From contig JANXOV010000042.1 of assembly GCA_025357635.1 (NCBI GenBank), positions 1 to 64,000 on the forward strand: 64,000 nucleotides of DNA. Reading direction: 5' to 3'. How positions within the stretch are numbered: position 1 is the stretch's first letter; each line of letters starts with the position of its first letter. Origin of the DNA: Pseudomonadota bacterium (GTDB lineage: Bacteria > Pseudomonadota > Gammaproteobacteria > Steroidobacterales > Steroidobacteraceae). Made by a program: the position numbers and the translations under genes. Positions 1-64,000 of the stretch are shown in pieces. Below the pieces are notes generated by a model. That model made no database searches and was not told where the DNA came from. It worked only from the letters and a program-made list of their open reading frames with translations.

Positions 1-1126
1 CGCTGCACCAGGTGTAGGCGCCCATCACGTTGCCCACCACCAGATCGCCCGCCTGCAGCATGGGCAGGTCGATGTTGTCATCGATTACATCGATGCTGTC
101 GCAGGTGGGTCCTGCGAGGACCGACGGATACAGCGGTCCCGGCTCCACCAACGCGGTGATCGGGTACTTGACGTGATCGAAGAGTTGCCCGTTGAAACAG
201 CCGTAAAGGCCATCGTCAAGGTAGTACCACCAGCGTCCGTCGCGCTGCGCGCGGCCCATGACCGAGGTCACATCAATCGCAGCGGGCGCAACGATGAACC
301 GCCCCGGTTCGGCGATGAGGCGGATGCCGCGCGGCCATGCCGCCAGCGCCTGGCGGATGGGCGCACAAAACCCATCGAGGTCCACCGCGCCCTTGCCGTA
401 GTCGACCGGAAATCCGCCGCCGATGTCGAGCACGGACAACTCGAACCCGCGCTCGCTGGCCACGGGCAGCAGGCCGCGGCATACGTCGATGGCTTGCACG
501 TGCATGCCCGGATCCAGCGCCTGCGAGCCCGCATGAAACGACAGTCCGCACACGTCGAGTTCCAAACGCGAGGCCAGTTCCAGCAACTCGGCCACGGCCT
601 GCGGATCGCAACCGAACTTGCGCGACAGATCGCACAGCGCATCGGGGCTGCGGAAGGAGACCCGGATCAGCAGCGAACAGTGGTTGCGGTGGCGGACGAA
701 TTTACGCAGCTCATCGGCATTGTCGACCACGAAGTGCCGCACACCGAAGGCCAGGGCGTTGCGGATGTCGATGTCGCGCTTGATCGGATGCGTATGAATG
801 CAGCGTTCGGGCGCGATGCCCAGCTTGCGCACCAGGTCCACCTCGCCGGTGGTGGCCAGATCAAAATATGCGCCGGCGTCGCGCAGCGCGGCCACGACCG
901 ACGGATGCGGCAGGGGCTTGAGTGCGTAATGCAGATCGACGCCGGGCAACGCGGCGGCCAGGGCCGCGTATTGCCGCCGCACGCGCTCGGCATCGATGAT
1001 GAACAGCGGCGAGCCGAAGCGCTCGACCAGGCAACGCACCGCGGCGGCGGAAAACGGGTCCTGCTCGGCGGGCAGCAAGGGCTCGATGTCCGGCTCCCAG
1101 GCGCTCGCGAGGGTATCAGGCAGCAC
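1..1126 (-). CDS. Ornithine/diaminopimelate-type PLP decarboxylase (3' end beyond window)
   Basis: Alanine-racemase-fold, PLP-dependent amino acid decarboxylase of the ornithine decarboxylase type, probably making putrescine. Visible motifs in order are the PLP lysine in HYALKP (about residue 70), SFHAGSQ, the glycine-rich GGGFPVDYG, EPGRF and the ODC-type active-site segment GPTCDSID near the cut end. The reading frame is open to position 1, so the C-terminus is missing. I chose the GTG at 1126 because a GGGGAGG ribosome site lies about 12 nt upstream. This start overlaps the sua5 stop by 11 nt, implying translational coupling. Lysine or diaminopimelate specificity cannot be excluded, but the GPTCDSID segment favours ornithine. 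Confidence 0.85.
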   Translation of the reverse strand, partial: MLPDTLASAWEPDIEPLLPAEQDPFSAAAVRCLVERFGSPLFIIDAERVRRQYAALAAALPGVDLHYALKPLPHPSVVAALRDAGAYFDLATTGEVDLVRKLGIAPERCIHTHPIKRDIDIRNALAFGVRHFVVDNADELRKFVRHRNHCSLLIRVSFRSPDALCDLSRKFGCDPQAVAELLELASRLELDVCGLSFHAGSQALDPGMHVQAIDVCRGLLPVASERGFELSVLDIGGGFPVDYGKGAVDLDGFCAPIRQALAAWPRGIRLIAEPGRFIVAPAAIDVTSVMGRAQRDGRWWYYLDDGLYGCFNGQLFDHVKYPITALVEPGPLYPSVLAGPTCDSIDVIDDNIDLPMLQAGDLVVGNVMGAYTWCS

Positions 1127-2144
1127 TGATTTCCAATGCCTCCCCACCAGCTCCACACGCGCGGCGCAAGCGGTCGCGGATGGCCGCCCACCGTTCATCG
1201 CCCGGCACTTCCTGCACGAGGATTTTCACGCAGCCGGCGCGGTCCAGGGTGCGCAGGTGATTGTACAAATTGTGCGCATACGTGTCGGCCTTCTTGCCGG
1301 CGTTGATCCAGGTCATGTTGCGCTGGGTCTGCAGCGGCGGACGCAGCGCGAGCACGGCAACTTTTTCGCGACGCGCGGTGATCTCGCCGGCACGCCGCTC
1401 GAGTTGCTCGATGGGCACGATTTCCAGCGGTGTCAGCGGCGCATAATGCAGCGTGCGGTCCCCCGGAACGCGAGGCGACGCGTCCAACCCTGGATTTTCT
1501 CCCGTTTCAGCGCGTACCGCCACTGAACCGACCACCCTTTCCAGCTGCGAGCGGGTGATAAAGCCGGGCCGCAGCATGCGCGGTTCGTTGTTCAGGCAGG
1601 ACACAATGGTGGATTCCAGTCCGATGAGCGATTCACCGCCGTCGAGGATCATATCCAGTGCATCGCCAAACTCTTCCTTCACATGCTCGGGACGAGTCGG
1701 ACTGAGGCGGCCGTAGCGGTTGGCGGACGGCGCGGCAATGCCGCCGCCGAAGGCCGTCAGCAATTGCTGCGCCATGGGGTGCGAGGGCACGCGGATTCCG
1801 ATGCTGCTCTGCCCGCCGGTGACGATGTCGTTGACGTTCTCCGCTTTGGGCAATATCAAGGTCAGCGGGCCCGGCCAGAATTCATCCGCCAGCGCTTTGG
1901 CCATCGGCGGCATGTCGCTGACCCAGCGGTGCAGATAGCGGGGGTTGTCCAGGTGCACGATCACCGGGTGATCCGGCGGACGGCCCTTGAGGTCGAAGAT
2001 TTTACGCACCGCCGCCGGATCGGAGGCATTGGCGCCCAGACCGTAGACGGTTTCGGTCGGAAATGCCACGAGGTTGCCGGCGCGCAACGTCTCGACGGCT
2101 TCTTCAATCAATGTCTGGGGAGCTCGTACCACGGGCGTCATCAT
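1116..2144 (-). CDS. sua5: L-threonylcarbamoyladenylate synthase (Sua5/YrdC long form)
   Basis: Makes threonylcarbamoyl-AMP from threonine, bicarbonate and ATP for the t6A37 modification of ANN-decoding tRNAs, in the cytoplasm. The YrdC domain covers about residues 10-200, with the substrate-binding segment KGRPPDHPVIVH and the GLESTIV motif. A C-terminal Sua5 domain (about 230-342) makes it the 342-aa long form rather than the roughly 190-aa TsaC of E. coli. It sits 18 nt after the barrel protein gene and overlaps the downstream decarboxylase start, so it is probably co-transcribed in the minus-strand directon. Confidence 0.92.
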   Translation of the reverse strand: MMTPVVRAPQTLIEEAVETLRAGNLVAFPTETVYGLGANASDPAAVRKIFDLKGRPPDHPVIVHLDNPRYLHRWVSDMPPMAKALADEFWPGPLTLILPKAENVNDIVTGGQSSIGIRVPSHPMAQQLLTAFGGGIAAPSANRYGRLSPTRPEHVKEEFGDALDMILDGGESLIGLESTIVSCLNNEPRMLRPGFITRSQLERVVGSVAVRAETGENPGLDASPRVPGDRTLHYAPLTPLEIVPIEQLERRAGEITARREKVAVLALRPPLQTQRNMTWINAGKKADTYAHNLYNHLRTLDRAGCVKILVQEVPGDERWAAIRDRLRRACGAGGEALEISAA

Positions 2145-2162
2145 AACAAGACTCGCGCAACC

Positions 2163-3386
2163 CTACCGCTGCAGGTTGAAGCGATACCGCACGCTGAGTT
2201 GAATCTGTGTCTCGTTGATCGACTCCGGTACGCCAAAGTAGATTCGCGGCGGAAAGCGGCTGTGAACCTGTTGCCATTCTCCGACAGCTTGCCAGTGCCG
2301 GTCGAAGTCATGCAGATAGGCAAATGCCAGCGCATTGCCCTGGTCATCGGCCGGCGGGCCGTAGAATCCGGCGTACTGCCGTGTCGAAAAATGATCACGG
2401 CGCAGCGTCAGCCGTTCGGCGCCGAACTGTGCGCTGCCCAGTACAAACCAGGATCGAAAACGCTGCGCAAACTGATAATCCGGATTGCCGTCTGGCCCCA
2501 CATAGGTGCGGCCGTGCAAAGACTGCACGATCAGCGTCCAGCGATCATCCGGTTCCCAGCGTGCGCCCAGACTCGTGAACTGCGTGCGCCAGGCGATGTC
2601 ATCGGAATTGGTCGCGGCCGGATCGGCGCGATTGTCATAGCGCAGCGCGCGCAACTCGAAACGCTCGTGATGCCTCCATGACAAGCCGGCGTAGTAACCG
2701 GGCCGCCCGTCCATCTCTCGGTAAAACGCCTGCGGTGGCCGCCCCAGCGTGCCGAACAGCGTGGACTGCCGATCGCCCGAGGCCCAGCCACGGCTGGCGA
2801 TAAGAACGCCGGCCGGATCGTTCCACCCGTAGATGCCCGCCGTGAACGCCACCTCGCCGTAGTAGCCGCGGCTCGCGCCCAGCCACTTCGCTTCGAACTC
2901 GGTGCCGATGATGCGGATCTCCTCCCCCAGCCAGGTATTGATGGCCGAAGAAGACAGGGAATACGGCGTGGTCCATCCCACCGAACGGTTTTCCAGCGAC
3001 GCCGGCAATTGAAATGCGCCGATGCGCACTTTGTAGCGCACCGCACCGCTGGGGAAAGGCCGGGCCTCAAACCAGGCTTCGGTCAGATCCACCGCGTGCT
3101 TGTCGTGATCCCCGTAACTGCCGCCGACGGCGTTGAACGTCCACGTGTCATCGAGCCGGTAGCGAGCGGCCAGCATCACCCGCCCGATACGGATGCCCTG
3201 ATGATCCGGATCGAATCGCAGGCGGCCCGAACCACCATCCAGAAATGAGGTGGTCCCGTCGGCATAAACGGCGCGCACGTCGATCAAGCCCTGCAGGTCC
3301 AGCCGATCGCCGGCCGAGGCTGCCGCCGGGATCATGAGCAGCGCTACGCTCAGCCGCTGTGCAAGTCTTGCAGGCTGCGGCGGCAT
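2163..3386 (-). CDS. Putative outer-membrane beta-barrel (porin-like) protein
   Basis: About 407 aa with a clear signal peptide (hydrophobic segment ending AAASA at about residue 25). The body alternates polar and hydrophobic residues, is rich in Tyr, Trp, Arg and Gly, and ends in an aromatic/Arg-rich strand (VRYRFNLQR), the pattern of an outer-membrane barrel. I cannot name a family. The ATG at 3386 is preferred over an upstream GTG at 3401: it overlaps the stop codon of the preceding cupredoxin gene by one base (TGATG), a classic coupling arrangement, and begins directly at the signal peptide. Context with the cupredoxin and the HtrA-like protein suggests a shared envelope role, which is an inference. 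Confidence 0.7.
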   Translation of the reverse strand: MPPQPARLAQRLSVALLMIPAAASAGDRLDLQGLIDVRAVYADGTTSFLDGGSGRLRFDPDHQGIRIGRVMLAARYRLDDTWTFNAVGGSYGDHDKHAVDLTEAWFEARPFPSGAVRYKVRIGAFQLPASLENRSVGWTTPYSLSSSAINTWLGEEIRIIGTEFEAKWLGASRGYYGEVAFTAGIYGWNDPAGVLIASRGWASGDRQSTLFGTLGRPPQAFYREMDGRPGYYAGLSWRHHERFELRALRYDNRADPAATNSDDIAWRTQFTSLGARWEPDDRWTLIVQSLHGRTYVGPDGNPDYQFAQRFRSWFVLGSAQFGAERLTLRRDHFSTRQYAGFYGPPADDQGNALAFAYLHDFDRHWQAVGEWQQVHSRFPPRIYFGVPESINETQIQLSVRYRFNLQR

Positions 3387-4066
3387 CAGTAGGCATCCCA
3401 CCCTTCGGGGTGCGGCCGCGGTTGCGGCACGGAACGCAGCGGCTTCCGCAGCCGGAAACTCACGGCGCTCTCGCCGCTCTCTTCCACCTCCAAATCCTTG
3501 CTCATCGAACCAGGCTCATCGGCAATGCTCGGACTCCACACCTGGATGCGATAGCGCCCGCGCGGCACCTGATCCAGCCGCAAGATCCCGGCCCGGTCCG
3601 TCTTGCCGAAATACGGCGTATCGGCGACGTAGATGTAGCCGACCATGCTGTCGTGGATATTGCATCCCAGGACCACCAGTCCCGGTGTGTCGAACTGCAC
3701 GGGCGCATGCAGTTCACCTTTGTAGAGGGAGAGTTGAAACTTCCTGGCCGGTGAAAAGGAATAGACCTGGTGACTGACCGAATCGTTGTTCGGAAAATCC
3801 ACTGACGTGCCCGACTCGACCACCAGCACCTGCGGCACGAAGGCCTTGTTCAACTGGTCCATGGCGGTGCTCTTGCGTTCGCGCGGCCGCTTGGGCACGG
3901 CGCCGATGGGCGTCGCGGTGGCCACCGCGTCGGCTACGGGCCGGCCATCGGCTGCGATGAGGTTGATTTGAACCCCGGCGGCCAGCGCGGGCGATACATG
4001 CCCGCAAGCAAAGAATGCAGACCAAAGGAGCCCTATCAGAGCATGGCGAGGCGCCGCCTTGTGCAT
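3386..4066 (-). CDS. Periplasmic cupredoxin-like protein (MauL/methylamine-utilization-like)
   Basis: A 226-aa secreted protein with a signal peptide ending near ALAA (about residue 30). The cupredoxin core carries an apparent type-1 copper ligand set: H99 (in SVSHQ), C135, H138 and M141 (in GCNIHDSM). The surrounding FPNND and HQVYSFSPARKF segments are typical of proteins annotated 'methylamine utilization protein'. A C-terminal beta domain (about 150-210) resembles a carboxypeptidase-regulatory-like fold. No methylamine dehydrogenase genes are present, so that function is not implied; electron transfer or copper handling in the periplasm is more likely. It starts 4 nt after the HtrA-like gene and is stop/start coupled to the barrel gene. 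Confidence 0.75.
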   Translation of the reverse strand: MHKAAPRHALIGLLWSAFFACGHVSPALAAGVQINLIAADGRPVADAVATATPIGAVPKRPRERKSTAMDQLNKAFVPQVLVVESGTSVDFPNNDSVSHQVYSFSPARKFQLSLYKGELHAPVQFDTPGLVVLGCNIHDSMVGYIYVADTPYFGKTDRAGILRLDQVPRGRYRIQVWSPSIADEPGSMSKDLEVEESGESAVSFRLRKPLRSVPQPRPHPEGWDAY

Positions 4067-4070
4067 GCGC

Positions 4071-6926
4071 TCAGTATAGCAGCGCGTCGCCCGGCGAATC
4101 GAATGCAGTTCTCAACCAGCCACCCTCAGGCTGCCGCGTAAGCTCGTACGCAGGCCAATAATGCTTGTCCAGCTTCAGCGTGATGACATCGACCTGCCCG
4201 TTCCAGGCGATGGTCTTCAGCCGCACCGAGGAGCGGTCCGCTTTGCCGCGCACGGCGGCGATGAAGGCATCCAGATCGTGAGTGGGCTGCCCGTCGACTT
4301 CGGTGATGCGCCGTCCGGCGTACAATCCATAGCGAGTGGAAGGCGAGCCATAATAAAAATACGCGACGAATACGCCGTCCAGATCGATGCCGCGCTGTGC
4401 CGCCATCGCACGGTGCGGCGCCTGCAGCGTGGCGCCCGCCCACACCAGCACGCGGCCCAGATCCCCGCCGCTCAAGGCCACTGTGCGCACCGTCACGGTT
4501 TTTTCGGCGCCGTCGCGCCACAGCGTGACGCTCACGCTGGGGCTTTGCACCGCGTGCTCGACTTCCCGGAAGCGCGTCACGATGTTGCCATCGACGGCGA
4601 GGATCAGGTCGCCGGCCTGCAGCAGCGAGGACGCCGGCGACCCGGCCACCGGGCGATTCACGCTCAATGCCTGGCGGCGTTCGGGATCATGATCTTCGAT
4701 TCGATGCACCCAGGAATCCGGCAATCCCAATTTGCGCGCGCTGGCGAGCGGCATCAGCTCGAACTCGGCTTCGAGCGAATACAGCGGCCGTCCTTGCGTC
4801 ACCACCGCAATCATTTCGGTGACCAGATCCACCGGAATGCCGCGATTGACCTGCTGTAGTGTGCGCTGGGACTCGAATGCGAAGCTCGACCACAGAGCCT
4901 GGACCTCGCCCTTGTCGTTGGCCAGCACGCCGTCGTAGTCGCGCGGAGCGTTCACCAGGCTGACGACCTCCAGATTGCTGTCGGTGAACCGCAGCGTGCT
5001 GGACAAGGGAAACGAGGCAGCATCGACGCTGGAAACCTGGGTCTTCTGCGACATGAGCTTCAGGTCATCGCGCAGGCCGACCGCCCAGACGTCATCGCCG
5101 GGGCGCAATTCCTTGCTCGAGAGCGTAGCGGCGCGCACCGGCGTGTCGCCAATCGCCTTCGGATCGTAGGAAATCACCGCCAGGTTGTGCAGTGGGTGCA
5201 CGAACACCACCTTGCCGGGCACCTCGACCGTACCGCCGAAGGTCACGTGGATGTCGCCCATGGAAACCGGCACGGTGTTGCGATCGAGCACGACCAGTCC
5301 GCGTTTGGTGTCCACGATGACGCCGGTGCCGTGATAATGCTTTTCGGTGACGCCGGACACCGAGTACGGCATGTCGAAGCCGACCATCACCAGCGAAGGC
5401 GCGAGGCGGTCCAGGCGCGCATCGCCGGATCTGGAAAAATGCGTGCTTGCCGGCGCTGGCGCGGCAGCGACCTTCCCGTCCGGGATATCCACGCAGCGCC
5501 ACAGCCCAAGTCTGTCGTCGCGTTTGCATTTGTGCGCCGGAAACCAGCGCCGGTCGATGCGCACCACCTTCAGTTGCACCGAACGCGGGTCTTCAAGGGT
5601 CACAAAGCGCACGGTCGCACGAGCGCCGTCCGCCAACCCGGACAATGCCTTCTCGAAATCCGCCAGCTTATCGACGCTCTGGCCGTTGAATGCGCTGATC
5701 AGCGCCGCGCGCGGAACGCCGGCGCTGGCGAAGACGTAGCCGGGATTGGCCACGTAAACGCCCTTGATGGGCAGGTTGAAATGCCGCGCCTGTTGATACG
5801 ACAGCGTGTGCACGACGGCTTCGCCGAACTCCAGATATTCGTCCGCAGTGATGGCGTGCAGATCCTCAACGCTGAGCGCGCGCGTGAGCGTCTGGCCGCC
5901 GCGCTGCACCTCCACTTGCAAGCTCTTGCCCACGTTGCTGTCGATCAGATCCTCGAGCGCGAAGAACTCCGGCACCGGCCGATCGCCGATGCGCGTAAGG
6001 ATATCCCCAGGCACCAGCACGCCGTCGGCCGCCGATCCAGGCTGGACTTCGGCCACCACCAGCATGCCGGTAAGTTTGGGGTAGTCTTTGCGCATCTGCG
6101 CTTCCAGATCGGCTGACAATCCGAGGCGCCGCAATTCATCGTAAGGCGTGTAATGGAACACGGTCTGCAGCGTGCCGCGCGGCACCGCCTGACCCGCATC
6201 AATGTAGCGGATGGCGCGCACCACGGCGTGCAGCGGCAGATAGAAGCTGGAGGCGGCATCGGTGGCGCCGCCGGCGTTCAGCGCCACGACACGACCCTCG
6301 ACGTCGATGACCGGAGAGCCGGAGGATCCGCCGGAGGTGCCTGAGGCTGCCTGATAATAGAACGTGTTAAAATCGTTGTACTTGCCGTAGCCGTATTCGG
6401 GCGCTTCACGATCCAGCCGCGCCAGCGTTCCGGACAGGATGGAGAGCTGTTCGCCGGCATCATTGCCGACAACGCGAATCTCGCGGCCGATCACCGCGCC
6501 TTGCGGGTAGAGCGGCAACTGCGCCGGCGAGATGAACTTGAGTTTCTTGGGATCGTAGCGATAAATGCCGAAGTCGTGCACCGGATCGAAGTACACCGGG
6601 AACAGCTGCACTTCTTCGCGATTCTGAAACGTGGCCTGCGCCGTCACCGGGCCGGGCGTGACGACATGCCGATTGGTCAGAATCAACCCGCGCTCGGCGT
6701 CAATGACGAAGCCCGTGGCCTGTGCCGTGGTGTTCCACTCGGTATCGAAGGCGCGGGTGCTGTCGATCTGGATCGTGACCACCGCGCTGGAAATGTTCTC
6801 GATGGTCTGCGCCCAGGTGGCGGTCGAGGCGGCAGGGACGGGCCGGACGGCAGCAGCCTGCGCAGCGCCACCCCCACACAGCGCAAGCAACAGCGCACAA
6901 CGAGCAATGACTGGCATTGAGGGCAC
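4071..6926 (-). CDS. Giant tandem HtrA-like serine protease with degenerate second protease domain
   Basis: A 951-aa exported protein (signal peptide about residues 1-25) built as two trypsin-PDZ modules. Module 1 (about 40-250) keeps the full triad: H87 in TNRHVV, D118 in VHDFG and S202 in GSSGSP, followed by PDZ-like regions (about 265-460). Module 2 (about 505-700) aligns along its length but has N550 (DRNTV), N581 (LHNLA) and a YDGV segment at the Ser position, so it should be inactive; further PDZ-like repeats follow to the end. The layout resembles the eukaryotic Nma111/Ynm3 HtrA proteases. The start is the GTG at 6926; an ATG at 6917 is a plausible alternative. It lies one base after the dgkA stop codon. 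Confidence 0.85.
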   Translation of the reverse strand: MPSMPVIARCALLLALCGGGAAQAAAVRPVPAASTATWAQTIENISSAVVTIQIDSTRAFDTEWNTTAQATGFVIDAERGLILTNRHVVTPGPVTAQATFQNREEVQLFPVYFDPVHDFGIYRYDPKKLKFISPAQLPLYPQGAVIGREIRVVGNDAGEQLSILSGTLARLDREAPEYGYGKYNDFNTFYYQAASGTSGGSSGSPVIDVEGRVVALNAGGATDAASSFYLPLHAVVRAIRYIDAGQAVPRGTLQTVFHYTPYDELRRLGLSADLEAQMRKDYPKLTGMLVVAEVQPGSAADGVLVPGDILTRIGDRPVPEFFALEDLIDSNVGKSLQVEVQRGGQTLTRALSVEDLHAITADEYLEFGEAVVHTLSYQQARHFNLPIKGVYVANPGYVFASAGVPRAALISAFNGQSVDKLADFEKALSGLADGARATVRFVTLEDPRSVQLKVVRIDRRWFPAHKCKRDDRLGLWRCVDIPDGKVAAAPAPASTHFSRSGDARLDRLAPSLVMVGFDMPYSVSGVTEKHYHGTGVIVDTKRGLVVLDRNTVPVSMGDIHVTFGGTVEVPGKVVFVHPLHNLAVISYDPKAIGDTPVRAATLSSKELRPGDDVWAVGLRDDLKLMSQKTQVSSVDAASFPLSSTLRFTDSNLEVVSLVNAPRDYDGVLANDKGEVQALWSSFAFESQRTLQQVNRGIPVDLVTEMIAVVTQGRPLYSLEAEFELMPLASARKLGLPDSWVHRIEDHDPERRQALSVNRPVAGSPASSLLQAGDLILAVDGNIVTRFREVEHAVQSPSVSVTLWRDGAEKTVTVRTVALSGGDLGRVLVWAGATLQAPHRAMAAQRGIDLDGVFVAYFYYGSPSTRYGLYAGRRITEVDGQPTHDLDAFIAAVRGKADRSSVRLKTIAWNGQVDVITLKLDKHYWPAYELTRQPEGGWLRTAFDSPGDALLY

Positions 6927-6927
6927 T

Positions 6928-7296
6928 CTAGTGATCCGACAGAATGAGCAGCCATATGGCGCCCAGCAGCACGAAGCTGAGCATCACGGCCGCGGATCCC
7001 ATGTCTTTGGCCATGCCGGCGAGCGGATGACGCTCCATTCCGGCCCGGTCGACCACGGCTTCCACGGCGCTGTTCAATATTTCGACCACCAGGATGAACA
7101 GCATGGGCGCAACCAGCAGTGCGCGCTCCACCCCCGAATTTCCCAGGTACAAACCGGCCGGAATCACCGCCAATGACAACGATACTTCCTGTCGAAACGC
7201 GGCTTCTTCACGCCATGCATGCATGAAACCCTGCAGCGAGTAGCCGAATGCACGCGCAATGCGCAGCAGCCCGGTGGGCTTTTGTCGGTCGATCAT
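6928..7296 (-). CDS. dgkA: Diacylglycerol kinase
   Basis: A 122-aa integral membrane kinase that phosphorylates diacylglycerol to phosphatidic acid, recycling lipid released by envelope glycan synthesis. The prokaryotic DAGK signatures are present: REEAAFRQE near the N-terminus, VEILNSAVEAVVDR and AKDMGSAAV, with three predicted membrane helices and the usual family length. It sits 27 nt after gcvPB and one base before the HtrA-like gene, so it is probably transcribed as part of the gcv-led directon. Confidence 0.95.
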   Translation of the reverse strand: MIDRQKPTGLLRIARAFGYSLQGFMHAWREEAAFRQEVSLSLAVIPAGLYLGNSGVERALLVAPMLFILVVEILNSAVEAVVDRAGMERHPLAGMAKDMGSAAVMLSFVLLGAIWLLILSDH

Positions 7297-7323
7297 TGTA
7301 GGCGGAATTCTCTAAAGTGAGGG

Positions 7324-8799
7324 TTAAGCGGCGGGTTTCCATGTCAGGTCGAGCTGTCTCGCGGCGCGCACATCATCCAGTCGCCGCAGCGGCATTGTAT
7401 GCGGAGCGGTGCGCAGTTTCTCGGGATCGTGCTCGGCTTCACGCAAAATATCGATCATCGCCTCGACGAAACCGTCCAGGTCCTCCTTCGCCTCGGTTTC
7501 AGTCGGCTCGATTAGCAGGCATTCGGGCACCAGCAATGGGAAATAGGTAGTTGGCGCGTGAAAGCCATGGTCCAGCAGCCGCTTGGCGACGTCCATGGCG
7601 GTGATCTGATACTCGCGATTCTGGCGCTTCAAGGTGATGATGAATTCATGGCTGGCGCGACGCTCAGGGTAGGCCGGATCGTAGCCCGCATCGCGCAGGC
7701 GCGCGAGCAGATAGTTTGCATTCAGCGCGGCGAATTCCGCCACGCGCACCATGCCCTCGCGGCCCAGCATGCGCATGTACACGTACGCGCGCAGATTCAC
7801 GCCCGCATTGCCCATGAAACCCGACAGCCGCCCGATGGATTGCGGCAGATCGGCTTCGGCGGCCCAGCGATAGCGCCCGCCTTCCTTGTATACGACCGGT
7901 ATGGGCATGAACGGCGCCAGGCGCTTGGAAACGCCAACGGCGCCGGAGCCCGGCCCGCCGCCGCCGTGTGGCGTGGAAAAGGTTTTGTGCAGGTTCATGT
8001 GAATGACATCGAAGCCCATGTCGCCGGGCCGCACCTTGCCAAGGATCGCGTTCAGGTTGGCGCCGTCGTAATACAGCAGGCCGCCCGCGTCCTGAACGAT
8101 CTGCCGGACCTGCAGAATCTTGCGCTCGAACACTCCCAGCGTGGATGGGTTGGTGAGCATGATGCCGGCGGTCTGCGGCCCGACCGCCGCTTTCAGCGCG
8201 TCGATATCCACATCGCCGTTCGCATCGCAGGGAACTTCACGAACCTTGCAGCCGCACATCGTCGCCGTCGCCGGATTGGTGCCGTGCGCCGCCTCGGGCA
8301 CGATGATCTCGTTGCGCGCCAGATCGCCCTGCGCGCGATGATAGGCGCGGATCATGGCGACGCCCGCGAACTCTCCCTGCGCGCCGGCCATGGGCGTCAG
8401 GCTCACCGCCTGCATGCCCGTGACTTCCTTGAGCATGTCCTGCAGCTCATACATGCACGCCAGAAACCCTTGCCCATGCGTTTCCGGCCCCAGGGGATGC
8501 CGCCCCAGGAATTCCGGCAGCATCGCCAGCGAATTGCAGGCCTTCGGGTTGTACTTCATGGTGCAGGAGCCAAGCGGATAGAAATGCGTGTCGATGGAGA
8601 AATTCAGCTGCGACAGCCGCGTGAAATGACGCACGGCCTGCAGCTCGGAGACCTGTGGCAACAGCGGCGGGCTGCCTCGCCGCAGGCTTTGCGGAATTTG
8701 CGCATCGCCGGGCACCGACGCAACCATTTGCGCGGCTGCGTTGCGGCCAGGCTGGCTGAGGTCGAATATGACGGGTTCGCGTGCTTTGAGTTCGTTCAT
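7324..8799 (-). CDS. gcvPB: Glycine dehydrogenase (decarboxylating) subunit 2
   Basis: A 491-aa C-terminal half of the split P-protein of the glycine cleavage system. It carries the PLP lysine in the segment HMNLHKTFSTPHGGGGPG, the hallmark of P-protein. Together with GcvPA it decarboxylates glycine and passes the aminomethyl group to lipoyl-GcvH. The split PA/PB form differs from the fused P-protein of enterobacteria. It begins 18 nt after gcvPA. Confidence 0.97.
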   Translation of the reverse strand: MNELKAREPVIFDLSQPGRNAAAQMVASVPGDAQIPQSLRRGSPPLLPQVSELQAVRHFTRLSQLNFSIDTHFYPLGSCTMKYNPKACNSLAMLPEFLGRHPLGPETHGQGFLACMYELQDMLKEVTGMQAVSLTPMAGAQGEFAGVAMIRAYHRAQGDLARNEIIVPEAAHGTNPATATMCGCKVREVPCDANGDVDIDALKAAVGPQTAGIMLTNPSTLGVFERKILQVRQIVQDAGGLLYYDGANLNAILGKVRPGDMGFDVIHMNLHKTFSTPHGGGGPGSGAVGVSKRLAPFMPIPVVYKEGGRYRWAAEADLPQSIGRLSGFMGNAGVNLRAYVYMRMLGREGMVRVAEFAALNANYLLARLRDAGYDPAYPERRASHEFIITLKRQNREYQITAMDVAKRLLDHGFHAPTTYFPLLVPECLLIEPTETEAKEDLDGFVEAMIDILREAEHDPEKLRTAPHTMPLRRLDDVRAARQLDLTWKPAA

Positions 8800-8817
8800 G
8801 TTGGCCTTGTTGAAATC

Positions 8818-10182
8818 TTAAGCCGCGCCGCGCACATCGCGCAGCAGGTTCGCGTAAGCATCGATGTCGTCCTGCGATTTGGTCTCGGTTGCACAGACCA
8901 GCAGCGCGTGGCCAAGTTCCGGAAACTGCGCGGAGATGTCCAATCCGCCGATGACGCCGCGCTGCGCCAGTTCCGCAAGCACAGGCGCGACAGGGCGGTC
9001 CAGCTGCAGCACGGCCTCGTGAAATCGCGGTGAATTGAACGCCGCGCGCACGCCCTTGATCCGGGTCAGTGCCGTCACCAGATCCTGCGTTCGCTGCAGG
9101 CTTGCGGCCGCGACACGCGCCAATCCTTCGGCGCCCATCAACGTCATGTAGATCGTGGCGGCGGTGACCAGCAATCCCTGATTGGTGCAGATATTGGAGG
9201 TGGCCTTGGTGCGCCGGATATGCTGCTCGCGCGCCTGCAGCGTCAGCGTGAAACCCGGCCGGCCCTCGGCATCCAGGGTGCGCCCGACGACGCGCCCGGG
9301 CATCTGCCGCACCAGCTGCATGCGCGTGGTCATGAAACCGAAGTACGGCCCGCCTGAGGACAGCGGCACGCCCAACGGCTGCCCTTCACCGCAAACGATG
9401 TCCGCGCCGCTCTCACCCCAGCGTCCCGGCGCCTCGAGCAGCGCCAGCGAGGTCGGGTTGACCACCGCGATCACCAGCATGTTCTGCCGGTGAGCCCAGT
9501 CGGTAAGCGCGCGGACATCTTCGAGATTGCCGAAAAAATTCGGCTGCTGCAGCACCAGCGCGGCGAAATCCTGTCCCTCATGCGTCTGCAGCGATTGCGG
9601 CATCATGCAGCCCGTGGCGCGATCGAAATCCGCCTCGACGAACACGATGTTCTGATTGCCCGCGATCGCTCGCGCCACTTTCAGATAGGTCGGATTCAGC
9701 GTGCGCGGCACCAGGATACGCTTCGACTGGGAGTTGCGATGCGCCCGCACCGCCATAAGAGAGGCTTCCGCAAGCGCCGACGCGCCATCGTACATGGAGG
9801 CATTGGACACCTCCATGCCGGTGAGGGCCGCCATCATGGTCTGAAACTCGTAAATGAGCTGCAGCGTGCCCTGACTGGCCTCAGCCTGATAGGGCGTGTA
9901 AGCGGAATAAAACTCCCCGCGCGTTGCGATCGCCCAGACCGGCGCCGGGATGTAGTGTTCATAAGCGCCTGCACCAATGAAGTTCAAGGCACGGCCGTCG
10001 GCGCAGGCGCGCTCGTTCATCAGACGCGTGATCTGCATCTCGGACAATGCCGCCGGCACACCCTCCAGCGCCTTGATTTTCAGGTGCGCGGGAATCTCGT
10101 CGAACAGTTCTTCGGTGCTGCGCGCGCCGATCACGTCCAGCATGGCGCGGATGTCAGCGTCCGTATGGGGAATGTAGGCCAT
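8818..10182 (-). CDS. gcvPA: Glycine dehydrogenase (decarboxylating) subunit 1
   Basis: A 454-aa N-terminal half of the split glycine-cleavage P-protein. Recognisable segments include [15 protein letters not shown] at the start, the [15 protein letters not shown] stretch and [15 protein letters not shown]. It lacks the PLP lysine, which GcvPB supplies. Gaps are 9 nt to gcvH upstream and 18 nt to gcvPB downstream, so all four gcv genes form one operon under the riboswitch at 11741-11940. Confidence 0.97.
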
Positions 10183-10191
10183 GGGTAACCT

Positions 10192-10587
10192 TCAGGTGCT
10201 CTCTTCGTCCAGGAACTTTGCGTACCCGGCGGCATCGAGCAATCCTGCGAGCTGGCCAGGCGAGGACAGCGTCAGGCGCGTCAGCCAGCCGGCGCCATAC
10301 GGGTCCTGGTTCAGCAGTTCGGGCGTATCGGCCAGCCGCGGATTGCTTTCGCTGACCTCGCCGCTGACCGGACTGTAAACATCAGAAGCAGCTTTCACCG
10401 ATTCCACCACCGCGCATGCCTCGCCCGAGGCAAGCGTGCGCTTGGCGGCAGGCACGTCGATGAACACCAGATCGCCCAATGCCGACTGCGCGTGATCGGT
10501 GATCCCGATTTCGACGCGCCCGTCCGGTAGTGGGCGCACCCATTCGTGGCTCGTGGTGTATTTCAAATCGCTTGGCACATTGCTCAT
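10192..10587 (-). CDS. gcvH: Glycine cleavage system H protein
   Basis: A 131-aa lipoyl carrier that shuttles the aminomethyl intermediate between the P, T and L proteins. The lipoylation lysine lies in VESVKAASD, preceded by the usual GEACAV segment and followed by SPVSGEV. I place the start at the ATG at 10587 (MSNVPSDLKYT), with an AAGGAAGA ribosome site just upstream; the longer open frame to 10722 has no family similarity and overlaps gcvT. Confidence 0.96.
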   Translation of the reverse strand: MSNVPSDLKYTTSHEWVRPLPDGRVEIGITDHAQSALGDLVFIDVPAAKRTLASGEACAVVESVKAASDVYSPVSGEVSESNPRLADTPELLNQDPYGAGWLTRLTLSSPGQLAGLLDAAGYAKFLDEEST

Positions 10588-10606
10588 CGGATCTTCCTTT
10601 TGAGGA

Positions 10607-11692
10607 TCAAAGTGAAATGAGGGCTTTGCCGTTGCGCACGAACGGCGGCTTGACGATACGGGCGGCGAGGAGCTTGCCGCGGACGTCCACGTGCACGGGT
10701 GAGGCGGCGCCGATGGGCACACGCGCCAGCGCGATGGATCGATTCAAGGTGGGAGCAAACCCCCCGCTGGTGATTTCACCCGGACCTGCACCGGTCTGCA
10801 CGCTCTGGTGGCTGCGCAGCACGCCGCGATCCTCGAGCAGCAGTCCGACTATGTGCCGCGACGGCGCGGCGCGGATTTTTTCCAGCGCGGCACGGCCGAT
10901 GAAATCCCGATCTGCCGGCTCGAAAGCCACGGTCCAAGCCAGCCCGGATTCCAGCGGATTGTGTGACTCGTCCATGTCATTGCCGTACAAGCTCATGCCG
11001 GCCTCCAGACGCAGTGTATCGCGCGCGCCGAGCCCGGCCGGCGCCACGCCCTGCGCTTGCAGCCCCGCCCAGAGACGTGGCGCATCGGCGGCCGGGATCA
11101 TGATCTCGAATCCGTCCTCGCCGGTGTAGCCGGTGCGTGCGATGAACCAGTTGCCGATCTGCGCGCCACTGAATACTCCCAGCGCCAGCGCCTCGGCGCG
11201 CAGCGCCTCAGGCAGCAGCCGCGCAGTCAGTTCACGCGCCCTGGGGCCCTGCACCGCGAGCATCGCAAGGTCGGTGCGCTCGATGATCTGCAGCGATTCA
11301 GGCGCGGACTGCGCCCGTATCCACGCCAGGTCCTTGCCGCGCGTCCCGGCATTGACCACGAGCCTGAAGCACTGCTCGTCGAGAAAATACACGATCAAGT
11401 CATCGATGATGCCGGCGGCGGGGTTAAGCATGCACGTGTACAGCGCCTTGCCCGGATTGCGCAGCCGGGCGACGTCGTTGGCCAGCAGATGGCGCAGGAA
11501 GGGGCGTGCGCGCCCGCCGCGGATATCGATGACGCACATGTGCGAAACATCGAACATGCCGGCGCCATCGCGCACGGCGCGATGTTCTTCCAGCTGCGAG
11601 CCGTAATGCAAAGGCATGTCGAAACCGCCGAAATCGACGATCTTTGCGCCGGCGCCCGCATGCGTGTCGAACAGAGGTGTTTTCAGGCCCAT
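10607..11692 (-). CDS. gcvT: Glycine cleavage system T protein (aminomethyltransferase)
   Basis: A 361-aa aminomethyltransferase that transfers the methylene group from GcvH to tetrahydrofolate and releases ammonia. Family landmarks are the N-terminal KTPLFDTHAGAGAKIVDFGG, the MFDVSHM motif and a C-terminal GGFAPTLNRSIALA segment. The start is the ATG at 11692, with GAGAAG about 4-9 nt upstream; the upstream in-frame extension runs into the riboswitch expression platform. It is the first gene of the gcv operon. Confidence 0.97.
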   Translation of the reverse strand: MGLKTPLFDTHAGAGAKIVDFGGFDMPLHYGSQLEEHRAVRDGAGMFDVSHMCVIDIRGGRARPFLRHLLANDVARLRNPGKALYTCMLNPAAGIIDDLIVYFLDEQCFRLVVNAGTRGKDLAWIRAQSAPESLQIIERTDLAMLAVQGPRARELTARLLPEALRAEALALGVFSGAQIGNWFIARTGYTGEDGFEIMIPAADAPRLWAGLQAQGVAPAGLGARDTLRLEAGMSLYGNDMDESHNPLESGLAWTVAFEPADRDFIGRAALEKIRAAPSRHIVGLLLEDRGVLRSHQSVQTGAGPGEITSGGFAPTLNRSIALARVPIGAASPVHVDVRGKLLAARIVKPPFVRNGKALISL

Positions 11693-11740
11693 AGGTCTTC
11701 TCAAGTGCGAACCAAGCGACGGCAAGAAATTCCTGCCGCC

Positions 11741-11940
11741 CCTCTGTCCTTTCAACCTGAGAGATCGAGCGAGACGGCGGCATCAAGCCTGCGGCTCACT
11801 GTTCCCCTTCGGTGGGTACGGCCTGTGCCGTACCGCTCTCCAGAGATCGCGAGAGACTGCCGTTCATGTGCCTGAGCGTTTGTCGGGCGTTTGCGCCTTC
11901 GGCGGTCTTTGAGTGAACAAAGACTCTCTCCGGACAGCTC
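11741..11940 (-). promoter_or_regulatory. Tandem glycine riboswitch
   Basis: Two consecutive glycine aptamers read on the minus strand. The first (about 11940-11850) shows GGAGAGAG, CGCCGAAGGCGCAAA and CTCAGGCACATGAACGG. The second (about 11850-11741) shows CTCTGGAGAGCGG, CACCGAAGGGG and CTCTCAGGTTGAAAGGACAG. These are the conserved cores of the gcvT RNA family. The second aptamer ends 48 nt before the gcvT start. A hairpin at 11719-11738 (7-bp stem, 5-nt loop) with no U-tract lies in between and may belong to the expression platform. Confidence 0.95.
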
Positions 11941-11956
11941 TTGTCGCGATGCGGAC

Positions 11957-11962
11957 ATGATA
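11957..11962 (-). promoter_or_regulatory. Probable -10 box of the gcv operon promoter
   Basis: TATCAT on the minus strand, about 16 nt downstream of a weak TTTGAG -35-like hexamer. A transcript from here would start around 11950, immediately before the first glycine aptamer, which is the expected position. The call is supported mainly by that spacing. Confidence 0.5.
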
Positions 11963-11994
11963 CCTCATCTGCGCACGGCTCAAACAACAGGATT

Positions 11995-12522
11995 TCAATG
12001 CGTGGATCGGCCGGCCGATGAAATCTTGTCAGTCCAGGCCATCATAAAGGCCGACAGCACAAAGGTCAGATGAATGACCACCTGCGCACCGATCACCGGC
12101 ATGGTCTTGTTCTCCGCATTGATGAAAGTCTGCAGCAGGTGAATGGAGGAAATGCCGATCAACGCGGTGGCAAGTTTGACCTTGAGCACACCGGCATTCA
12201 CGTGCGACAGCCACTCCGGCTCGTCCGGATGCGACTGCAGATTCAGCCGCGACACAAAGGTTTCGTAGCCGCCAACGATGACCATGATCAGGAGATTTGC
12301 GATCATGACCACGTCGATCAAGCCCAGCACGATCAGCATCAATTCGTTTTCAGTGAGCTTGGAGGCGGTGGTCACCAGGTGCCACAGTTCCACCATGAAC
12401 TGATACACGTAGACGCCTTGGGCGGCTATCAAGCCCACGTAAAGGGGCGCCTGCAGCCAACGGCTGAAGAAAATGACATTGCCCAGCATCTTGCGCACGG
12501 GATTGGATACGGGTTCATTCAT
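11995..12522 (-). CDS. UPF0114 (YqhA-like) membrane protein
   Basis: A 175-aa inner-membrane protein of the UPF0114/YqhA family (TIGR00645), with four predicted membrane helices: about residues 22-42, 60-85, 115-135 and 140-160. Characteristic segments are [34 protein letters not shown] and [17 protein letters not shown]. The family function is not established. It begins 8 nt after the yciH-like gene and may share its transcript. Confidence 0.9.
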
Positions 12523-12530
12523 GGATTCTT

Positions 12531-12887
12531 CTAGCCTCCGGACTTTTTCGCCTCGATCCCCTGCTTGCCCAGGGCGGCGACTATGGTATCGCGATGATCG
12601 CCCTGAATTTCAATGATCCCCTCGCGCACCGTGCCGCCCGATCCACATTGCTTTTTCAGGCTCTTGGCCAGCAGCTCGATCTGCGCTACGGGCAACCCCA
12701 GGCCGGTGACCACGGTGACGCCCTTCCCTGCCCGGCCCTTGGTTTCGCGCCCCACCCTCACAGGACCGGCGCGCGCCACGCCAGGCGCGTTCTTGGGGCA
12801 GAGGCACTCCTTCACCGGACGGCGGCAGTTGGGGCATAGCTGGCCCAGCGCCGTGGAATAGACGATTCGTGAATCCTTGAAACCCAT
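12531..12887 (-). CDS. yciH: SUI1/eIF1-family translation factor (YciH-like)
   Basis: A 118-aa homologue of eukaryotic eIF1 that in bacteria modulates initiation fidelity. The N-terminal zinc-ribbon-like [14 protein letters not shown] (about residues 18-31) precedes the SUI1 domain, with [21 protein letters not shown] and IEIQGDHRD. Length and order match E. coli YciH. It is divergent from ispG across 53 bp. Confidence 0.93.
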
Positions 12888-12940
12888 GCGCGTTAGAATA
12901 GGGCCTTTCCCGGTAGTTCAAGCTCGAATGATACAAAGCA

Positions 12941-14161
12941 ATGGCTGTGCGTCGTAAGTCTACAACGGTAAAAATCGGATCAATCCGAGTCGGTTCCGCC
13001 GCACCCATCGTGGTGCAGTCAATGACCAACACCGACACGGGCGATATCGAGGCCACCGTGGCCCAGGTGCGAGCGCTGGCGCGGGCCGGTTCAGAACTGG
13101 TGCGCGTCACCGTCAACAACGATGCCGCCGCCGCCGCGCTGCCCCACATCCGCGAGCGTCTGGATGCTCAGGGTATCGCCGTGCCCCTGGTGGGCGACTT
13201 CCATTTCAACGGCCACAAATTGCTCAAGGATCACCCCGCCTGCGCCGACGCCTTGGCGAAACTACGCATCAATCCCGGCAATGTCGGCCGCGGAACCAAG
13301 CGCGATCCCCAGTTCGCGGACATGATCGAGATCGCCTGCCGGCACGCCAAGCCCGTCCGTATCGGGGTGAACTGGGGCAGTCTGGATCAGGACTTGCTGA
13401 CGCGCCTCATGGATGAGAATTCGCGTGCCGCCCAGCCCCTGCCCGCTCTGGAGGTGACGCGCGAGGCCATCGTGGTCTCGGCCCTTGAAAGCGCACGCCG
13501 CGCCGAGGAGCTCGGGCTCGGACACGACATGATCATCATCAGCGCCAAAGTCAGCGGCGTGCAGGACCTGATTTCGGTCTACCGCAACCTGGCCGCCCGC
13601 TGCGAGTACCCGCTGCATCTGGGCCTGACCGAGGCTGGCATGGGCAGCAAGGGCATCGTCGCCTCCACCGCCGCCATGAGCGTGCTGTTGCAGGAGGGCA
13701 TCGGCGACACCATCCGCGTCTCGCTTACACCCGAGCCCAACGGCGATCGCACACAGGAGGTCATCGTCGCGCAGGAAATTCTGCAGACCATGGGGCTGCG
13801 CTCCTTCACCCCCATGGTCATCGCCTGCCCGGGATGCGGACGCACCACGAGCACCTATTTTCAAGAGCTGGCACAGAAAATTCAAACCTATCTGCGCCAT
13901 CGCATGCCCGAGTGGCGCAAGCATCGCGTCGGTGTCGAGGAGATGACGGTGGCCGTCATGGGTTGCGTGGTGAATGGACCGGGCGAGAGCAAACACGCCA
14001 ACCTCGGCATCAGCCTCCCCGGGACGGGCGAGCGGCCGGTGGCGCCGGTGTATGAGGACGGGGAAAAGACCGTCACCCTCAAGGGCGAGCATATTGCAGA
14101 AGAATTCCAGGAGCTGGTGGAGCGCTACGTGCAGCGAACCTACTCGAGCATTGCCTCATGA
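12941..14161 (+). CDS. ispG: 4-hydroxy-3-methylbut-2-en-1-yl diphosphate synthase
   Basis: A 406-aa enzyme of the MEP isoprenoid pathway that reduces methylerythritol cyclodiphosphate to HMBPP. The 4Fe-4S cysteines are visible in [13 protein letters not shown] and [11 protein letters not shown]. The N-terminal [16 protein letters not shown] is the family signature. The stop overlaps the start of the next gene (ATGA), so the two genes are translationally coupled. Confidence 0.97.
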
Positions 14162-14487
14162 CTGACCTGACCGAGAAGAAATGCGCGCCCTGCGAGGGCG
14201 GCGTCGCGCCGCTGCAGGCGGCAGCCGCCACCGCGCTGCTGAAGCAGCTGCATCCGGACTGGACGCTGAGCGCGGATGCGAAAGGTCTTCAACGCGCCTA
14301 TAAGTTTCGCGATTTCTTTCGCACCATGAGCTTCGTCAATGCGCTGGCGCATATCGCCAATGTCGAAGACCATCACCCGGACCTGCAGGTCGGCTACAAC
14401 TATTGCCGCATCACCTACGCCACGCACAGCATCGGCGGGCTGTCGGAAAACGACTTCATCTGCGCGGCGAAGATCGACCGGCTTTGA
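14158..14487 (+). CDS. phhB: Pterin-4a-carbinolamine dehydratase
   Basis: A 109-aa PCD/DCoH-family protein that dehydrates 4a-hydroxytetrahydropterin. The active-site segment [13 protein letters not shown] gives the conserved histidines, followed by [14 protein letters not shown]. No phenylalanine hydroxylase gene is in the window. The start overlaps the ispG stop by 4 nt. Confidence 0.93.
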
Positions 14488-14528
14488 GGTCCGGATCAGC
14501 CGCATCCTTCAGTCATACGGAGCATTGC

Positions 14529-14912
14529 GTGAGCATTCACAACGGCGGCTGCCACTGCGGCCGCGTACGATTTCAGATCGAAGCACCGGTCCACCTGCGG
14601 GTGGATGAGTGCAATTGTTCCATCTGCAGCAAATCCGGCTACCTGCATTTGATCCTGCCACAATCGCAATTCACCCTGTTGCAGGGCAGGGAGTCCCTGA
14701 CCACCTATACCTTCAACACGGCGACGGCCAAGCATCTGTTCTGTTCAGTGTGCGGCGTCAAGTCCTTTTACATTCCCCGGTCGCACCCGAATGGGGTCAG
14801 CGTCAATGCGCGCTGTCTGGACACTGACACCATCGAGGCAATGAGCATCACCCCCATCGACGGTCGCAACTGGGAGTCGCAGTACCCGGACGGACGCGGC
14901 GAGTTTTACTAG
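14529..14912 (+). CDS. GFA-family zinc protein (glutathione-dependent formaldehyde-activating fold)
   Basis: A 127-aa protein with the Mss4-like zinc fold: GGCHCGRVRF, CNCSICSKSGY and FCSVCGVKSF supply the zinc cysteines. Members bind glutathione or small thiols, but most, including this one, have unknown physiological substrates. The GTG at 14529 is chosen because GGAG lies 6 nt upstream and it starts just before the family domain. It runs convergently into the ubiI-like gene with a 4-bp gap. Confidence 0.85.
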   Translation: MSIHNGGCHCGRVRFQIEAPVHLRVDECNCSICSKSGYLHLILPQSQFTLLQGRESLTTYTFNTATAKHLFCSVCGVKSFYIPRSHPNGVSVNARCLDTDTIEAMSITPIDGRNWESQYPDGRGEFY

Positions 14913-14916
14913 CGGC

Positions 14917-16107
14917 TCAGATCCCCAACGCGTTGCGGGCGAAAAAATGCCGTAAGCCGGGAACGCGCCCCACCGACCCCAAACCGGCCGAGCGCAGGCC
15001 GGTCAGCAGCGGATGAGAATTGGAAAACAACCGGTTCAGTCCATCGAACGCTGTCGCGGCCAGCAGGTTCGCGCTCTTGCGCTCGCGCTCGTAGCGCCGC
15101 AATACGCGCAGTTCACCGAATTGCACCGGCTTCACACTGCTCAGCAGATCCGCCAGCGCCGAACAATCCAGCAGTCCCAGATTCAGGCCCTGCCCGGCCA
15201 AGGGGTGTACCGAGTGCGCCGCATCGCCAAGGAGCGCGAATCGTGGCCGCACGTACTGCGACGCCACTTTGAGCTGAAGGGGAAACCTTGCCCGCGGCGT
15301 CGACAAGGTGCAGCGACCGAGAACCGCGCCGCTCGCCCCGGTCAGTTCGGTGTCGAAGTCTTCCGGCGTCAGCGCCATCAGCGCATCGGCACGCGCGCTG
15401 TCCATGCTCCACACGAGGGAACTGCGTCCATCACCCAGTGGCAGCAAGGCCAGCGGACCGGTGGGCAGAAAGCGCTGCCAGGCGGTGCGTCGATGCGGCT
15501 GGGCAGTGCGCACGTGCGCCACGAGGGCCTGCTGATGGTACGAGTGCCCCACCGCATCGATCTGCAGCAATGCCCGCAAGGCCGAATCGGCGCCGTCCGC
15601 GGCGACAATCAAGCCCGCCTGCAGTTGTCGCGAGTCGCTCAAGGTCAGCGTTGCGGCAGCGTCGGAGATGCTCACCGAGCCGACGCTGGCCTGGATCAAC
15701 GCCACACCGGCGCGTCTCGCAGCCTCCTGCGCCAGCCATTGCAGCGCGCGACCCTCGACGATATGCCCCAGGTCCGGTTCGCCGAGCTCGGCGCAATCAA
15801 AGCGCAGCGCCGCCGCCGAGTCCGGCGCATCCCGGGCGTCCCACACACACATGCGCTCGTAGGCGCTGAGGCGGTCCTGCGGCAACTGCTGCCACACGCT
15901 CAACCCTTCCAGAAGTCGCTGCGAGGCGCGGCTCATCGCATACACGCGCAGGTCCAGCTCAAGATCCGCCGCCGGCCGGATCGCGAAGCGATCCGCCACC
16001 AGCGCAATGCGCTCAGGCAAGACGGCCTTGCGCAACACCAGCGATGCCGCCAGCGCTGAACCGGCGACGCCGGCGCCCACGATGAGGATGTCGAAGTCGC
16101 GGCTCAT
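14917..16107 (-). CDS. ubiI: FAD-dependent ubiquinone hydroxylase, UbiI/VisC-like
   Basis: A 396-aa class A flavin monooxygenase, expected to hydroxylate the polyprenylphenol ring in ubiquinone synthesis. Motifs are the Rossmann VGAGVAGSALA at the N-terminus, the mid-protein DG motif VAADGADSA and the FAD ribose motif GDAAHSVHPLAGQGLNLG. The ATG at 16107 overlaps the ubiH stop by 4 nt. It lies in the E. coli-like order ygfB-pepP-ubiH-ubiI. Assignment to UbiI rather than another UbiH/F paralogue rests on that position. Confidence 0.83.
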   Translation of the reverse strand: MSRDFDILIVGAGVAGSALAASLVLRKAVLPERIALVADRFAIRPAADLELDLRVYAMSRASQRLLEGLSVWQQLPQDRLSAYERMCVWDARDAPDSAAALRFDCAELGEPDLGHIVEGRALQWLAQEAARRAGVALIQASVGSVSISDAAATLTLSDSRQLQAGLIVAADGADSALRALLQIDAVGHSYHQQALVAHVRTAQPHRRTAWQRFLPTGPLALLPLGDGRSSLVWSMDSARADALMALTPEDFDTELTGASGAVLGRCTLSTPRARFPLQLKVASQYVRPRFALLGDAAHSVHPLAGQGLNLGLLDCSALADLLSSVKPVQFGELRVLRRYERERKSANLLAATAFDGLNRLFSNSHPLLTGLRSAGLGSVGRVPGLRHFFARNALGI

Positions 16108-17324
16108 ATCAATGGCACGCCGCGAGCCAGCTTGGAGGCGCGCGCGGTACCGGTCGACAGTCGAGACAGCGCTGCCTTGGCCGGTGGCAGCAGATCGAAG
16201 GCCAGCAGCCCGGCATTGCGAAAGTGGCGCACAACGCCGAGCGGATTGGCGAACACACGCACCAGCGTATCGGTGAAGCCGATGATGCCGCTGCGATCCT
16301 GTGCCCGCCATGCGTCGTATTGCGCAAGCAATGCCGGCGCACCGCAGTCGCGCGCCTCGCGCGCCGCATCGGCCAGCAATTGAGCCAGGCACGCCGCGTC
16401 ACGCAATCCGAGATTGAACCCCATGCCGGCCACCGGGTGCAGACCTTGCGCTGCGTTGCCGATGATGACGCAACGCCCCACGCTGGTCTGCGCCGATTGC
16501 GTCAGGAACAGCGGATAGGCAGAACGGCGCCCGGCCTGCAAAAACCGGCCGAGACGAAATCCGAATCGAGCCTGCACTTCGGCCAGGAATTGCGCGTCGG
16601 ATTCGTGCATCGCTGCTTGTGCACGCCCCGGCGTCAGGGTCAGAACCAGCGTGCAACGGCCATCCGACATGGGCAGCAGCGCCAATGGACCGTCGGAGGT
16701 GAATCGTTCGTAAGCCGTGTATTGATGAAACTGCTGCGGCAGAACCGTGGTGATGACCGCCGTCTGGTGATAGTCGGCGACCGTCGCCTGCACGCCAAAG
16801 GCAGTGCGGACCATCGACTGGGCACCGTCGGCCGCGACGATGAGGCGGGTGCTCAGCGTGTGGCGATCGTCCCCGACGGCGACCGTCAACTCCACCTGAT
16901 CCGTCGCCATCGACAGCGATTCGACCCTGGCGGGGCAGAATACGTTCACGGCCGGCTGGTCCGCGATGCGCGCCCACAGTGCACGGCCGAGCACGCGGTT
17001 GGGCATGACATAGCCGATGGCCGCAAGGCCAAGTTCCTGCGCATCGATGCGCGCAAATCCAAAGCGGCCGCGGTCCGAGACATGGATCTTGCGGATGGGG
17101 GTCGCCTGCTCGTGGATGGCGCTCCAGATGCCCAGCGTCTCGAGCACACGGCGCGAGCCGTTGGACAACGCGGTGGTGCGCTCATCGAAGCTCGGCTGAT
17201 CGGCGGACGTATGCGCAATCGACTCGATCAACGCCACGCGCAATCCCAGCGGCGCCAAGGCCACCGCCAGACTGGCGCCGACCATTCCGCCGCCCACGAT
17301 GGTGACATCGACCTCGTGTTTCAC
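16104..17324 (-). CDS. ubiH: 2-octaprenyl-6-methoxyphenol hydroxylase
   Basis: A 406-aa flavin monooxygenase of ubiquinone biosynthesis. It has VGGGMVGASLAVALA at the N-terminus, VAADGAQSMVR in the middle and GNAAQGLHPVAGMGFNLGLRD, where the Asn-Ala-Ala-Gln version is characteristic of UbiH. The start is a GTG at 17324 overlapping the pepP stop (GTGA). The three-gene overlap chain with pepP and ubiI implies one transcript. Confidence 0.92.
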   Translation of the reverse strand: MKHEVDVTIVGGGMVGASLAVALAPLGLRVALIESIAHTSADQPSFDERTTALSNGSRRVLETLGIWSAIHEQATPIRKIHVSDRGRFGFARIDAQELGLAAIGYVMPNRVLGRALWARIADQPAVNVFCPARVESLSMATDQVELTVAVGDDRHTLSTRLIVAADGAQSMVRTAFGVQATVADYHQTAVITTVLPQQFHQYTAYERFTSDGPLALLPMSDGRCTLVLTLTPGRAQAAMHESDAQFLAEVQARFGFRLGRFLQAGRRSAYPLFLTQSAQTSVGRCVIIGNAAQGLHPVAGMGFNLGLRDAACLAQLLADAAREARDCGAPALLAQYDAWRAQDRSGIIGFTDTLVRVFANPLGVVRHFRNAGLLAFDLLPPAKAALSRLSTGTARASKLARGVPLI

Positions 17325-18643
17325 GCGGACTGCACCCAGGCTTCAACCTCGTCGGGGTCCTTCACCAGTGCCGCGGACAGCACCTCCGGCGCGCCATCAG
17401 TGACCAGCACATCGTCTTCGATGCGCACGCCGATGTTCCAGAAGGCGCTGGGAACCTTGGGGCTGGGCCGGATGTAGATGCCCGGCTCAACGGTCATTGT
17501 CATTCCCGGTTCCAGCACGCGCCATTCGCCGCCCACCCGGTAATCCCCGACATCGTGCACGTCCAGACCCAGCCAATGGCCGGTGCGATGATTAAAAAAC
17601 CGCCGGTACGCCTCCTCCTTGATCAAGGTCGGCAGCCGGCCCTTCAACAGACCCAGTTTCATCAGACCCTGCGTGGTCACCTTGACGGCGGCCTCGTGCG
17701 GATCATTCCAATGATTCCCCGGACGCACCTGCTCGATGGCCGCGAGCTGCGCGGCCAGCACCACCTCGTATACCGCGCGCTGTTCCGCAGAGAACCGCCC
17801 ATTGACCGGGAATGTGCGGGTGATGTCTGAGGCGTAATACCGGTACTCGCATCCGGCATCCACCAGCAGCAAGTCCCCGTCCACCAGCCGCGCCGCGTTC
17901 TGACGATAATGCATGACGCAGGCGTTGGCGCCCCCGCCCACGATGGGCTGATAGGCGATGTCGGCATTGTGGACACGAAACTCATGCAGCAACTCGGCCA
18001 TCACTTCGTATTCCATGCGGCCGGGTTTCGCGAAGCGCATCACCCGCTGATGCGCGGCGACGCCGATGGCCGCCGCCTTGCGCAGGTTGGCCTGTTCGGC
18101 GCGGCTCTTGTACAGACGCAGATCGTCCAGGACATGGTCCAGCGCGACGAACTCCTGCGGCACCCTTGCGCCCTGCCCGGCGTGGGAGCGCAGGCCGTTG
18201 ACCCACCCGACCACGCGCGGATCGAAATCCGTGTGCACCCCCATGGAGTAGTAGATGCGCGACCGGTCCTCCATCAGGCCGGGCAGGATCTCGTCGATGT
18301 CGCTGATGGGGAAGGCATCATTGGCGCCAAAGCGCTCCACCGCCCCTTCGGGTCCGGCCCAGTCGCCGTCCCAGGACTCGCGCAGCGTATCGCGTTCGCG
18401 CACGAACAGAAGGTACTCGGCCTGCGCCCGCCCGGGCACCAGCACAGCCACCGCCTCCGGTTCGGTAAAGCCGGTGACATAATAAAAGTGACTGTCCTGC
18501 CGGTACGCGTACTCGACATTGCCGTTGCGATAGCGCACCGGCGCCGCCGGCAGGATGGCGATGGCATCCTTGCCGATGATGCGCATGAGCTGGCGGCGGC
18601 GGCGGGAAAACTCGTCCCGGCCCATGGGAGCTTGCCGCGTCAA
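17321..18643 (-). CDS. pepP: Xaa-Pro aminopeptidase
   Basis: A 440-aa M24B metallopeptidase that removes N-terminal residues preceding proline. The N-terminal creatinase-like domain (about 1-180) contains YRQDSHFYYVTGF. The catalytic pita-bread domain shows the metal ligands in DLLLVDAGCEYRYYASDITR, HRTGHWLGLDVHDVG and MTVEPGIY. The TTG at 18643 overlaps the ygfB stop (TTGA); an ATG at 18625 is a plausible alternative start. Confidence 0.95.
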   Translation of the reverse strand: MTRQAPMGRDEFSRRRRQLMRIIGKDAIAILPAAPVRYRNGNVEYAYRQDSHFYYVTGFTEPEAVAVLVPGRAQAEYLLFVRERDTLRESWDGDWAGPEGAVERFGANDAFPISDIDEILPGLMEDRSRIYYSMGVHTDFDPRVVGWVNGLRSHAGQGARVPQEFVALDHVLDDLRLYKSRAEQANLRKAAAIGVAAHQRVMRFAKPGRMEYEVMAELLHEFRVHNADIAYQPIVGGGANACVMHYRQNAARLVDGDLLLVDAGCEYRYYASDITRTFPVNGRFSAEQRAVYEVVLAAQLAAIEQVRPGNHWNDPHEAAVKVTTQGLMKLGLLKGRLPTLIKEEAYRRFFNHRTGHWLGLDVHDVGDYRVGGEWRVLEPGMTMTVEPGIYIRPSPKVPSAFWNIGVRIEDDVLVTDGAPEVLSAALVKDPDEVEAWVQSA

Positions 18644-19203
18644 TGCAGTCGCGGCGATTCGGGATACGCCTGCTGGCGCAGCGGCAGCAGCTCTTCGAAC
18701 ACCACCTGCGCGCCGACCCGGATGAACTCGACCAGCTCGGTATAGGCCTGTTCATTGGATTCATCGGACTCGGAGTCATCGCCGGCGGCGCGCGAAATCT
18801 CGGAAAAATCTCGCACGATCTCCCCGACATCGCCCGGCAAGGCGCCAAGATCAGAGACCTTGCCGGCGCCCAGGCCGTACAGAAATCCGGTGCACCATAA
18901 TCCGAGCGCGCTGGCGCGGCCGTTCAACGGCTGCTCGTCGTCCGGCAGCAAGGGCTCGAACTGCATCCCCTGCTCGCCGAAGGAGGCCGTGGTGGCCTCA
19001 AAGACGCGTTCGAGAACCGCCGCGGACTCCGGTGACAGGGATCTGGCGTCGGGGAGAACCTCATTGATCCAGTCCTGCATGCGATAAGCAGACATGGAAC
19101 ACAGGGCCCCGCACAGACATCCGTGCGCTTCGGCGGCGTCCGCGTGACTCCCCGCAGCGGCCAGCACGTCCTCGAAGTCACTGAACAAAATCTCCGACAT
19201 CAT
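18640..19203 (-). CDS. ygfB: YgfB-family protein (UPF0149)
   Basis: A 187-aa UPF0149/YgfB/YecA-type protein. The family shows in the segments EAHGCLCGALC (about residues 23-33), the LGLWCTGFLYGLG stretch and the C-terminal YTELVEFIRVGAQVVFEELL. Highly acidic. YgfB homologues have been linked to antibiotic tolerance in Pseudomonas, but no molecular activity can be read from the sequence. It heads the ygfB-pepP-ubiH-ubiI operon. Confidence 0.9.
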   Translation of the reverse strand: MMSEILFSDFEDVLAAAGSHADAAEAHGCLCGALCSMSAYRMQDWINEVLPDARSLSPESAAVLERVFEATTASFGEQGMQFEPLLPDDEQPLNGRASALGLWCTGFLYGLGAGKVSDLGALPGDVGEIVRDFSEISRAAGDDSESDESNEQAYTELVEFIRVGAQVVFEELLPLRQQAYPESPRLH

Positions 19204-19244
19204 GGGAATGGGATTCTACCGCAGAGGGCCTTGAGCTCGAGACT

Positions 19245-19273
19245 TTGCATTGAGGGTAAAGCAGCACTATATT
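19245..19273 (+). promoter_or_regulatory. Promoter of zapB-like/zapA operon
   Basis: TTGCAT at 19245-19250 and TATATT at 19268-19273, separated by exactly 17 nt. The predicted transcription start (about 19280) is only 2-3 nt before the ATG at 19283, and no Shine-Dalgarno sequence is visible there, so the message may be leaderless. Confidence 0.65.
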
Positions 19274-19282
19274 GGCACCATT

Positions 19283-19513
19283 ATGAATGAAGCCCAAGCC
19301 AAGACTGCAATCGAACTGGAACTAAAACGCCTCGAGAAGCGACTGGACGATCTGGTCGCCACGGTCGGGCACCTCAAGGAAGAAAACCGCGCGCTGCGTC
19401 AACGGCAGGACACCCTGAGTTCCGAACGCGCCAGCCTGTTGCAGAAGAACGAACAGGTTCGCGGGCGGGTGGAGGCCATGATCGGCCGATTGAAATCCAT
19501 GGAGCAAGCATGA
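19283..19513 (+). CDS. Small coiled-coil cell-division protein (ZapB-like, TIGR02449 type)
   Basis: A 76-aa, almost wholly helical protein with heptads from about residue 8 to 75 (LELKRLEKRLDDLVATVGHL and onwards). Such proteins lie directly before zapA in many gammaproteobacteria and resemble ZapB, which binds ZapA at the Z-ring. The ATG at 19283 follows a strong promoter almost immediately. The stop overlaps the zapA start by 4 nt. The sequence supports a coiled coil; the division role is inferred from position. Confidence 0.8.
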   Translation: MNEAQAKTAIELELKRLEKRLDDLVATVGHLKEENRALRQRQDTLSSERASLLQKNEQVRGRVEAMIGRLKSMEQA

Positions 19514-19824
19514 GCGACAATCAGGCGCGGGTGAGCGTGCGCATTCTGGAAAAGGAATATCACATCACCTGCCCGATGGAGGAGCGCTCCGATCTGCTGG
19601 ACTCTGCTGAGTTCCTCAACAACAAGATGCGCGAGATCCGCGACAGCGGCAAGGTGGTCGGGCTTGATCGCATCGCGGTCATCGCGGCCTTGAACATGGC
19701 CAATGAATTGCTGCGTGTCCGCAACCGTGACAACAGTCTCGAAACTGACATGGGCAACCGCTTGCGAATCCTGCGTGAGCGCGTAGAGTCGGCATTGGAG
19801 AGAGGCCAGCAGCTCGAGCTTTGA
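19510..19824 (+). CDS. zapA: Cell division protein ZapA
   Basis: A 104-aa FtsZ-associated protein that stabilises the Z-ring. It has the N-terminal beta region VSVRILEKEYHITCPMEER and the helical AALNMANELLRVRN stretch typical of ZapA. It is followed by the 6S RNA and 5-FCL, the order seen in E. coli (zapA-ssrS-ygfA). Confidence 0.94.
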   Translation: MSDNQARVSVRILEKEYHITCPMEERSDLLDSAEFLNNKMREIRDSGKVVGLDRIAVIAALNMANELLRVRNRDNSLETDMGNRLRILRERVESALERGQQLEL

Positions 19825-19869
19825 GCAACTGGGCTCCCCTCTTCGCGAGAAGTCGATCAAGTTTGGCGT

Positions 19870-20048
19870 CATCTGCGGTGTTCGAAGCGGGCTGGGTAAC
19901 CTCCTGACCCTAATTTGTAAACCCCAGGGGCTATTGCTTGCTGGCAACATTGTGCAAGTCCGCCTTGAGCGGAAAGCCTTAAATGCCGCAGTGGGCCCCA
20001 CCTGTTGCTCAGGTCGGGAGCAACGGTCCAACACGGCACAGGCGGATG
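19870..20048 (+). ncRNA. ssrS: 6S RNA
   Basis: About 179 nt between zapA and the 5-FCL gene. The ends pair: CATCTGC at 19870-19876 with GCGGATG at 20042-20048. Conserved 6S-like blocks include GTTCGAAGCGGGCTGGG near the 5' side and AAAGCCTTAAATGCCGCAG near 19974-19992. 6S RNA mimics an open promoter and sequesters sigma70 RNA polymerase in stationary phase. Position and core motifs support the call; the exact ends are estimates from the closing stem. Confidence 0.88.
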
Positions 20049-20061
20049 GCGCCATCTCCAC

Positions 20062-20658
20062 ATGAGTGGACTCAAATCCAACCTGCGAGGATCGCTGATC
20101 GCGCGCCGGCGCGCGATCCCGCGCGCCGATCGAGTGCGCGCCTCGCGGCGCATCGCAGCCGTGGTCAACGGCCTTCGACAGTTCAAGCCCGGCGCGCGCG
20201 TGGCCATCTACGCCTCCTTCGGCAGCGAATTCGATCCGGCGCCGGTAGTGCGTGAAGCCAGACGACGCGGCATCTGTCTGTACGTGCCGGTGGTCGTCGA
20301 TCTGCCCCGCCGTCGCATGCGCTTCATCGCCCTGAGCCCGGGAATCAAACCCGGCATCGAGCGCACACCCGGCAATGTCGGCGCCATGCGATTCGTTCCC
20401 GCGCGCTGGTTCAACCTCATCCTGTTGCCCATCGTCGGCATCGACACGCGTGGTCATCGCCTCGGGATGGGCGCAGGCTTCTACGATCGCGCGCTGGCCT
20501 TTCGCCGGTTGCGCCGGCGATGGATGGGGCCGCGCCTGATCGCCCTGGGTTTCGATTGCCAGCGGGTGGACTGCGTCCATGCCCAGGCGTGGGATGCGCG
20601 GCTCGACGCCCTCATCACCGAATCCGGTCTTCACCTTTTTCACACGGGCGATTCATGA
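20062..20658 (+). CDS. 5-formyltetrahydrofolate cyclo-ligase
   Basis: A 198-aa YgfA/MTHFS-family enzyme that converts 5-formyl-THF to 5,10-methenyl-THF using ATP. It shows an N-terminal basic RRRAIPRADRVRAS region, the substrate loop GIERTPG and the signature LGMGAGFYDRAL. The ATG at 20062 lies 14 nt beyond the 6S RNA end, matching the E. coli ssrS-ygfA arrangement. The stop overlaps the start of the EVE-domain gene (ATGA). Confidence 0.92.
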   Translation: MSGLKSNLRGSLIARRRAIPRADRVRASRRIAAVVNGLRQFKPGARVAIYASFGSEFDPAPVVREARRRGICLYVPVVVDLPRRRMRFIALSPGIKPGIERTPGNVGAMRFVPARWFNLILLPIVGIDTRGHRLGMGAGFYDRALAFRRLRRRWMGPRLIALGFDCQRVDCVHAQAWDARLDALITESGLHLFHTGDS

Positions 20659-21119
20659 ACCATTGGCTATTCAAGTCCGAGCCGGACACCTTCGGCATCC
20701 AGGACCTGGCGAAGGCGCCGAAGCAGCGCACCGCCTGGGACGGCGTGCGCAACTACCAGGCGCGCAACATGCTTCGCGACAGCATAAAACAAGGTGATTT
20801 AGGGCTTTTTTACCATTCCAGCTGCGCCGTGCCCGGCATCGCCGGCATCGTCGAGATCGTGAAGGAGGGATACCCCGACGCGACCGCGTTCGATCCGAAG
20901 CATCATCACTACGACCCCGACAGCATGCGAGGGGAGCCGCGCTGGTATGTCGTGGATATGAAGCTGGTGAGGTCGACCCGGCGCATCATCGAGCTTTCGG
21001 AACTGCGCGCGCATGAGAACAAATCATTGCAGGATCTGATCCTCCTGCGTCGCGGAAATCGTTTGTCGGTGATGCCGGTGACGAAGAAAGAATGGGACTT
21101 CATTGTCTCGCTCGAGTGA
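20655..21119 (+). CDS. EVE-domain (PUA-like) protein
   Basis: A 154-aa single EVE domain. The hallmark segments are HWLFKSEPDTF at the start, WDGVRNYQARN and GLFYHSS, which form the cage thought to bind modified bases. EVE proteins appear alone, as here, or fused to restriction and translation-related domains. The ATG overlaps the stop of the 5-FCL gene. No restriction genes are nearby. Confidence 0.92.
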   Translation: MNHWLFKSEPDTFGIQDLAKAPKQRTAWDGVRNYQARNMLRDSIKQGDLGLFYHSSCAVPGIAGIVEIVKEGYPDATAFDPKHHHYDPDSMRGEPRWYVVDMKLVRSTRRIIELSELRAHENKSLQDLILLRRGNRLSVMPVTKKEWDFIVSLE

Positions 21120-21159
21120 GCGCCTATCACATTCAAACAACAGAAGCGCTATGTATCGC

Positions 21160-21187
21160 TTGTAATTTGATGATTCGTGTATATACT
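21160..21187 (+). promoter_or_regulatory. Promoter of the Lys/Ala-rich peptide gene
   Basis: TTGTAA at 21160-21165 and TATACT at 21182-21187 with a 16-nt spacer, in a locally AT-rich stretch that stands out from the high-GC surroundings. It gives a leader of about 30 nt to the ATG at 21225. Confidence 0.6.
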
Positions 21188-21224
21188 CGGTCCCCGGACT
21201 AACCCGACTACGGAGTTTTATATC

Positions 21225-21290
21225 ATGGCAGCAAAAGCAAAGAAGGCTAAGAAGAAGGTCGCTAAGAAAAAGGCCGCGAAGAAAAAGTAA
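21225..21290 (+). CDS. 21-residue lysine/alanine-rich basic peptide
   Basis: A 21-codon frame that starts [12 protein letters not shown] and continues as Lys/Ala repeats to the end; it contains only Met, Ala, Lys and Val. GGAG lies 10 nt upstream of the ATG. It has its own promoter (21160-21187) and a strong intrinsic terminator (21307-21341). The composition resembles histone H1-like or HU-tail sequences, suggesting nucleic-acid binding. Codons alternate AAG/AAA and GCA/GCT/GCG, so this is not a simple DNA repeat. Function unknown; the isolated transcription unit supports a real gene. Confidence 0.75.
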
Positions 21291-21306
21291 GCCTTCGTCG
21301 AGTAAT

Positions 21307-21341
21307 CAACTGTGCCCGCGTAAGCGGGCACAGTTGTTTCT
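21307..21341 (+). terminator. Intrinsic terminator after the KA-peptide gene
   Basis: A 13-bp perfect stem (CAACTGTGCCCGC with GCGGGCACAGTTG) closed by a GTAA tetraloop and followed by TTTCT. It isolates the peptide gene from rpiA, whose ATG is 14 nt downstream. Confidence 0.9.
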
Positions 21342-21354
21342 GGGGGTCGAAAAA

Positions 21355-22017
21355 ATGACGAGTCAGGATGAAAAGAAACGCAATGTCGCCGAAGCCGCTG
21401 TCGCCTTCGTCGATGAATCAATGATCCTGGGAGTGGGCACCGGCTCCACCGTCAACTTCTTTCTCGCCGCGCTCAATGCCCATAAAATAAGGCCTTTAGG
21501 CGCGGTCTCGAGCTCTTCCGCCAGCAGTGCGCTGCTGCGTGAAGCGCGCATCGAGGAGATCGATCTGAACAGCGCCGGCGACCTGGAGGTGTACATCGAC
21601 GGGGCCGACGAGGCGACGCGCAGCGGTGCGCTGATCAAGGGCGGCGGCGGCGCCCTGACCCGGGAGAAGATCGTCGCCGCCGCATCGAAGCGGTTCATCT
21701 GCATGGTCGACGACAGCAAGATCGTAAGGACCCTCGGCCGGTTCCCGCTCCCCATCGAAGTGATCCCCATGGCACGGTCCTACGTTGCGCGCAAACTCGT
21801 GGCACTCGGCGGCCAGCCGGTGTGGCGTGAAGACATGATCACCGACAACGGCAATCAGATCCTGGACGTGCACAACCTCGCAATTGTCGACCCGGTCACA
21901 CTCGAGTCCACCATCGGCGCCATCGCCGGCGTGGTCAGCGTCGGGTTGTTTGCGCGGCGCGGCGCCGATGTCCTGCTGGTGGGATCCGCTTCCGGGGTGG
22001 AAACGATCCGCTTGTAG
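21355..22017 (+). CDS. rpiA: Ribose-5-phosphate isomerase A
   Basis: A 220-aa enzyme interconverting ribose-5-phosphate and ribulose-5-phosphate. Motifs are GVGTGSTVN, the SSSASSALL loop, DGADEAT and [13 protein letters not shown] start at the ATG at 21355; an earlier in-frame TTG falls inside the terminator stem. Since the terminator ends 14 nt upstream, rpiA needs terminator read-through or a promoter overlapping the hairpin. Confidence 0.96.
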
Positions 22018-22034
22018 CGCGCGCCGGCGACGTG

Positions 22035-22340
22035 CTACTGGCCGGATTTTCCCGACAGTGCGAAATGATCCACGGCCGGCGGCGCCGCGAAGAATGGCCC
22101 GACGATGACGCGCCACTGCGCAAACAGCGGCCCCTGCCGGAATCCGACGGTGTGATCTTCAAGAGTGTCCCAGAAGATCATCAGCAGATAACGGTCCGGA
22201 TTTTCGATGCCCTTGTTGAGCTTCCAGCCGCGAAACCCTTTGGCTTGACAGACCACGCTGCCCAGGCCACGGTGGACCGCTTCTTCGAAGGCCGCATGCC
22301 GACCGGCCACGATGCGAATATCGGCAATCTCGAGAATCAT
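22035..22340 (-). CDS. ABM-domain (antibiotic biosynthesis monooxygenase-like) protein
   Basis: A 101-aa dimeric alpha/beta-barrel protein. MILEIADIRIVAGRHAAFE and the LMIFWDTLEDHT segment match the ABM fold. Activities in this fold range from quinol monooxygenase to haem degradation, and nothing here distinguishes them. The ATG at 22340 has GGGGAGAG about 6 nt upstream. It lies 23 nt after kup on the same strand. Confidence 0.8.
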   Translation of the reverse strand: MILEIADIRIVAGRHAAFEEAVHRGLGSVVCQAKGFRGWKLNKGIENPDRYLLMIFWDTLEDHTVGFRQGPLFAQWRVIVGPFFAAPPAVDHFALSGKSGQ

Positions 22341-22363
22341 CCGGTCTCTCCCCACAAAAAGCG

Positions 22364-24238
22364 TCAGATCTCGACGCGCGTCCCGATTTCCACGACCCGC
22401 CCTGAGGGGACGCCGAAATATGCGGTCGCCACCTGTGCGTTGCGCGACATCTGGATGAAGGCCTTGCGCCGCAGCGGCGGCAGGTCGGAGCGCTGACCCG
22501 GAATGAGCTCTTCGCGGCTGACGAAGAACGTGGTCTCCTCCGGATCATAGGCAATGCCCAGCGAGGCTGCGTCGCGCAGGATTTGCACGATGTTGGGTTT
22601 TTCCAGGAATCCGACGTCAGCGACCAGCCGCACGATGCCCTCGCCCAGCTGCGACATGTGCAGGCGTTTGCCCGGCGGCACGCGGGGTTGTTCGCGCGTA
22701 ACCACGCTGAGCAGCACCACTTTTTCGTGCAGCACCCGGTTGAACTTGATGTTGCTCAGCAGCGCACGCGGCATGCCCGTGGCTTTGGGATCCAGGAACA
22801 CGGCCATGCCCGGCACGCGTACCGGAGGATCCTTCTTGATCTCATCAAGCAGCTCGCGCACCGGCTTCTGCTCACGCATCAATCGCGCCAGCACCGACGC
22901 GCGGCCCCGGCGCCAGGTCTGCATCAACCAATAGATCACCAAGCCGGAGACAAGGGGCAGCCAGCCGCCGTCTTGCACCTTGGTGAAGTTGGCCAGCAAA
23001 AAGGCGATGTCGATGACGAACAGGAAGGACAGGCCCACGCGCAGCGCGAGACTCCCATGACCGCTGCGCGATTTGATCAAGCTTAAGGTGAGCGGCGTCA
23101 CGATTGTCATCGCACCCGAGACAGCCAGTCCATAGGCTCCCGCAAGCCCGGCCGAGCTGCCGAATCCCAGCACCAGGGCGATCGAAGCGATCATCAGTAC
23201 CCAGTTGGTCGAAGGCACATAGATCTGCCCCTCGTTTTCAGCCGAGGAGTGTTCGACTCGAACCCTCGGCAGCAGACCCAAGCTCACGGCCGAGCGGGTG
23301 ACCGAAAAGACGCCGGATATGACGGCCTGCGAGGCGATGACGGTTGCGGCGGTCGCGATCGCCACCAGCGGCAGCAAGCCCCACTGCGGCGCCATCAGAT
23401 AAAACGGATTCGAAATCGCCTCGGGCTTGTGTATGAGCAGCGCGCCCTGGCCGAAATAATTCAGCAGGAGCGCAGGCATGACCACCACTATCCACGCCAG
23501 CCGGATCGGCGCCTTGCCGAAATGGCCCATGTCCGCATACAGAGCCTCGCCGCCGGTCACGGTGAGGAATACGCCCGCGAGGATGGCGAGCGCGCTGATC
23601 TGGTGATCGGTAAGAAATTGAAACGCATAAACCGGATTGACCGCATACAGCACCTGCGGCTGCTGCGCGATCCAACCGATGCCCATCACGCCAAGGATGG
23701 AAAACCAGCCCAGCATTACCGGACCGAAAATCCGGCCCATCGATGCGGTGCCGTGCTTTTGAATCATGAACAAACCGACCAGCAAACCGATCGTGATCGG
23801 CACGATGGGAATCTGCGCATCAGGCGCGACCACATGCAGACCTTCCATCGCGCTCAGCACCGAGATGGCGGGTGTGATCGCGCCGTCGGAGAAGAACAAC
23901 GCTGCCCCGAGAATCCCCAGTGCTCCATAGAGTTTCTTGCGGGGACTTTCCCGTTCTGTGTTCACCACCAGCGCGGTCAGCGCCAGCACGCCGCCCTCCC
24001 CCTTGTTGTCCGCATTGAGCACGACGGCGACGTACTTCAGCGAGATGACCAGCATCAAGGACCAGAAGATGAGCGAAAGCATGCCGAAGACATGCGGCGC
24101 AGTGACAGCGATGCGTGAATAGGTGAAGCAGGCCGAGATGGCGTAAAGAGGACTGGTGCCGATGTCGCCAAACACGACTCCGAGCGCTGCCACGCTCAGG
24201 GGGAGCAGTTTGCCGTTCGATCCGCGCTCCGCTGACAT
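22364..24238 (-). CDS. kup: Low-affinity potassium transporter Kup/TrkD
   Basis: A 624-aa K+/H+ symporter of the KUP family. The N-terminal signature LGVVFGDIGTSPLYAI is followed by about 12 membrane helices (roughly residues 10-440) and a cytoplasmic C-terminal domain. VILNADNKGEGG-like and DGAITPAISVLSA segments are typical. The ATG at 24238 is preferred over an in-frame TTG at 24259; AAGG lies about 11 nt upstream. It follows the tRNA-Gln terminator by only about 20 nt. Confidence 0.95.
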   Translation of the reverse strand: MSAERGSNGKLLPLSVAALGVVFGDIGTSPLYAISACFTYSRIAVTAPHVFGMLSLIFWSLMLVISLKYVAVVLNADNKGEGGVLALTALVVNTERESPRKKLYGALGILGAALFFSDGAITPAISVLSAMEGLHVVAPDAQIPIVPITIGLLVGLFMIQKHGTASMGRIFGPVMLGWFSILGVMGIGWIAQQPQVLYAVNPVYAFQFLTDHQISALAILAGVFLTVTGGEALYADMGHFGKAPIRLAWIVVVMPALLLNYFGQGALLIHKPEAISNPFYLMAPQWGLLPLVAIATAATVIASQAVISGVFSVTRSAVSLGLLPRVRVEHSSAENEGQIYVPSTNWVLMIASIALVLGFGSSAGLAGAYGLAVSGAMTIVTPLTLSLIKSRSGHGSLALRVGLSFLFVIDIAFLLANFTKVQDGGWLPLVSGLVIYWLMQTWRRGRASVLARLMREQKPVRELLDEIKKDPPVRVPGMAVFLDPKATGMPRALLSNIKFNRVLHEKVVLLSVVTREQPRVPPGKRLHMSQLGEGIVRLVADVGFLEKPNIVQILRDAASLGIAYDPEETTFFVSREELIPGQRSDLPPLRRKAFIQMSRNAQVATAYFGVPSGRVVEIGTRVEI

Positions 24239-24261
24239 GCTCGACTGCCTTACAAACAAAC

Positions 24262-24288
24262 GAAGGGCCCACTTTGGAAGTGGGCCCT
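24262..24288 (-). terminator. Intrinsic terminator after tRNA-Gln
   Basis: On the minus strand AAGGGCCCACTT and AAGTGGGCCCTT form a near-perfect 12-bp stem with a short loop, followed by the T-rich CGTTTGTTTG. It ends the rplM-rpsI-tRNA transcript just before kup. Confidence 0.85.
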
Positions 24289-24293
24289 TACTC

Positions 24294-24367
24294 TGGCTGG
24301 GGGACTAGGATTCGAACCTAGGTAAACGGAGTCAGAGTCCGTTGTCCTACCGCTAGACGATCCCCCA
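24294..24367 (-). tRNA. tRNA-Gln (anticodon CTG)
   Basis: A 74-nt cloverleaf with encoded CCA. The acceptor begins TGGGGGA and pairs with TCCCCCA; discriminator G precedes CCA. The anticodon loop CTCTGAC is flanked by a 5-bp ACGGA/TCCGT stem, giving anticodon CTG, which reads CAG. The T-arm is CTAGGTTCGAATCCTAG. The U1-A72 pair is a known tRNA-Gln identity element. It lies 26 nt after rpsI, so it is probably processed from the ribosomal-protein transcript. Confidence 0.97.
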
Positions 24368-24393
24368 AAACCGATCGCGTGCGGAAGGCTCGC

Positions 24394-24798
24394 CTACCGT
24401 TTCGAGAACTGCGTACCGCGGCGCGCCTTGCGGCGACCGACCTTCTTGCGCTCCACCTCACGCGCATCGCGCGTGACGAAGCCGGCCTTTCTCAACGGCG
24501 AACGCAGGGTCTCGTCATAGGACATCAGCGCACGCGTAATGCCGTGGCGGATAGCGCCGGCCTGACCGGTGATGCCGCCGCCTTCAACATGCGCGTCCAC
24601 GTCGAACTTGCCGCCCATCTGCACCGCATCGAAGGGCTGGCGCACGATCATGCGGCCGGTTTCACGACCGAAGAACTCTTCGATCGGTCGTCCGTTGATG
24701 GTGGTCTTGCCCGATCCGGCGCTCAAGTAGACGCGCGCGGTGGAGGTCTTGCGCCGACCCGTGCCGTAATAAGTGCTCTTGCTGCTGCTCAGTGCCAT
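24394..24798 (-). CDS. rpsI: Ribosomal protein S9
   Basis: A 134-aa small-subunit protein whose C-terminal tail reaches the P-site tRNA. Recognised by [15 protein letters not shown], the [15 protein letters not shown] loop and the terminal [13 protein letters not shown]. The ATG at 24798 is one nt after the rplM stop; the longer open frame overlapping rplM is spurious. Confidence 0.98.
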
Positions 24799-24799
24799 C

Positions 24800-25228
24800 T
24801 TAAACTTCCCAGGCTTTCGGCTGTTGTGCTTGGTGCGGATGCTCGGCGCCGCCGAACACATGCAATTTACGGTACATCTTCCGGCCCAGCGGACCCTTGG
24901 GCAGCATGCCCTTGATCGCAAACTCAACCGCACGCTCAGGGTGCTCCTTGAGCAGTTTACCCAGTGCGATGGACTTCAGGTTGCCGATATAGCCGGTGTG
25001 CTGATGATAAAACTTGTCGGTCAGCTTGGCGCCGGTGACTTTCACGTTGCCTGCATTGATGACGACGATGTGATCGCCCAGATCCTGATGCGGCGCATAA
25101 TTAGGCTTGTGCTTGCCCTTCAAACGATGCGCAATCTGGGAGGCCAGGCGGCCCAGTGTCTTTCCTGCCGCATCGACGATGAACCAGTCACCGCGCATTG
25201 CATCAGGCTTGGAGAATTCAGTGTACAT
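24800..25228 (-). CDS. rplM: Ribosomal protein L13
   Basis: A 142-aa large-subunit protein, first gene of the conserved rplM-rpsI pair. Signatures are [29 protein letters not shown] and [14 protein letters not shown] probable promoter (minus-strand TACACT at 25277-25282, with TGGTCA 17 nt upstream) gives a leader of about 50 nt, where autoregulation by L13 is known in E. coli. Confidence 0.98.
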
Positions 25229-25348
25229 TCTTGACTACCCGCGAAAATCGATTGGCTGAGGCCCGAAAAGCGCGAAAGTGTACAGAACCCGGCAGGCCCT
25301 GACCAGTCCCGATTCACTGTCCGCGGCCGCGTACTATATAAGGTATCC

Positions 25349-25990
25349 ATGGAACCCAGATATTTCACGCCCGGCGACCGCTTCATCGCTGAAATATCCA
25401 AAGCAATCAGTGTCTTAGCCGCTCCCGCCCACTCCTTGCGCGAGTACCCCGGGAACGTGCCCGCCGCTGTTGAGCTCGATCCTGCGCAGCGGCTCAACTC
25501 GGCCAGACTGATGCGGGTCAATCATTCGGGCGAAGTCGCCGCGCAGGCACTGTATCAGGGACAGGCCGTCTGGGCTCGCAAACCCGAAATCGCCGCCGCC
25601 ATGCAATCCGCTGCGGCCGAAGAGATGGACCATCTGGCCTGGTGTGAACGGCGGATCCGCGAACTGGGCGGTCGCACCAGCCTGCTCAACCCGTTGTGGT
25701 ACGCAGGCTCATTTGTTATCGGCGCATGCGCGGCCGTTTTCGGCGATGCATCGAGCCTGGGTTTCATCACGGAAACCGAAAAACAAGTGGAGGCGCACCT
25801 GCACGAGCACTTGCAGCGCATGCCCGCCGAGGATTTGCCGAGCCGGAAAGTCATCGAAGCCATGCAGGCCGATGAAGCGGCGCATGGTGCAAAAGCCACC
25901 CAGATCGGCGGCAAACCACTCCCCGAGTTTATCCGATCGGCCATGCAACTGACCTCGCGGCTGATGACTCGAGGCAGTTTCTGGCTGTAA
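25349..25990 (+). CDS. coq7: Coq7-type demethoxyubiquinone hydroxylase
   Basis: A 213-aa di-iron monooxygenase for the C6 hydroxylation step of ubiquinone synthesis. The paired metal-binding motifs are visible: RVNHSGEVAAQALY, EEMDHLAWCE, and in the second half the EKQVEAHLHEHL and QADEAAHG segments. It replaces the flavin enzyme UbiF of enterobacteria and complements the UbiH and UbiI-like enzymes at 14.9-17.3 kb. It is divergent from rplM across 120 bp. Confidence 0.95.
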   Translation: MEPRYFTPGDRFIAEISKAISVLAAPAHSLREYPGNVPAAVELDPAQRLNSARLMRVNHSGEVAAQALYQGQAVWARKPEIAAAMQSAAAEEMDHLAWCERRIRELGGRTSLLNPLWYAGSFVIGACAAVFGDASSLGFITETEKQVEAHLHEHLQRMPAEDLPSRKVIEAMQADEAAHGAKATQIGGKPLPEFIRSAMQLTSRLMTRGSFWL

Positions 25991-26083
25991 AGATCACGTT
26001 ATGGCTTGCGATTCCGGTACTTATGTAATAAAACGTCCGCAACCGGATGGGTTGCGGTCCGATCAATAACGAAGGGAGATACC

Positions 26084-26830
26084 ATGGAAGAAGGCGCGAA
26101 GGCCTTAAGCGAGATACCAGCGATCAATCGCTTCTTGAGCTACTGCCGGATACGGACCGTCCCCTCGAAGACCGTGATCATCCACGCCGGCGACCTTCCG
26201 GACATTCTCTACTACATCATAAGCGGCTCCGTCGAAGTCATGATCGAAGACGAAGACGGCAACGAGATGGTGTTGGCCTATCTCAATAAAGGTCAGTTTT
26301 TCGGCGAAATGGGCCTGTTCTATGAACAGCCCACGCGCAGCGCCTGGGTGCGCACGCGGCAGCAGTGTGAACTGGCCGAAATGACCTATCCGCGCTTCCG
26401 GCAGATTGCCGCCGAAAGCCCCGGCCTCGTGTTCGAATTGGCGACACAGCTGGCCACTCGCCTGGATCGCACCAATCGCAAACTCGGCGATCTGGCTTTT
26501 GTCGATGTAACCGGTCGCGTCGCACACGCCATCATGGATCTGTGCGGCGAACCGGATGCGATGACGCACCCTGAAGGCATGCAGATCAAGGTCAGTCGTC
26601 AGGAACTGTCGAGACTCGTCGGCTGTTCGCGCGAAATGGCCGGACGCGTCCTGAAGGTTCTCGAAGAACAAGGGCTGTTGCGCGCGACCGGCAAGACCAT
26701 CGTGGTCTACAACGCGCGGCCAAAAGTTAAAACACGGCCACTGGTCGTTCCCGTCAGGAGCACCGGCGCCGCCGCGCCGAGCAAGGCACGCATCGTAGAA
26801 GACGATGAAGACGAAGACGATGAGGATTGA
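26084..26830 (+). CDS. CRP/Vfr-family transcription regulator with charged C-terminal tail
   Basis: A 248-aa cyclic-nucleotide regulator. The cAMP cassette shows FFGEMGLFYEQPTRSAW (G74, E75, R85, S86, the residues that contact cAMP in CRP). The helix-turn-helix lies at about 171-192 (SRQELSRLVGCSREMAGRVL). CRP and Vfr end near residue 210; this protein continues with about 38 residues, first basic and Pro-rich, then an acidic run (EDDEDEDDED). The ATG at 26084 has AGGGAGA upstream. Likely a global regulator of the Vfr/Clp class; cAMP versus c-di-GMP response cannot be decided from sequence alone. Confidence 0.9.
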   Translation: MEEGAKALSEIPAINRFLSYCRIRTVPSKTVIIHAGDLPDILYYIISGSVEVMIEDEDGNEMVLAYLNKGQFFGEMGLFYEQPTRSAWVRTRQQCELAEMTYPRFRQIAAESPGLVFELATQLATRLDRTNRKLGDLAFVDVTGRVAHAIMDLCGEPDAMTHPEGMQIKVSRQELSRLVGCSREMAGRVLKVLEEQGLLRATGKTIVVYNARPKVKTRPLVVPVRSTGAAAPSKARIVEDDEDEDDED

Positions 26831-26866
26831 CGCGGGCCGCCTAGGTCCGGGCGGAGCTGGGCCCGC

Positions 26867-27565
26867 CTAGCGGGCCGCCCGCACCGGATGGCGCTCTGCT
26901 GCCCCGCGAGCGATCTGCTCGCGCATCGTGGCGATCGTCTTTGCATAGTCGGCACTGCCGAAGATCGCGGACCCTGAAACGAACGCATCGGCGCCTGCCC
27001 GAGCGATCTGCGCGGCGTTATCGACCTTCACGCCGCCATCGATTTCCAGACGAACGTCACGCCCGCATTCATCGATGCGCGCTCGCGCCTCGGACAGTTT
27101 AGACAGCGCCTCCGGAATGAATTGTTGTCCGCCGAAACCGGGGTTCACCGACATGATGAGCACCAGATCGATTTTATCCAGAACATAGTCCAGCCAGTTC
27201 AACGGCGTCGCCGGATTGAATACCAGTCCCGGTTTGCACCCCGAATCGCGAATCAACTGAATGGTGCGGTCCACATGATGCGTAGCCTCCGGATGAAAGC
27301 TGATATAGCTCGCCCCTGCCTTGGCGAAATCCGGCACCAGGCGATCCACCGGTGTGACCATCAAATGCACGTCGATGGGCGCTGTCACGCCGGCCTTGCG
27401 CAGCGCCTCGCACACCAGCGGTCCGATGGTGAGATTGGGCACATAGTGATTATCCATGACGTCGAAGTGAACCCAGTCGGCGCCGGCGGACAGCACGTTT
27501 TTCACCTCTTCACCGAGGCGGGCGAAATCGGCGGACAGAATTGACGGAGCAATGATTGCGGCCAT
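26867..27565 (-). CDS. rpe: Ribulose-phosphate 3-epimerase
   Basis: A 232-aa TIM-barrel enzyme of the pentose phosphate pathway. It shows [16 protein letters not shown] at the start, [16 protein letters not shown] with the metal/catalytic Asp, [10 protein letters not shown] and EIDGGVK. It is convergent with the CRP-family gene and lies 12 nt after djlA. Confidence 0.97.
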
Positions 27566-27577
27566 GGTCGAGCAGTA

Positions 27578-28369
27578 TCACCGCAGGCCGCGTGCGGCGC
27601 AAATGGCCTCGTAGGCTTCCTGGATGCGCTGGGTCTTTTCTTTCGCAACCTCCGCCATGGATTCGGGCAACCCATTGGCCACCAGCTTGTCCGGATGATG
27701 CCGGCTCATCTGCCGCCGGTAGGCCTTCTTGACTTCCGGATCGGTGGCGCTCGCCGGCACGTCGAGTTCCTGATACGCATCGGCCAGCGCGGAGGGTCGC
27801 GCATAGGTTGCGCCGGATTGGGATTGCGAGCGTGAACGCGCCTGGTACTGCGCCCGCAGAGTCGCCTCCATGTGCACGAATTCCAGAGCCGACAAGCCGA
27901 GCTTCTCGGCGGTGCGCGCCAGAATCGTGTGCGCCGCTCCGGAGGCGCCGTTGCCGAGAATGGCGGCGCGCAACTGCAACTCCAAAAACACCCGCATCAA
28001 GTCCTGGCGCGTACCGCAGGCGACGCGCAATTCCTCGACGGCGCGATCGGCATCGAAACCCGGCGACTTACCCTGCCGGAAGAAATCGATGGCGAAGCCG
28101 ACCTGCTCGGGCCCGAGCTTCAGTTCCTGCATCAAATGCCGGGCCGCTTGAATCTCCGACTCCGAGATGCGGCCGTCCGACTTTGCGATGTGGCCCATGA
28201 GCGTGAAGGTGGCGCGGAAAAACACTTCCGGCACCGCAGCTGAGCTCGCGCGCTTGCCCCCGGCGCCTTTGCTCAACATCTGCCCGATCAACGCGCCCAG
28301 CAGCAAACCCACGACATTGTGGGTCAGCAGAAGCCCGAGCACCGCACCGAAAAAGGCGCCCTGCCATGT
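27578..28369 (-). CDS. djlA: DjlA-type membrane-anchored co-chaperone
   Basis: A 263-aa protein with an N-terminal membrane anchor (about residues 5-30, glycine-rich), a central TerB-like domain (about 55-170) and a C-terminal J domain carrying the HPD motif in RHHPDKLVANG. It should stimulate DnaK at the inner membrane. The ATG at 28369 (MTWQGAFFG) matches the family start. It is divergent from purC across 85 bp. Confidence 0.93.
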   Translation of the reverse strand, partial: TWQGAFFGAVLGLLLTHNVVGLLLGALIGQMLSKGAGGKRASSAAVPEVFFRATFTLMGHIAKSDGRISESEIQAARHLMQELKLGPEQVGFAIDFFRQGKSPGFDADRAVEELRVACGTRQDLMRVFLELQLRAAILGNGASGAAHTILARTAEKLGLSALEFVHMEATLRAQYQARSRSQSQSGATYARPSALADAYQELDVPASATDPEVKKAYRRQMSRHHPDKLVANGLPESMAEVAKEKTQRIQEAYEAICAARGLR

Positions 28370-28454
28370 CATTCGCGTTGACCTGGGTAGCCGGTACGCC
28401 CACAATTGTTCGCTTTCATCGCGGCAATGTTAGCAAGTTAACGGTAATCAACGC

Positions 28455-29354
28455 ATGTCACAGGTTCGCACTGTCGCGCCGCTGTTCGAGTCGAACCTGC
28501 GCTCCTTGAAGAAAATCCATCAGGGCAAGGTCCGCGACATCTACGACGTCGACGAACATCACCTGCTCATCGTCACCACCGACCGGCTCTCCGCCTTCGA
28601 TGTGATCATGCGCGAGCCCATTCCATTCAAGGGCGCGGTGCTGACCGAGATATCCCTGTTCTGGTTCGAGAAAACCCGTCACATTGTTCCCAATCACCTG
28701 TCCTCGCTGCGCCTCGAAGACATCATCACGGACCCCGGCGAACTGACGCAGCTGCAGGGGCGCGCGATGGTGGTGAAAAAATTGCGCGCGCTGCCGGTGG
28801 AAGCCGTGGTGCGAGGCTATCTCATCGGATCCGGCTGGAAGGACTATCAGCACAGCGGGGCGATTTGCGGCGTCCGGTTGCCGCAGGGACTGCGCCTCGC
28901 CGACCGCCTGCCCGAGCCCCTGTTCACGCCCGCCTCCAAGGCGCCCGCCGGCCATCACGATGAAAACATCGATTTCGCCGCAGTCGAAGCCGCCATCGGC
29001 ACGATCCACGCGGCACGCATGCGCGATGTGTCGCTCGAGCTGTACGATTTCGCCGCCCGCTACGCGCTTGCGCACGGCATCATCATCGCGGATACGAAAT
29101 TCGAATTCGGTCTCGACACGGCAGGCACGCTCACGCTCATCGACGAGGCGCTGACACCGGACTCTTCGCGCTTCTGGCCCATGGAATCCTACCGGCCCGG
29201 GATGAGCCCGCCGAGTTTCGACAAGCAGTTCGTGCGCGACTATCTGGAATCCTTGCATTGGAACAAACAACCGCCGCCGCCACCGCTGCCGGCCGACATC
29301 GTCGCGCGCACCAGCGAGAACTACCGCAAAGGCCTGGCGCTACTGACCGCGTAA
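28455..29354 (+). CDS. purC: Phosphoribosylaminoimidazole-succinocarboxamide synthase
   Basis: A 299-aa SAICAR synthetase, the step of purine synthesis adding aspartate to CAIR. Motifs are GKVRDIYDVDE, TDRLSAFDVIM, the VEAVVRGYLIGSGWKDY loop and DEALTPDSSRFWP. It is the long yeast/Xanthomonas-type form (about 300 aa), not the 237-aa E. coli form. Its 3' end overlaps the convergent BtuF-like gene by 15 nt. Confidence 0.97.
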   Translation: MSQVRTVAPLFESNLRSLKKIHQGKVRDIYDVDEHHLLIVTTDRLSAFDVIMREPIPFKGAVLTEISLFWFEKTRHIVPNHLSSLRLEDIITDPGELTQLQGRAMVVKKLRALPVEAVVRGYLIGSGWKDYQHSGAICGVRLPQGLRLADRLPEPLFTPASKAPAGHHDENIDFAAVEAAIGTIHAARMRDVSLELYDFAARYALAHGIIIADTKFEFGLDTAGTLTLIDEALTPDSSRFWPMESYRPGMSPPSFDKQFVRDYLESLHWNKQPPPPPLPADIVARTSENYRKGLALLTA

Positions 29355-30137
29355 AGACCATGCGGCGATGTGAGCGTGCAGGGCCTGCACGCCGTCGGTG
29401 AGCGCAGCCGGTCCCGGTTGCAGAATGATCGGCGACTTGATTTCATGCAGCTCCCCGCCGCGAACGGCCGGCACATTCTGCCAGCCGGCGCGGGTGGCGA
29501 CGGAGGCGGGCTGAAACTTCTTGCCGCACCAGGAGCCGAAAATGATGTCCGGCGCCCGCCGCGGCACTTCCATCGCATCGGCAATGATGCGGTTTTTTCC
29601 CAGCGATTCGCGCGCAAGCTCCGGAAAGCAATCCGTCCCGCCGGCGATTTCCACCAGTTCCGACACCCAGCGGATGGCGGAGATCTGCGGTTCGTCCCAT
29701 TCCTCGAAATACACCCGCGGCCGGCGCGGCAGCGCCGCTCCGGCCGCCGCAATGGCATTCAACCCGCGCTGCAACTCATCAGCCAGCACGGCGGCCTTGG
29801 ATTCACAGCCGATCAAACCGCCGAGCGTGCGGATCATGCGCAATATCTGTGCGACGCTGCGGTGGTTGAAGACGTACACATCAAGCCCAGCGCGCACCAG
29901 CGCCGCGGCAATGTCGGCCTGCAGATCGGAGAACCCCAGCACCAGGTCCGGCTGCAGAGCCAGGATTTTGTCGATCTTCGCGCTCGTGAAGGCGCAAATG
30001 CGCGGCTTTTCCTTGCGCGCGCGTGCCGGGCGCACTGTAAACCCGGAGATTCCCACGATGCGCCAATCCTCCCCCAGAAGGTACAAGGTTTCGGTGGTTT
30101 CTTCAGTCAGGCAAACGATTCGGCTGGCGTATTTCAC
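29340..30137 (-). CDS. BtuF-like helical-backbone metal/corrinoid-binding protein, no signal peptide
   Basis: A 265-aa type III periplasmic-binding fold: N-lobe with RIVCLTEETTETLYLLGE and DLVLGFSDLQ, a linking helix (about 110-140) and a C-lobe with FEEWDEP and the late PDIIFGSWCG. Such proteins feed cobalamin or iron-siderophores to ABC importers, but this one starts directly at the first beta strand without a signal peptide, and no ABC transporter gene is nearby. A cytoplasmic or sensing role, or export by an unrecognised route, is possible. Confidence 0.78.
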   Translation of the reverse strand: MKYASRIVCLTEETTETLYLLGEDWRIVGISGFTVRPARARKEKPRICAFTSAKIDKILALQPDLVLGFSDLQADIAAALVRAGLDVYVFNHRSVAQILRMIRTLGGLIGCESKAAVLADELQRGLNAIAAAGAALPRRPRVYFEEWDEPQISAIRWVSELVEIAGGTDCFPELARESLGKNRIIADAMEVPRRAPDIIFGSWCGKKFQPASVATRAGWQNVPAVRGGELHEIKSPIILQPGPAALTDGVQALHAHIAAWSLRGQ

Positions 30138-30182
30138 GCGCTGATCTTGCCATAGGCCGGTGCGCGTGTAAGCTTGCCGCGA

Positions 30183-31487
30183 ATGTCATCATGGCTGCAT
30201 CGAATCGAGCGTGCCCTGTTCATCGACTCGCGCTCGATGCACGGACCGGCAGGGGTGGCCGTGCGGCTACTGCGCTTTCCGGCCGCGTTGCTGCGCGACT
30301 GGTTCAGCGGCGAGCTCAACCTGCGCGCCATGAGCCTGGTCTACACCACCCTGCTCTCGCTCGTTCCGCTGATGGCGTTCAGCTTCTCCATCCTCAAAGG
30401 CATGGGCGCGCACGGCGATCTGGAATTGATCGTGTTCGAGTTCTTCCGCCCCATGGGCGCAGCGGCGGCGCAACTGACCACCCGGGTCATGGGGTTCGTC
30501 GAAAACGTTCGCGGCGGCGTGCTCGGCTCGATTGGACTGGCGTTCCTGCTCTACACCGTCATCACCACCATTCAAAAGGTCGAGGAAAGCTTCAATTTCG
30601 TGTGGCGCGTGGAGCGGCCGCGCAGCTGGGCCCGTCGCTTGAGCGAATATATCAGCGTGATGATCATCGGCCCCATTTTCATGGTGACCGCGCTCGGTCT
30701 GCTGGCCTCGGCGGAAAACTCCACGCTGGCGCAATGGCTGCAAAGCCGCGCCGGCATCGGCCCGGCCATCGATGTCCTGTCCCGGATGGGCCCCTACCTG
30801 CTGGTGGCCGTCGTCTTCACCTTCCTGTATTCCTTCATACCCAACACGCGCGTCAAATTTCTGCCTGCCCTGACCGGCGGTGTGACGGCAGGCGTGCTGT
30901 GGGCGCTGGTGGGCAAGATTTTTGCTGCGTTCATCGCCTATTCGACACAGATGGTCGCCATCTACACCGGATTTGCGATAGTGCTCACGGCGCTGATATG
31001 GATCTATTTGAACTGGCTGATCCTGCTGATCGGCGTGCAGCTGTCCTTCTACGTGCAGTACCCGCAGTACCTGCCGCACGGTCACGAGCCGGTGGAATTG
31101 ACCGGCAGCATGTTCGAGCACATGGGGCTGTCAGTGATGCAATTGATCGGCCGCGACTACGCCGACGGCAAAAGATACTGGACCGGAAATCGTCTGGCGC
31201 AGGCTCTGGAAGTGCCTAGCGCGGCGCTGGCGCCGGTGCTGACAGCCTTGGAGCGCGCACAACTCGTGGTCGCCACCGAGAACGAGCATTGGCTGCCGGC
31301 ACGCTCGATGGACAGCATCCAGCTGGCCGACATCCTGTCGGCGGTGCGCTCCACGCGCACCGGGCGCATCGCCGTATCAGCGACCGCGACACCGGCGGCG
31401 GATGCGCTGATGCAGGAACTGGAGGATGCCATGCGCGACCGTCTGCGCTCGCGCACGCTCAAGGATCTGATCGACTCTTCGCAGTAA
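30183..31487 (+). CDS. YihY/BrkB-family membrane protein with C-terminal regulatory domain
   Basis: A 434-aa UPF0761/YihY protein. The membrane core (about residues 35-295) has six predicted helices, with SLVYTTLLSLVPLMAF and ALIWIYLNWLILLIGVQL typical of the family. A C-terminal soluble region (about 310-434) contains a winged-helix-like GNRLAQALEVPSAALAPVL. Family function is unresolved; the old ribonuclease BN label is wrong. The ATG at 30183 is preferred over a TTG 9 nt upstream. Confidence 0.9.
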   Translation: MSSWLHRIERALFIDSRSMHGPAGVAVRLLRFPAALLRDWFSGELNLRAMSLVYTTLLSLVPLMAFSFSILKGMGAHGDLELIVFEFFRPMGAAAAQLTTRVMGFVENVRGGVLGSIGLAFLLYTVITTIQKVEESFNFVWRVERPRSWARRLSEYISVMIIGPIFMVTALGLLASAENSTLAQWLQSRAGIGPAIDVLSRMGPYLLVAVVFTFLYSFIPNTRVKFLPALTGGVTAGVLWALVGKIFAAFIAYSTQMVAIYTGFAIVLTALIWIYLNWLILLIGVQLSFYVQYPQYLPHGHEPVELTGSMFEHMGLSVMQLIGRDYADGKRYWTGNRLAQALEVPSAALAPVLTALERAQLVVATENEHWLPARSMDSIQLADILSAVRSTRTGRIAVSATATPAADALMQELEDAMRDRLRSRTLKDLIDSSQ

Positions 31488-31506
31488 ACCCGCGCGAAGG
31501 CGCACC

Positions 31507-32859
31507 TCATTCGCCGGCGATGGTCATCTCCTCAAGCAGAATCGAGCCGCAGCGAATGCCGCCGCGCAAATCCACATCGTCCCCGACGCTTACGATATTG
31601 CGCAGCATTGGCTTCAGATTGCCGGCGATGGTCACCTCGGCGACCGGAAATTGCAGCTCGCCGTTCTCGACCCAAAAACCGGCGGCGCCGCGCGAGTAGT
31701 CGCCGGTGATCGGATTCACCCCCTGTCCCATCAGCTCACCCACCAGCATTCCCGTGCCCAGCCGTTTCAATTGCGCTTCCAGCCCGCCGCCATCGGTGCT
31801 GGCGAGGATGAGGTTGTGGGCACCGCCGGCATTGCCCGTAGTGGTAAGGCCAAGCTTGCGCGCCGAGTAGCTGGACAAGATGTATTGCTGCAACACCCCG
31901 TCGGCCACGAGTTCACGGTCGGCGGTCGCGACGCCTTCATCGTCGAAGGGCGCGCTCGCCAACGCCTTTTTGATATGCGGGCGCTCGCTGATGCGAATGT
32001 TCTGCGGGAACACCTGTTGACCGGCGGCATGCAGCAGGAAGGAGGACTCGCGATACTGGCTGCTGCCGCGGATGGCGGCGACGAAATGCGCGATCAGTCC
32101 GCGCGCGATTTCCGCAACGAACAGGACGGGCGCACGCCGGGTCGAGAGTTTCCTCGGCGCCAGTCGCGCGATCGTGCGCCGGGCCGCCGTCTCGCCGATG
32201 GATCGCGCACTTTGCAGATCGCGCCAGTCGCGCGTGCTGCTATACCAATAGTCGCGCTGCATGTCATCGCCGCTGCCGGCGAGCACAACGCAGCTCAATG
32301 AATGCGACGTGGTCGGATAGCCGCCGACGAACCCGTGTGTGTTGCCGTAGACATGCAGGCCGCGATGCGTGGACAGCGATGCGCCTTCAGAATTGTTGAT
32401 GCGCTTGTCGAACCCCAGGGCGGCCGCTTCGCATTCGCGGGCGAGCTCGATGGCATCCTGCGCCTGAATGTCCCAGGGATGAGACAGCTCCAGATCCAGC
32501 TGCCGCGTCTGCATGAGATGCGCATCCGCAAGCCCGGCACACGCGTCTTCGGCCGTGAAACGGGCGATGCTGCAGGCCTTGGCCACGGTGGCACTCACCG
32601 CCGGCAGGGAGAAGTCCGCCGTGCTGGCCGAGGCTTTGCGCTGTCCGAAGTACACGGTCACGCCTAGGCTGCGGTCGCGTTGATGCTCCAGGGTCTCGAT
32701 CTGCCCGAGCCGGACGCCAACGGAAAGGCCTGAATTCTGGCTTACGGCGGCCTCCGCCTGGCTTGCCCCGCGGGTACGCGCCTCCCCCAGAGCCTGTTCG
32801 ATGATGTTTTCCAGGTCTGATTCGCTCAGACGCGAAGGGGTTTGCGGCACGACGGCCAT
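31507..32859 (-). CDS. pmbA: Metalloprotease PmbA/TldE
   Basis: A 450-aa subunit of the TldD-TldE heterodimeric protease that matures ribosomal peptides such as microcin B17 and acts in toxin-antitoxin turnover. Recognised by the N-terminal GVRLGQIETLEHQRDRSLGV, RINNSEGAS and the C-terminal MGQGVNPITGDYSRGAAGFW. TldE lacks the HExxxH site present in TldD (37168-38610). The ATG at 32859 is the family start; it is divergent from darP across 51 bp, the usual gammaproteobacterial arrangement. Confidence 0.95.
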   Translation of the reverse strand: MAVVPQTPSRLSESDLENIIEQALGEARTRGASQAEAAVSQNSGLSVGVRLGQIETLEHQRDRSLGVTVYFGQRKASASTADFSLPAVSATVAKACSIARFTAEDACAGLADAHLMQTRQLDLELSHPWDIQAQDAIELARECEAAALGFDKRINNSEGASLSTHRGLHVYGNTHGFVGGYPTTSHSLSCVVLAGSGDDMQRDYWYSSTRDWRDLQSARSIGETAARRTIARLAPRKLSTRRAPVLFVAEIARGLIAHFVAAIRGSSQYRESSFLLHAAGQQVFPQNIRISERPHIKKALASAPFDDEGVATADRELVADGVLQQYILSSYSARKLGLTTTGNAGGAHNLILASTDGGGLEAQLKRLGTGMLVGELMGQGVNPITGDYSRGAAGFWVENGELQFPVAEVTIAGNLKPMLRNIVSVGDDVDLRGGIRCGSILLEEMTIAGE

Positions 32860-32910
32860 CGATTTCTCCAAAATCCCGATTCTACCGACCCCAGTGTTAG
32901 GATGGGGACA

Positions 32911-33411
32911 ATGACGAGCGAAGAATCCCCCGAACAACAGCTGATCAGCAAAAGCGCGCGCAAACGTGAGGCCACCTCGCTGCAGGAGCTGGGCGTGCAG
33001 CTGGCGGGGCTCCCCGATGCCGAAATGGGGCAGCTGGACCTGCCGGAGAACCTGGTCACGGCGCTGAAGGCGCTGCGGCGGCTGTCCTCGCGTGGAGCGC
33101 AGGTGCGTCAGCGGCAATACATCGGCAAGCTCATGCGCACGATCGACGCCGAGCCGGTGCTCGCCAAGCTGTCCGAGCGCAAGCGCAAACACGATATGGA
33201 GATAAGGCACTTCCAGCGCATCGAGCAATGGCGCGACCGGCTGCTTGCCGAACCCGCCGGCACGCTGCAGGAGTTGCTGCGCGAGCACCCGCGCGCCGAT
33301 AGCGCCCATTTGACCAAGCTTCTGGCCAAGATCGACCGTGAGCGCACCGAACAGCGGTCTCCGGCCGGCACGCGCGAACTGTTCGCCTACCTACGACAGC
33401 TTATGGCCTGA
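32911..33411 (+). CDS. darP: Ribosome-associated protein DarP (YjgA, DUF615)
   Basis: A 166-aa highly charged protein that assists late 50S assembly. The family segments KSARKREATSLQELGVQL, LPENLVTALKALRRL and RRQRQYIGKLMR-like RQRQYIGKLMRTI are present. The ATG at 32911 is preceded by GGATGGGGAC. It is divergent from pmbA. Confidence 0.93.
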   Translation: MTSEESPEQQLISKSARKREATSLQELGVQLAGLPDAEMGQLDLPENLVTALKALRRLSSRGAQVRQRQYIGKLMRTIDAEPVLAKLSERKRKHDMEIRHFQRIEQWRDRLLAEPAGTLQELLREHPRADSAHLTKLLAKIDRERTEQRSPAGTRELFAYLRQLMA

Positions 33412-33435
33412 CCGGCCATTTGATACGATGCGTCG

Positions 33436-33927
33436 ATGAAACCGCTTGTTGGCATCATCATGGGCTCCTCATCGGACTGGGACACGATGCAGGCGGCGGA
33501 TGGCATGCTGACTCAGCTGGGGGTGGCCCATGAGGTCAAGGTCGTTTCTGCCCACCGCACACCGGATCTGCTGTTCGAGTACGCAGCCGGCGCGCGTGCG
33601 CGAGGCCTGAAGGTGATCATCGCCGGCGCCGGCGGCGCCGCGCATCTGCCTGGCATGACCGCCGCCAAGACCTCGCTCCCGGTGCTCGGCGTCCCCGTGC
33701 AATCCAAGGCGCTCAACGGGATGGATTCTCTGCTATCCATCACGCAGATGCCCGCCGGTGTTCCGGTTGCGACATTTGCCATCGGCGTGGCCGGCGCCAA
33801 GAATGCGGCGCTGTTCGCCGCCGCGATTCTGGCGCTCGAGCATGCCGAGGTGCGCGCGAAACTCGACGAATTCCGGCATTCGCAAACGCAGGCCGTCCTC
33901 GCAAAACCAGATCCGCGTCAGTCTTGA
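33436..33927 (+). CDS. purE: N5-carboxyaminoimidazole ribonucleotide mutase
   Basis: A 163-aa class I PurE that moves the carboxyl group of N5-CAIR to give CAIR. Signatures are [20 protein letters not shown] with the active-site His, and [14 protein letters not shown]. Its TGA stop overlaps the purK TTG start. Confidence 0.97.
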
Positions 33928-35030
33928 GCGCAAGAGTCTTGTCACGCGTCGGCATCGTCGGGGCGGGCCAGCTGGGCCGCATGATGGCGCTTGCGGGCTA
34001 CCCGCTGAACATCCGTTGCCACTTCCTGGATCGTAGCGCGGATGCGCCGGCTGCGCAGGTTGCACCGATCCTGCTCGGCGGACTGGAAGACCCGGCCAAG
34101 CTGCGCCAGCTCGCCCACGGCAGCGATGTACTCACCTTCGACTGGGAAAACGTTCCTGCCGCCGCATTGAAGAAGTTACGCGGCCAGGTGACCATCCGCC
34201 CCTCGGTGCGCTCACTGTCGGTTTCGCAGGACCGGCTGCTGGAGAAGCGGCTGTTCTCGCAATTGCGCATCCCTGTGGCGCCGCATGCGGCCATCAACAG
34301 CCTGGCGGACCTGGTGCGAGCGGGCCGGGAGCTGGGCCCGCATGGGGTGCTCAAGACCCGGCGGCTGGGCTACGATGGCAAGGGCCAGGCCGTCATCCGC
34401 ACCGTGCGTGAGCAGAGCCCGGCGTGGGAAACACTGCGCGGCACGCCGCTGATCTACGAGCGCTTCATGCCGTTTTCCCACGAGGTGTCGCTGGTGGCGG
34501 TTCGCGCGCCGCGCGGTGAGATCCGGTTCTATCCACTGACGCGCAACACGCACCAAGGCGGCATTCTGCGCCTCAGCATCGCTCCTCACATCGACCCAGG
34601 ATTGGAAGGGCGCGCGCGGACGTACATGCGCCGCGTGCTCAAGGCGCTGGGTTATGTCGGGGTGATGGCCATCGAATTCTTCGTCGTCGACGGAAAGCTC
34701 ATCGCCAACGAAATGGCGCCGCGTGTGCACAATTCCGGCCATTGGACCATCGAGGGCTGCCCGTCCAGCCAGTTCGAAAATCATCTGCGCGCGATCTGCG
34801 CACTGCCGCTGGGCGCAACCCACGCGCTGGGCCATGCCGCGATGATCAATTTCATCGGCAAGATGCCCGACCCGAAACGGCTGCTGCAGATCGAAGGATT
34901 GGCCTTTCACGACTACGGCAAGCAACCCCGCCCCGCCCGCAAACTCGGGCATTGCACGATTCTCTCCGCCACGGCGGCGCTGCGCGACCGCGCCCTCAAA
35001 CGGGCACTGAAACAGATTCAATGGGCATGA
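33924..35030 (+). CDS. purK: N5-carboxyaminoimidazole ribonucleotide synthase
   Basis: A 368-aa ATP-grasp enzyme carboxylating AIR. It shows [16 protein letters not shown], the [11 protein letters not shown] segment, YDGKGQAV and [16 protein letters not shown]. The start is a TTG at 33924 in a TTGA overlap with purE; the only alternative before the glycine-rich loop is another TTG at 33939. Confidence 0.96.
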
Positions 35031-35104
35031 AATGCCGACGTAAATTCACCCTGGTGCGCGAATCTTTGTAAAATGACAGGGCTTCCAAAGCCTGGGACGA
35101 ACGC

Positions 35105-36343
35105 ATGTACTTAGAACAATTCAAACTTCATGAACTGCCGTTCCGGCTCAGTCCGGACCCGCAGTTCCTGTATTTGAGCAAACACCATGCGCGCGCCAAA
35201 GCCTACATGGAATCCACCATCTGGTTCACCGATGGATTCGTGATCATCACGGGGGAAATCGGCGCCGGCAAAACCACGCTGATCGAGACCTTCCTGCGCG
35301 AGTTGCAACAAGATGTCGTGGTCGCGCAGATCAATCAGACGCAATTGTCGCCGACGGCCTTCCTGCAGTCCGTGCTGGTGCAGTTTGGCTTCTCGCCGTT
35401 CAAGATGAAAAAGCCCGAGGTGCTCGCGACCTTGAATCAATTCCTGATCGAGCAATACGCCAGCGGCAAAAAGGTGCTGCTCATCGTCGACGAGGCGCAG
35501 AACCTGAACCACAAGGTGCTCGAGGAAATCCGCATGCTCTCGGGCATCGAGACCACCAAGGACAAGGTGCTTCGGATCATTCTGGCCGGCCAGCCGGAAC
35601 TCAACGAAAAGCTGGATTCGCCCGAACTCGTGCAGCTGGTGCAGCGGGTCCGCCTGCGGTTCCATCTGTCGGCGTTGTCGATCTCCGACACCAGCGCATA
35701 CATCGAGCATCGGCTGGAAGTCGCCGGCTCGCAGGGGCGGCGCATTTTCCACGAGGACACCTATCCGCTGATCTTCCGCTACACCGGCGGTGTGCCGCGG
35801 CTCATCAACACGCTGTGCGACACGGCGATGATGTCGGCCTTCGGCGGCGAACACGATCATGTCGGCGTGGCCGACGTGCAATCGGCAATCGCAGAACTGC
35901 AGTGGAGCGAGTTCTCATCGCGCACCAGTCGCGTGCCCGTCGCCAACTTCGAGTCGACGCAACCCACGCTGCTCAACGAACAGCCGGTGGCGCGGATCCT
36001 GGTGGGACATGAAGCCAAGACCGTCGATGAGCGCGAGCTGCGCCCGGGCCGAATGATCATCGGCCGCACGCCGGACAACGACTTGCAGATCGACAGCAAA
36101 TTCGTCAGCCGCCATCACTGCCAGATCATCACCACGCTCGATAGCTGCGTGATCGAGGACTTGAACAGCACGAACGGCATCTACGTAAAGTCCAAGCGCG
36201 TGCGCAAACACAACTTCAATGACGGCGATGTGGTGGTCGTGGGTCAGCACGAGATCATGTACATGGATGAGCGGATGCCGCGCCTGCGCGCAAGTGCCGA
36301 ACATCCGGAAACCCAGGTTCTCAAAGAGGACGCGGCCTCGTAG
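35105..36343 (+). CDS. ExeA-like AAA ATPase fused to an FHA domain
   Basis: A 412-aa two-domain protein. The AAA part (about 1-270) is of the ExeA/GspA type: FRLSPDPQFLYLS, Walker A GEIGAGKTT (50-58), Walker B VLLIVDEAQN, sensor ILAGQPEL and TGGVPRLIN. The C-terminal FHA domain (about 300-390) has GRTPDNDLQID, the phosphothreonine-binding SRHHCQ and LNSTNGIYV. ExeA proteins help assemble secretion or export machines across peptidoglycan; the FHA domain would tether one to a phosphorylated partner. No secretin or kinase gene is nearby. Confidence 0.88.
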   Translation: MYLEQFKLHELPFRLSPDPQFLYLSKHHARAKAYMESTIWFTDGFVIITGEIGAGKTTLIETFLRELQQDVVVAQINQTQLSPTAFLQSVLVQFGFSPFKMKKPEVLATLNQFLIEQYASGKKVLLIVDEAQNLNHKVLEEIRMLSGIETTKDKVLRIILAGQPELNEKLDSPELVQLVQRVRLRFHLSALSISDTSAYIEHRLEVAGSQGRRIFHEDTYPLIFRYTGGVPRLINTLCDTAMMSAFGGEHDHVGVADVQSAIAELQWSEFSSRTSRVPVANFESTQPTLLNEQPVARILVGHEAKTVDERELRPGRMIIGRTPDNDLQIDSKFVSRHHCQIITTLDSCVIEDLNSTNGIYVKSKRVRKHNFNDGDVVVVGQHEIMYMDERMPRLRASAEHPETQVLKEDAAS

Positions 36344-36374
36344 CGTCGCGCTGGCTCAATAGCCGCCGCGCGCT

Positions 36375-36599
36375 TCAGGGCTCTTCGATGATCTCGCAGG
36401 GATACTGAGAGCGGCGCGAGCGGCAATCCCGCCGGTGCAGATAGATCGTCAGGCCCGCGACTTGCGCAAACAGACTCAAAATGAACGCGATGACTCCGCC
36501 GCCGGAACCGGCGTTGAAGTAAGACACGAGCATCGCCAGCCAGCCCAGCCCAACGTAGGCATAAGGCAGACTTTCATAAACTGGACGTGCAAGGCGCAT
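36375..36599 (-). CDS. Small two-helix membrane protein, unknown function
   Basis: A 74-aa protein with hydrophobic segments at about residues 12-28 and 35-55, then a basic cytoplasmic tail (RRDCRSRRSQY) and an acidic end. The start MRLARPVYESLPYAYVGLG resembles short conserved proteins of gammaproteobacteria, but I cannot name the family. It has a free-standing position and is convergent with the ExeA-FHA gene. Confidence 0.6.
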   Translation of the reverse strand: MRLARPVYESLPYAYVGLGWLAMLVSYFNAGSGGGVIAFILSLFAQVAGLTIYLHRRDCRSRRSQYPCEIIEEP

Positions 36600-36680
36600 G
36601 GTTTCCCCTCATCGAAGGCAAACCATGCTACGCCCGCCGCGGGACCCGCGCCGCGGCGATTTAACCTAACCCGTAATTTC

Positions 36681-36845
36681 TTAATCTTGGCCGATCAGCT
36701 TCTCCACCAGCCGCGACAGCCAGGAGCCGCGCCATCCCTCAACCTTCAACTCCCTGCGTTTGCCTGTCTGCACGCGCCTGGCATGCGCAACCAGGTCCTT
36801 GGGAAGCTGAATTTCGAAAGTTCCGGTCATCGTGGGGTCGATCAT
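36681..36845 (-). CDS. Small basic protein, 54 aa, unknown
   Basis: Begins MIDPTMTGTFEIQLPKDLVAHARRV and is rich in Lys/Arg and Trp with an amphipathic C-terminal helix. GGAG lies about 7 nt upstream of the ATG at 36845. The frame extends upstream to 37034, but that part is low-complexity Ala/Arg/Ser over a repeat region and is unlikely to be translated. No family recognised; could be a DNA-binding antitoxin-like protein, but no toxin is adjacent. Confidence 0.45.
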   Translation of the reverse strand: MIDPTMTGTFEIQLPKDLVAHARRVQTGKRRELKVEGWRGSWLSRLVEKLIGQD

Positions 36846-37167
36846 GGAGGCTCCAGACGGATTATGAACGCCGCTGCAGACTACCGAGCCCGTGATCGGC
36901 CCGCTGCGACGCGGCGCACGAAGGCGCGATGCCGCGGCGTTATGCAAAATGACTGGCACCGGCGCTTGTGATCCGAACCGCGGGGAGTATGGATGTGGGA
37001 ACCAAGCGCCGGTGCGAGCCGCGGCGAGCGTCATGCCCTATGAAGAAGCCACCCCGTCCTTGGGGACCGCAGGCGCAGTGTGCCAAGCCTGCGCAAGCAA
37101 TGGCCGGGCAATACTTGCGCGTCCGTGCAATTTCCCGACTGCTCGATTGACGCGGCGGTCAGCCTCG
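36846..37167. repeat. Non-coding region with several inverted repeats downstream of tldD
   Basis: These 322 bp hold no convincing gene. They contain a perfect 13-bp inverted repeat, GCACCGGCGCTTG at 36956-36968 with CAAGCGCCGGTGC at 37003-37015 (34-nt loop containing ATGGATGTG). Smaller hairpins are GCAGGC/GCCTGC at 37069-37092 and GCGCAAG/CTTGCGC at 37091-37120. They could form a structured RNA, a tldD 3' UTR or REP-like elements. Confidence 0.55.
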
Positions 37168-38606
<1,439 letters not shown>

Positions 38607-38610
<4 letters not shown>

Positions 38611-39443
38611 GCCGGCATGTCCACGCCGCTGCGCTGCAGCCGGCGATTGTCCAGGGCCGGGAAGCGCGCGCGCGTTCCAGCCTGCTCCTGCAGATCGATG
38701 GGCGCGGTGATGACGCCGGCGTCATGCGCCAGCCGTTCCAGCACCTTGCCCCAATAGTCCACGATCATGCTGTCGCCGTAAGTATCGCGGCCGTTGCTGT
38801 GGGTCCCGACCTGCGCCGGCGCAACCACATAGCATAGATTTTCGATGGCGCGCGCGCGCAGCAGCGTTTCCCAATGTGCGCGCCCCGTCGGCACGGTGAA
38901 GGCTGCCGGCATGCACAGCCATTGCGCGCCACGATCCACGAGCGCCCGATACAATTCCGGAAAGCGCATGTCATAGCACACCGACAAACCCAGACGGCCC
39001 ACCGGCGTATCGGCCACCACCGGCACCTGCCCCGGTTCGACATGCGTCGACTCGCGATACTCCTCGTTGCGCCCTGGGATGGCCACGTCGAACAGATGAA
39101 TCTTGTCATAGCGCGCCACGCGCGCTCCCTTTGCATCGAACAGCAGCGATGTATTGGCGACGCGGCTTTCGGCATTGCGCGCGATGCCGATGGTGCCGCC
39201 GAGAATCCACAGACCCAGGGAACGCGCCGTGGCGGCGAGAAACTCCTGAATGGGCCCGGACCCGTCGGACTCCGCCACGCCGCGTTTGTCCGCGTCGCGA
39301 ATGCCCATGAAGGCAAAATTCTCCGGCAGGCACGCCACATCCGCGCCGGCATCCTTGGCCTGGCGCAGCAGTTGCGCGGCGGTGCTCAGGTTGTCGGCCA
39401 CCACATGACTCGAATTCATCTGGATCGCTGCCACTATTCCCAT
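38607..39443 (-). CDS. Carbon-nitrogen hydrolase (Nit-type amidase)
   Basis: A 278-aa nitrilase-superfamily enzyme with the triad E41 (PENFAF), K114 (YDKIHLFDV) and C156 (VCYDMRFPE). The sequence best resembles Nit1/NitFhit-like proteins, whose known activity is repair of deaminated glutathione; that assignment is an inference. The ATG at 39443 has AAGGTG about 9 nt upstream, and that site overlaps the yhdP stop. It lies between yhdP and tldD. Confidence 0.88.
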
Positions 39444-39451
39444 ATCACTTG

Positions 39452-42400
39452 TCACCTTTGCGTTTCTTTGGAGTCGCGCCGAGTTGCCGCAGCCGCCTCG
39501 TCACTCTTGATCCGTTCGACCAGCGGATTTTCCCAACTGCCCGTGATGCGATAATACCCGCGCGCCAGACCCTTCAAGGGTTGTTTGAAGACTTGCGAAA
39601 ACACCAGCACCGCTGCGCCGACCACCGGGCCTGCAGCAAGCGTACTCGCCAGGGGCAGTGAATTGCCGAAACTGCCCGCCACGACTGCAGTTTGGTCGAA
39701 ATCGTGCTTTGCAAGACCTACCCGGCCGATCAGCCCGATTTCCGCAGCCGGTCCGTCCAGCAGCATATTGGTGGTGTAGGCATCTCCGTCGCGCAGTTCG
39801 AAATCGCCGCGAACGGTGTCAAAGGCCAGGCCCTTGTCGGTCAGATCGCTGAAATCCAACGCGATGCGCCGCGGCAAGGTGGCCACGCTGGCAAGACCCA
39901 GCAACCGCCCCGCGCCGGGGTGCAGATCCACGACCTGACCCTTGCTGACCTCCAGTTTCAGATGACCATTCAGGCTGGCCACGGCCTGCGCCGACGGCGC
40001 GCCTTGCCAGCTCAGATCGAAATCCAGCCGGCCCGCCTTGGCCTGCAGCACATCGGCGTAGCCGAATTGCGCCAGCGTCTTTTGCACATCGTTGCTGACC
40101 AGAAGACCCTCCAGCTTTGCCACCCCGCCATCCGCGCCGCGCCAGCTGCCCTCAGCCTGCAGATTGAAACTCGGGCTGCGCACCCGCATCTGACTCAGCT
40201 CAACGCCATCATCGACTCGGGACAGCGCCGCATCGACGGATCCGATCGGGCGGTCCTGCCAGATGAGCTGCTCACATTGCAGATGCAGCGAGGGGAGGCT
40301 TTTCGGATTCGCCGCCGCAGCCGCGGCGGGCGCCTCACCACCGGAGTCAGCCGCGTCCTGAATTTTCAGACGGGAAAACCTCAGCTCCCAAGGATCAGAC
40401 GCCGCGCTGCCGCGCGGAAAGGACAGCGAGCCCTGCGCGTTCGGACCCTCCACCTCGACCTGCCACGCGGCTTCAGAGGCCCTCAACCGAAGCCCAAGGC
40501 CTGGGAAAGACAGCCCCGCGAACCGCAGTTCATCGACCTGCAGCGAGGCCGTGCGCAACGCCTCCGCTGCCGGCGCGGCCATGCCGCCGCCCAGACGCCG
40601 CAGCCACCCGGACAAATCGAGCTGCCCGATATGGCCGCCGATGGCCAGGCGCTCGCCGCCGCTCAATACGGGATTGTCACCGCCGAACAGGACGGCGGCG
40701 CGAGACCCGCGCAGCGATTCGTCATTGGAATCCATTTCCAAAACGCCGCTAACCAGTGGAGGCAGATTCACGCGGACGAGCAGGCCGGCGTTCTCGGGCC
40801 ATTCCATCTGCATCGAGGCCGGCAACGGTCGCGCGGCCGGCTTCAAGAATGGCTGCGGCAGGTTGATCTCCAGACCCGCCAGATTGCTGCTCATGTGAAC
40901 CCACCGCTCGCGCGCCGGCGCCGGCGCCAGTCGTACCGTGCCGCGCCAGTCGGCGCGGCCCGCGTTGAAAACATCCGCCGGCAGATGAAAGGCCGCACGC
41001 AAGCCGTCTGCGGTCATCACCCCGCGCAGCTCCAGCTGCGTGGCCAGATCGGACTTGTCGCGCGGTGCGCGTGCCCGCACCTGCAGCGCCCCGCCGAACG
41101 CGACGCCGCGCACCTGCGCGCGCGGCACCTGAGCGCCGTCGACGAGCACGCTGCCGTGCAGCGCAGTGGCCGCCACGCTGGAGCCTTTGTATGCCAGGGA
41201 TACGCCATCGAGCTGCGCCTCCACCAGCACCCGCCGCTGATCGAATTCCTTGAAGGGCAGGAACAGATCGATCTTCGCATCCACCGGACCGGCCGCATCC
41301 ACCCTGGAGAATGCATGGCCGGCCATCGCATCCAGGGGACTGGCCACGAGGAATCCAAGGGCCGCTGCGGCATCCGAATGTGTGTTTGCATGAATCTTGA
41401 GTTCGCCGGTCTTGAAATCAGCGAACGATCCCTGCGCATCCTGCACGATCACATCGCCCGCGGCGGCATGCCGGACCCAGACCGTCAGACCCTGATTGCG
41501 AAACTCGGCATCCAGGTCAATGTCCTGGATGCGCGGCCAGGACTCGCGGTAGTCCAAAATCATGTGCTCGGCGGGAAAGCGCACCAGGAAAAGCCCGCTA
41601 TTGTCGCGGAAAGGAAAGTTGCGCAGCGGGCCGCGCAGGACCAGATCGGCGTGCGGAATACGCCCGGCAATGAATGCGCGGTTCAACCAGTTCAAGGCGT
41701 TCGGTGCGATGCGCTGGCGCGGCAGATAGCGAGGCGCGGCCGTCGCATCGACATTCGACACCTCGCTCGCCAGCGTGATCTGCGCCGGGCGCCCGTCACC
41801 GAAGCGCTGCAGCGCGAATTTCGCGCTGGCGCGAAAATCCTGGTTGGCAACCAGCAGAGTCTGACTCGCCAACAACATCCCCGCCGGCATGCGTTTCCAG
41901 AAAACAGAGCCCTGCAGGGCATCCAATGAGATCGGTCCGGGCCATTCGTCCGGCCACAGCACGCGCGCGCCGGGCGAGTTGATCTGCAGCTGGCCGCTGC
42001 GCTCGTCACCGCGCAGATAGCCGGACAGGGAGGCGAATCCCGGCGCCTTGCCCAGTGGGGCGAAGCCCGCGCCGGCAAATCGTGCGCTGACGTTCCAGCG
42101 CGCCGGCACGCCGCCGGAATAGCGCAGACGCGCATCGAACCACTCCCCCGACAAATCGTAGGAATTGATGCGATCGCGCAATTCCTTTTGCGGCAACACC
42201 TCGATTATGGGCCGCAGCGCGGCGAGTCCCAGGTAATCGACCTGCGCATCGAGCTGCGCGAGCGCTCCGGCTTCGGATCGCCAGCGGGCGCTGAAGCGCG
42301 ATTCGCGTTCTGATTCGCCGGCGGCGGTGCGCGCACGCACACGCCGTCCGTTCAGACTCCAGCGATTCTGATTGCGCGACAAATCGAACAGCCCCCCCGC

Positions 42401-43279
42401 CTCGCGCAGCGCCAGCGGCGCAGCGCCAGGGCGAGCCACGGTGATGTCGCTGGCGGTGAACTCGAGGCTGGACCGAATCTCCTGACCGCCGCCGGTAGCC
42501 GTGATATCGACCCGCGCAAGACCCGAGGTCAACTCGTTGGAATACTCCGGCAGCAGCTGGTGCCAGCCCGGCAGCGACACATCGCGGGCGCGCAGCTCCG
42601 CGCTCCAGCGCATCTCGCCGCCGCGCGCGGCGATGTCGGATGCGCCCAGTCGCAATCGCACCGACCCGCGCAGCTGCGCCGGCATCGCCACCGCCAGGTC
42701 AAGATCGATGCGATCGCCGCTGCGCGCCAGGTCGAGGTTCAATCCCTTGAACTGCAGCGCCGGCAGCGCCGTATTCCATTGCCGCAAGGTCACTTCGGCC
42801 TCGCGCACGACCAGTTTGCCGCGCGGAAACCCGCGCAAGAGATCGCGGAAATCTCCGCCGCTTGCGCCGAATTCAAGGCCCTGCCCCAGGCTGAAGCGGC
42901 TCGGGCCGATGCGCGAGATCTGCAATTGCGGTTGATCCAGGCGGATGCGTCCCGCGAGCAGACGTGCGTTCGCGATCAGCTGCCAGACATCGACGGCGAT
43001 GCTGCCGCCGCGGGCCATGGCCAGACTCTGGCGATCGTCCCTGGAGCGCAACTCCAGCCGGTCGAAATACAGTTCGGGCCCGTACCAGCGCAGGCTTGGG
43101 TACACATGCGCAAAACGGATGTAGTAGCCCGTTTGCTCATGCACCCAGGCTTTGATCTGCGTCTGATACTGCGGGGTGCGGTCCAACGCCATCTTCAGCC
43201 CGAGCGTGAGCACGAGAATCAGGCCCAGAATGACGGCCGCGGTGATCAGCAGCCATTTGCCAAGCTTGCGCACGCTCAT
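39452..43279 (-). CDS. yhdP: YhdP-family AsmA-like phospholipid transport protein
   Basis: A 1275-aa protein with one N-terminal membrane helix (about residues 8-28) and a very long periplasmic beta-rich body of the repeating-beta-groove type. E. coli YhdP bridges inner and outer membranes and moves phospholipid. Family features include TGYYIRFAHVYPSLRWYGPEL near the start and the conserved C-terminal AsmA-like ITGSWENPLVERI. The ATG at 43279 follows the rng stop by 14 nt. It may work with the membrane-associated Rng product in the same operon only by position. Confidence 0.92.
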   Translation of the reverse strand: MSVRKLGKWLLITAAVILGLILVLTLGLKMALDRTPQYQTQIKAWVHEQTGYYIRFAHVYPSLRWYGPELYFDRLELRSRDDRQSLAMARGGSIAVDVWQLIANARLLAGRIRLDQPQLQISRIGPSRFSLGQGLEFGASGGDFRDLLRGFPRGKLVVREAEVTLRQWNTALPALQFKGLNLDLARSGDRIDLDLAVAMPAQLRGSVRLRLGASDIAARGGEMRWSAELRARDVSLPGWHQLLPEYSNELTSGLARVDITATGGGQEIRSSLEFTASDITVARPGAAPLALREAGGLFDLSRNQNRWSLNGRRVRARTAAGESERESRFSARWRSEAGALAQLDAQVDYLGLAALRPIIEVLPQKELRDRINSYDLSGEWFDARLRYSGGVPARWNVSARFAGAGFAPLGKAPGFASLSGYLRGDERSGQLQINSPGARVLWPDEWPGPISLDALQGSVFWKRMPAGMLLASQTLLVANQDFRASAKFALQRFGDGRPAQITLASEVSNVDATAAPRYLPRQRIAPNALNWLNRAFIAGRIPHADLVLRGPLRNFPFRDNSGLFLVRFPAEHMILDYRESWPRIQDIDLDAEFRNQGLTVWVRHAAAGDVIVQDAQGSFADFKTGELKIHANTHSDAAAALGFLVASPLDAMAGHAFSRVDAAGPVDAKIDLFLPFKEFDQRRVLVEAQLDGVSLAYKGSSVAATALHGSVLVDGAQVPRAQVRGVAFGGALQVRARAPRDKSDLATQLELRGVMTADGLRAAFHLPADVFNAGRADWRGTVRLAPAPARERWVHMSSNLAGLEINLPQPFLKPAARPLPASMQMEWPENAGLLVRVNLPPLVSGVLEMDSNDESLRGSRAAVLFGGDNPVLSGGERLAIGGHIGQLDLSGWLRRLGGGMAAPAAEALRTASLQVDELRFAGLSFPGLGLRLRASEAAWQVEVEGPNAQGSLSFPRGSAASDPWELRFSRLKIQDAADSGGEAPAAAAAANPKSLPSLHLQCEQLIWQDRPIGSVDAALSRVDDGVELSQMRVRSPSFNLQAEGSWRGADGGVAKLEGLLVSNDVQKTLAQFGYADVLQAKAGRLDFDLSWQGAPSAQAVASLNGHLKLEVSKGQVVDLHPGAGRLLGLASVATLPRRIALDFSDLTDKGLAFDTVRGDFELRDGDAYTTNMLLDGPAAEIGLIGRVGLAKHDFDQTAVVAGSFGNSLPLASTLAAGPVVGAAVLVFSQVFKQPLKGLARGYYRITGSWENPLVERIKSDEAAAATRRDSKETQR

Positions 43280-43293
43280 CGAAGCGCCCCGGC

Positions 43294-44763
43294 CTACATC
43301 ACCACGACATCGTATTGGTCGACGCAATACAAGGCCTCGGTTTGCAGGCGGATCGGCTTGCCGGTCACCAGCTCCAGTTCCGCAAGCGCCGCGGACTCCT
43401 CGTCCAGCAAGCGCTCGATGACGTCTTGATGTGCAAGCACCATCAATTGCTCGAACTCGAACTGGCGCGATTGGCGCAAAATTTCGCGGAACACTTCATG
43501 ACACACCGTTTCGGCGGTCTTGACGAATCCCCGCCCCTCACAGGTGGGACAAGGCTGGCACAACAGATGTTCCAAACTTTCGCGCGTCCGCTTGCGCGTC
43601 ATCTCGACCAGTCCGAGCGGGGAGACCGAGGAGATGCTGGTCTTGGCATGATCGGTGGCCATCGCCTTTTCAAGGGATTGCAGCACCTGGCGCCGGTGTT
43701 CGGCCTCGGTCATGTCGATGAAATCGATGATGATGATGCCGCCCAGATTGCGCAGCCGCAGCTGGCGCGCGATCGCCACCGAGGCCTCCAGGTTGGTTCT
43801 GAAGATGGTTTCCTCCAGATTCCGGTGGCCGACGAAGGCGCCGGTGTTCACATCGATGGTGGTCATGGCTTCGGTCTGATCGATGATGACGTGACCGCCG
43901 GACTTGAGCGCCACCTTGCGATCGAGGGATTTTTGAATTTCCTCCTCGACATGATGCAGTTCGAACACGGGGCGGACTTCGTCGTACAGCTCGATCCGAG
44001 GCAGGGCTTCGGGCATGAAGGTGCGGGCGAATTCCTGCATTTCCTGAAAAGCCGCCGGCTGATCGACCAGGACCCGGTCGACATCGCCGGTCATCAGATC
44101 GCGCAGCGCCCGCAGCCGCAACGGCAGGTCGGCGTGAACCAGCACACCGGCGCGGGCCAGCAGTCCGTCGGTGCGGATCACTTCCCAGAGCTTGCGCAGA
44201 TACAGCATGTCGGCGCGCAGCGCCTCGATCGGCGCATCCTCGGCTGCCGTGCGCACGATGAATCCCTCGCTATCCTGACCCAGCGAATAGGACTGCAGAG
44301 TCTCGCGCAGCCGCGTGCGTTCCGCCTCGTTTTCGATGCGGGCGGAAATGCCGATGCCATGCCCATGGGGCATGTACACAAGATAGCGTGAGGGCAGGGT
44401 GATGTAGGTGGTCAGGCGCGCGCCCTTGCTGCCCAGGGGGTCCTTGAGAACCTGCACGAGAATCTCGCTGCCCTCGCAGACGAGCGTACGGATGTTCTCG
44501 CTGCGCGGCGGCTCGATGCCGGTGTCGGCGTGGCGCGGATCGATGATGTCCGAAGCGTGCAGAAAGGCGGTGCGCTCGAGGCCGATCTCGATGAACGCTG
44601 CCTGCATCCCGGGCAGCACCCGTGACACCTTGCCCTTGTAAACATTGCCGATCAGTCCGCGGCCGCTGCCCCGCTCAAGGAAAACCTCCTGCAGAACGCC
44701 GTTCTCGAGCACGGCCACCCGCGCTTCGTGAGAGCCGGCGTTGATCAGAATCTCTATGCTCAT
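43294..44763 (-). CDS. rng: Ribonuclease G
   Basis: A 489-aa RNase E/G-family endonuclease processing 16S rRNA 5' ends and mRNAs. Elements are the S1 domain (about 35-130), the catalytic TTIDVNTGAFVG and IIIDFIDM with the metal Asps, the zinc-link CPTCEGRG and FFL-type C-terminus. The ATG at 44763 overlaps the maf stop by 4 nt; the upstream 56-residue extension inside maf is not family sequence. Confidence 0.96.
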   Translation of the reverse strand: MSIEILINAGSHEARVAVLENGVLQEVFLERGSGRGLIGNVYKGKVSRVLPGMQAAFIEIGLERTAFLHASDIIDPRHADTGIEPPRSENIRTLVCEGSEILVQVLKDPLGSKGARLTTYITLPSRYLVYMPHGHGIGISARIENEAERTRLRETLQSYSLGQDSEGFIVRTAAEDAPIEALRADMLYLRKLWEVIRTDGLLARAGVLVHADLPLRLRALRDLMTGDVDRVLVDQPAAFQEMQEFARTFMPEALPRIELYDEVRPVFELHHVEEEIQKSLDRKVALKSGGHVIIDQTEAMTTIDVNTGAFVGHRNLEETIFRTNLEASVAIARQLRLRNLGGIIIIDFIDMTEAEHRRQVLQSLEKAMATDHAKTSISSVSPLGLVEMTRKRTRESLEHLLCQPCPTCEGRGFVKTAETVCHEVFREILRQSRQFEFEQLMVLAHQDVIERLLDEESAALAELELVTGKPIRLQTEALYCVDQYDVVVM

Positions 44764-45362
44764 TCTCTTCGCCATTGAGGCACGCGCGCCTCGGTCAAAA
44801 TTTCGGCCGTCTCGTACAAAGGCAAACCCATGACGCCGGAGAAGCTCCCCGACAAATGCTTCACGAAGCGGGCGCCGAAGCCTTGAATGGCGTACCCGCC
44901 GGCCTTGTCGGCCGGTTCGCCAGTATCCCAATAAGCGGCCGCCGTTGCCGGCTCAATCACCTGAAACGTGACTTCGCTGCGGCTGCAGCGCTGCGCCAAC
45001 CCTGCCGAAGAACACAGTGCGACCGCCGTCAAAACGACATGGGTCCGGCCACTCAGGCGCAGCAGCATGTCGATGGCATCGTCGCGATCGGCCGGCTTTC
45101 CCAGGATCTGCGTTCCCAGCACGACCGTGGTATCCGCGCCGAGCACCGGCGCCTGACGCGGCGGCGGCAACTGCGACCAGCCCGCCTGCGCCTTGAGCGC
45201 CGCCAGCCGCTGCACGTACGACGAAGCATCCTCCCCTGGAAGCGGCGACTCATCCACCGCAGGCTTCAGGATTTCAAAGCAAACCCCCAGCTGCTGCAGC
45301 AGCTCGCGCCGGCGCGGCGAAGTCGAGGCGAGATACAGGCAGTGCGGATCGTGCGCCGTCAT
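44760..45362 (-). CDS. maf: Maf-family nucleoside triphosphate pyrophosphatase
   Basis: A 200-aa house-cleaning enzyme that hydrolyses dTTP/UTP and modified nucleotides. It shows LASTSPRRRELLQQLG, GADTTVVLG, and DKAGGYAIQGFGARFV. The GADTTV and DKAGGY forms fit the YhdE subfamily. It lies 3 nt after rlmH and overlaps rng. Confidence 0.95.
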   Translation of the reverse strand: MTAHDPHCLYLASTSPRRRELLQQLGVCFEILKPAVDESPLPGEDASSYVQRLAALKAQAGWSQLPPPRQAPVLGADTTVVLGTQILGKPADRDDAIDMLLRLSGRTHVVLTAVALCSSAGLAQRCSRSEVTFQVIEPATAAAYWDTGEPADKAGGYAIQGFGARFVKHLSGSFSGVMGLPLYETAEILTEARVPQWRRE

Positions 45363-45365
45363 GCG

Positions 45366-45836
45366 TCAGGCACGGTGATAGGGATGGCCGGCGATCAGGC
45401 TGGCCGCCCGGTACAACTGCTCGGCCAGCATGACCCGCGCCAGCCCGTGCGGAAATGTCAGCGCCGAGAGTGACCAGCTCATGCTGGCTCGCTCCCGGCA
45501 CGCGGGCAACAGTCCATCGGGTCCGCCGATCAGAAAGGCAATGTTGCCGCCGCTGCGCATGCGCACCTGCAGCCACTGTGCCAGGCCTTGCGTCGACATG
45601 GACTTGCCGGAAACCTCGAGCGCGACCACGTAATCATCCTTGGCGATCGCCGCCAGCATGGCCTGTCCTTCGCGTTCGATTGCACGCGCCGTGCTCGTCG
45701 CGCCGCCGCGCGCGGCGACGGGGATTTCATGCAATTCGATGTCAATCGGTTTTTTCAGCCGCTTTTGGTAGTCGTTGAAGCCGGCCTCGATCCAAGCCGG
45801 CATGCGGGTGCCCGCGGCGATGACGCGGCACTTCAC
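45366..45836 (-). CDS. rlmH: 23S rRNA pseudouridine-1915 N3-methyltransferase
   Basis: A 156-aa SPOUT methyltransferase acting on helix 69. The trefoil-knot SAM-binding segments are FLIGGPDGL and LSALTFPHGLARVMLAEQLYRA. The start is a GTG at 45836, 16 nt after rsfS. Confidence 0.96.
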   Translation of the reverse strand: MKCRVIAAGTRMPAWIEAGFNDYQKRLKKPIDIELHEIPVAARGGATSTARAIEREGQAMLAAIAKDDYVVALEVSGKSMSTQGLAQWLQVRMRSGGNIAFLIGGPDGLLPACRERASMSWSLSALTFPHGLARVMLAEQLYRAASLIAGHPYHRA

Positions 45837-45852
45837 GCCGGCGCACCGTTGT

Positions 45853-46293
45853 TCAGGCGCGCGCCGCCGCGCGCTTTGCCGCCGTCAGATCCCAAAGCTT
45901 TTCGAGCCCGTAGAATTCGCGCGTGCGCGGCAGCATCACGTGCACAATGATGTCGGACAGATCGATCAGCACCCAGTCCGAGTCCTGCCGCCCTTCGACC
46001 CCGTGCGGGCGGAAGCCGGCGGCCTTGGTTTTTTCGACCACGCGTTCGGCGACCGAACGCACGTGACGATCGGACGTGCCGCTCGCGATGATCATGAAAT
46101 CTGCCACATCCGTCAGTCCCCGGACATCGAGTAACTTGATGTCCTGGGCCTTCATGCCTTCCAGTGCGTCAACGATCACATTCTTGAGAGTCGGGGCTGG
46201 CGTTGTTTTGGCGGGCTTGCGGGCTGCGGGCTTGCGGACCGCCGTTTTTCGCGGGGCGGCTTTGCGTTTGGTGCGCTTGGGAGCGGATGTCAT
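45853..46293 (-). CDS. rsfS: Ribosomal silencing factor RsfS with a basic N-terminal extension
   Basis: A 146-aa protein; the RsfS domain (about residues 36-140) has DIKLLDVRGLTDVADFMIIASG, the HVRSVAERVVEKTK helix and SDIIVHVMLP. It binds L14 and blocks subunit joining in stationary phase. The first 34 residues are an unusual Lys/Arg/Ala/Pro-rich extension absent from the roughly 105-aa E. coli protein, possibly an rRNA-binding tail. The ATG at 46293 is the only start before the extension. It lies in the holA-nadD-rsfS-rlmH order. Confidence 0.94.
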   Translation of the reverse strand: MTSAPKRTKRKAAPRKTAVRKPAARKPAKTTPAPTLKNVIVDALEGMKAQDIKLLDVRGLTDVADFMIIASGTSDRHVRSVAERVVEKTKAAGFRPHGVEGRQDSDWVLIDLSDIIVHVMLPRTREFYGLEKLWDLTAAKRAAARA

Positions 46294-46306
46294 GCGTCGG
46301 TATTGC

Positions 46307-46957
46307 TCACTTTGGCGTGGGTTGATCTAGGTAGCAGCCGGTGTCCATGATGATTTTACGCACCGAATCCGGCATGAGAAAGCGTGGGTCGCGCTGCGAG
46401 GCGATCAGCAGACGCAATTCGGTTGAGGATATCTCCAGTTGCGTGACGGCGTGGATGAATATCTTTCCAGAGGTGGCATCGTGCAGGTCAGCGATGCGGC
46501 CCGTGCCGTGATCCACCAACAGCTCACCCAGCGGCCCGCTGGCCGGCGCCCGCCAACCCGGCCGGTGAGCCACGACCAGATGCGACAATTGCAGCAGTTC
46601 CTGCCACTGATGCCATTTCGGCAGACTCAAGAACGCATCCATGCCCACGATCAGACACACACTGCGGTCGGGAAATTCCTTGCGAAGCTCCGCCAGCGTC
46701 TCGATCGAGTACGAGGGGCTGGCCTTGCGGACCTCGCGGTCATCGACCACGAACCCGCGATGACCTTCGGTGGCGGCGCGAACCATCTGCAATCGCAGCT
46801 GCGCATCGGCCAGGGGCTGCTGCCGGTGGGGCGGGTTGCCGGCCGGTAAAAACCGGATTTCCTGCAAACGCAGTGCCTGCTGCAACTCGAAAGCCGTGCG
46901 CAAATGCCCGTAATGGATCGGGTCGAAGGTTCCGCCGAAGATGCCCATGGGATTCAT
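46307..46957 (-). CDS. nadD: Nicotinate-nucleotide adenylyltransferase
   Basis: A 216-aa enzyme making deamido-NAD. The nucleotidyltransferase motif GIFGGTFDPIHYGHLR lies at the start, with FLPAGNPPH and the late ISSTELR (ISSTxIR motif). The ATG at 46957 overlaps the holA stop by 4 nt. Confidence 0.97.
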   Translation of the reverse strand: MNPMGIFGGTFDPIHYGHLRTAFELQQALRLQEIRFLPAGNPPHRQQPLADAQLRLQMVRAATEGHRGFVVDDREVRKASPSYSIETLAELRKEFPDRSVCLIVGMDAFLSLPKWHQWQELLQLSHLVVAHRPGWRAPASGPLGELLVDHGTGRIADLHDATSGKIFIHAVTQLEISSTELRLLIASQRDPRFLMPDSVRKIIMDTGCYLDQPTPK

Positions 46958-47982
46958 GGGGCTACCCTGCCTGAAAGCATGGAATGATGCAAAGCGCCCG
47001 CCAGCCCCGCCGTCAGTGCCCGCAAGGCCGTCCAGGCATCGCCGCGCGCCTGTCCTTTAATGATCCGGTCGACGTTGCCCGCCTCGCTGAGCAGCCGCGC
47101 CAGGGGCAGTCGGGGTATCCGAGCCAGCGCGGCCGCACTGGGTTGGCTCGCCAGATTCCAGGCACTGCTGCGCTCATTGGAGCGCAACCGGTTGCGCTCG
47201 CCCGCCTGCCACAGGCCCCGCAATTCGCGGCTCAATGCCCACAAGATGAGCGTCGGCTCGACGCCCTCGCCCTTCAGTCCCGCCAGCACGTGCAACGCAC
47301 GGCCGGCATGGCCGGCGGCGGCGGCGCCAGAAAGCGCAAAGACGTCGTAGCGGGCATTCGCGCCCACCGAATCGCGCACCAGCTGCAGCGGTATGCGTCC
47401 GTCGGTGCTCAGCAGCGCCAGTTTGTCGATTTCCTGGGCGGCGGCCAGCAGATTGCCCTCGGCACTCGCCGCGATCAGTTGCGCAGCATCGGCGTCCAAT
47501 TGCAGCTTCACCCGGGCCGCGCGTTCTCGCAGCCAGCCCGGCAGGGCTTCAAGGCCAACCGGCAAGATCGGCACATACACACCCTGCCGCTCCAGGGCGC
47601 GCACCCACGCAGCCCCCATCGCTTTACTGTCGAGCTTGTCGGTCAGGATGAGCAACAGCGTGTCGGGCGGGGGCTTGCCAATCAGTTCGGCCAGAAAATC
47701 GGCGCCGCGGTCCGGTTTGCCGGTGGGCATTCGCAACTCCAGCATGCGCCGCTCCGAGAACAGCGACAGCGACTGCGCGGCCGTGCGCACCTCGTCCCAA
47801 TCAAAGCCCCTTTCGATGAAGAACACCTGCCGATCCTGGTAGCCGGCCGCGCGCGCGCAGGCGCGAATGGCATCAGCCGCTTCCCCGACCAGCAGGGTTT
47901 CGTCGCCGGACACCAGATAGGCGCTCGCGATTCCGGTCGCCAACACCGAGGGGAGATGATCGAATGTTGTCTTCACCTGCAC
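46954..47982 (-). CDS. holA: DNA polymerase III delta subunit
   Basis: A 342-aa clamp-loader wrench subunit. Segments AYLVSGDETLLVGEAADAIR, LSLFSERRMLELRMP and NLLAAAQEIDKLALL are typical. The start is a GTG at 47982. In most gammaproteobacteria lptE and leuS precede holA; here the next gene upstream is a divergent SDR, so the ancestral order is broken at this point. Confidence 0.94.
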   Translation of the reverse strand: MQVKTTFDHLPSVLATGIASAYLVSGDETLLVGEAADAIRACARAAGYQDRQVFFIERGFDWDEVRTAAQSLSLFSERRMLELRMPTGKPDRGADFLAELIGKPPPDTLLLILTDKLDSKAMGAAWVRALERQGVYVPILPVGLEALPGWLRERAARVKLQLDADAAQLIAASAEGNLLAAAQEIDKLALLSTDGRIPLQLVRDSVGANARYDVFALSGAAAAGHAGRALHVLAGLKGEGVEPTLILWALSRELRGLWQAGERNRLRSNERSSAWNLASQPSAAALARIPRLPLARLLSEAGNVDRIIKGQARGDAWTALRALTAGLAGALHHSMLSGRVAP

Positions 47983-47989
47983 AGCCTAA

Positions 47990-48008
47990 CCGACCGGACC
48001 GGTCAGTG
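47990..48008. promoter_or_regulatory. 19-bp inverted repeat between holA and an SDR gene, candidate TetR-type operator
   Basis: ACCGACCGG-A-CCGGTCAGT: the 13-bp core GACCGGACCGGTC is a perfect palindrome around one base and the outer arms match with one mismatch. The layout and CCGGTC core resemble TetR-family operators. It lies in the 92-bp divergent intergenic region. Confidence 0.5.
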
Positions 48009-48074
48009 GCCAATCGGCAAGCGCGGCCGCTATACTCGCCGCAATCATTTTTCCCTTGGAATGGAGGACTCGAC

Positions 48075-48836
48075 ATGGAACTGGGATTGCGCGGCAAGAA
48101 GGCCATCGTAACCGGCGGCACCAAGGGCATCGGACGCTCCATCGTGGAACTGCTGGCGCATGAGGGCGTCGACATCGGTCTGTGCGCGCGCAGCGCCGAC
48201 GAAGTCGAGGAGACAGTGCGCGCCCTGAAAGTCCGCGGCGTCAACGCCGTCGGCGATTCCGTCAACGTGCGCAACGGCGAAGCCTATGGCGCATGGCTGC
48301 AGCACGCGGTCGACGCATTGGGCGGTTGTGACATCTTCATCCCCAACGTCAGCGCCGCAGGCGGCATGGACAGCGAAAAGAACTGGGTCAAGAATTTTGA
48401 GGTCGACGTCATGCATACGGTGCGAGGCTGCGATCTGCTGATGCCGGCCCTGGCCAAGTCCGGACACGGCTCGATCGTGTTTCTCGCCTCCACCAATGCG
48501 CTGGAAACCTTCGCCGCGCCCATGGCCTTCAACGCCATGAAAGCAACGCTCATTCAATACTCCAAAGATCTGGCGGCCTCGGTCGCGGCGCGCGGCGTGC
48601 GCGTCAATTCGGTGGCGCCGGGACCGATTTTCTTCGAAGGCGGCGCGTGGGAATTGATTCAAGGCACACAGCCGAAGTTCTACGATTGGGCGTTGAAACA
48701 GATTCCAAGCCGGCGCATGGGCACGCCGGATGAGGTGGCCCGGGTGGTGACGTTCCTGGCAAGCCCCGCCGCGGGCTGGCTGAGCGGCACAAACCTGCTC
48801 GCCGATAACGGCTTCACCAAAGGCGTGCTGCACTAG
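48075..48836 (+). CDS. Short-chain dehydrogenase/reductase with Phe at the catalytic Tyr position
   Basis: A 253-aa SDR with cofactor motif GGTKGIGRS (about 14-22) and a structural Asn region NVSAAGG. The catalytic segment shows S139 and K156, but the residue 13 after S139 is F152 (AFNAMKA) instead of the usual Tyr of YxxxK. The codon is TTC, with no sign of frameshift. Activity is therefore doubtful or different. The ATG at 48075 follows GGAGGA. It is preceded by the 19-bp palindrome. Substrate unknown; neighbours suggest lipid or steroid-like metabolism. Confidence 0.85.
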   Translation: MELGLRGKKAIVTGGTKGIGRSIVELLAHEGVDIGLCARSADEVEETVRALKVRGVNAVGDSVNVRNGEAYGAWLQHAVDALGGCDIFIPNVSAAGGMDSEKNWVKNFEVDVMHTVRGCDLLMPALAKSGHGSIVFLASTNALETFAAPMAFNAMKATLIQYSKDLAASVAARGVRVNSVAPGPIFFEGGAWELIQGTQPKFYDWALKQIPSRRMGTPDEVARVVTFLASPAAGWLSGTNLLADNGFTKGVLH

Positions 48837-48878
48837 ACTCGCAGGCGTTATCGAAAAGCCGTGGATGCGGCGAGTTCT

Positions 48879-49661
48879 TCAGCGTGCCGTGGCGCCGCCG
48901 TCAATGGGAATCTCCGCACCGTTGATGAACGACGCCCCGTCGGTGGCCAGAAACACCACCGCGGCGGCCACTTCTTCGGGTCTTCCCATGCGGTTCATCG
49001 GGCTGACCCGGTTGACGATCGACAGCGTGCGCTGGGGATCGGGCGATTCGGCAATGAATGTGCGCACCATCGGCGTGTCGACATACGACGGATGCAAGGA
49101 GTTGCAGCGGATGCTGTAGTTTTGTTCGGCGCAATGCAGCGCGATCGACTTGGTCAGCAGACGCACCGCCCCCTTCGCCGAATTGTAGGCGGCGAGCTTT
49201 GCGACGCCGCGCAGGCCGGCGATGGAGGACAGATTCACGATGCTGCCGCCGCCGCCCGCGCGCATCGGCGCCAGCACCGCCTTGCAGCCCAGAAACACGC
49301 CGTCGACATTCACCGCATGGGTGCGATGAAACTGCTCGAGCGTGGTCTGTTCGATGTCGGCACTGATGGCGATCCCGGCGGCGTTCACCAGCACGTCGAT
49401 CCGCCGCCACAGCCGCATCAAGGCATCGATGGTCTCGCGCCATGCCGCTTCCGAGGCCACATCGAGGCGGTGAAACACAGCGCGTTCACCCGATTGCGCC
49501 GCGGCCGCCGCGCCCTGCTGTTCGTTGATGTCGGCGATCATGACTTTCGCGCCGCGCTGCAGGAATTGCCGCACGCATTCGCGGCCGATCCCCGAGGCCC
49601 CGCCCGTGATGAGCGCCACCTTTCCCTCGAAATCCTGCGGGACATTCACGGCAGTGTTCAT
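48879..49661 (-). CDS. Short-chain dehydrogenase, complete catalytic triad
   Basis: A 260-aa classical SDR. GGASGIGRE binds NAD(P), with D44 region IADINE suggesting NAD preference. The triad is S146, Y159 and K163 (AAYNSAKGA). It looks like hydroxysteroid or 3-oxoacyl dehydrogenases, but the substrate cannot be fixed. It overlaps the nitronate monooxygenase stop by 4 nt. Confidence 0.88.
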   Translation of the reverse strand: MNTAVNVPQDFEGKVALITGGASGIGRECVRQFLQRGAKVMIADINEQQGAAAAAQSGERAVFHRLDVASEAAWRETIDALMRLWRRIDVLVNAAGIAISADIEQTTLEQFHRTHAVNVDGVFLGCKAVLAPMRAGGGGSIVNLSSIAGLRGVAKLAAYNSAKGAVRLLTKSIALHCAEQNYSIRCNSLHPSYVDTPMVRTFIAESPDPQRTLSIVNRVSPMNRMGRPEEVAAAVVFLATDGASFINGAEIPIDGGATAR

Positions 49662-50629
49662 CCAAGACCCCCTGCGAGGCGCGCGCGCGCCGCCTCATAC
49701 TCGCCGCGCATTCGCGCCACCAGATCGCCCACTCCGAGGATGTCATCGATGCCGGTGACGCTCTGCCCGGCGCTCCAGATATCCTTCCACACCTTCAACT
49801 CGTTTCCGCCGCTGGTGGAGAAGTTCATCTTGGACTTGTCGGCAACCGGCAGATTCGCCGGATCCAATCCCGCACGCACGATGCTGCCGCGCAGATAGTT
49901 GCCCGACACGCCGCTGAACAACGGCGTGTAGATGATGTCCTCGGCGCCGCTGTCGACCAGCATTTTCTTGTATTCCGGCGTTGCGTTGGCCTCGGTCGTG
50001 GCGATGAATCGCGTTCCCAGATAGGCAAGATCGGCACCCATCGCCTGGGCGGCCAGCACGTCTGCGCCGGCGCTCATGGCGCCGGAGAGAATCACGGCAC
50101 CGGGAAAGAAGCCGCGGATTTCCTTGAGCAAGGCGAACGGACTCATCAGTCCGGCATGCCCGCCGGCGCCCGCGCAGACCGCTATGAGGCCGTCCACGCC
50201 CTGCTCCGCCGCCTTTTGCGCATGGCGCAGGTTGATGACATCGTGAAAAACCAGTCCGCCGTATGAATGCACGGCGCTGACCACCTCGGCCGGCGGCCGC
50301 AGGCTGGTGATCACGATGGGCACCTTGTACTTTACGCACAATCCCACATCGTGTTCCAGCCGCTGATTGCTCGCGTGCACGATCTGGTTCACCGCAAATG
50401 GCGCCACCGGCAGCCGCGGATTCGCCGCCTGGAACTGCGCCAGTTCCTTGGTGATTTGATCCAGCCATTCGTCCAGCTGCGATTCAGGACGCGCATTGAG
50501 CGCCGGAAAGGAACCGACCACACCGGCCTTGCACTGGGCCAGCACCAGCGGCGGGGTGGACACGATGAACATCGGCGCACCGATGACCGGCAAACTCAGC
50601 CGGCCAGCCAGCGCTTTCGGAAGTGTCAT
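49658..50629 (-). CDS. Nitronate monooxygenase-like FMN protein
   Basis: A 323-aa NMO/2-nitropropane dioxygenase-family TIM barrel. FMN-binding segments are GAPMFIVSTP, CAGAGGHAG and LGTRFIATTEA. In catabolic clusters such proteins often act as flavin-dependent redox enzymes on unknown substrates; nitronate activity is only the family name. It lies 24 nt after the lipoate-ligase-like gene and is coupled to the SDR. Confidence 0.87.
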   Translation of the reverse strand: MTLPKALAGRLSLPVIGAPMFIVSTPPLVLAQCKAGVVGSFPALNARPESQLDEWLDQITKELAQFQAANPRLPVAPFAVNQIVHASNQRLEHDVGLCVKYKVPIVITSLRPPAEVVSAVHSYGGLVFHDVINLRHAQKAAEQGVDGLIAVCAGAGGHAGLMSPFALLKEIRGFFPGAVILSGAMSAGADVLAAQAMGADLAYLGTRFIATTEANATPEYKKMLVDSGAEDIIYTPLFSGVSGNYLRGSIVRAGLDPANLPVADKSKMNFSTSGGNELKVWKDIWSAGQSVTGIDDILGVGDLVARMRGEYEAARARLAGGLG

Positions 50630-50653
50630 GGATAATCCTTCAAGTATTGCTCC

Positions 50654-51427
50654 TCAAGAAACACGGCGTGCCGCCGCGGCAGTGAACACATGCGCAAGCT
50701 CGTCCGTGCAGCGCGCCAGCAGATCGGATGCACCCTCCGCGCCCGCATGCACCGCGCAAGCGCAGCGTTCCAGCGCGGTGGTGAGCGTATGGCGCGCGAT
50801 CCGATCGGACCCCAGATCACGATAGAAGGCTGTCACCTGTGGCGGATAGGCGAGCGAGCGCTCCTCCACGGACAGCACAGCATGCACCCACACGTTGGAA
50901 ACTCCCACCCGCGCACGGCGCCGCTGGGCGATGCCGCCGACTTTAAGCCCATTCCAGCCCAAATCGAAGCGGCCGTCGCAATAGGCGGCAGGCACCTGGC
51001 CGACGCGCAGCACGATGCCCAATCTGGCCGTGGCGGCGATCAGCCTGGCCGCGAAATCGCGGTAGGAGCGATCGATGTCGCTCATCGCCGAGCAGTAAAG
51101 ATGGCTTATAACCAGCGTGCCGGGGCCCAGGCAGACGCAGCCGCCGCCACTCCTGCGCACTTGTACCGGGAACCCGCGGCGCGCGGCCGCATCCGCCGCC
51201 GCAGAGAAATTGGGCATGGCGGCTTCCAGGGCGGTGACGGCAAGCGCGCGCTGCGGCTGCCAGATGCTCAGGATACTGGCGGTTTCGCTCAAGCGATGGA
51301 ACCAATCCAGCTCCAACTCCAACCGCTGCGCCGTTGCTTGAAGTTCAGGGGGTGCATCTACAATCAATGGGAAGGGCGGCGATCCGGCTTGGGGTTCGCC
51401 AGCGGCCAGCGCCCCGGCTGCACTCAT
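50654..51427 (-). CDS. Lipoate-protein ligase A-like protein
   Basis: A 257-aa biotin/lipoate ligase fold. Segments VRRSGGGCVCLGPGTLVIS (about 90-108), YCDGRFDLGWNGLKVGGIAQRR with the catalytic Lys, and SNVWVHAVLS match LplA-type acyltransferases. It could lipoylate GcvH (10192-10587) or a dedicated E2 partner, but it lies with a nitronate monooxygenase and an SDR, away from lipB/lipA. It is the first gene of a three-gene minus-strand operon. Confidence 0.82.
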   Translation of the reverse strand: MSAAGALAAGEPQAGSPPFPLIVDAPPELQATAQRLELELDWFHRLSETASILSIWQPQRALAVTALEAAMPNFSAAADAAARRGFPVQVRRSGGGCVCLGPGTLVISHLYCSAMSDIDRSYRDFAARLIAATARLGIVLRVGQVPAAYCDGRFDLGWNGLKVGGIAQRRRARVGVSNVWVHAVLSVEERSLAYPPQVTAFYRDLGSDRIARHTLTTALERCACAVHAGAEGASDLLARCTDELAHVFTAAAARRVS

Positions 51428-51695
51428 TTGACGCCACCGCTGACCTGATCATCATTTTGGATCACGCGTTCGCCATTCGCATTCCACATGAGCTCAGGAA
51501 TTTTGATATCAGTCATCTTTCATCGCAAAAATTGATCGCGAACGATGGTATCCGCGCCGCAAAAAACAAGCAATCCGGCGGTTTCTTGAGGCTGTTGCCG
51601 TCTGCGTCGCTGTGGTAGGTTGGCTCACGAGCGTCAATCTCGTGGCGGACGGCAAATTCACCGAGCGTATTCAGTCCTGGAGGCAGCGCGGCGCC

Positions 51696-52217
51696 ATGCA
51701 AAAGATATTCGGACCGGTCATGCAGAATGCGTTCGTGGTCGATGACCTCGATGCGGCCATGGATCATTGGATCAACAAAATGGGCGTCGGCCCATTCTTC
51801 GTGTTTCAGCATGTCCAGTTCAAGGAGATCTATTTCCGCGGCAAGCCCAGCGACACGGATATGACCGCAGCCATCGCCTATTGGGGCGACATGCAGATAG
51901 AACTCATCAAACAGCACAACGCCTCGCCCTCCATTTACAGCGAATTCCAGAACAAGGGGCTGCGCGGCCTGCAGCACATGGGCGTGATCACCGCGGACCT
52001 GGACTCGGACCTTGCCCAACTCAAACCTCTGGGCATCACACCCGTTCAATACGGCACTGTTGCCTCCGGCATGCGCTTTGCCTACGTGAGCAGCGACTAT
52101 CATCCCGGCGCGATGATCGAACTCATCGAATCCAACCCCGCCATGACGGGATTCTTCAAGATGATGCAAGACACGGCGGCCGGTTGGGATGGCAAGGATC
52201 CCGTGCGCAGGTTTTAG
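51696..52217 (+). CDS. VOC/glyoxalase-fold protein
   Basis: A 173-aa vicinal-oxygen-chelate protein: NAFVVDDLDAAMDHWINKMGVGPFF is the N-terminal repeat, and GLQHMGVITADLDSDLAQLKPLG the second, with candidate metal ligands His and Glu (MIELIES). Similar proteins are epimerases or dioxygenase-like enzymes in catabolic clusters. The ATG at 51696 with GGAGG 14 nt upstream begins the fold. It lies 36 nt before the enoyl-CoA hydratase gene. Confidence 0.8.
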   Translation: MQKIFGPVMQNAFVVDDLDAAMDHWINKMGVGPFFVFQHVQFKEIYFRGKPSDTDMTAAIAYWGDMQIELIKQHNASPSIYSEFQNKGLRGLQHMGVITADLDSDLAQLKPLGITPVQYGTVASGMRFAYVSSDYHPGAMIELIESNPAMTGFFKMMQDTAAGWDGKDPVRRF

Positions 52218-52253
52218 ATCTATTGCGACTGACGACCAAGAAGGACCCCACTG

Positions 52254-53057
52254 ATGAGCTACCAGACCCTGTTGTTCGACGCTCGTGACGGCGTTGCGCA
52301 TGTGACCATGAACCGGCCGGACAAGCTCAATGCATTCAACCGCGAACTGCTGGAAGATCTTACCGCGGCGGCACGCCGCATCGGCGAGGACCCCACGATC
52401 CGGGCGGTGCTGCTGAGCGCGGCGGGGCGCGCCTTCTGCGCCGGCGCCGACATTGCCGGCGGCGGCCTGCTCGATGATCCCGCGATCAGCGTTGGCCTCA
52501 ATGTCGGCAACCGCCTGCGTTCGCATTTCAATCCGATGATCAAAGCCTGGTACCACCTGCCGGTGCCCGTGGTGGTCGCGGTGAACGGAGTAGCCGCCGG
52601 CGCGGGCGCCAGTTTGGCGCTGGCCGGAGATATCGTGCTGGCTGGGCGATCGGCAACCTTCATGCAATTGTTCGCTCCCAAGCTCGGCCTGATTCCGGAC
52701 CTGGGCAGCACCTATTATCTGCCGCGCGCGGTGGGCACGGCGCGCGCCAAGGGACTGGCCCTGCTGGGCGAGGCGCTCAGCGCACAGGATGCCGTCTCAT
52801 GGGGACTCATCTGGGGCATGACCGAGGATGCCGACCTGCAGGCCAAGGCTGCACAACTGGTGCAGCGATTTGCCACCGGACCGACACAGGCATTTGGTCA
52901 TATCAAGCGCCTGTTCAATGATGAACCGCCCGCATCCTTGGATGAGCAGCTTGAGCGGGAAACCGCGGCGCAGCAGGAACTGGGCGACAGCGCGGATTTT
53001 TCCGAAGGCGTGCGGGCGTTCAAGGAAAAGCGCGCGCCGCAGTTTCGCGGCCGCTAA
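52254..53057 (+). CDS. Enoyl-CoA hydratase/isomerase
   Basis: A 267-aa crotonase-family protein. The CoA-binding AAGRAFCAGADI and oxyanion-hole VNGVAAGAGASLALAGD are clear. In FAPKLGLIPDLGST the second catalytic Glu position is Asp (IPDLGS), and the first is Ala (GAGASL), as in PaaG-type isomerases, so isomerase activity is as likely as hydration. Follows the VOC gene in the same orientation. Confidence 0.9.
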   Translation: MSYQTLLFDARDGVAHVTMNRPDKLNAFNRELLEDLTAAARRIGEDPTIRAVLLSAAGRAFCAGADIAGGGLLDDPAISVGLNVGNRLRSHFNPMIKAWYHLPVPVVVAVNGVAAGAGASLALAGDIVLAGRSATFMQLFAPKLGLIPDLGSTYYLPRAVGTARAKGLALLGEALSAQDAVSWGLIWGMTEDADLQAKAAQLVQRFATGPTQAFGHIKRLFNDEPPASLDEQLERETAAQQELGDSADFSEGVRAFKEKRAPQFRGR

Positions 53058-53091
53058 ACACCGCGCGCGGCGAGCGCCGCAACCATGCTGG

Positions 53092-53298
53092 TCAATAATG
53101 CGGGGGGCGCTCGTCCTGGCTCGTCCAGGGTGCATCGTCGCTCCTGGCTGTCTCGAGACGCGCGGTCAAGGCGCCCAGCGCGGCGCGCAGTTCCTCGATG
53201 ACGCGCTGTTGATGCAACAACTCATCACTCAGTTCTGAATTGGCGCGCTCGAGAAACGCGATCTTGCTTTCCAGGTTCTCCAGCCGGGCCACGCTCAT
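53092..53298 (-). CDS. slyX: SlyX-like coiled-coil protein
   Basis: A 68-aa protein with heptads through ENLESKIAFLERANSELSDEL and a C-terminal Pro-rich end (DERPPHY) typical of SlyX. Function unknown. The ATG at 53298 overlaps the stop of the upstream NIPSNAP-like gene by 4 nt. Confidence 0.85.
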   Translation of the reverse strand: MSVARLENLESKIAFLERANSELSDELLHQQRVIEELRAALGALTARLETARSDDAPWTSQDERPPHY

Positions 53299-53627
53299 TG
53301 CCGACCCGGATCGTACGGCAGGCGGGTCAGCAGCTGCAGTTGCTCGTCTTCGACGCAATCCGCGAGCACTTTCGCGATCTGCGGATACTCCGAGCGCTGC
53401 ATGAGGCCCAGAAAGCCGCTCACCACGGCATTGGCGTCCGGAACCGACCACAAATCGTAAACCACGTTCAATCGGCCGAGCAAGGTAGTCCAGGCGCCCG
53501 CCAATATCCAGTCGTGCTGCGCCATGATCGGAACGACGCGGTTCATGACCTCGTTGAACTCAGGCATCGTCCCTGGCCGAAGTTTGAGGATGGCAAGCAA
53601 CTGCAGTCGGGGGCCGGGCGCATTCAT
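53295..53627 (-). CDS. NIPSNAP-like dimeric alpha/beta-barrel protein
   Basis: A 110-aa protein with LLAILKLRPGTMPEFNEVMNRVV, GAWTTLLGRLNVVYDLWSVPD and a final beta strand, matching the NIPSNAP/ABM fold. These often accompany oxidoreductases in catabolic clusters. It is coupled to slyX and divergent from the P450 gene. Confidence 0.72.
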   Translation of the reverse strand: MNAPGPRLQLLAILKLRPGTMPEFNEVMNRVVPIMAQHDWILAGAWTTLLGRLNVVYDLWSVPDANAVVSGFLGLMQRSEYPQIAKVLADCVEDEQLQLLTRLPYDPGRQ

Positions 53628-53816
53628 TTTTCACACCTTGAATTCTTCAAACCGCCCGACATCGGGCACGTGCGCAGCGCAGGGTAGAAGCTATGCAAAT
53701 TCGGGTCAAGCAGGCAATATCTGCCCGTGTCCACCGACCGCGCCACGCGTGACTGGACGCGGCAAGCATATCGTCAAGATCGCAGACCACCGTTCGTACT
53801 CGAAAGCAGGACCGCC

Positions 53817-55052
53817 ATGACCGCCACGCTGTCTCAATTCAATTTCATGTCTCCGGAAGTCGTCGAGGATCCGATCCAGGCGAACGCCGTCGCGCGCCGT
53901 GAAGCGCCGGTCTATCAGCTGCCTGGAACGCCGATCTTCATGATCTCCACCTACGATCTGATCGCCGAGGCCTGCGCGCAGCCCGCCGTCTTCTCGAACG
54001 ACTTCAGCGGCGCCTTGCAAGGCAACGCGCGCGAGGATGAACAGATCAAGGCGGTGATCGCGACAGGGTGGCCGCAGGTCAACACGTTGTTGACCGCCGA
54101 CCCGCCGGTGCACACGCGCTTTCGCAAGCTGGTGAATCTGGCGTTCAGCCCGGCGCGCGTCAACAAGGTTGAAGCGCATGTCGAGAAAATCGTCGATGAC
54201 CTGATCGACCGGTTCATCGACACCGGACGTTGTGAGTTTGTGAAGGAGTTCGGCGTGGGGCTGCCGCTCACCGTGATTTCCGACCAACTCGGCGCACCGC
54301 GCGCCGATATTGCATTGTTCAAGCAATGGTCCGACGCGTTCGCCGACCGCCTCGGCGGCATGCTGACGCGCGATCAGGAATTGGCCTGCGCGCACCAGGT
54401 GGTGGCGTTTCAGCATTACATGAAGGCGCGCTTGGAGGAGCGACGCGAGTCACCGAAGGACGATCTGCTGTCGGATCTCGTGAACGCGCGCATCGAGGAC
54501 GAGCGCCCGCTGGACACCGCCGAACTGCTGAGCATCGTGCAGCAACTGCTGGTGGCTGGAAATGAGACCACAACCAACAGCCTGGCGGCGGGCGTCTTGT
54601 ATCTGATCCAAAACCCGGCCGAAGAAGCCAAGGTGCGCGCCAATCCGGACTTGATCAAAAACATGGTCGAGGAAGTGCTGCGGCTGGAAACGCCGACCAA
54701 CAGCATGTGGCGCGTCGTGAAGCAGGACGCCGTGCTCGGCGGCGTCAAGATTCCGGCGGGCTCCACGGCGCTCCTGCGCTTCGGTTCGGGCAATCGTGAT
54801 GAATCGCGCTTTGCGCAACCCGATAAGTTCGATGTCGAGCGCAGGAATGTGCACATGCATCTGGCGTTCGGGCGCGGCATTCACTCCTGCGTCGGCGCCA
54901 TGCTGTCGCGCAAGGAGATGCAGGTCGCCTTCCGCCGCATCCTGGCGCGCATGAAAAATCTGCGTCTCGGTGCCGACAATGATCTCAAGCACCATACCAA
55001 TCTGCTGCTGCGCGGCTTGAAGAAGTTGAACATCGAATTCGACAAGGCCTGA
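53817..55052 (+). CDS. Cytochrome P450
   Basis: A 411-aa soluble class I P450. The haem-binding loop FGRGIHSCVG has C358 as ligand; the I-helix shows AGNETT (247-252) and the ExxR motif lies at E286-R289. No ferredoxin or ferredoxin reductase gene is beside it, so electron partners are elsewhere. The ATG at 53817 begins just before the N-terminal family sequence. Its position between crotonase and acyl-CoA dehydrogenase genes suggests hydroxylation of a hydrophobic, perhaps steroid or terpenoid, substrate. Confidence 0.93.
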   Translation: MTATLSQFNFMSPEVVEDPIQANAVARREAPVYQLPGTPIFMISTYDLIAEACAQPAVFSNDFSGALQGNAREDEQIKAVIATGWPQVNTLLTADPPVHTRFRKLVNLAFSPARVNKVEAHVEKIVDDLIDRFIDTGRCEFVKEFGVGLPLTVISDQLGAPRADIALFKQWSDAFADRLGGMLTRDQELACAHQVVAFQHYMKARLEERRESPKDDLLSDLVNARIEDERPLDTAELLSIVQQLLVAGNETTTNSLAAGVLYLIQNPAEEAKVRANPDLIKNMVEEVLRLETPTNSMWRVVKQDAVLGGVKIPAGSTALLRFGSGNRDESRFAQPDKFDVERRNVHMHLAFGRGIHSCVGAMLSRKEMQVAFRRILARMKNLRLGADNDLKHHTNLLLRGLKKLNIEFDKA

Positions 55053-55153
55053 AGGGGCGCGCTCAGTGCCTTCGCCCCGGCAATCTGACATAACGCAATT
55101 CGAAGGGCACAGTACCTCAACGCCATTGGCATCGAGTTCCTCTATGCTTGACT

Positions 55154-55185
55154 CTGACGCCCGGCAGCATGGATGTGACCGTCAG
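55154..55185. repeat. Inverted repeat with ATGGATGTG loop
   Basis: CTGACG at 55154-55159 pairs with CGTCAG at 55180-55185 around a loop containing ATGGATGTG, the same nonamer found in the loop of the 36956-37015 inverted repeat. The two could be copies of a small dispersed repeat. Confidence 0.35.
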
Positions 55186-55207
55186 GGCGCCCTTTGTCGA
55201 TCAAAGA

Positions 55208-55228
55208 CGCGCGCACGGATTGCGCGCG
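55208..55228 (+). terminator. GC-rich hairpin between convergent P450 and acyl-CoA dehydrogenase genes
   Basis: A 7-bp stem CGCGCGC/GCGCGCG with loop ACGGATT, 4 nt from the dehydrogenase stop. There is no good T-tract, so terminator function is uncertain. Confidence 0.35.
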
Positions 55229-55231
55229 CAA

Positions 55232-56410
55232 TTACTGCATTTTGCGCTCATCCAACCCCATGCCGCGCGCAATGATCTCCTTCATGATCTCCGAGGTGCC
55301 CGCATAGATCCTCGAGACGCGCGCATCGGCGAACATCCGGCAGATGCGGTACTCCTCCATGTAGCCGGCGCCGCCATGCAATTGCAGGCACTCATCCATC
55401 ACGCGCCCTTCCAGCTCGCTCGCGACCAGTTTCGCAGCGGCAGCGGTCTCCGCGCTTAGCCGGCCGGCATTGTGCTCCAGCACGCACTGATCGACGAAAA
55501 CCTGCACCGCGTCAATCTGCGCGCGCATTTCAGCCATTTTGAAGCGCGCGTTCTGATAGGCGCCCAGCGCCTTGCCGAAGACGCGCCGCTCTTTGATGAA
55601 ATCCAGCGTCAGATCGAAGGCCGCCTGTGAATGCGAGATGTACTGACAGGCGCCGATCAATCGCTCTTCGACCAGAAACTGCGCCAGATAATAAAATCCG
55701 CGCGTCGCATCCCCCAGCACATTGGCCTTCGGCACCTTCACGTTGTCGAAAAACAGTTCCGAGGTGTCCTGCGCCTTCAAACCGAGCTTCTGCAGATTTC
55801 GGCCGCGCCGGAAACCCGCCATTCCCCGCTCCACGACAAACAGTCCCAGGCCATGCCGCTTCTCTGGAACCGTGCGTGCCGCGACGATGATCAAATCGCC
55901 GAGCTGGCCATTGGAGATGTAGGTCTTGGAGCCATTGAGCAGCCAGTGATCGCCCTGATCCTCGGCACGGGTCTTCATTCCCGCCAGGTCGCTGCCCGCG
56001 GACGGCTCGGTCATGGCGATGGCGAGGATGGCCTTGCCGCTGGCGCAGGCGGGCAGGAAGCGGCTCTTCTGCTCCTCGGATCCGAGCTCACCCAGATAGG
56101 GTCCCACCAGACGCGTGTGCAGTGTCAGGAAAAACCCCGGCTCACCGAAGTGCATATTCTCCTCGATCATGATTTGCTCGTAGCGAAAATCCTTGATGCC
56201 GGCGCCGCCGTACTTTTCCTCGGCCCACATCATCAGGTAGCCCTGCGCGCCGGCCTTTTCGAAGGCGGCTCGATCGACCTGGCCGGCGGCGCGCCATTCT
56301 GGCGCATGCGGCGCAACCTCCTTTTGCACGAACTTGCGGAACGACTCGCGAAACATGTCGTGCTCAGATTCGAAAATCGTGCGGCGCAGTGCGACGGATT
56401 GATTGGTCAT
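55232..56410 (-). CDS. Acyl-CoA dehydrogenase, LCAD-like
   Basis: A 392-aa FAD enzyme introducing the alpha,beta double bond in acyl-CoA. Signatures are MTEPSAGSDLAG, QLHGGAGYMEEY and YAGTSEIMKEIIAR. The C-terminal motif lacks the MCAD-type Glu and resembles long-chain dehydrogenases, which use a Glu from an earlier helix (candidate in VEERLIG). Last gene of the tetR-thiolase-fadJ-acd operon. Confidence 0.93.
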   Translation of the reverse strand: MTNQSVALRRTIFESEHDMFRESFRKFVQKEVAPHAPEWRAAGQVDRAAFEKAGAQGYLMMWAEEKYGGAGIKDFRYEQIMIEENMHFGEPGFFLTLHTRLVGPYLGELGSEEQKSRFLPACASGKAILAIAMTEPSAGSDLAGMKTRAEDQGDHWLLNGSKTYISNGQLGDLIIVAARTVPEKRHGLGLFVVERGMAGFRRGRNLQKLGLKAQDTSELFFDNVKVPKANVLGDATRGFYYLAQFLVEERLIGACQYISHSQAAFDLTLDFIKERRVFGKALGAYQNARFKMAEMRAQIDAVQVFVDQCVLEHNAGRLSAETAAAAKLVASELEGRVMDECLQLHGGAGYMEEYRICRMFADARVSRIYAGTSEIMKEIIARGMGLDERKMQ

Positions 56411-56425
56411 GATTTACGTTGCCCC

Positions 56426-58594
56426 TTATGCAGCCGTTTGATCTTCAACAACATCGTGAAACTTCTGGCCTGTCCTGGCGCGCGCCAGCAGCCAGCGTGA
56501 GGGCTTGAAGCGCGGACCGTAGAGTTTGGCCATGGCGCTGCATTCCCGGGTGAAGTTCGCCACGCCCACCGTGTCGATGAAGGAGAGCGTGCCGCCGGTA
56601 TGGGCGGGGAAACCCCAGCCGAGAATCGAACCCAGGTCGGCGTCGGCCGGATGCGTCACTACGCCCTCTTCGAAACATCGCGCCGTCTCCAGCGCCTGGA
56701 TGTACAACAGACGCTTGCGGACCTGCTCCGGTGCGGGCTGACTCACCGCGTGCGGATAAAGGCCAGCCAGGCCGGGCCACAAAAACTTCTTTCCGCCCTC
56801 GGGATATTCGTAAAATCCATGCCCTGAGCGGCGGCCGATGCGCTTGAGGTCCTCCACGAGCCTGTGCAGCACGTCGTAGGAGACGGGCTTCACGTACTTG
56901 TCGCCGAGATCCTTTTGGGTCTGCTTGACGACCTTGTACTGAAGCTCCAGCGTCACCTCGTCGCTGACGGCCAGCGGGCCCACCGGCATGCCCGCCTGAC
57001 GCGCGATATTTTCGATCAGCGCCGGATTCACCCCCTCCTCGAGCATTTTCATGCCTTCGGCCGTGAACGTGCCGAACACGCGGCTGGTGTAAAAGCCGCG
57101 GCTGTCGTTGACCACGATGGGCGTCTTCTTCAGCTGACCGACGTAGTCCAGCGCCTTGGCGATGGCTGCCTTGGAAGTCTTCTTGCCGACGATGATTTCC
57201 ACCAACGGCATCTTCTCGACCGGCGAGAAGAAATGAATGCCGATGAACTGCCTTGGCCGCAGCGAGGCTTCCGCAAGACCCGTGATCGGCAGCGTGGAGG
57301 TGTTGCTCGCGAAAATCGCCGTTGCCGGAATCACGGCTTCGGTCTTGCGCGTGACATCCGCCTTGATGTCTCGCTGCTCGAAAACCGCCTCGACGATGAG
57401 ATCGCAGCCGGCCAGCTGCACGTAGTCCGCCGTCGCATTGATCAGCGCCAGCACCGCATCACTCCTGTCCTGCGTCATGCGGCCGCGCTCAACATCCTTG
57501 GCGAGCAGGTTCTTCGAGTACTCTTTGCCCTTGTCGGCTTGTGTCTGCGTGCTGTCGAGCAGCACGACGACAATGCCCGCCATCGCCGAGGCATAGGCAA
57601 TGCCCGACCCCATCATGCCGGCGCCGAGAACGCCCAGCTTCTTCACCGGCGCCTTGGGCACATCGGCCGGGCGGCGCGAGAGTTTGTCGGCCAGCCCCTT
57701 GTTGATGAACATCGTGCGCATCAGGTTGCGCGCCACCGGACCCGACAGAAGCCTGGCGAAATATTGCGACTCGATTTTCAAGCCTAGGTCGATGGGCACC
57801 TGCGTGCCTTCGAAAACACTGGACAGGATGGCCAGCGGCGCCGGGTAATTGCGCTGCGTGAGCTTCGCCGCCAGCGCCGTGCCCACCATGAAGGTCTGCG
57901 CGGTTGCCGGCCCCATGGCCGCTCCCCCGGGCATGCGAAACCCCTTCTTGTCCCAGGGCTGCACCGGTTCCGGCGCGCTCAACAGCCAGGTGCGCGCAAG
58001 GTTGACGAGTTCGCCCGCAGGCGCCAGCGCCTGCACGATCCCGGCCTTCAGCGCCTCGGCGGGCCGCAACGGTTTGCCTTGCGTGAGAATCGGCAACGCG
58101 GCGTTGATCCCGATCAATCGCGGCAGCCGCTGCGTTGCACCGGCGCCGGGCAGCAGTCCGATGGTGACCTCCGGCAGGCCGACAACGGCCTTTGGATCAT
58201 CGCTCAACACGCGGTAATGACATGCAAGGCACAACTCCAAGCCGCCGCCGAGCGCCAGGCCGTTGATGGCTGCTGCGACGGGCTTGCCGAAGGTCTCCAG
58301 GCGCCGGTACAGGCTGGAAAGCGCCTTGCTGGATTCGAATGCCGCCTGCAGCGCATCGGGCCGGTCGTAGGTGTTCACCATGTCCTTGATGTCGGCGCCC
58401 GCGATGAAGGAGGACGGCTTGCCGGAGGTGATCAGCATGCCTTTGATGCGGGCGCTGGCGGCGGCCGTCTCGATCGCCGTGCCGATGTCTCGCAGAAGCT
58501 CCGGCGTGAGCACGTTCATTGAACGATCGGCAACGTCGATGGTGAGCATCAGAATGCCGTCGGAGTCGGTTTGAGTTTTCAATGTCGATGCCAT
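56426..58594 (-). CDS. Bifunctional enoyl-CoA hydratase/3-hydroxyacyl-CoA dehydrogenase (FadJ/FadB-type)
   Basis: A 722-aa multifunctional beta-oxidation protein. The hydratase part (about 1-190) keeps both Glu residues (ALGGGLELC and VGLPEV). The dehydrogenase part (about 310-700) shows GAGMMGSGIAYASA, the catalytic His in IGIHFFSPVEKMPL, and NDSRGFYTSRV. The ATG at 58594 is preferred over an upstream extension of unrelated sequence. It lies 29 nt after the thiolase and 15 nt before the dehydrogenase gene. Confidence 0.93.
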   Translation of the reverse strand: MASTLKTQTDSDGILMLTIDVADRSMNVLTPELLRDIGTAIETAAASARIKGMLITSGKPSSFIAGADIKDMVNTYDRPDALQAAFESSKALSSLYRRLETFGKPVAAAINGLALGGGLELCLACHYRVLSDDPKAVVGLPEVTIGLLPGAGATQRLPRLIGINAALPILTQGKPLRPAEALKAGIVQALAPAGELVNLARTWLLSAPEPVQPWDKKGFRMPGGAAMGPATAQTFMVGTALAAKLTQRNYPAPLAILSSVFEGTQVPIDLGLKIESQYFARLLSGPVARNLMRTMFINKGLADKLSRRPADVPKAPVKKLGVLGAGMMGSGIAYASAMAGIVVVLLDSTQTQADKGKEYSKNLLAKDVERGRMTQDRSDAVLALINATADYVQLAGCDLIVEAVFEQRDIKADVTRKTEAVIPATAIFASNTSTLPITGLAEASLRPRQFIGIHFFSPVEKMPLVEIIVGKKTSKAAIAKALDYVGQLKKTPIVVNDSRGFYTSRVFGTFTAEGMKMLEEGVNPALIENIARQAGMPVGPLAVSDEVTLELQYKVVKQTQKDLGDKYVKPVSYDVLHRLVEDLKRIGRRSGHGFYEYPEGGKKFLWPGLAGLYPHAVSQPAPEQVRKRLLYIQALETARCFEEGVVTHPADADLGSILGWGFPAHTGGTLSFIDTVGVANFTRECSAMAKLYGPRFKPSRWLLARARTGQKFHDVVEDQTAA

Positions 58595-58623
58595 GGTCGG
58601 TTTCCTTGTGATTGCGCAGCGCT

Positions 58624-59832
58624 CTAGACGCGCTCGATGATGGTCGCCGTGCCCATGCCGGCGCCGACGCACAGGGTGATGAGCGCGGTGCGCAGATTGC
58701 GCCGCTCCAGCTCATCCAGCACCGTGCCCAGAATCATGGCGCCGGTCGCGCCCAGCGGATGGCCCATCGCGATCGCACCGCCGTTGACGTTGACCCGCGC
58801 TGGATCCAGATCCATCTCGCGCATGAAGCGCAGCACGACGCTGGCGAACGCTTCGTTGATTTCGAACAAGTCGATATCCGCCACACTCATGCGCGCGCGC
58901 TTCAGCGCCTTGCGCGTGGCGGCGGCGGGACCGGTGAGCATGATCATGGGTTCGCTGCCGATGGATGCGAAGGCGACCATGCGGGCGCGCGGCGTAAGGC
59001 CCATCTTCCTGCCGGCCTTCTTGCTGCCGAGTAATACGGCCGCCGCTCCATCGACGATGCCGCTGGAATTGCCCGCCGTGTGCACATGCTCGATCGACTC
59101 GACTTGCGGATAGCGCTGCAACGCCACGGCGTCGAATCCGCCCTGCTCGCCCGGCACGGCGAACGCGGGATTCAGCTTGGACAGATCCGCCAATGTGGTC
59201 TGCGGGCGCATGTACTCATCGCGATCCAGCGCAACCTCGCCCAGCACGTCGCGCACCGGCACGATGGATCGGGCGAAGCGGCCATCCGCCCAGGCCGCCT
59301 GCGCGCGCTGCTGACTCTGCAGTGCAAACTTGTCCAGGGTGTCGCGCGTGTAGCCGTCGAGCGTGGCGATGAGGTCGGCGCCGATGCCCTGCGGCGCGAA
59401 ATAGGTTTGATAGGCAACTGCCGGGTCCGACATCCAGGCGCCGCCGTCCGCGCCGATCGGCACGCGCGACATGGATTCCACCCCGCCGCCCACCGTCACG
59501 TCGGATTGCCCGGACATGATCTGCGCCGCCGCCGTGTTCACGGCCTCCAGTCCCGAGGCGCAAAACCGGTTCAGCTGCTTGCCTGGCACGCTTTGATCGA
59601 AGCCGGCAACCAGCGCCGCCACTCGCGCGATGTCGCTGCCCTGCTCGCCCACCGGCGAGACGCAGCCCAGCACCACATCGTCGAGCAGTGCGGTGTCGAG
59701 GTTGCTGCGTTCGCGCAGCGCCGCAAGGCTTTGAGCGGCCAGCTGAATGGGCGTTATGCCATGCAGCGATCCGTCGGATTTGCCGCGCCCGCGGGGCGTG
59801 CGCACATGATCAAAAATGAACGCGTCGGTCAT
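58624..59832 (-). CDS. Acetyl-CoA acyltransferase (thiolase)
   Basis: A 402-aa thiolase. Nucleophile C91 lies in [12 protein letters not shown]; the His motif is [15 protein letters not shown] and the second Cys lies in [13 protein letters not shown]. It performs the final thiolytic cleavage in beta-oxidation. The start overlaps the tetR stop by 23 nt. Confidence 0.94.
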
Positions 59833-60499
59833 CGTGTTTTGCCTGTGATTTGATTCGTGAAGAACGAACGACGGAGCGGCTGTCCGAAGTCAGCCGCGAT
59901 CGAATGTCGAGTTTCAACTGAGCGTGCATCTGCCGCAGCGGCATCCGCGCATTGACCAGCCACTGGCTGACGATGCCCACCATGCTGGCGCAGAATTGCT
60001 CGGCGACGCGCGGTGCGCAGATCTGCGCCGGTACGTTGCCGCGCTCCTGTCCGAGCTGAATCCAGCGGCAGATGTCTTCGCGTTGCGCCTGATGAACGCG
60101 CGCGACGTTGGCGCGGTACTCGGACCCCGGGTCGATGCTGGTGAACCAGAGCAGGTACATGGCACGCACCTCGTCCGGTGCGGTGCGCAGAAAGTCCAGG
60201 TGTGCATCGACCGCGGCGCACAGCGCCTCCGCGCCCACCTTCTCGCCAACGTTCGACTGCAGTAAGGCCAGCCAGCGCTGCGATGCGCGCTGCAGCACGT
60301 GCCGCAGCAATCCGGCCTTGGATCCGAAGCGATGCGTGGCCAGGCTGCGGCTGTAGCCGGCCTGGCGGCCAAGTTTGGCCAGCGTCGTTCCGCGCACGCC
60401 GTCCTGCACGAGCAGCCGCACGGCGGCGGCGGTGAGGCGCCTGTCGGATTCTTCCGTGCGGTCTGCCTGACGGCGGCGCGCACCGGGTTTGCCGGCCAA
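59810..60499 (-). CDS. TetR-family transcription regulator
   Basis: A 229-aa repressor: N-terminal helix-turn-helix (about 15-65) with [43 protein letters not shown], and a helical ligand domain with [11 protein letters not shown] and the C-terminal [12 protein letters not shown]. The start is a TTG at 60499, supported by AGGAGA 7 nt upstream. It probably represses its own operon (thiolase, FadJ, dehydrogenase) and the divergent Mo-enzyme gene through the palindrome at 60532-60564. Ligand unknown; an acyl-CoA is plausible. Confidence 0.9.
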
Positions 60500-60531
60500 C
60501 TCAGAGTCTCCTGTGGAGGGGTGCGACGAGT

Positions 60532-60564
60532 GTTAACTTACTAGTCATTGACTAGTAAGTTAAC
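60532..60564. promoter_or_regulatory. Perfect 33-bp palindrome, TetR operator
   Basis: GTTAACTTACTAGTCA and its exact reverse complement flank one central T. It lies between the divergent tetR and molybdopterin oxidoreductase genes, 33 nt from the tetR start. The AT-rich sequence stands out in this GC-rich region. The TTACTnnnC/GnnnAGTAA-like core is typical of TetR-type lipid regulators. Confidence 0.8.
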
Positions 60565-60676
60565 TCAAAGCCGGCGTGTTTGGCAACTGCATGACGATGA
60601 CGGCCGCGTTGAAAACTGCCAGAATCCCGACAGGGTCGACGGTATCTGCCTGATCGCCCGCGGAGTTCCCAAGTCC

Positions 60677-62791
60677 ATGGAAATGAAAAAAACCTTCTGC
60701 CGCTTTTGTCACGCCAATTGCGCGCTCGAAGTCCAGATTCAGGACAACCGCGTTACGCAGGTTTTCGGCGACGCACAGGACCCGGTGTTTGGCGGCTACA
60801 CCTGTTTGAAGGGACGAGAGCTTCCGCGCCAGGCGGCTCACCCGCAACGCCTGCGCGCGGCGCAACGACGCAATCCGGACGGCAGTCACTCGCCCATCGG
60901 CAACGAGGCGGCCTTTGATGAAATTGCGGTGCAACTGCGCCACCTCATCGACCGATACGGCGCGCGCGCGGTGGCCACCTACAACGGCACCTATGCGTTC
61001 CAGAATTCCAGCGCCCTACCCGTCGCCGCCGGCTTTCACAAAGGCCTGGGCAGTCCGAGCTTCTACACCAGCGTGACCATCGATCAGCCGGCGAAGGTGT
61101 ACGGCTGGTCGCGCGTCGGCGCATGGCTGGGCGGCTCACACGGATTTTCCAGCGCGGACGTGGTGATGATGATCGGCAACAATCCGCTGACCTCCCACTA
61201 TGCCCCGCCGGGCAGTCTGCCGCCCTTCAGCCCGTCGCGCCGCCTGCGCGACGCGAAGGCGCGGGGGCTCAAAGTCATCTGCATCGACCCACGCGCCTCA
61301 TCGGCTGCGAAGCTGGCCGACATTCATCTGCAGGTGCGCCCCGGAGAAGACCCGACGCTGCTCGCCGGCATGCTCAAGATCATTTTGGATGAGCAACTGC
61401 ATGACCGCGAGTTCTGCAAGCATCATGTCCGGGGCTTGAGCGAACTGCATGCAAGCATTCAAGACTACACGCCGCACTATGTATCCGCGCGCGCCGCCGT
61501 GCCCGCCGCCGACCTGGTGGCCGCCGCCCGCTTGTTCGCCCGTGGACCACGCGGCATCGCCGCCTCGGGCACCGGGCCGGAAATGTCGCCGCGCGGCACG
61601 CTGACCGAGCATCTGATTCAGGCGCTGAACATCGTGTGCGGGCGGTTCTGCCGGGAGGGGGAAATATCCCCCGTACCGCGCGTGCTCTCGCCTGCGGCGC
61701 CCCGAATGGCGCAGGTGCTGCCGCCCGCGCCGTTATGGGGCGAAGGCTTTCACAAGGCGCGCGTGCGCAATCTGACCATGTTGGGCGAAGAAATGCCGGC
61801 CGCAACGCTCGCCGATGAAATTCTCACGCCGGGCGAGGGCAAGATCCGCGCGCTGCTGTGCATCGGCGGCAACCCGTTGACGGCATGGCCGAATCAGGAA
61901 AAGACGGAGCGCGCACTGCGGGCACTGGATCTGCTGGTGTGCATCGACATCAAAATGTCCGACACCGCCCGGCTTGCGCACTTCGTCATGGCGCCGCAGG
62001 TGAGCGTGGAGCGCGCGGATGCCACTCTGCTGTCGGAGTGGTGGTACGAAGAACCGTATGCGCGCTACACCGAGGCGATGGTCGAGCCTGCGCCGGAAAT
62101 GATCAACGAGTGGGAGTTCTTCTGGGAAATCGCGCGGCGGCTCGGGACGCCCATCAGGACCGCCGGCGGCGATCTGCCGGCCGACCGCAAACCCTCGACC
62201 TTCGAAGTCCTGGACAAGATCACGCATGGCTGCCGCGTGCCGCTGGCCCGCGTGCGGGAGCAGACTCGCGACGGCGGCAAGATATTCGACGAGGCGGTGG
62301 TGCGCGTGCAGGCTGGGGCGCCGGCGGCCGACGGCCGGCTCGATCTGGCGCCCGCGGGCGTTGCCGACGAAATACGAGCGGTACGCGCGGAACCGCTGGA
62401 TGCGCAGGGACGGCGCATCGATGCGGGCGCAAATTACACTCACTTGCTGGTGAGCCGGCGGACGCGGCAGTTCTTCAATTCCACCGGTCACGATCTGCCG
62501 GCGTTGCGCGAACTCGGAACTGTCAACTACGCATACATGCATCCGCACGACCTCGCCGAGCTCGGCCTCGAGGACGAATGCCCGGTCGAGATCCGATCGC
62601 CCAAGGCCAGCATCCGCAGCTGCGTCAAGGCAAGCCTCGACATCAAACGCGGCGTTGTTTCCATGGCGCATGGATTTGGCGCCGCCTCGACCAACCGGCT
62701 GGTCGATGATGAGATCAATTTCGACCCCATCACCGGTCAATGCCGGCAGAGCGCCATTCCCGTGACCGTCACCCGCTTCGTCACCGCCTGA
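60677..62791 (+). CDS. Molybdopterin-containing oxidoreductase (4Fe-4S), cytoplasmic
   Basis: A 704-aa DMSO-reductase-superfamily protein. The N-terminal cluster motif is CRFCHANC with C8, C11, C15 and C43 (CxxCxxxC-x27-C). Mo-bis-MGD domains follow, with MIGNNPLTSHYAPPG, ICIDPRASSAAK, CIGGNPLTAWPN and a C-terminal MGD-binding VSMAHGFGAASTNRLVDD. There is no Tat signal and no partner subunit gene. Substrate unknown. The ATG at 60677 is preferred; the longer frame runs back into the operator. It overlaps the convergent downstream gene by 11 nt. Confidence 0.9.
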   Translation: MEMKKTFCRFCHANCALEVQIQDNRVTQVFGDAQDPVFGGYTCLKGRELPRQAAHPQRLRAAQRRNPDGSHSPIGNEAAFDEIAVQLRHLIDRYGARAVATYNGTYAFQNSSALPVAAGFHKGLGSPSFYTSVTIDQPAKVYGWSRVGAWLGGSHGFSSADVVMMIGNNPLTSHYAPPGSLPPFSPSRRLRDAKARGLKVICIDPRASSAAKLADIHLQVRPGEDPTLLAGMLKIILDEQLHDREFCKHHVRGLSELHASIQDYTPHYVSARAAVPAADLVAAARLFARGPRGIAASGTGPEMSPRGTLTEHLIQALNIVCGRFCREGEISPVPRVLSPAAPRMAQVLPPAPLWGEGFHKARVRNLTMLGEEMPAATLADEILTPGEGKIRALLCIGGNPLTAWPNQEKTERALRALDLLVCIDIKMSDTARLAHFVMAPQVSVERADATLLSEWWYEEPYARYTEAMVEPAPEMINEWEFFWEIARRLGTPIRTAGGDLPADRKPSTFEVLDKITHGCRVPLARVREQTRDGGKIFDEAVVRVQAGAPAADGRLDLAPAGVADEIRAVRAEPLDAQGRRIDAGANYTHLLVSRRTRQFFNSTGHDLPALRELGTVNYAYMHPHDLAELGLEDECPVEIRSPKASIRSCVKASLDIKRGVVSMAHGFGAASTNRLVDDEINFDPITGQCRQSAIPVTVTRFVTA

Positions 62792-63092
62792 AGCGGTGGG
62801 GCTTCACACGGGACAGCGGCACATTGATCTCGGCAGGCGGCCCGGAGGAGCCGGCGGGTTTGCCGGATCCGCAATCGCCGCAACCACCGCAGCCGCCCGC
62901 CACGTTCGAAGCGGCGGCCGCGTCTTTCAAACGCCTGGCCGTACCCTGCAATGGCGGAATTTTTCCGGCCACGGTACTCAAGGCAGCGAGCACTCTGGAT
63001 CGCCACGGGCGTGGCGCCATCGCAAAAAACGCGTAACTACCGGCTGCGATGATGATGCAGCCCACGATCAGCACATCCAGCGCGCTGCTCAT
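62781..63092 (-). CDS. Small Cys-rich membrane protein next to feoB (DUF6587-like)
   Basis: A 103-aa protein with one N-terminal membrane helix (VLIVGCIIIAAGSYAFFA) and a glycine/cysteine cluster GGCGGCGDCGSG (about 66-77), possibly binding metal or forming an Fe-S site. Short proteins of this kind often follow feoB and may assist iron uptake. It starts 3 nt after the feoB stop. Confidence 0.75.
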   Translation of the reverse strand: MSSALDVLIVGCIIIAAGSYAFFAMAPRPWRSRVLAALSTVAGKIPPLQGTARRLKDAAAASNVAGGCGGCGDCGSGKPAGSSGPPAEINVPLSRVKPHRFRR

Positions 63093-63095
63093 GAT

Positions 63096-64000
63096 TCAGC
63101 CCGTCAAGCTCAAGGCGATGCGGTAGGTGATGAATGATCCGAGATACGCAAGACCAAACAAATACCCGGCCATGATCAGCGGATATCTCCAGCTGTTGGT
63201 TTCACGCTTGACCGTTGCGAGCGTGGACAGGCACTGCGGCGCAAACACGTACCAAGCCAGCAGCGACAGCGCTGTAGGCAGGCTCCATGAATGGGCGATC
63301 AATGGAGTCAGTGCGCCGGCCACGTCGTTGCCGGTGGCGGACAGCGCGTACACCGTGCCGAGCGCACCGACAGCCACTTCGCGCGCGGCAAGCCCAGGCA
63401 CCAGCGCGATGGAAATCTGCCAGTTGAATCCGATGGGCGCGAACAGCACCGCAAGCCAGGCACCGATGTGTCCTGCAACGCTGTACTGAATCGCCGGGCC
63501 AGTGGCGCCGGCCGGCGGCGCCGGAAACGAACTCAGCGCCCAGAGGATCACCATCAGCGCAAGAATGATCGTTCCCACCCGCGTCAGAAAGATCTCCACG
63601 CGCTGCCACAGCCCGATTGCGAGACTGCGCAGGTTGGGCCAGTGATAGGCCGGCAATTCCAGCATCAACGGTTGCGGCGGGCTGCCGCGGCGGACTCGCT
63701 TGAGCACGTAGGCCACCGCCATCGCGGAAACCACGCTCAGCAGATACAGCACGAACAACACCAACCCTTGCAACCGCAGGGCGCCCCACACTTCACGATT
63801 CGGTATGAAAGCGCCGATGATCAGCGCATACACCGGCAGACGCGCCGAGCAGGTCATCAACGGTGCGATCATGATGGTGGTCAGACGATCGCGCGGATTT
63901 TGAATGGTGCGCGTGGCCATGATCCCGGGGATGGCGCAGGCAAAGCTCGACAGCAGTGGAATGAACGACCGGCCCGACAGTCCGACGCTGCCCATGATGC
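63096..64000 (-). CDS. feoB: Ferrous iron transporter FeoB, C-terminal membrane part (5' end beyond window)
   Basis: About 300 residues of the membrane domain are visible, the frame running off the right edge. Segments GRSFIPLLSSFACAIPGIMATR, MIAPLMTCSARLPVYAL and FAPQCLSTLATVKRET are the FeoB Gate signatures with the conserved Cys residues. The N-terminal G-domain is not in the window. It is co-directional with the small Cys-rich gene. Confidence 0.96.
   Translation of the reverse strand, partial: IMGSVGLSGRSFIPLLSSFACAIPGIMATRTIQNPRDRLTTIMIAPLMTCSARLPVYALIIGAFIPNREVWGALRLQGLVLFVLYLLSVVSAMAVAYVLKRVRRGSPPQPLMLELPAYHWPNLRSLAIGLWQRVEIFLTRVGTIILALMVILWALSSFPAPPAGATGPAIQYSVAGHIGAWLAVLFAPIGFNWQISIALVPGLAAREVAVGALGTVYALSATGNDVAGALTPLIAHSWSLPTALSLLAWYVFAPQCLSTLATVKRETNSWRYPLIMAGYLFGLAYLGSFITYRIALSLTG

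Follow-up and report, generated by a model that had tools for sequence, protein, structure and literature searches.

A conserved miniature lysine/alanine gene between the EVE-domain gene and rpiA in Steroidobacteraceae, a probable short counterpart of H1-like proteins

Introduction

The described proteins closest to the gene product studied here are the H1-like proteins of Chlamydia and Pseudomonas. Chlamydia Hc2 is reported to be 165-237 aa long, depending on the number of its repeats (PMC2848022). AlgP of Pseudomonas is described as a protein of 352 aa that combines an N-terminal domain, predicted to be helical, with KPAA repeats; its C-terminal peptides containing KPAA were reported to bind DNA, and AlgP itself was reported to localise to polyphosphate granules (PMC9239181).

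Here, we analyse a gene for a much shorter peptide, composed almost exclusively of Lys and Ala, in a stretch of 64,000 nucleotides from a bacterium of the family Steroidobacteraceae (GenBank assembly GCA_025357635.1, contig JANXOV010000042.1, positions 1 to 64,000 of the forward strand), referred to below as the window. The original prediction, made from the letters of the window, was that of a 21-residue Lys/Ala gene with its own promoter, a GGAG ribosome site, and a 13-bp hairpin. The ORF, a promoter-like site, GGAG, and the hairpin were all located (Table 1), which confirms the observation as such.

Results

Table 1. Position of the Lys/Ala gene, its presumed signals, and neighbouring elements in the window
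Feature	Coordinates	Strand	Remarks
Tandem glycine riboswitch	11742-11944	-	two aptamers
6S RNA	19867-20052	+	upstream of the peptide locus
EVE-domain protein	20655-21119	+	upstream neighbour, synteny anchor; PF01878, E 2.4e-53
Promoter-like site	21160-21187	+	TTGTAA 21160-21165, 16-nt spacer, TATACT 21182-21187
Leader element GGACTAAC	21196-21203	+	near-invariant, near the expected transcription start
Shine-Dalgarno sequence GGAG	21212-21215	+	9 nt before ATG
Lys/Ala peptide ORF	21225-21290	+	21 codons and TAA, stop inside the coordinates
13-bp GC-rich hairpin	21307-21336	+	GTAA loop; then three T only, 21337-21339
rpiA (ribose-5-phosphate isomerase A)	21355-22017	+	downstream neighbour; NF001924, E 1.1e-81

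The peptide encoded in the window consists of 12 Lys, 7 Ala, 1 Val, and 1 Met. Farther upstream of the neighbouring EVE gene are two ORFs, which we take to be a 5-formyltetrahydrofolate cyclo-ligase-like and a zapA-like one. The peptide matched no family in Pfam and NCBIfam and, in a sequence search, none of the solved structures, while the region 21160-21345 matched no Rfam family at gathering thresholds. A profile built from 16 peptides (A1) missed even the window's own gene and was too insensitive, and its negative results were set aside. The promoter-like site of the window has 9 of 12 matches, which is weak evidence when taken alone, because 0.4 such sites are expected in the 601-base region searched; it is conservation that settles the assignment of the promoter.

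A query of Steroidobacteraceae genomes with the EVE protein gave a match in 55 of the 60 genomes sampled, and the flank was read in all 55. The EVE gene is followed by a Lys/Ala ORF in 54 of these 55 genomes, one stretch (L026) being cut by a contig end. In the 55th EVE-bearing genome (G011), as well as in two genomes with no EVE match (G018 and G037), the mini gene was found by its promoter, and in the three stretches long enough it is followed by an RpiA motif. Altogether, a Lys/Ala frame of 14-30 aa behind such a promoter is present in 57 of the 60 genomes, and 54 of the 57 have it next to EVE. The promoter pattern had no match in G002, G007, and G058, the genomes of which are 62-82% complete. 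The search with the pattern of promoter and leader, in which the peptide was not used, yielded at least 119 stretches from named records, and 113 of them contain a complete Lys/Ala ORF; five of the other six show the start of the peptide, followed by the end of the stretch or a run of N, and one (L149) is cut earlier. Loci found with this pattern include those of Steroidobacter agaridevorans, S. gossypii, Peristeroidobacter soli, P. agariperforans, and Povalibacter uvarum, and among 369 genomes of the class, the pattern had three matches, in the three that belong to Steroidobacteraceae. Three metagenome records titled Klebsiella pneumoniae (L106), Janthinobacterium lividum (L080), and Candidatus Planktophila lacus (L039) carry the Steroidobacteraceae locus as well, and their titles look wrong.

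For the analysis of variation, 174 stretches were reduced to a set of 135 distinct loci: nine had no tiny ORF by the rule applied (L026, L050, L081, L105, L108, and L149 are cut, L123 has a run of N, L147 encodes 61 aa, which exceeds the limit, and L245 has none), and the remaining 165 were collapsed. Peptides of the 135 loci are 14-30 aa long and contain 61.8% Lys and 31.9% Ala (first Met excluded) and 0.1% proline. Lys/Ala-rich repeats extend over the whole of these proteins, and their C-terminal end is AAKKK in 111 and ASKKK in 17 of the 135. The 61 aa version of L147, which is outside the 135 count, is encoded behind the same promoter and has extra repeats of the KAKAKVKT type, and thus the length changes by repeat number also inside the family.

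Comparison of equal-length pairs from the 135 distinct loci gave a pN/pS of 0.159 in frame vs. 1.11 and 2.16 in the shifted frames. The pairwise differences at codon positions 1, 2, and 3, counted in equal-length groups of the same loci, were 1815, 1524, and 5854, respectively, and one identical 16 aa peptide is encoded by 13 different DNA versions. Judged by this evolutionary evidence, the Lys/Ala frame is a real, conserved gene and is translated. Conservation of the frame in relatives was the proposed check of the original prediction, and the frame is indeed kept (57 of the 60 family genomes, pN/pS 0.16 in frame); the opposite picture, in which the hairpin alone is conserved and the frame is not, is contradicted by the same ratio.

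The -10 sequence is TATACT in 132 and AATACT in 3 of the 135 distinct family loci, and the 6-8 nt that separate it from the leader element have a mean GC content of 85%. A GC-rich stretch after -10 is typical of ribosomal and rRNA promoters. Together with the nature of the product, a pure polycation with no DNA-binding domain, it would suit, rather than a nucleoid protein, a mini-protein associated with the ribosome or rRNA, such as an assembly or stability factor resembling the tiny basic ribosomal proteins. We consider such a role unlikely, as the sequence and length of the peptide vary freely apart from the Lys/Ala content, unlike those of a ribosomal protein with fixed contacts, and the counterparts of the peptide in sister families (see below) are H1-like repeats.

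The leader element has the sequence GGACTAAC in 127 of the 135 distinct loci, GGATTAAC in 6, and GGACTAAT in 2, and this constancy is in part an effect of selection, since many loci were fetched with a pattern containing GGACTAAC. The near-invariance of the element exceeds what a 5' leader seems to need, and it may serve as a binding site or as an initially transcribed element. The GGAG sequence is found at a distance of at most 22 nt from the start codon in all 135 loci.

In the window, the gap between the peptide stop and the hairpin is 16 nt, and the stretch 21195-21345 has a folding z of -3.6. The exact core of the hairpin, GCCCGC..GCGGGC, is present in 130 loci in total, including all 129 with at least 200 nt downstream; as the search demanded the exact core, its six inner pairs are constant by construction, and the finding is that no sufficiently long locus is without it. 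The next two pairs outside the core are paired in all 78 distinct hairpins, with substitutions on both sides (GC, AT, and CG with some GT in one of them; TA, AT, and GC in the other). The outer five pairs hold in 35 to 67 of the 78 hairpins, and therefore not all loci keep the full 13 bp. Upstream of the conserved hairpin, many relatives (L009, L005, L044, L055, and others) have a second, variable inverted repeat of stem-loop-like appearance, which follows the peptide stop.

The presence of GGACTAAC in 127 of 135 loci, although partly due to the way of locus selection, and of the hairpin core in every long-enough locus could indicate that the locus encodes a regulatory or dual-function RNA, of which the leader and the 3' hairpin are the conserved parts, and for which the short frame would be incidental or of secondary importance. 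This explanation appears quite improbable to us, given the strong synonymous bias in the frame, the changes of its length by whole codons, and the existence of versions of the frame with 94-209 codons behind related promoters; a dual role is conceivable.

The U-tract that follows the hairpin is weak. The first four bases past the hairpin are TTTC in 78 of the 130 loci, the following 8 nt contain a mean of 3.6 T, and the hairpin of the window was not reported by a terminator scan with a minimum of 5 T in 8. A run of 6-8 T was found in 13 of the 20 long relatives described below. The RpiA GxGTGST-like motif is encoded 3' of the peptide gene in 129 loci; none of the 127 loci that extend for 500 nt or more beyond the gene lacks it, and the start of rpiA is separated from the hairpin by a median of 34 nt (range -86 to 237, where the start is the first in-frame ATG and negative distances represent starts picked before the hairpin). 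The hairpin is probably a leaky terminator or a 3'-end hairpin before rpiA. The claim of a complete stand-alone transcription unit, which had been made for the window, stands as to its parts, namely, the promoter, GGAG, and the 13-bp hairpin, but not as to their isolation: the hairpin is followed by a weak U-tract and, after 18 nt, by the start of rpiA. Because of this weak U-tract and the regular presence of the RpiA motif at so short a distance, the peptide gene is probably no sealed unit. Little room for a promoter is often left before rpiA, and thus read-through would be the simplest route to rpiA expression.

The same features, i.e., the RpiA motif in all 127 loci, the median distance of 34 nt, and the weak U-tract, could also be ascribed to a leader peptide that controls rpiA via attenuation, with the participation of Lys/Ala codon translation and the hairpin. 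However, the ORFs of 94-209 aa that occupy the same place in sister families greatly exceed the length of a classical leader, the distance from the stop to the hairpin ranges from 15 to 68 nt among the loci listed, and no connection of Lys/Ala with ribose-5-phosphate isomerase is evident, which makes attenuation highly improbable.

Among 59 genomes of the same order, the EVE gene was found in 46, including 40 outside Steroidobacteraceae. It is followed by a long Lys/Ala/Arg-rich H1-like ORF in 28 of these 40 sister-family genomes. Twenty of the long ORFs are complete and encode 94-209 aa (the lengths depend on start codons chosen by a script), seven run into contig ends, and one (L190) has a stop after codon 26 and a Lys-rich frame continuing beyond it. 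The RpiA motif follows 18 of the 20 complete long loci, and the other two are followed by under 180 nt of sequence. The place after EVE and before rpiA is thus common to the genes of the family (54 of 55 EVE genomes) and of the sister families (28 of 40), while in the other 12 sister genomes (families f187, f2, and f193) no Lys/Ala gene follows EVE. Five long proteins were scanned with family models. The protein of L184 matched Pfam HC2 (E 8.7e-8) with 32.9 bits, under the cut-off of 40, and gave weak matches to two H1-like models of NCBIfam; no Pfam or NCBIfam match was obtained for the remaining four, and neither the mini peptide nor any of the five long forms reached the curated cut-off of an HC2-type profile. 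Lys/Ala low-complexity sequence can arise repeatedly, and therefore the homology of the mini and long genes rests on place and promoter and not on peptide alignment.

The relationship of the promoters was assessed with R1, a sequence model of promoter and leader built from 32 mini loci only (A2), the E-values of which come from a shortened, rough calibration. In the window, R1 matched positions 21154-21220 with E 4.1e-18, its sole match there at E <= 5. Of the 69 loci examined with it (all 40 sister and 29 class loci), R1 recognised 19 (E 1.1e-9 to 0.045), and in every case the matched position directly precedes a long H1-like ORF from a sister family. A homologous promoter and leader were thus found in 19 of the 28 long sister loci, with nine missed, and R1 matched none of the 12 sister loci with no Lys/Ala gene and none of the 29 class loci. 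In a scan of 369 genomes of the class, R1 had nine matches at E <= 0.01. The best five (E <= 5.6e-4), in the five genomes of this order, precede three mini and two long Lys/Ala genes, the latter of 123 and 169 aa (G225 and G425), in genomes where EVE was not found or no such gene adjoins it. The other four (E 0.0045-0.0086) have no Lys/Ala ORF after them and were taken as chance matches. The likeness to histone H1 tails, which had been proposed from composition, goes beyond composition, because the corresponding place in sister families is occupied by long H1-like ORFs, many of them with a related promoter.

The long form is rare in Steroidobacteraceae. Pfam HC2 at E <= 0.001 was found in none of the 11 family genomes vs. 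45 of the 86 others of the order; it was above the curated cut-off in 20 of the 97 genomes of the order, and one of 14 control genomes also matches HC2. The query with a long H1-like protein matched in 2 of 40 family genomes (G003 and G027) vs. 30 of 53 sister genomes, the latter figure including the single sister genome from which the query comes and representing its sensitivity. Since the query misses 23 of the 53 sister genomes, the absence of the long form from the family is a rate, not a proof. Both family matches, in G027 (L275) and G003 (L276), lie elsewhere in the genome, besides the mini gene.

Class-level loci were fetched from the best 30 of the 109 genomes with a match, one of which is the window's own. 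In eight of the 29 others, which are outside the order, EVE is followed on the same strand by a K-rich ORF of 65-125 aa, at a distance of 131-1026 nt in the seven that were measured. The presence of these long ORFs makes the long form appear the likelier ancestral one. This link to the outgroup is weaker than that to the sister families, because R1 missed all eight K-rich loci and no RpiA motif follows the K-rich ORF in the seven loci examined. The tree of EVE proteins had no resolution at depth and did not give the direction of change.

Discussion

Results of our analysis indicate, with good confidence, that the gene makes a miniature H1-like polycation of 14-30 aa and about 62% Lys, which is the counterpart, by place and promoter, of the 94-209 aa proteins of sister families. 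This reading follows from the coding conservation, the shared locus of EVE, Lys/Ala gene, hairpin, and rpiA, the related promoter and leader, and the rarity of the long form in the family. The gene may have shrunk in Steroidobacteraceae from a long ancestral form through the loss of xAKKK repeats. Its charge (12 Lys in the window peptide) and its H1-like counterparts suggest that the peptide would act as a disordered counter-ion, binding polyanions such as DNA, RNA, or polyphosphate electrostatically. The GC-rich stretch after -10 would point to a growth-rate-regulated and well-expressed gene, probably with a high copy number of the peptide, and the weak terminator would allow plentiful synthesis of the peptide, with a small fraction of transcripts reading through into rpiA.

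A more far-reaching interpretation can be offered tentatively. The whole family may have swapped an H1-like protein for a chromatin-type polycation of 14-30 aa, free of domains, with the promoter and place kept. Such a polycation could serve, like a polyamine of protein size, to neutralise nucleic acid or polyphosphate, and the leaky terminator could fix its ratio to rpiA, the product of which makes ribose phosphate for nucleotides. With the same reserve, the 14-30 aa form may be smaller than any H1-like protein that we found described; among the papers listed in our search of a mostly open-access literature, none describes an H1-like form of this size.

The mini gene is conserved; its small size probably lets it escape routine annotation, and its simplicity keeps it out of reach of profile searches. 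It may represent a natural minimum for an H1-like tail, and thereby bear on the question of how many Lys/Ala repeats a cell needs, and it gives a hint of the smallest size at which a natural protein may still coat DNA or RNA. As the mini and long forms have related promoters in sister families, the length could be swapped and the effects on the nucleoid, polyphosphate, and growth measured.

The mini form differs from Chlamydia Hc2 in its size (14-30 residues, and 61 in L147, against 165-237) and in matching none of the models. Unlike AlgP, the mini peptide lacks any additional domain and is nearly devoid of proline (0.1%); what it shares with AlgP, as well as with PhaF of Pseudomonas, is the Lys/Ala-rich H1-like tail, which in AlgP has KPAA repeats. 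With the HC2 and Burkholderia H1-like type (PF07382, NF038053, and NF038052), it has in common the Lys/Ala repeats of 4-5 residues, the expected disorder, and the variation of length by repeat number.
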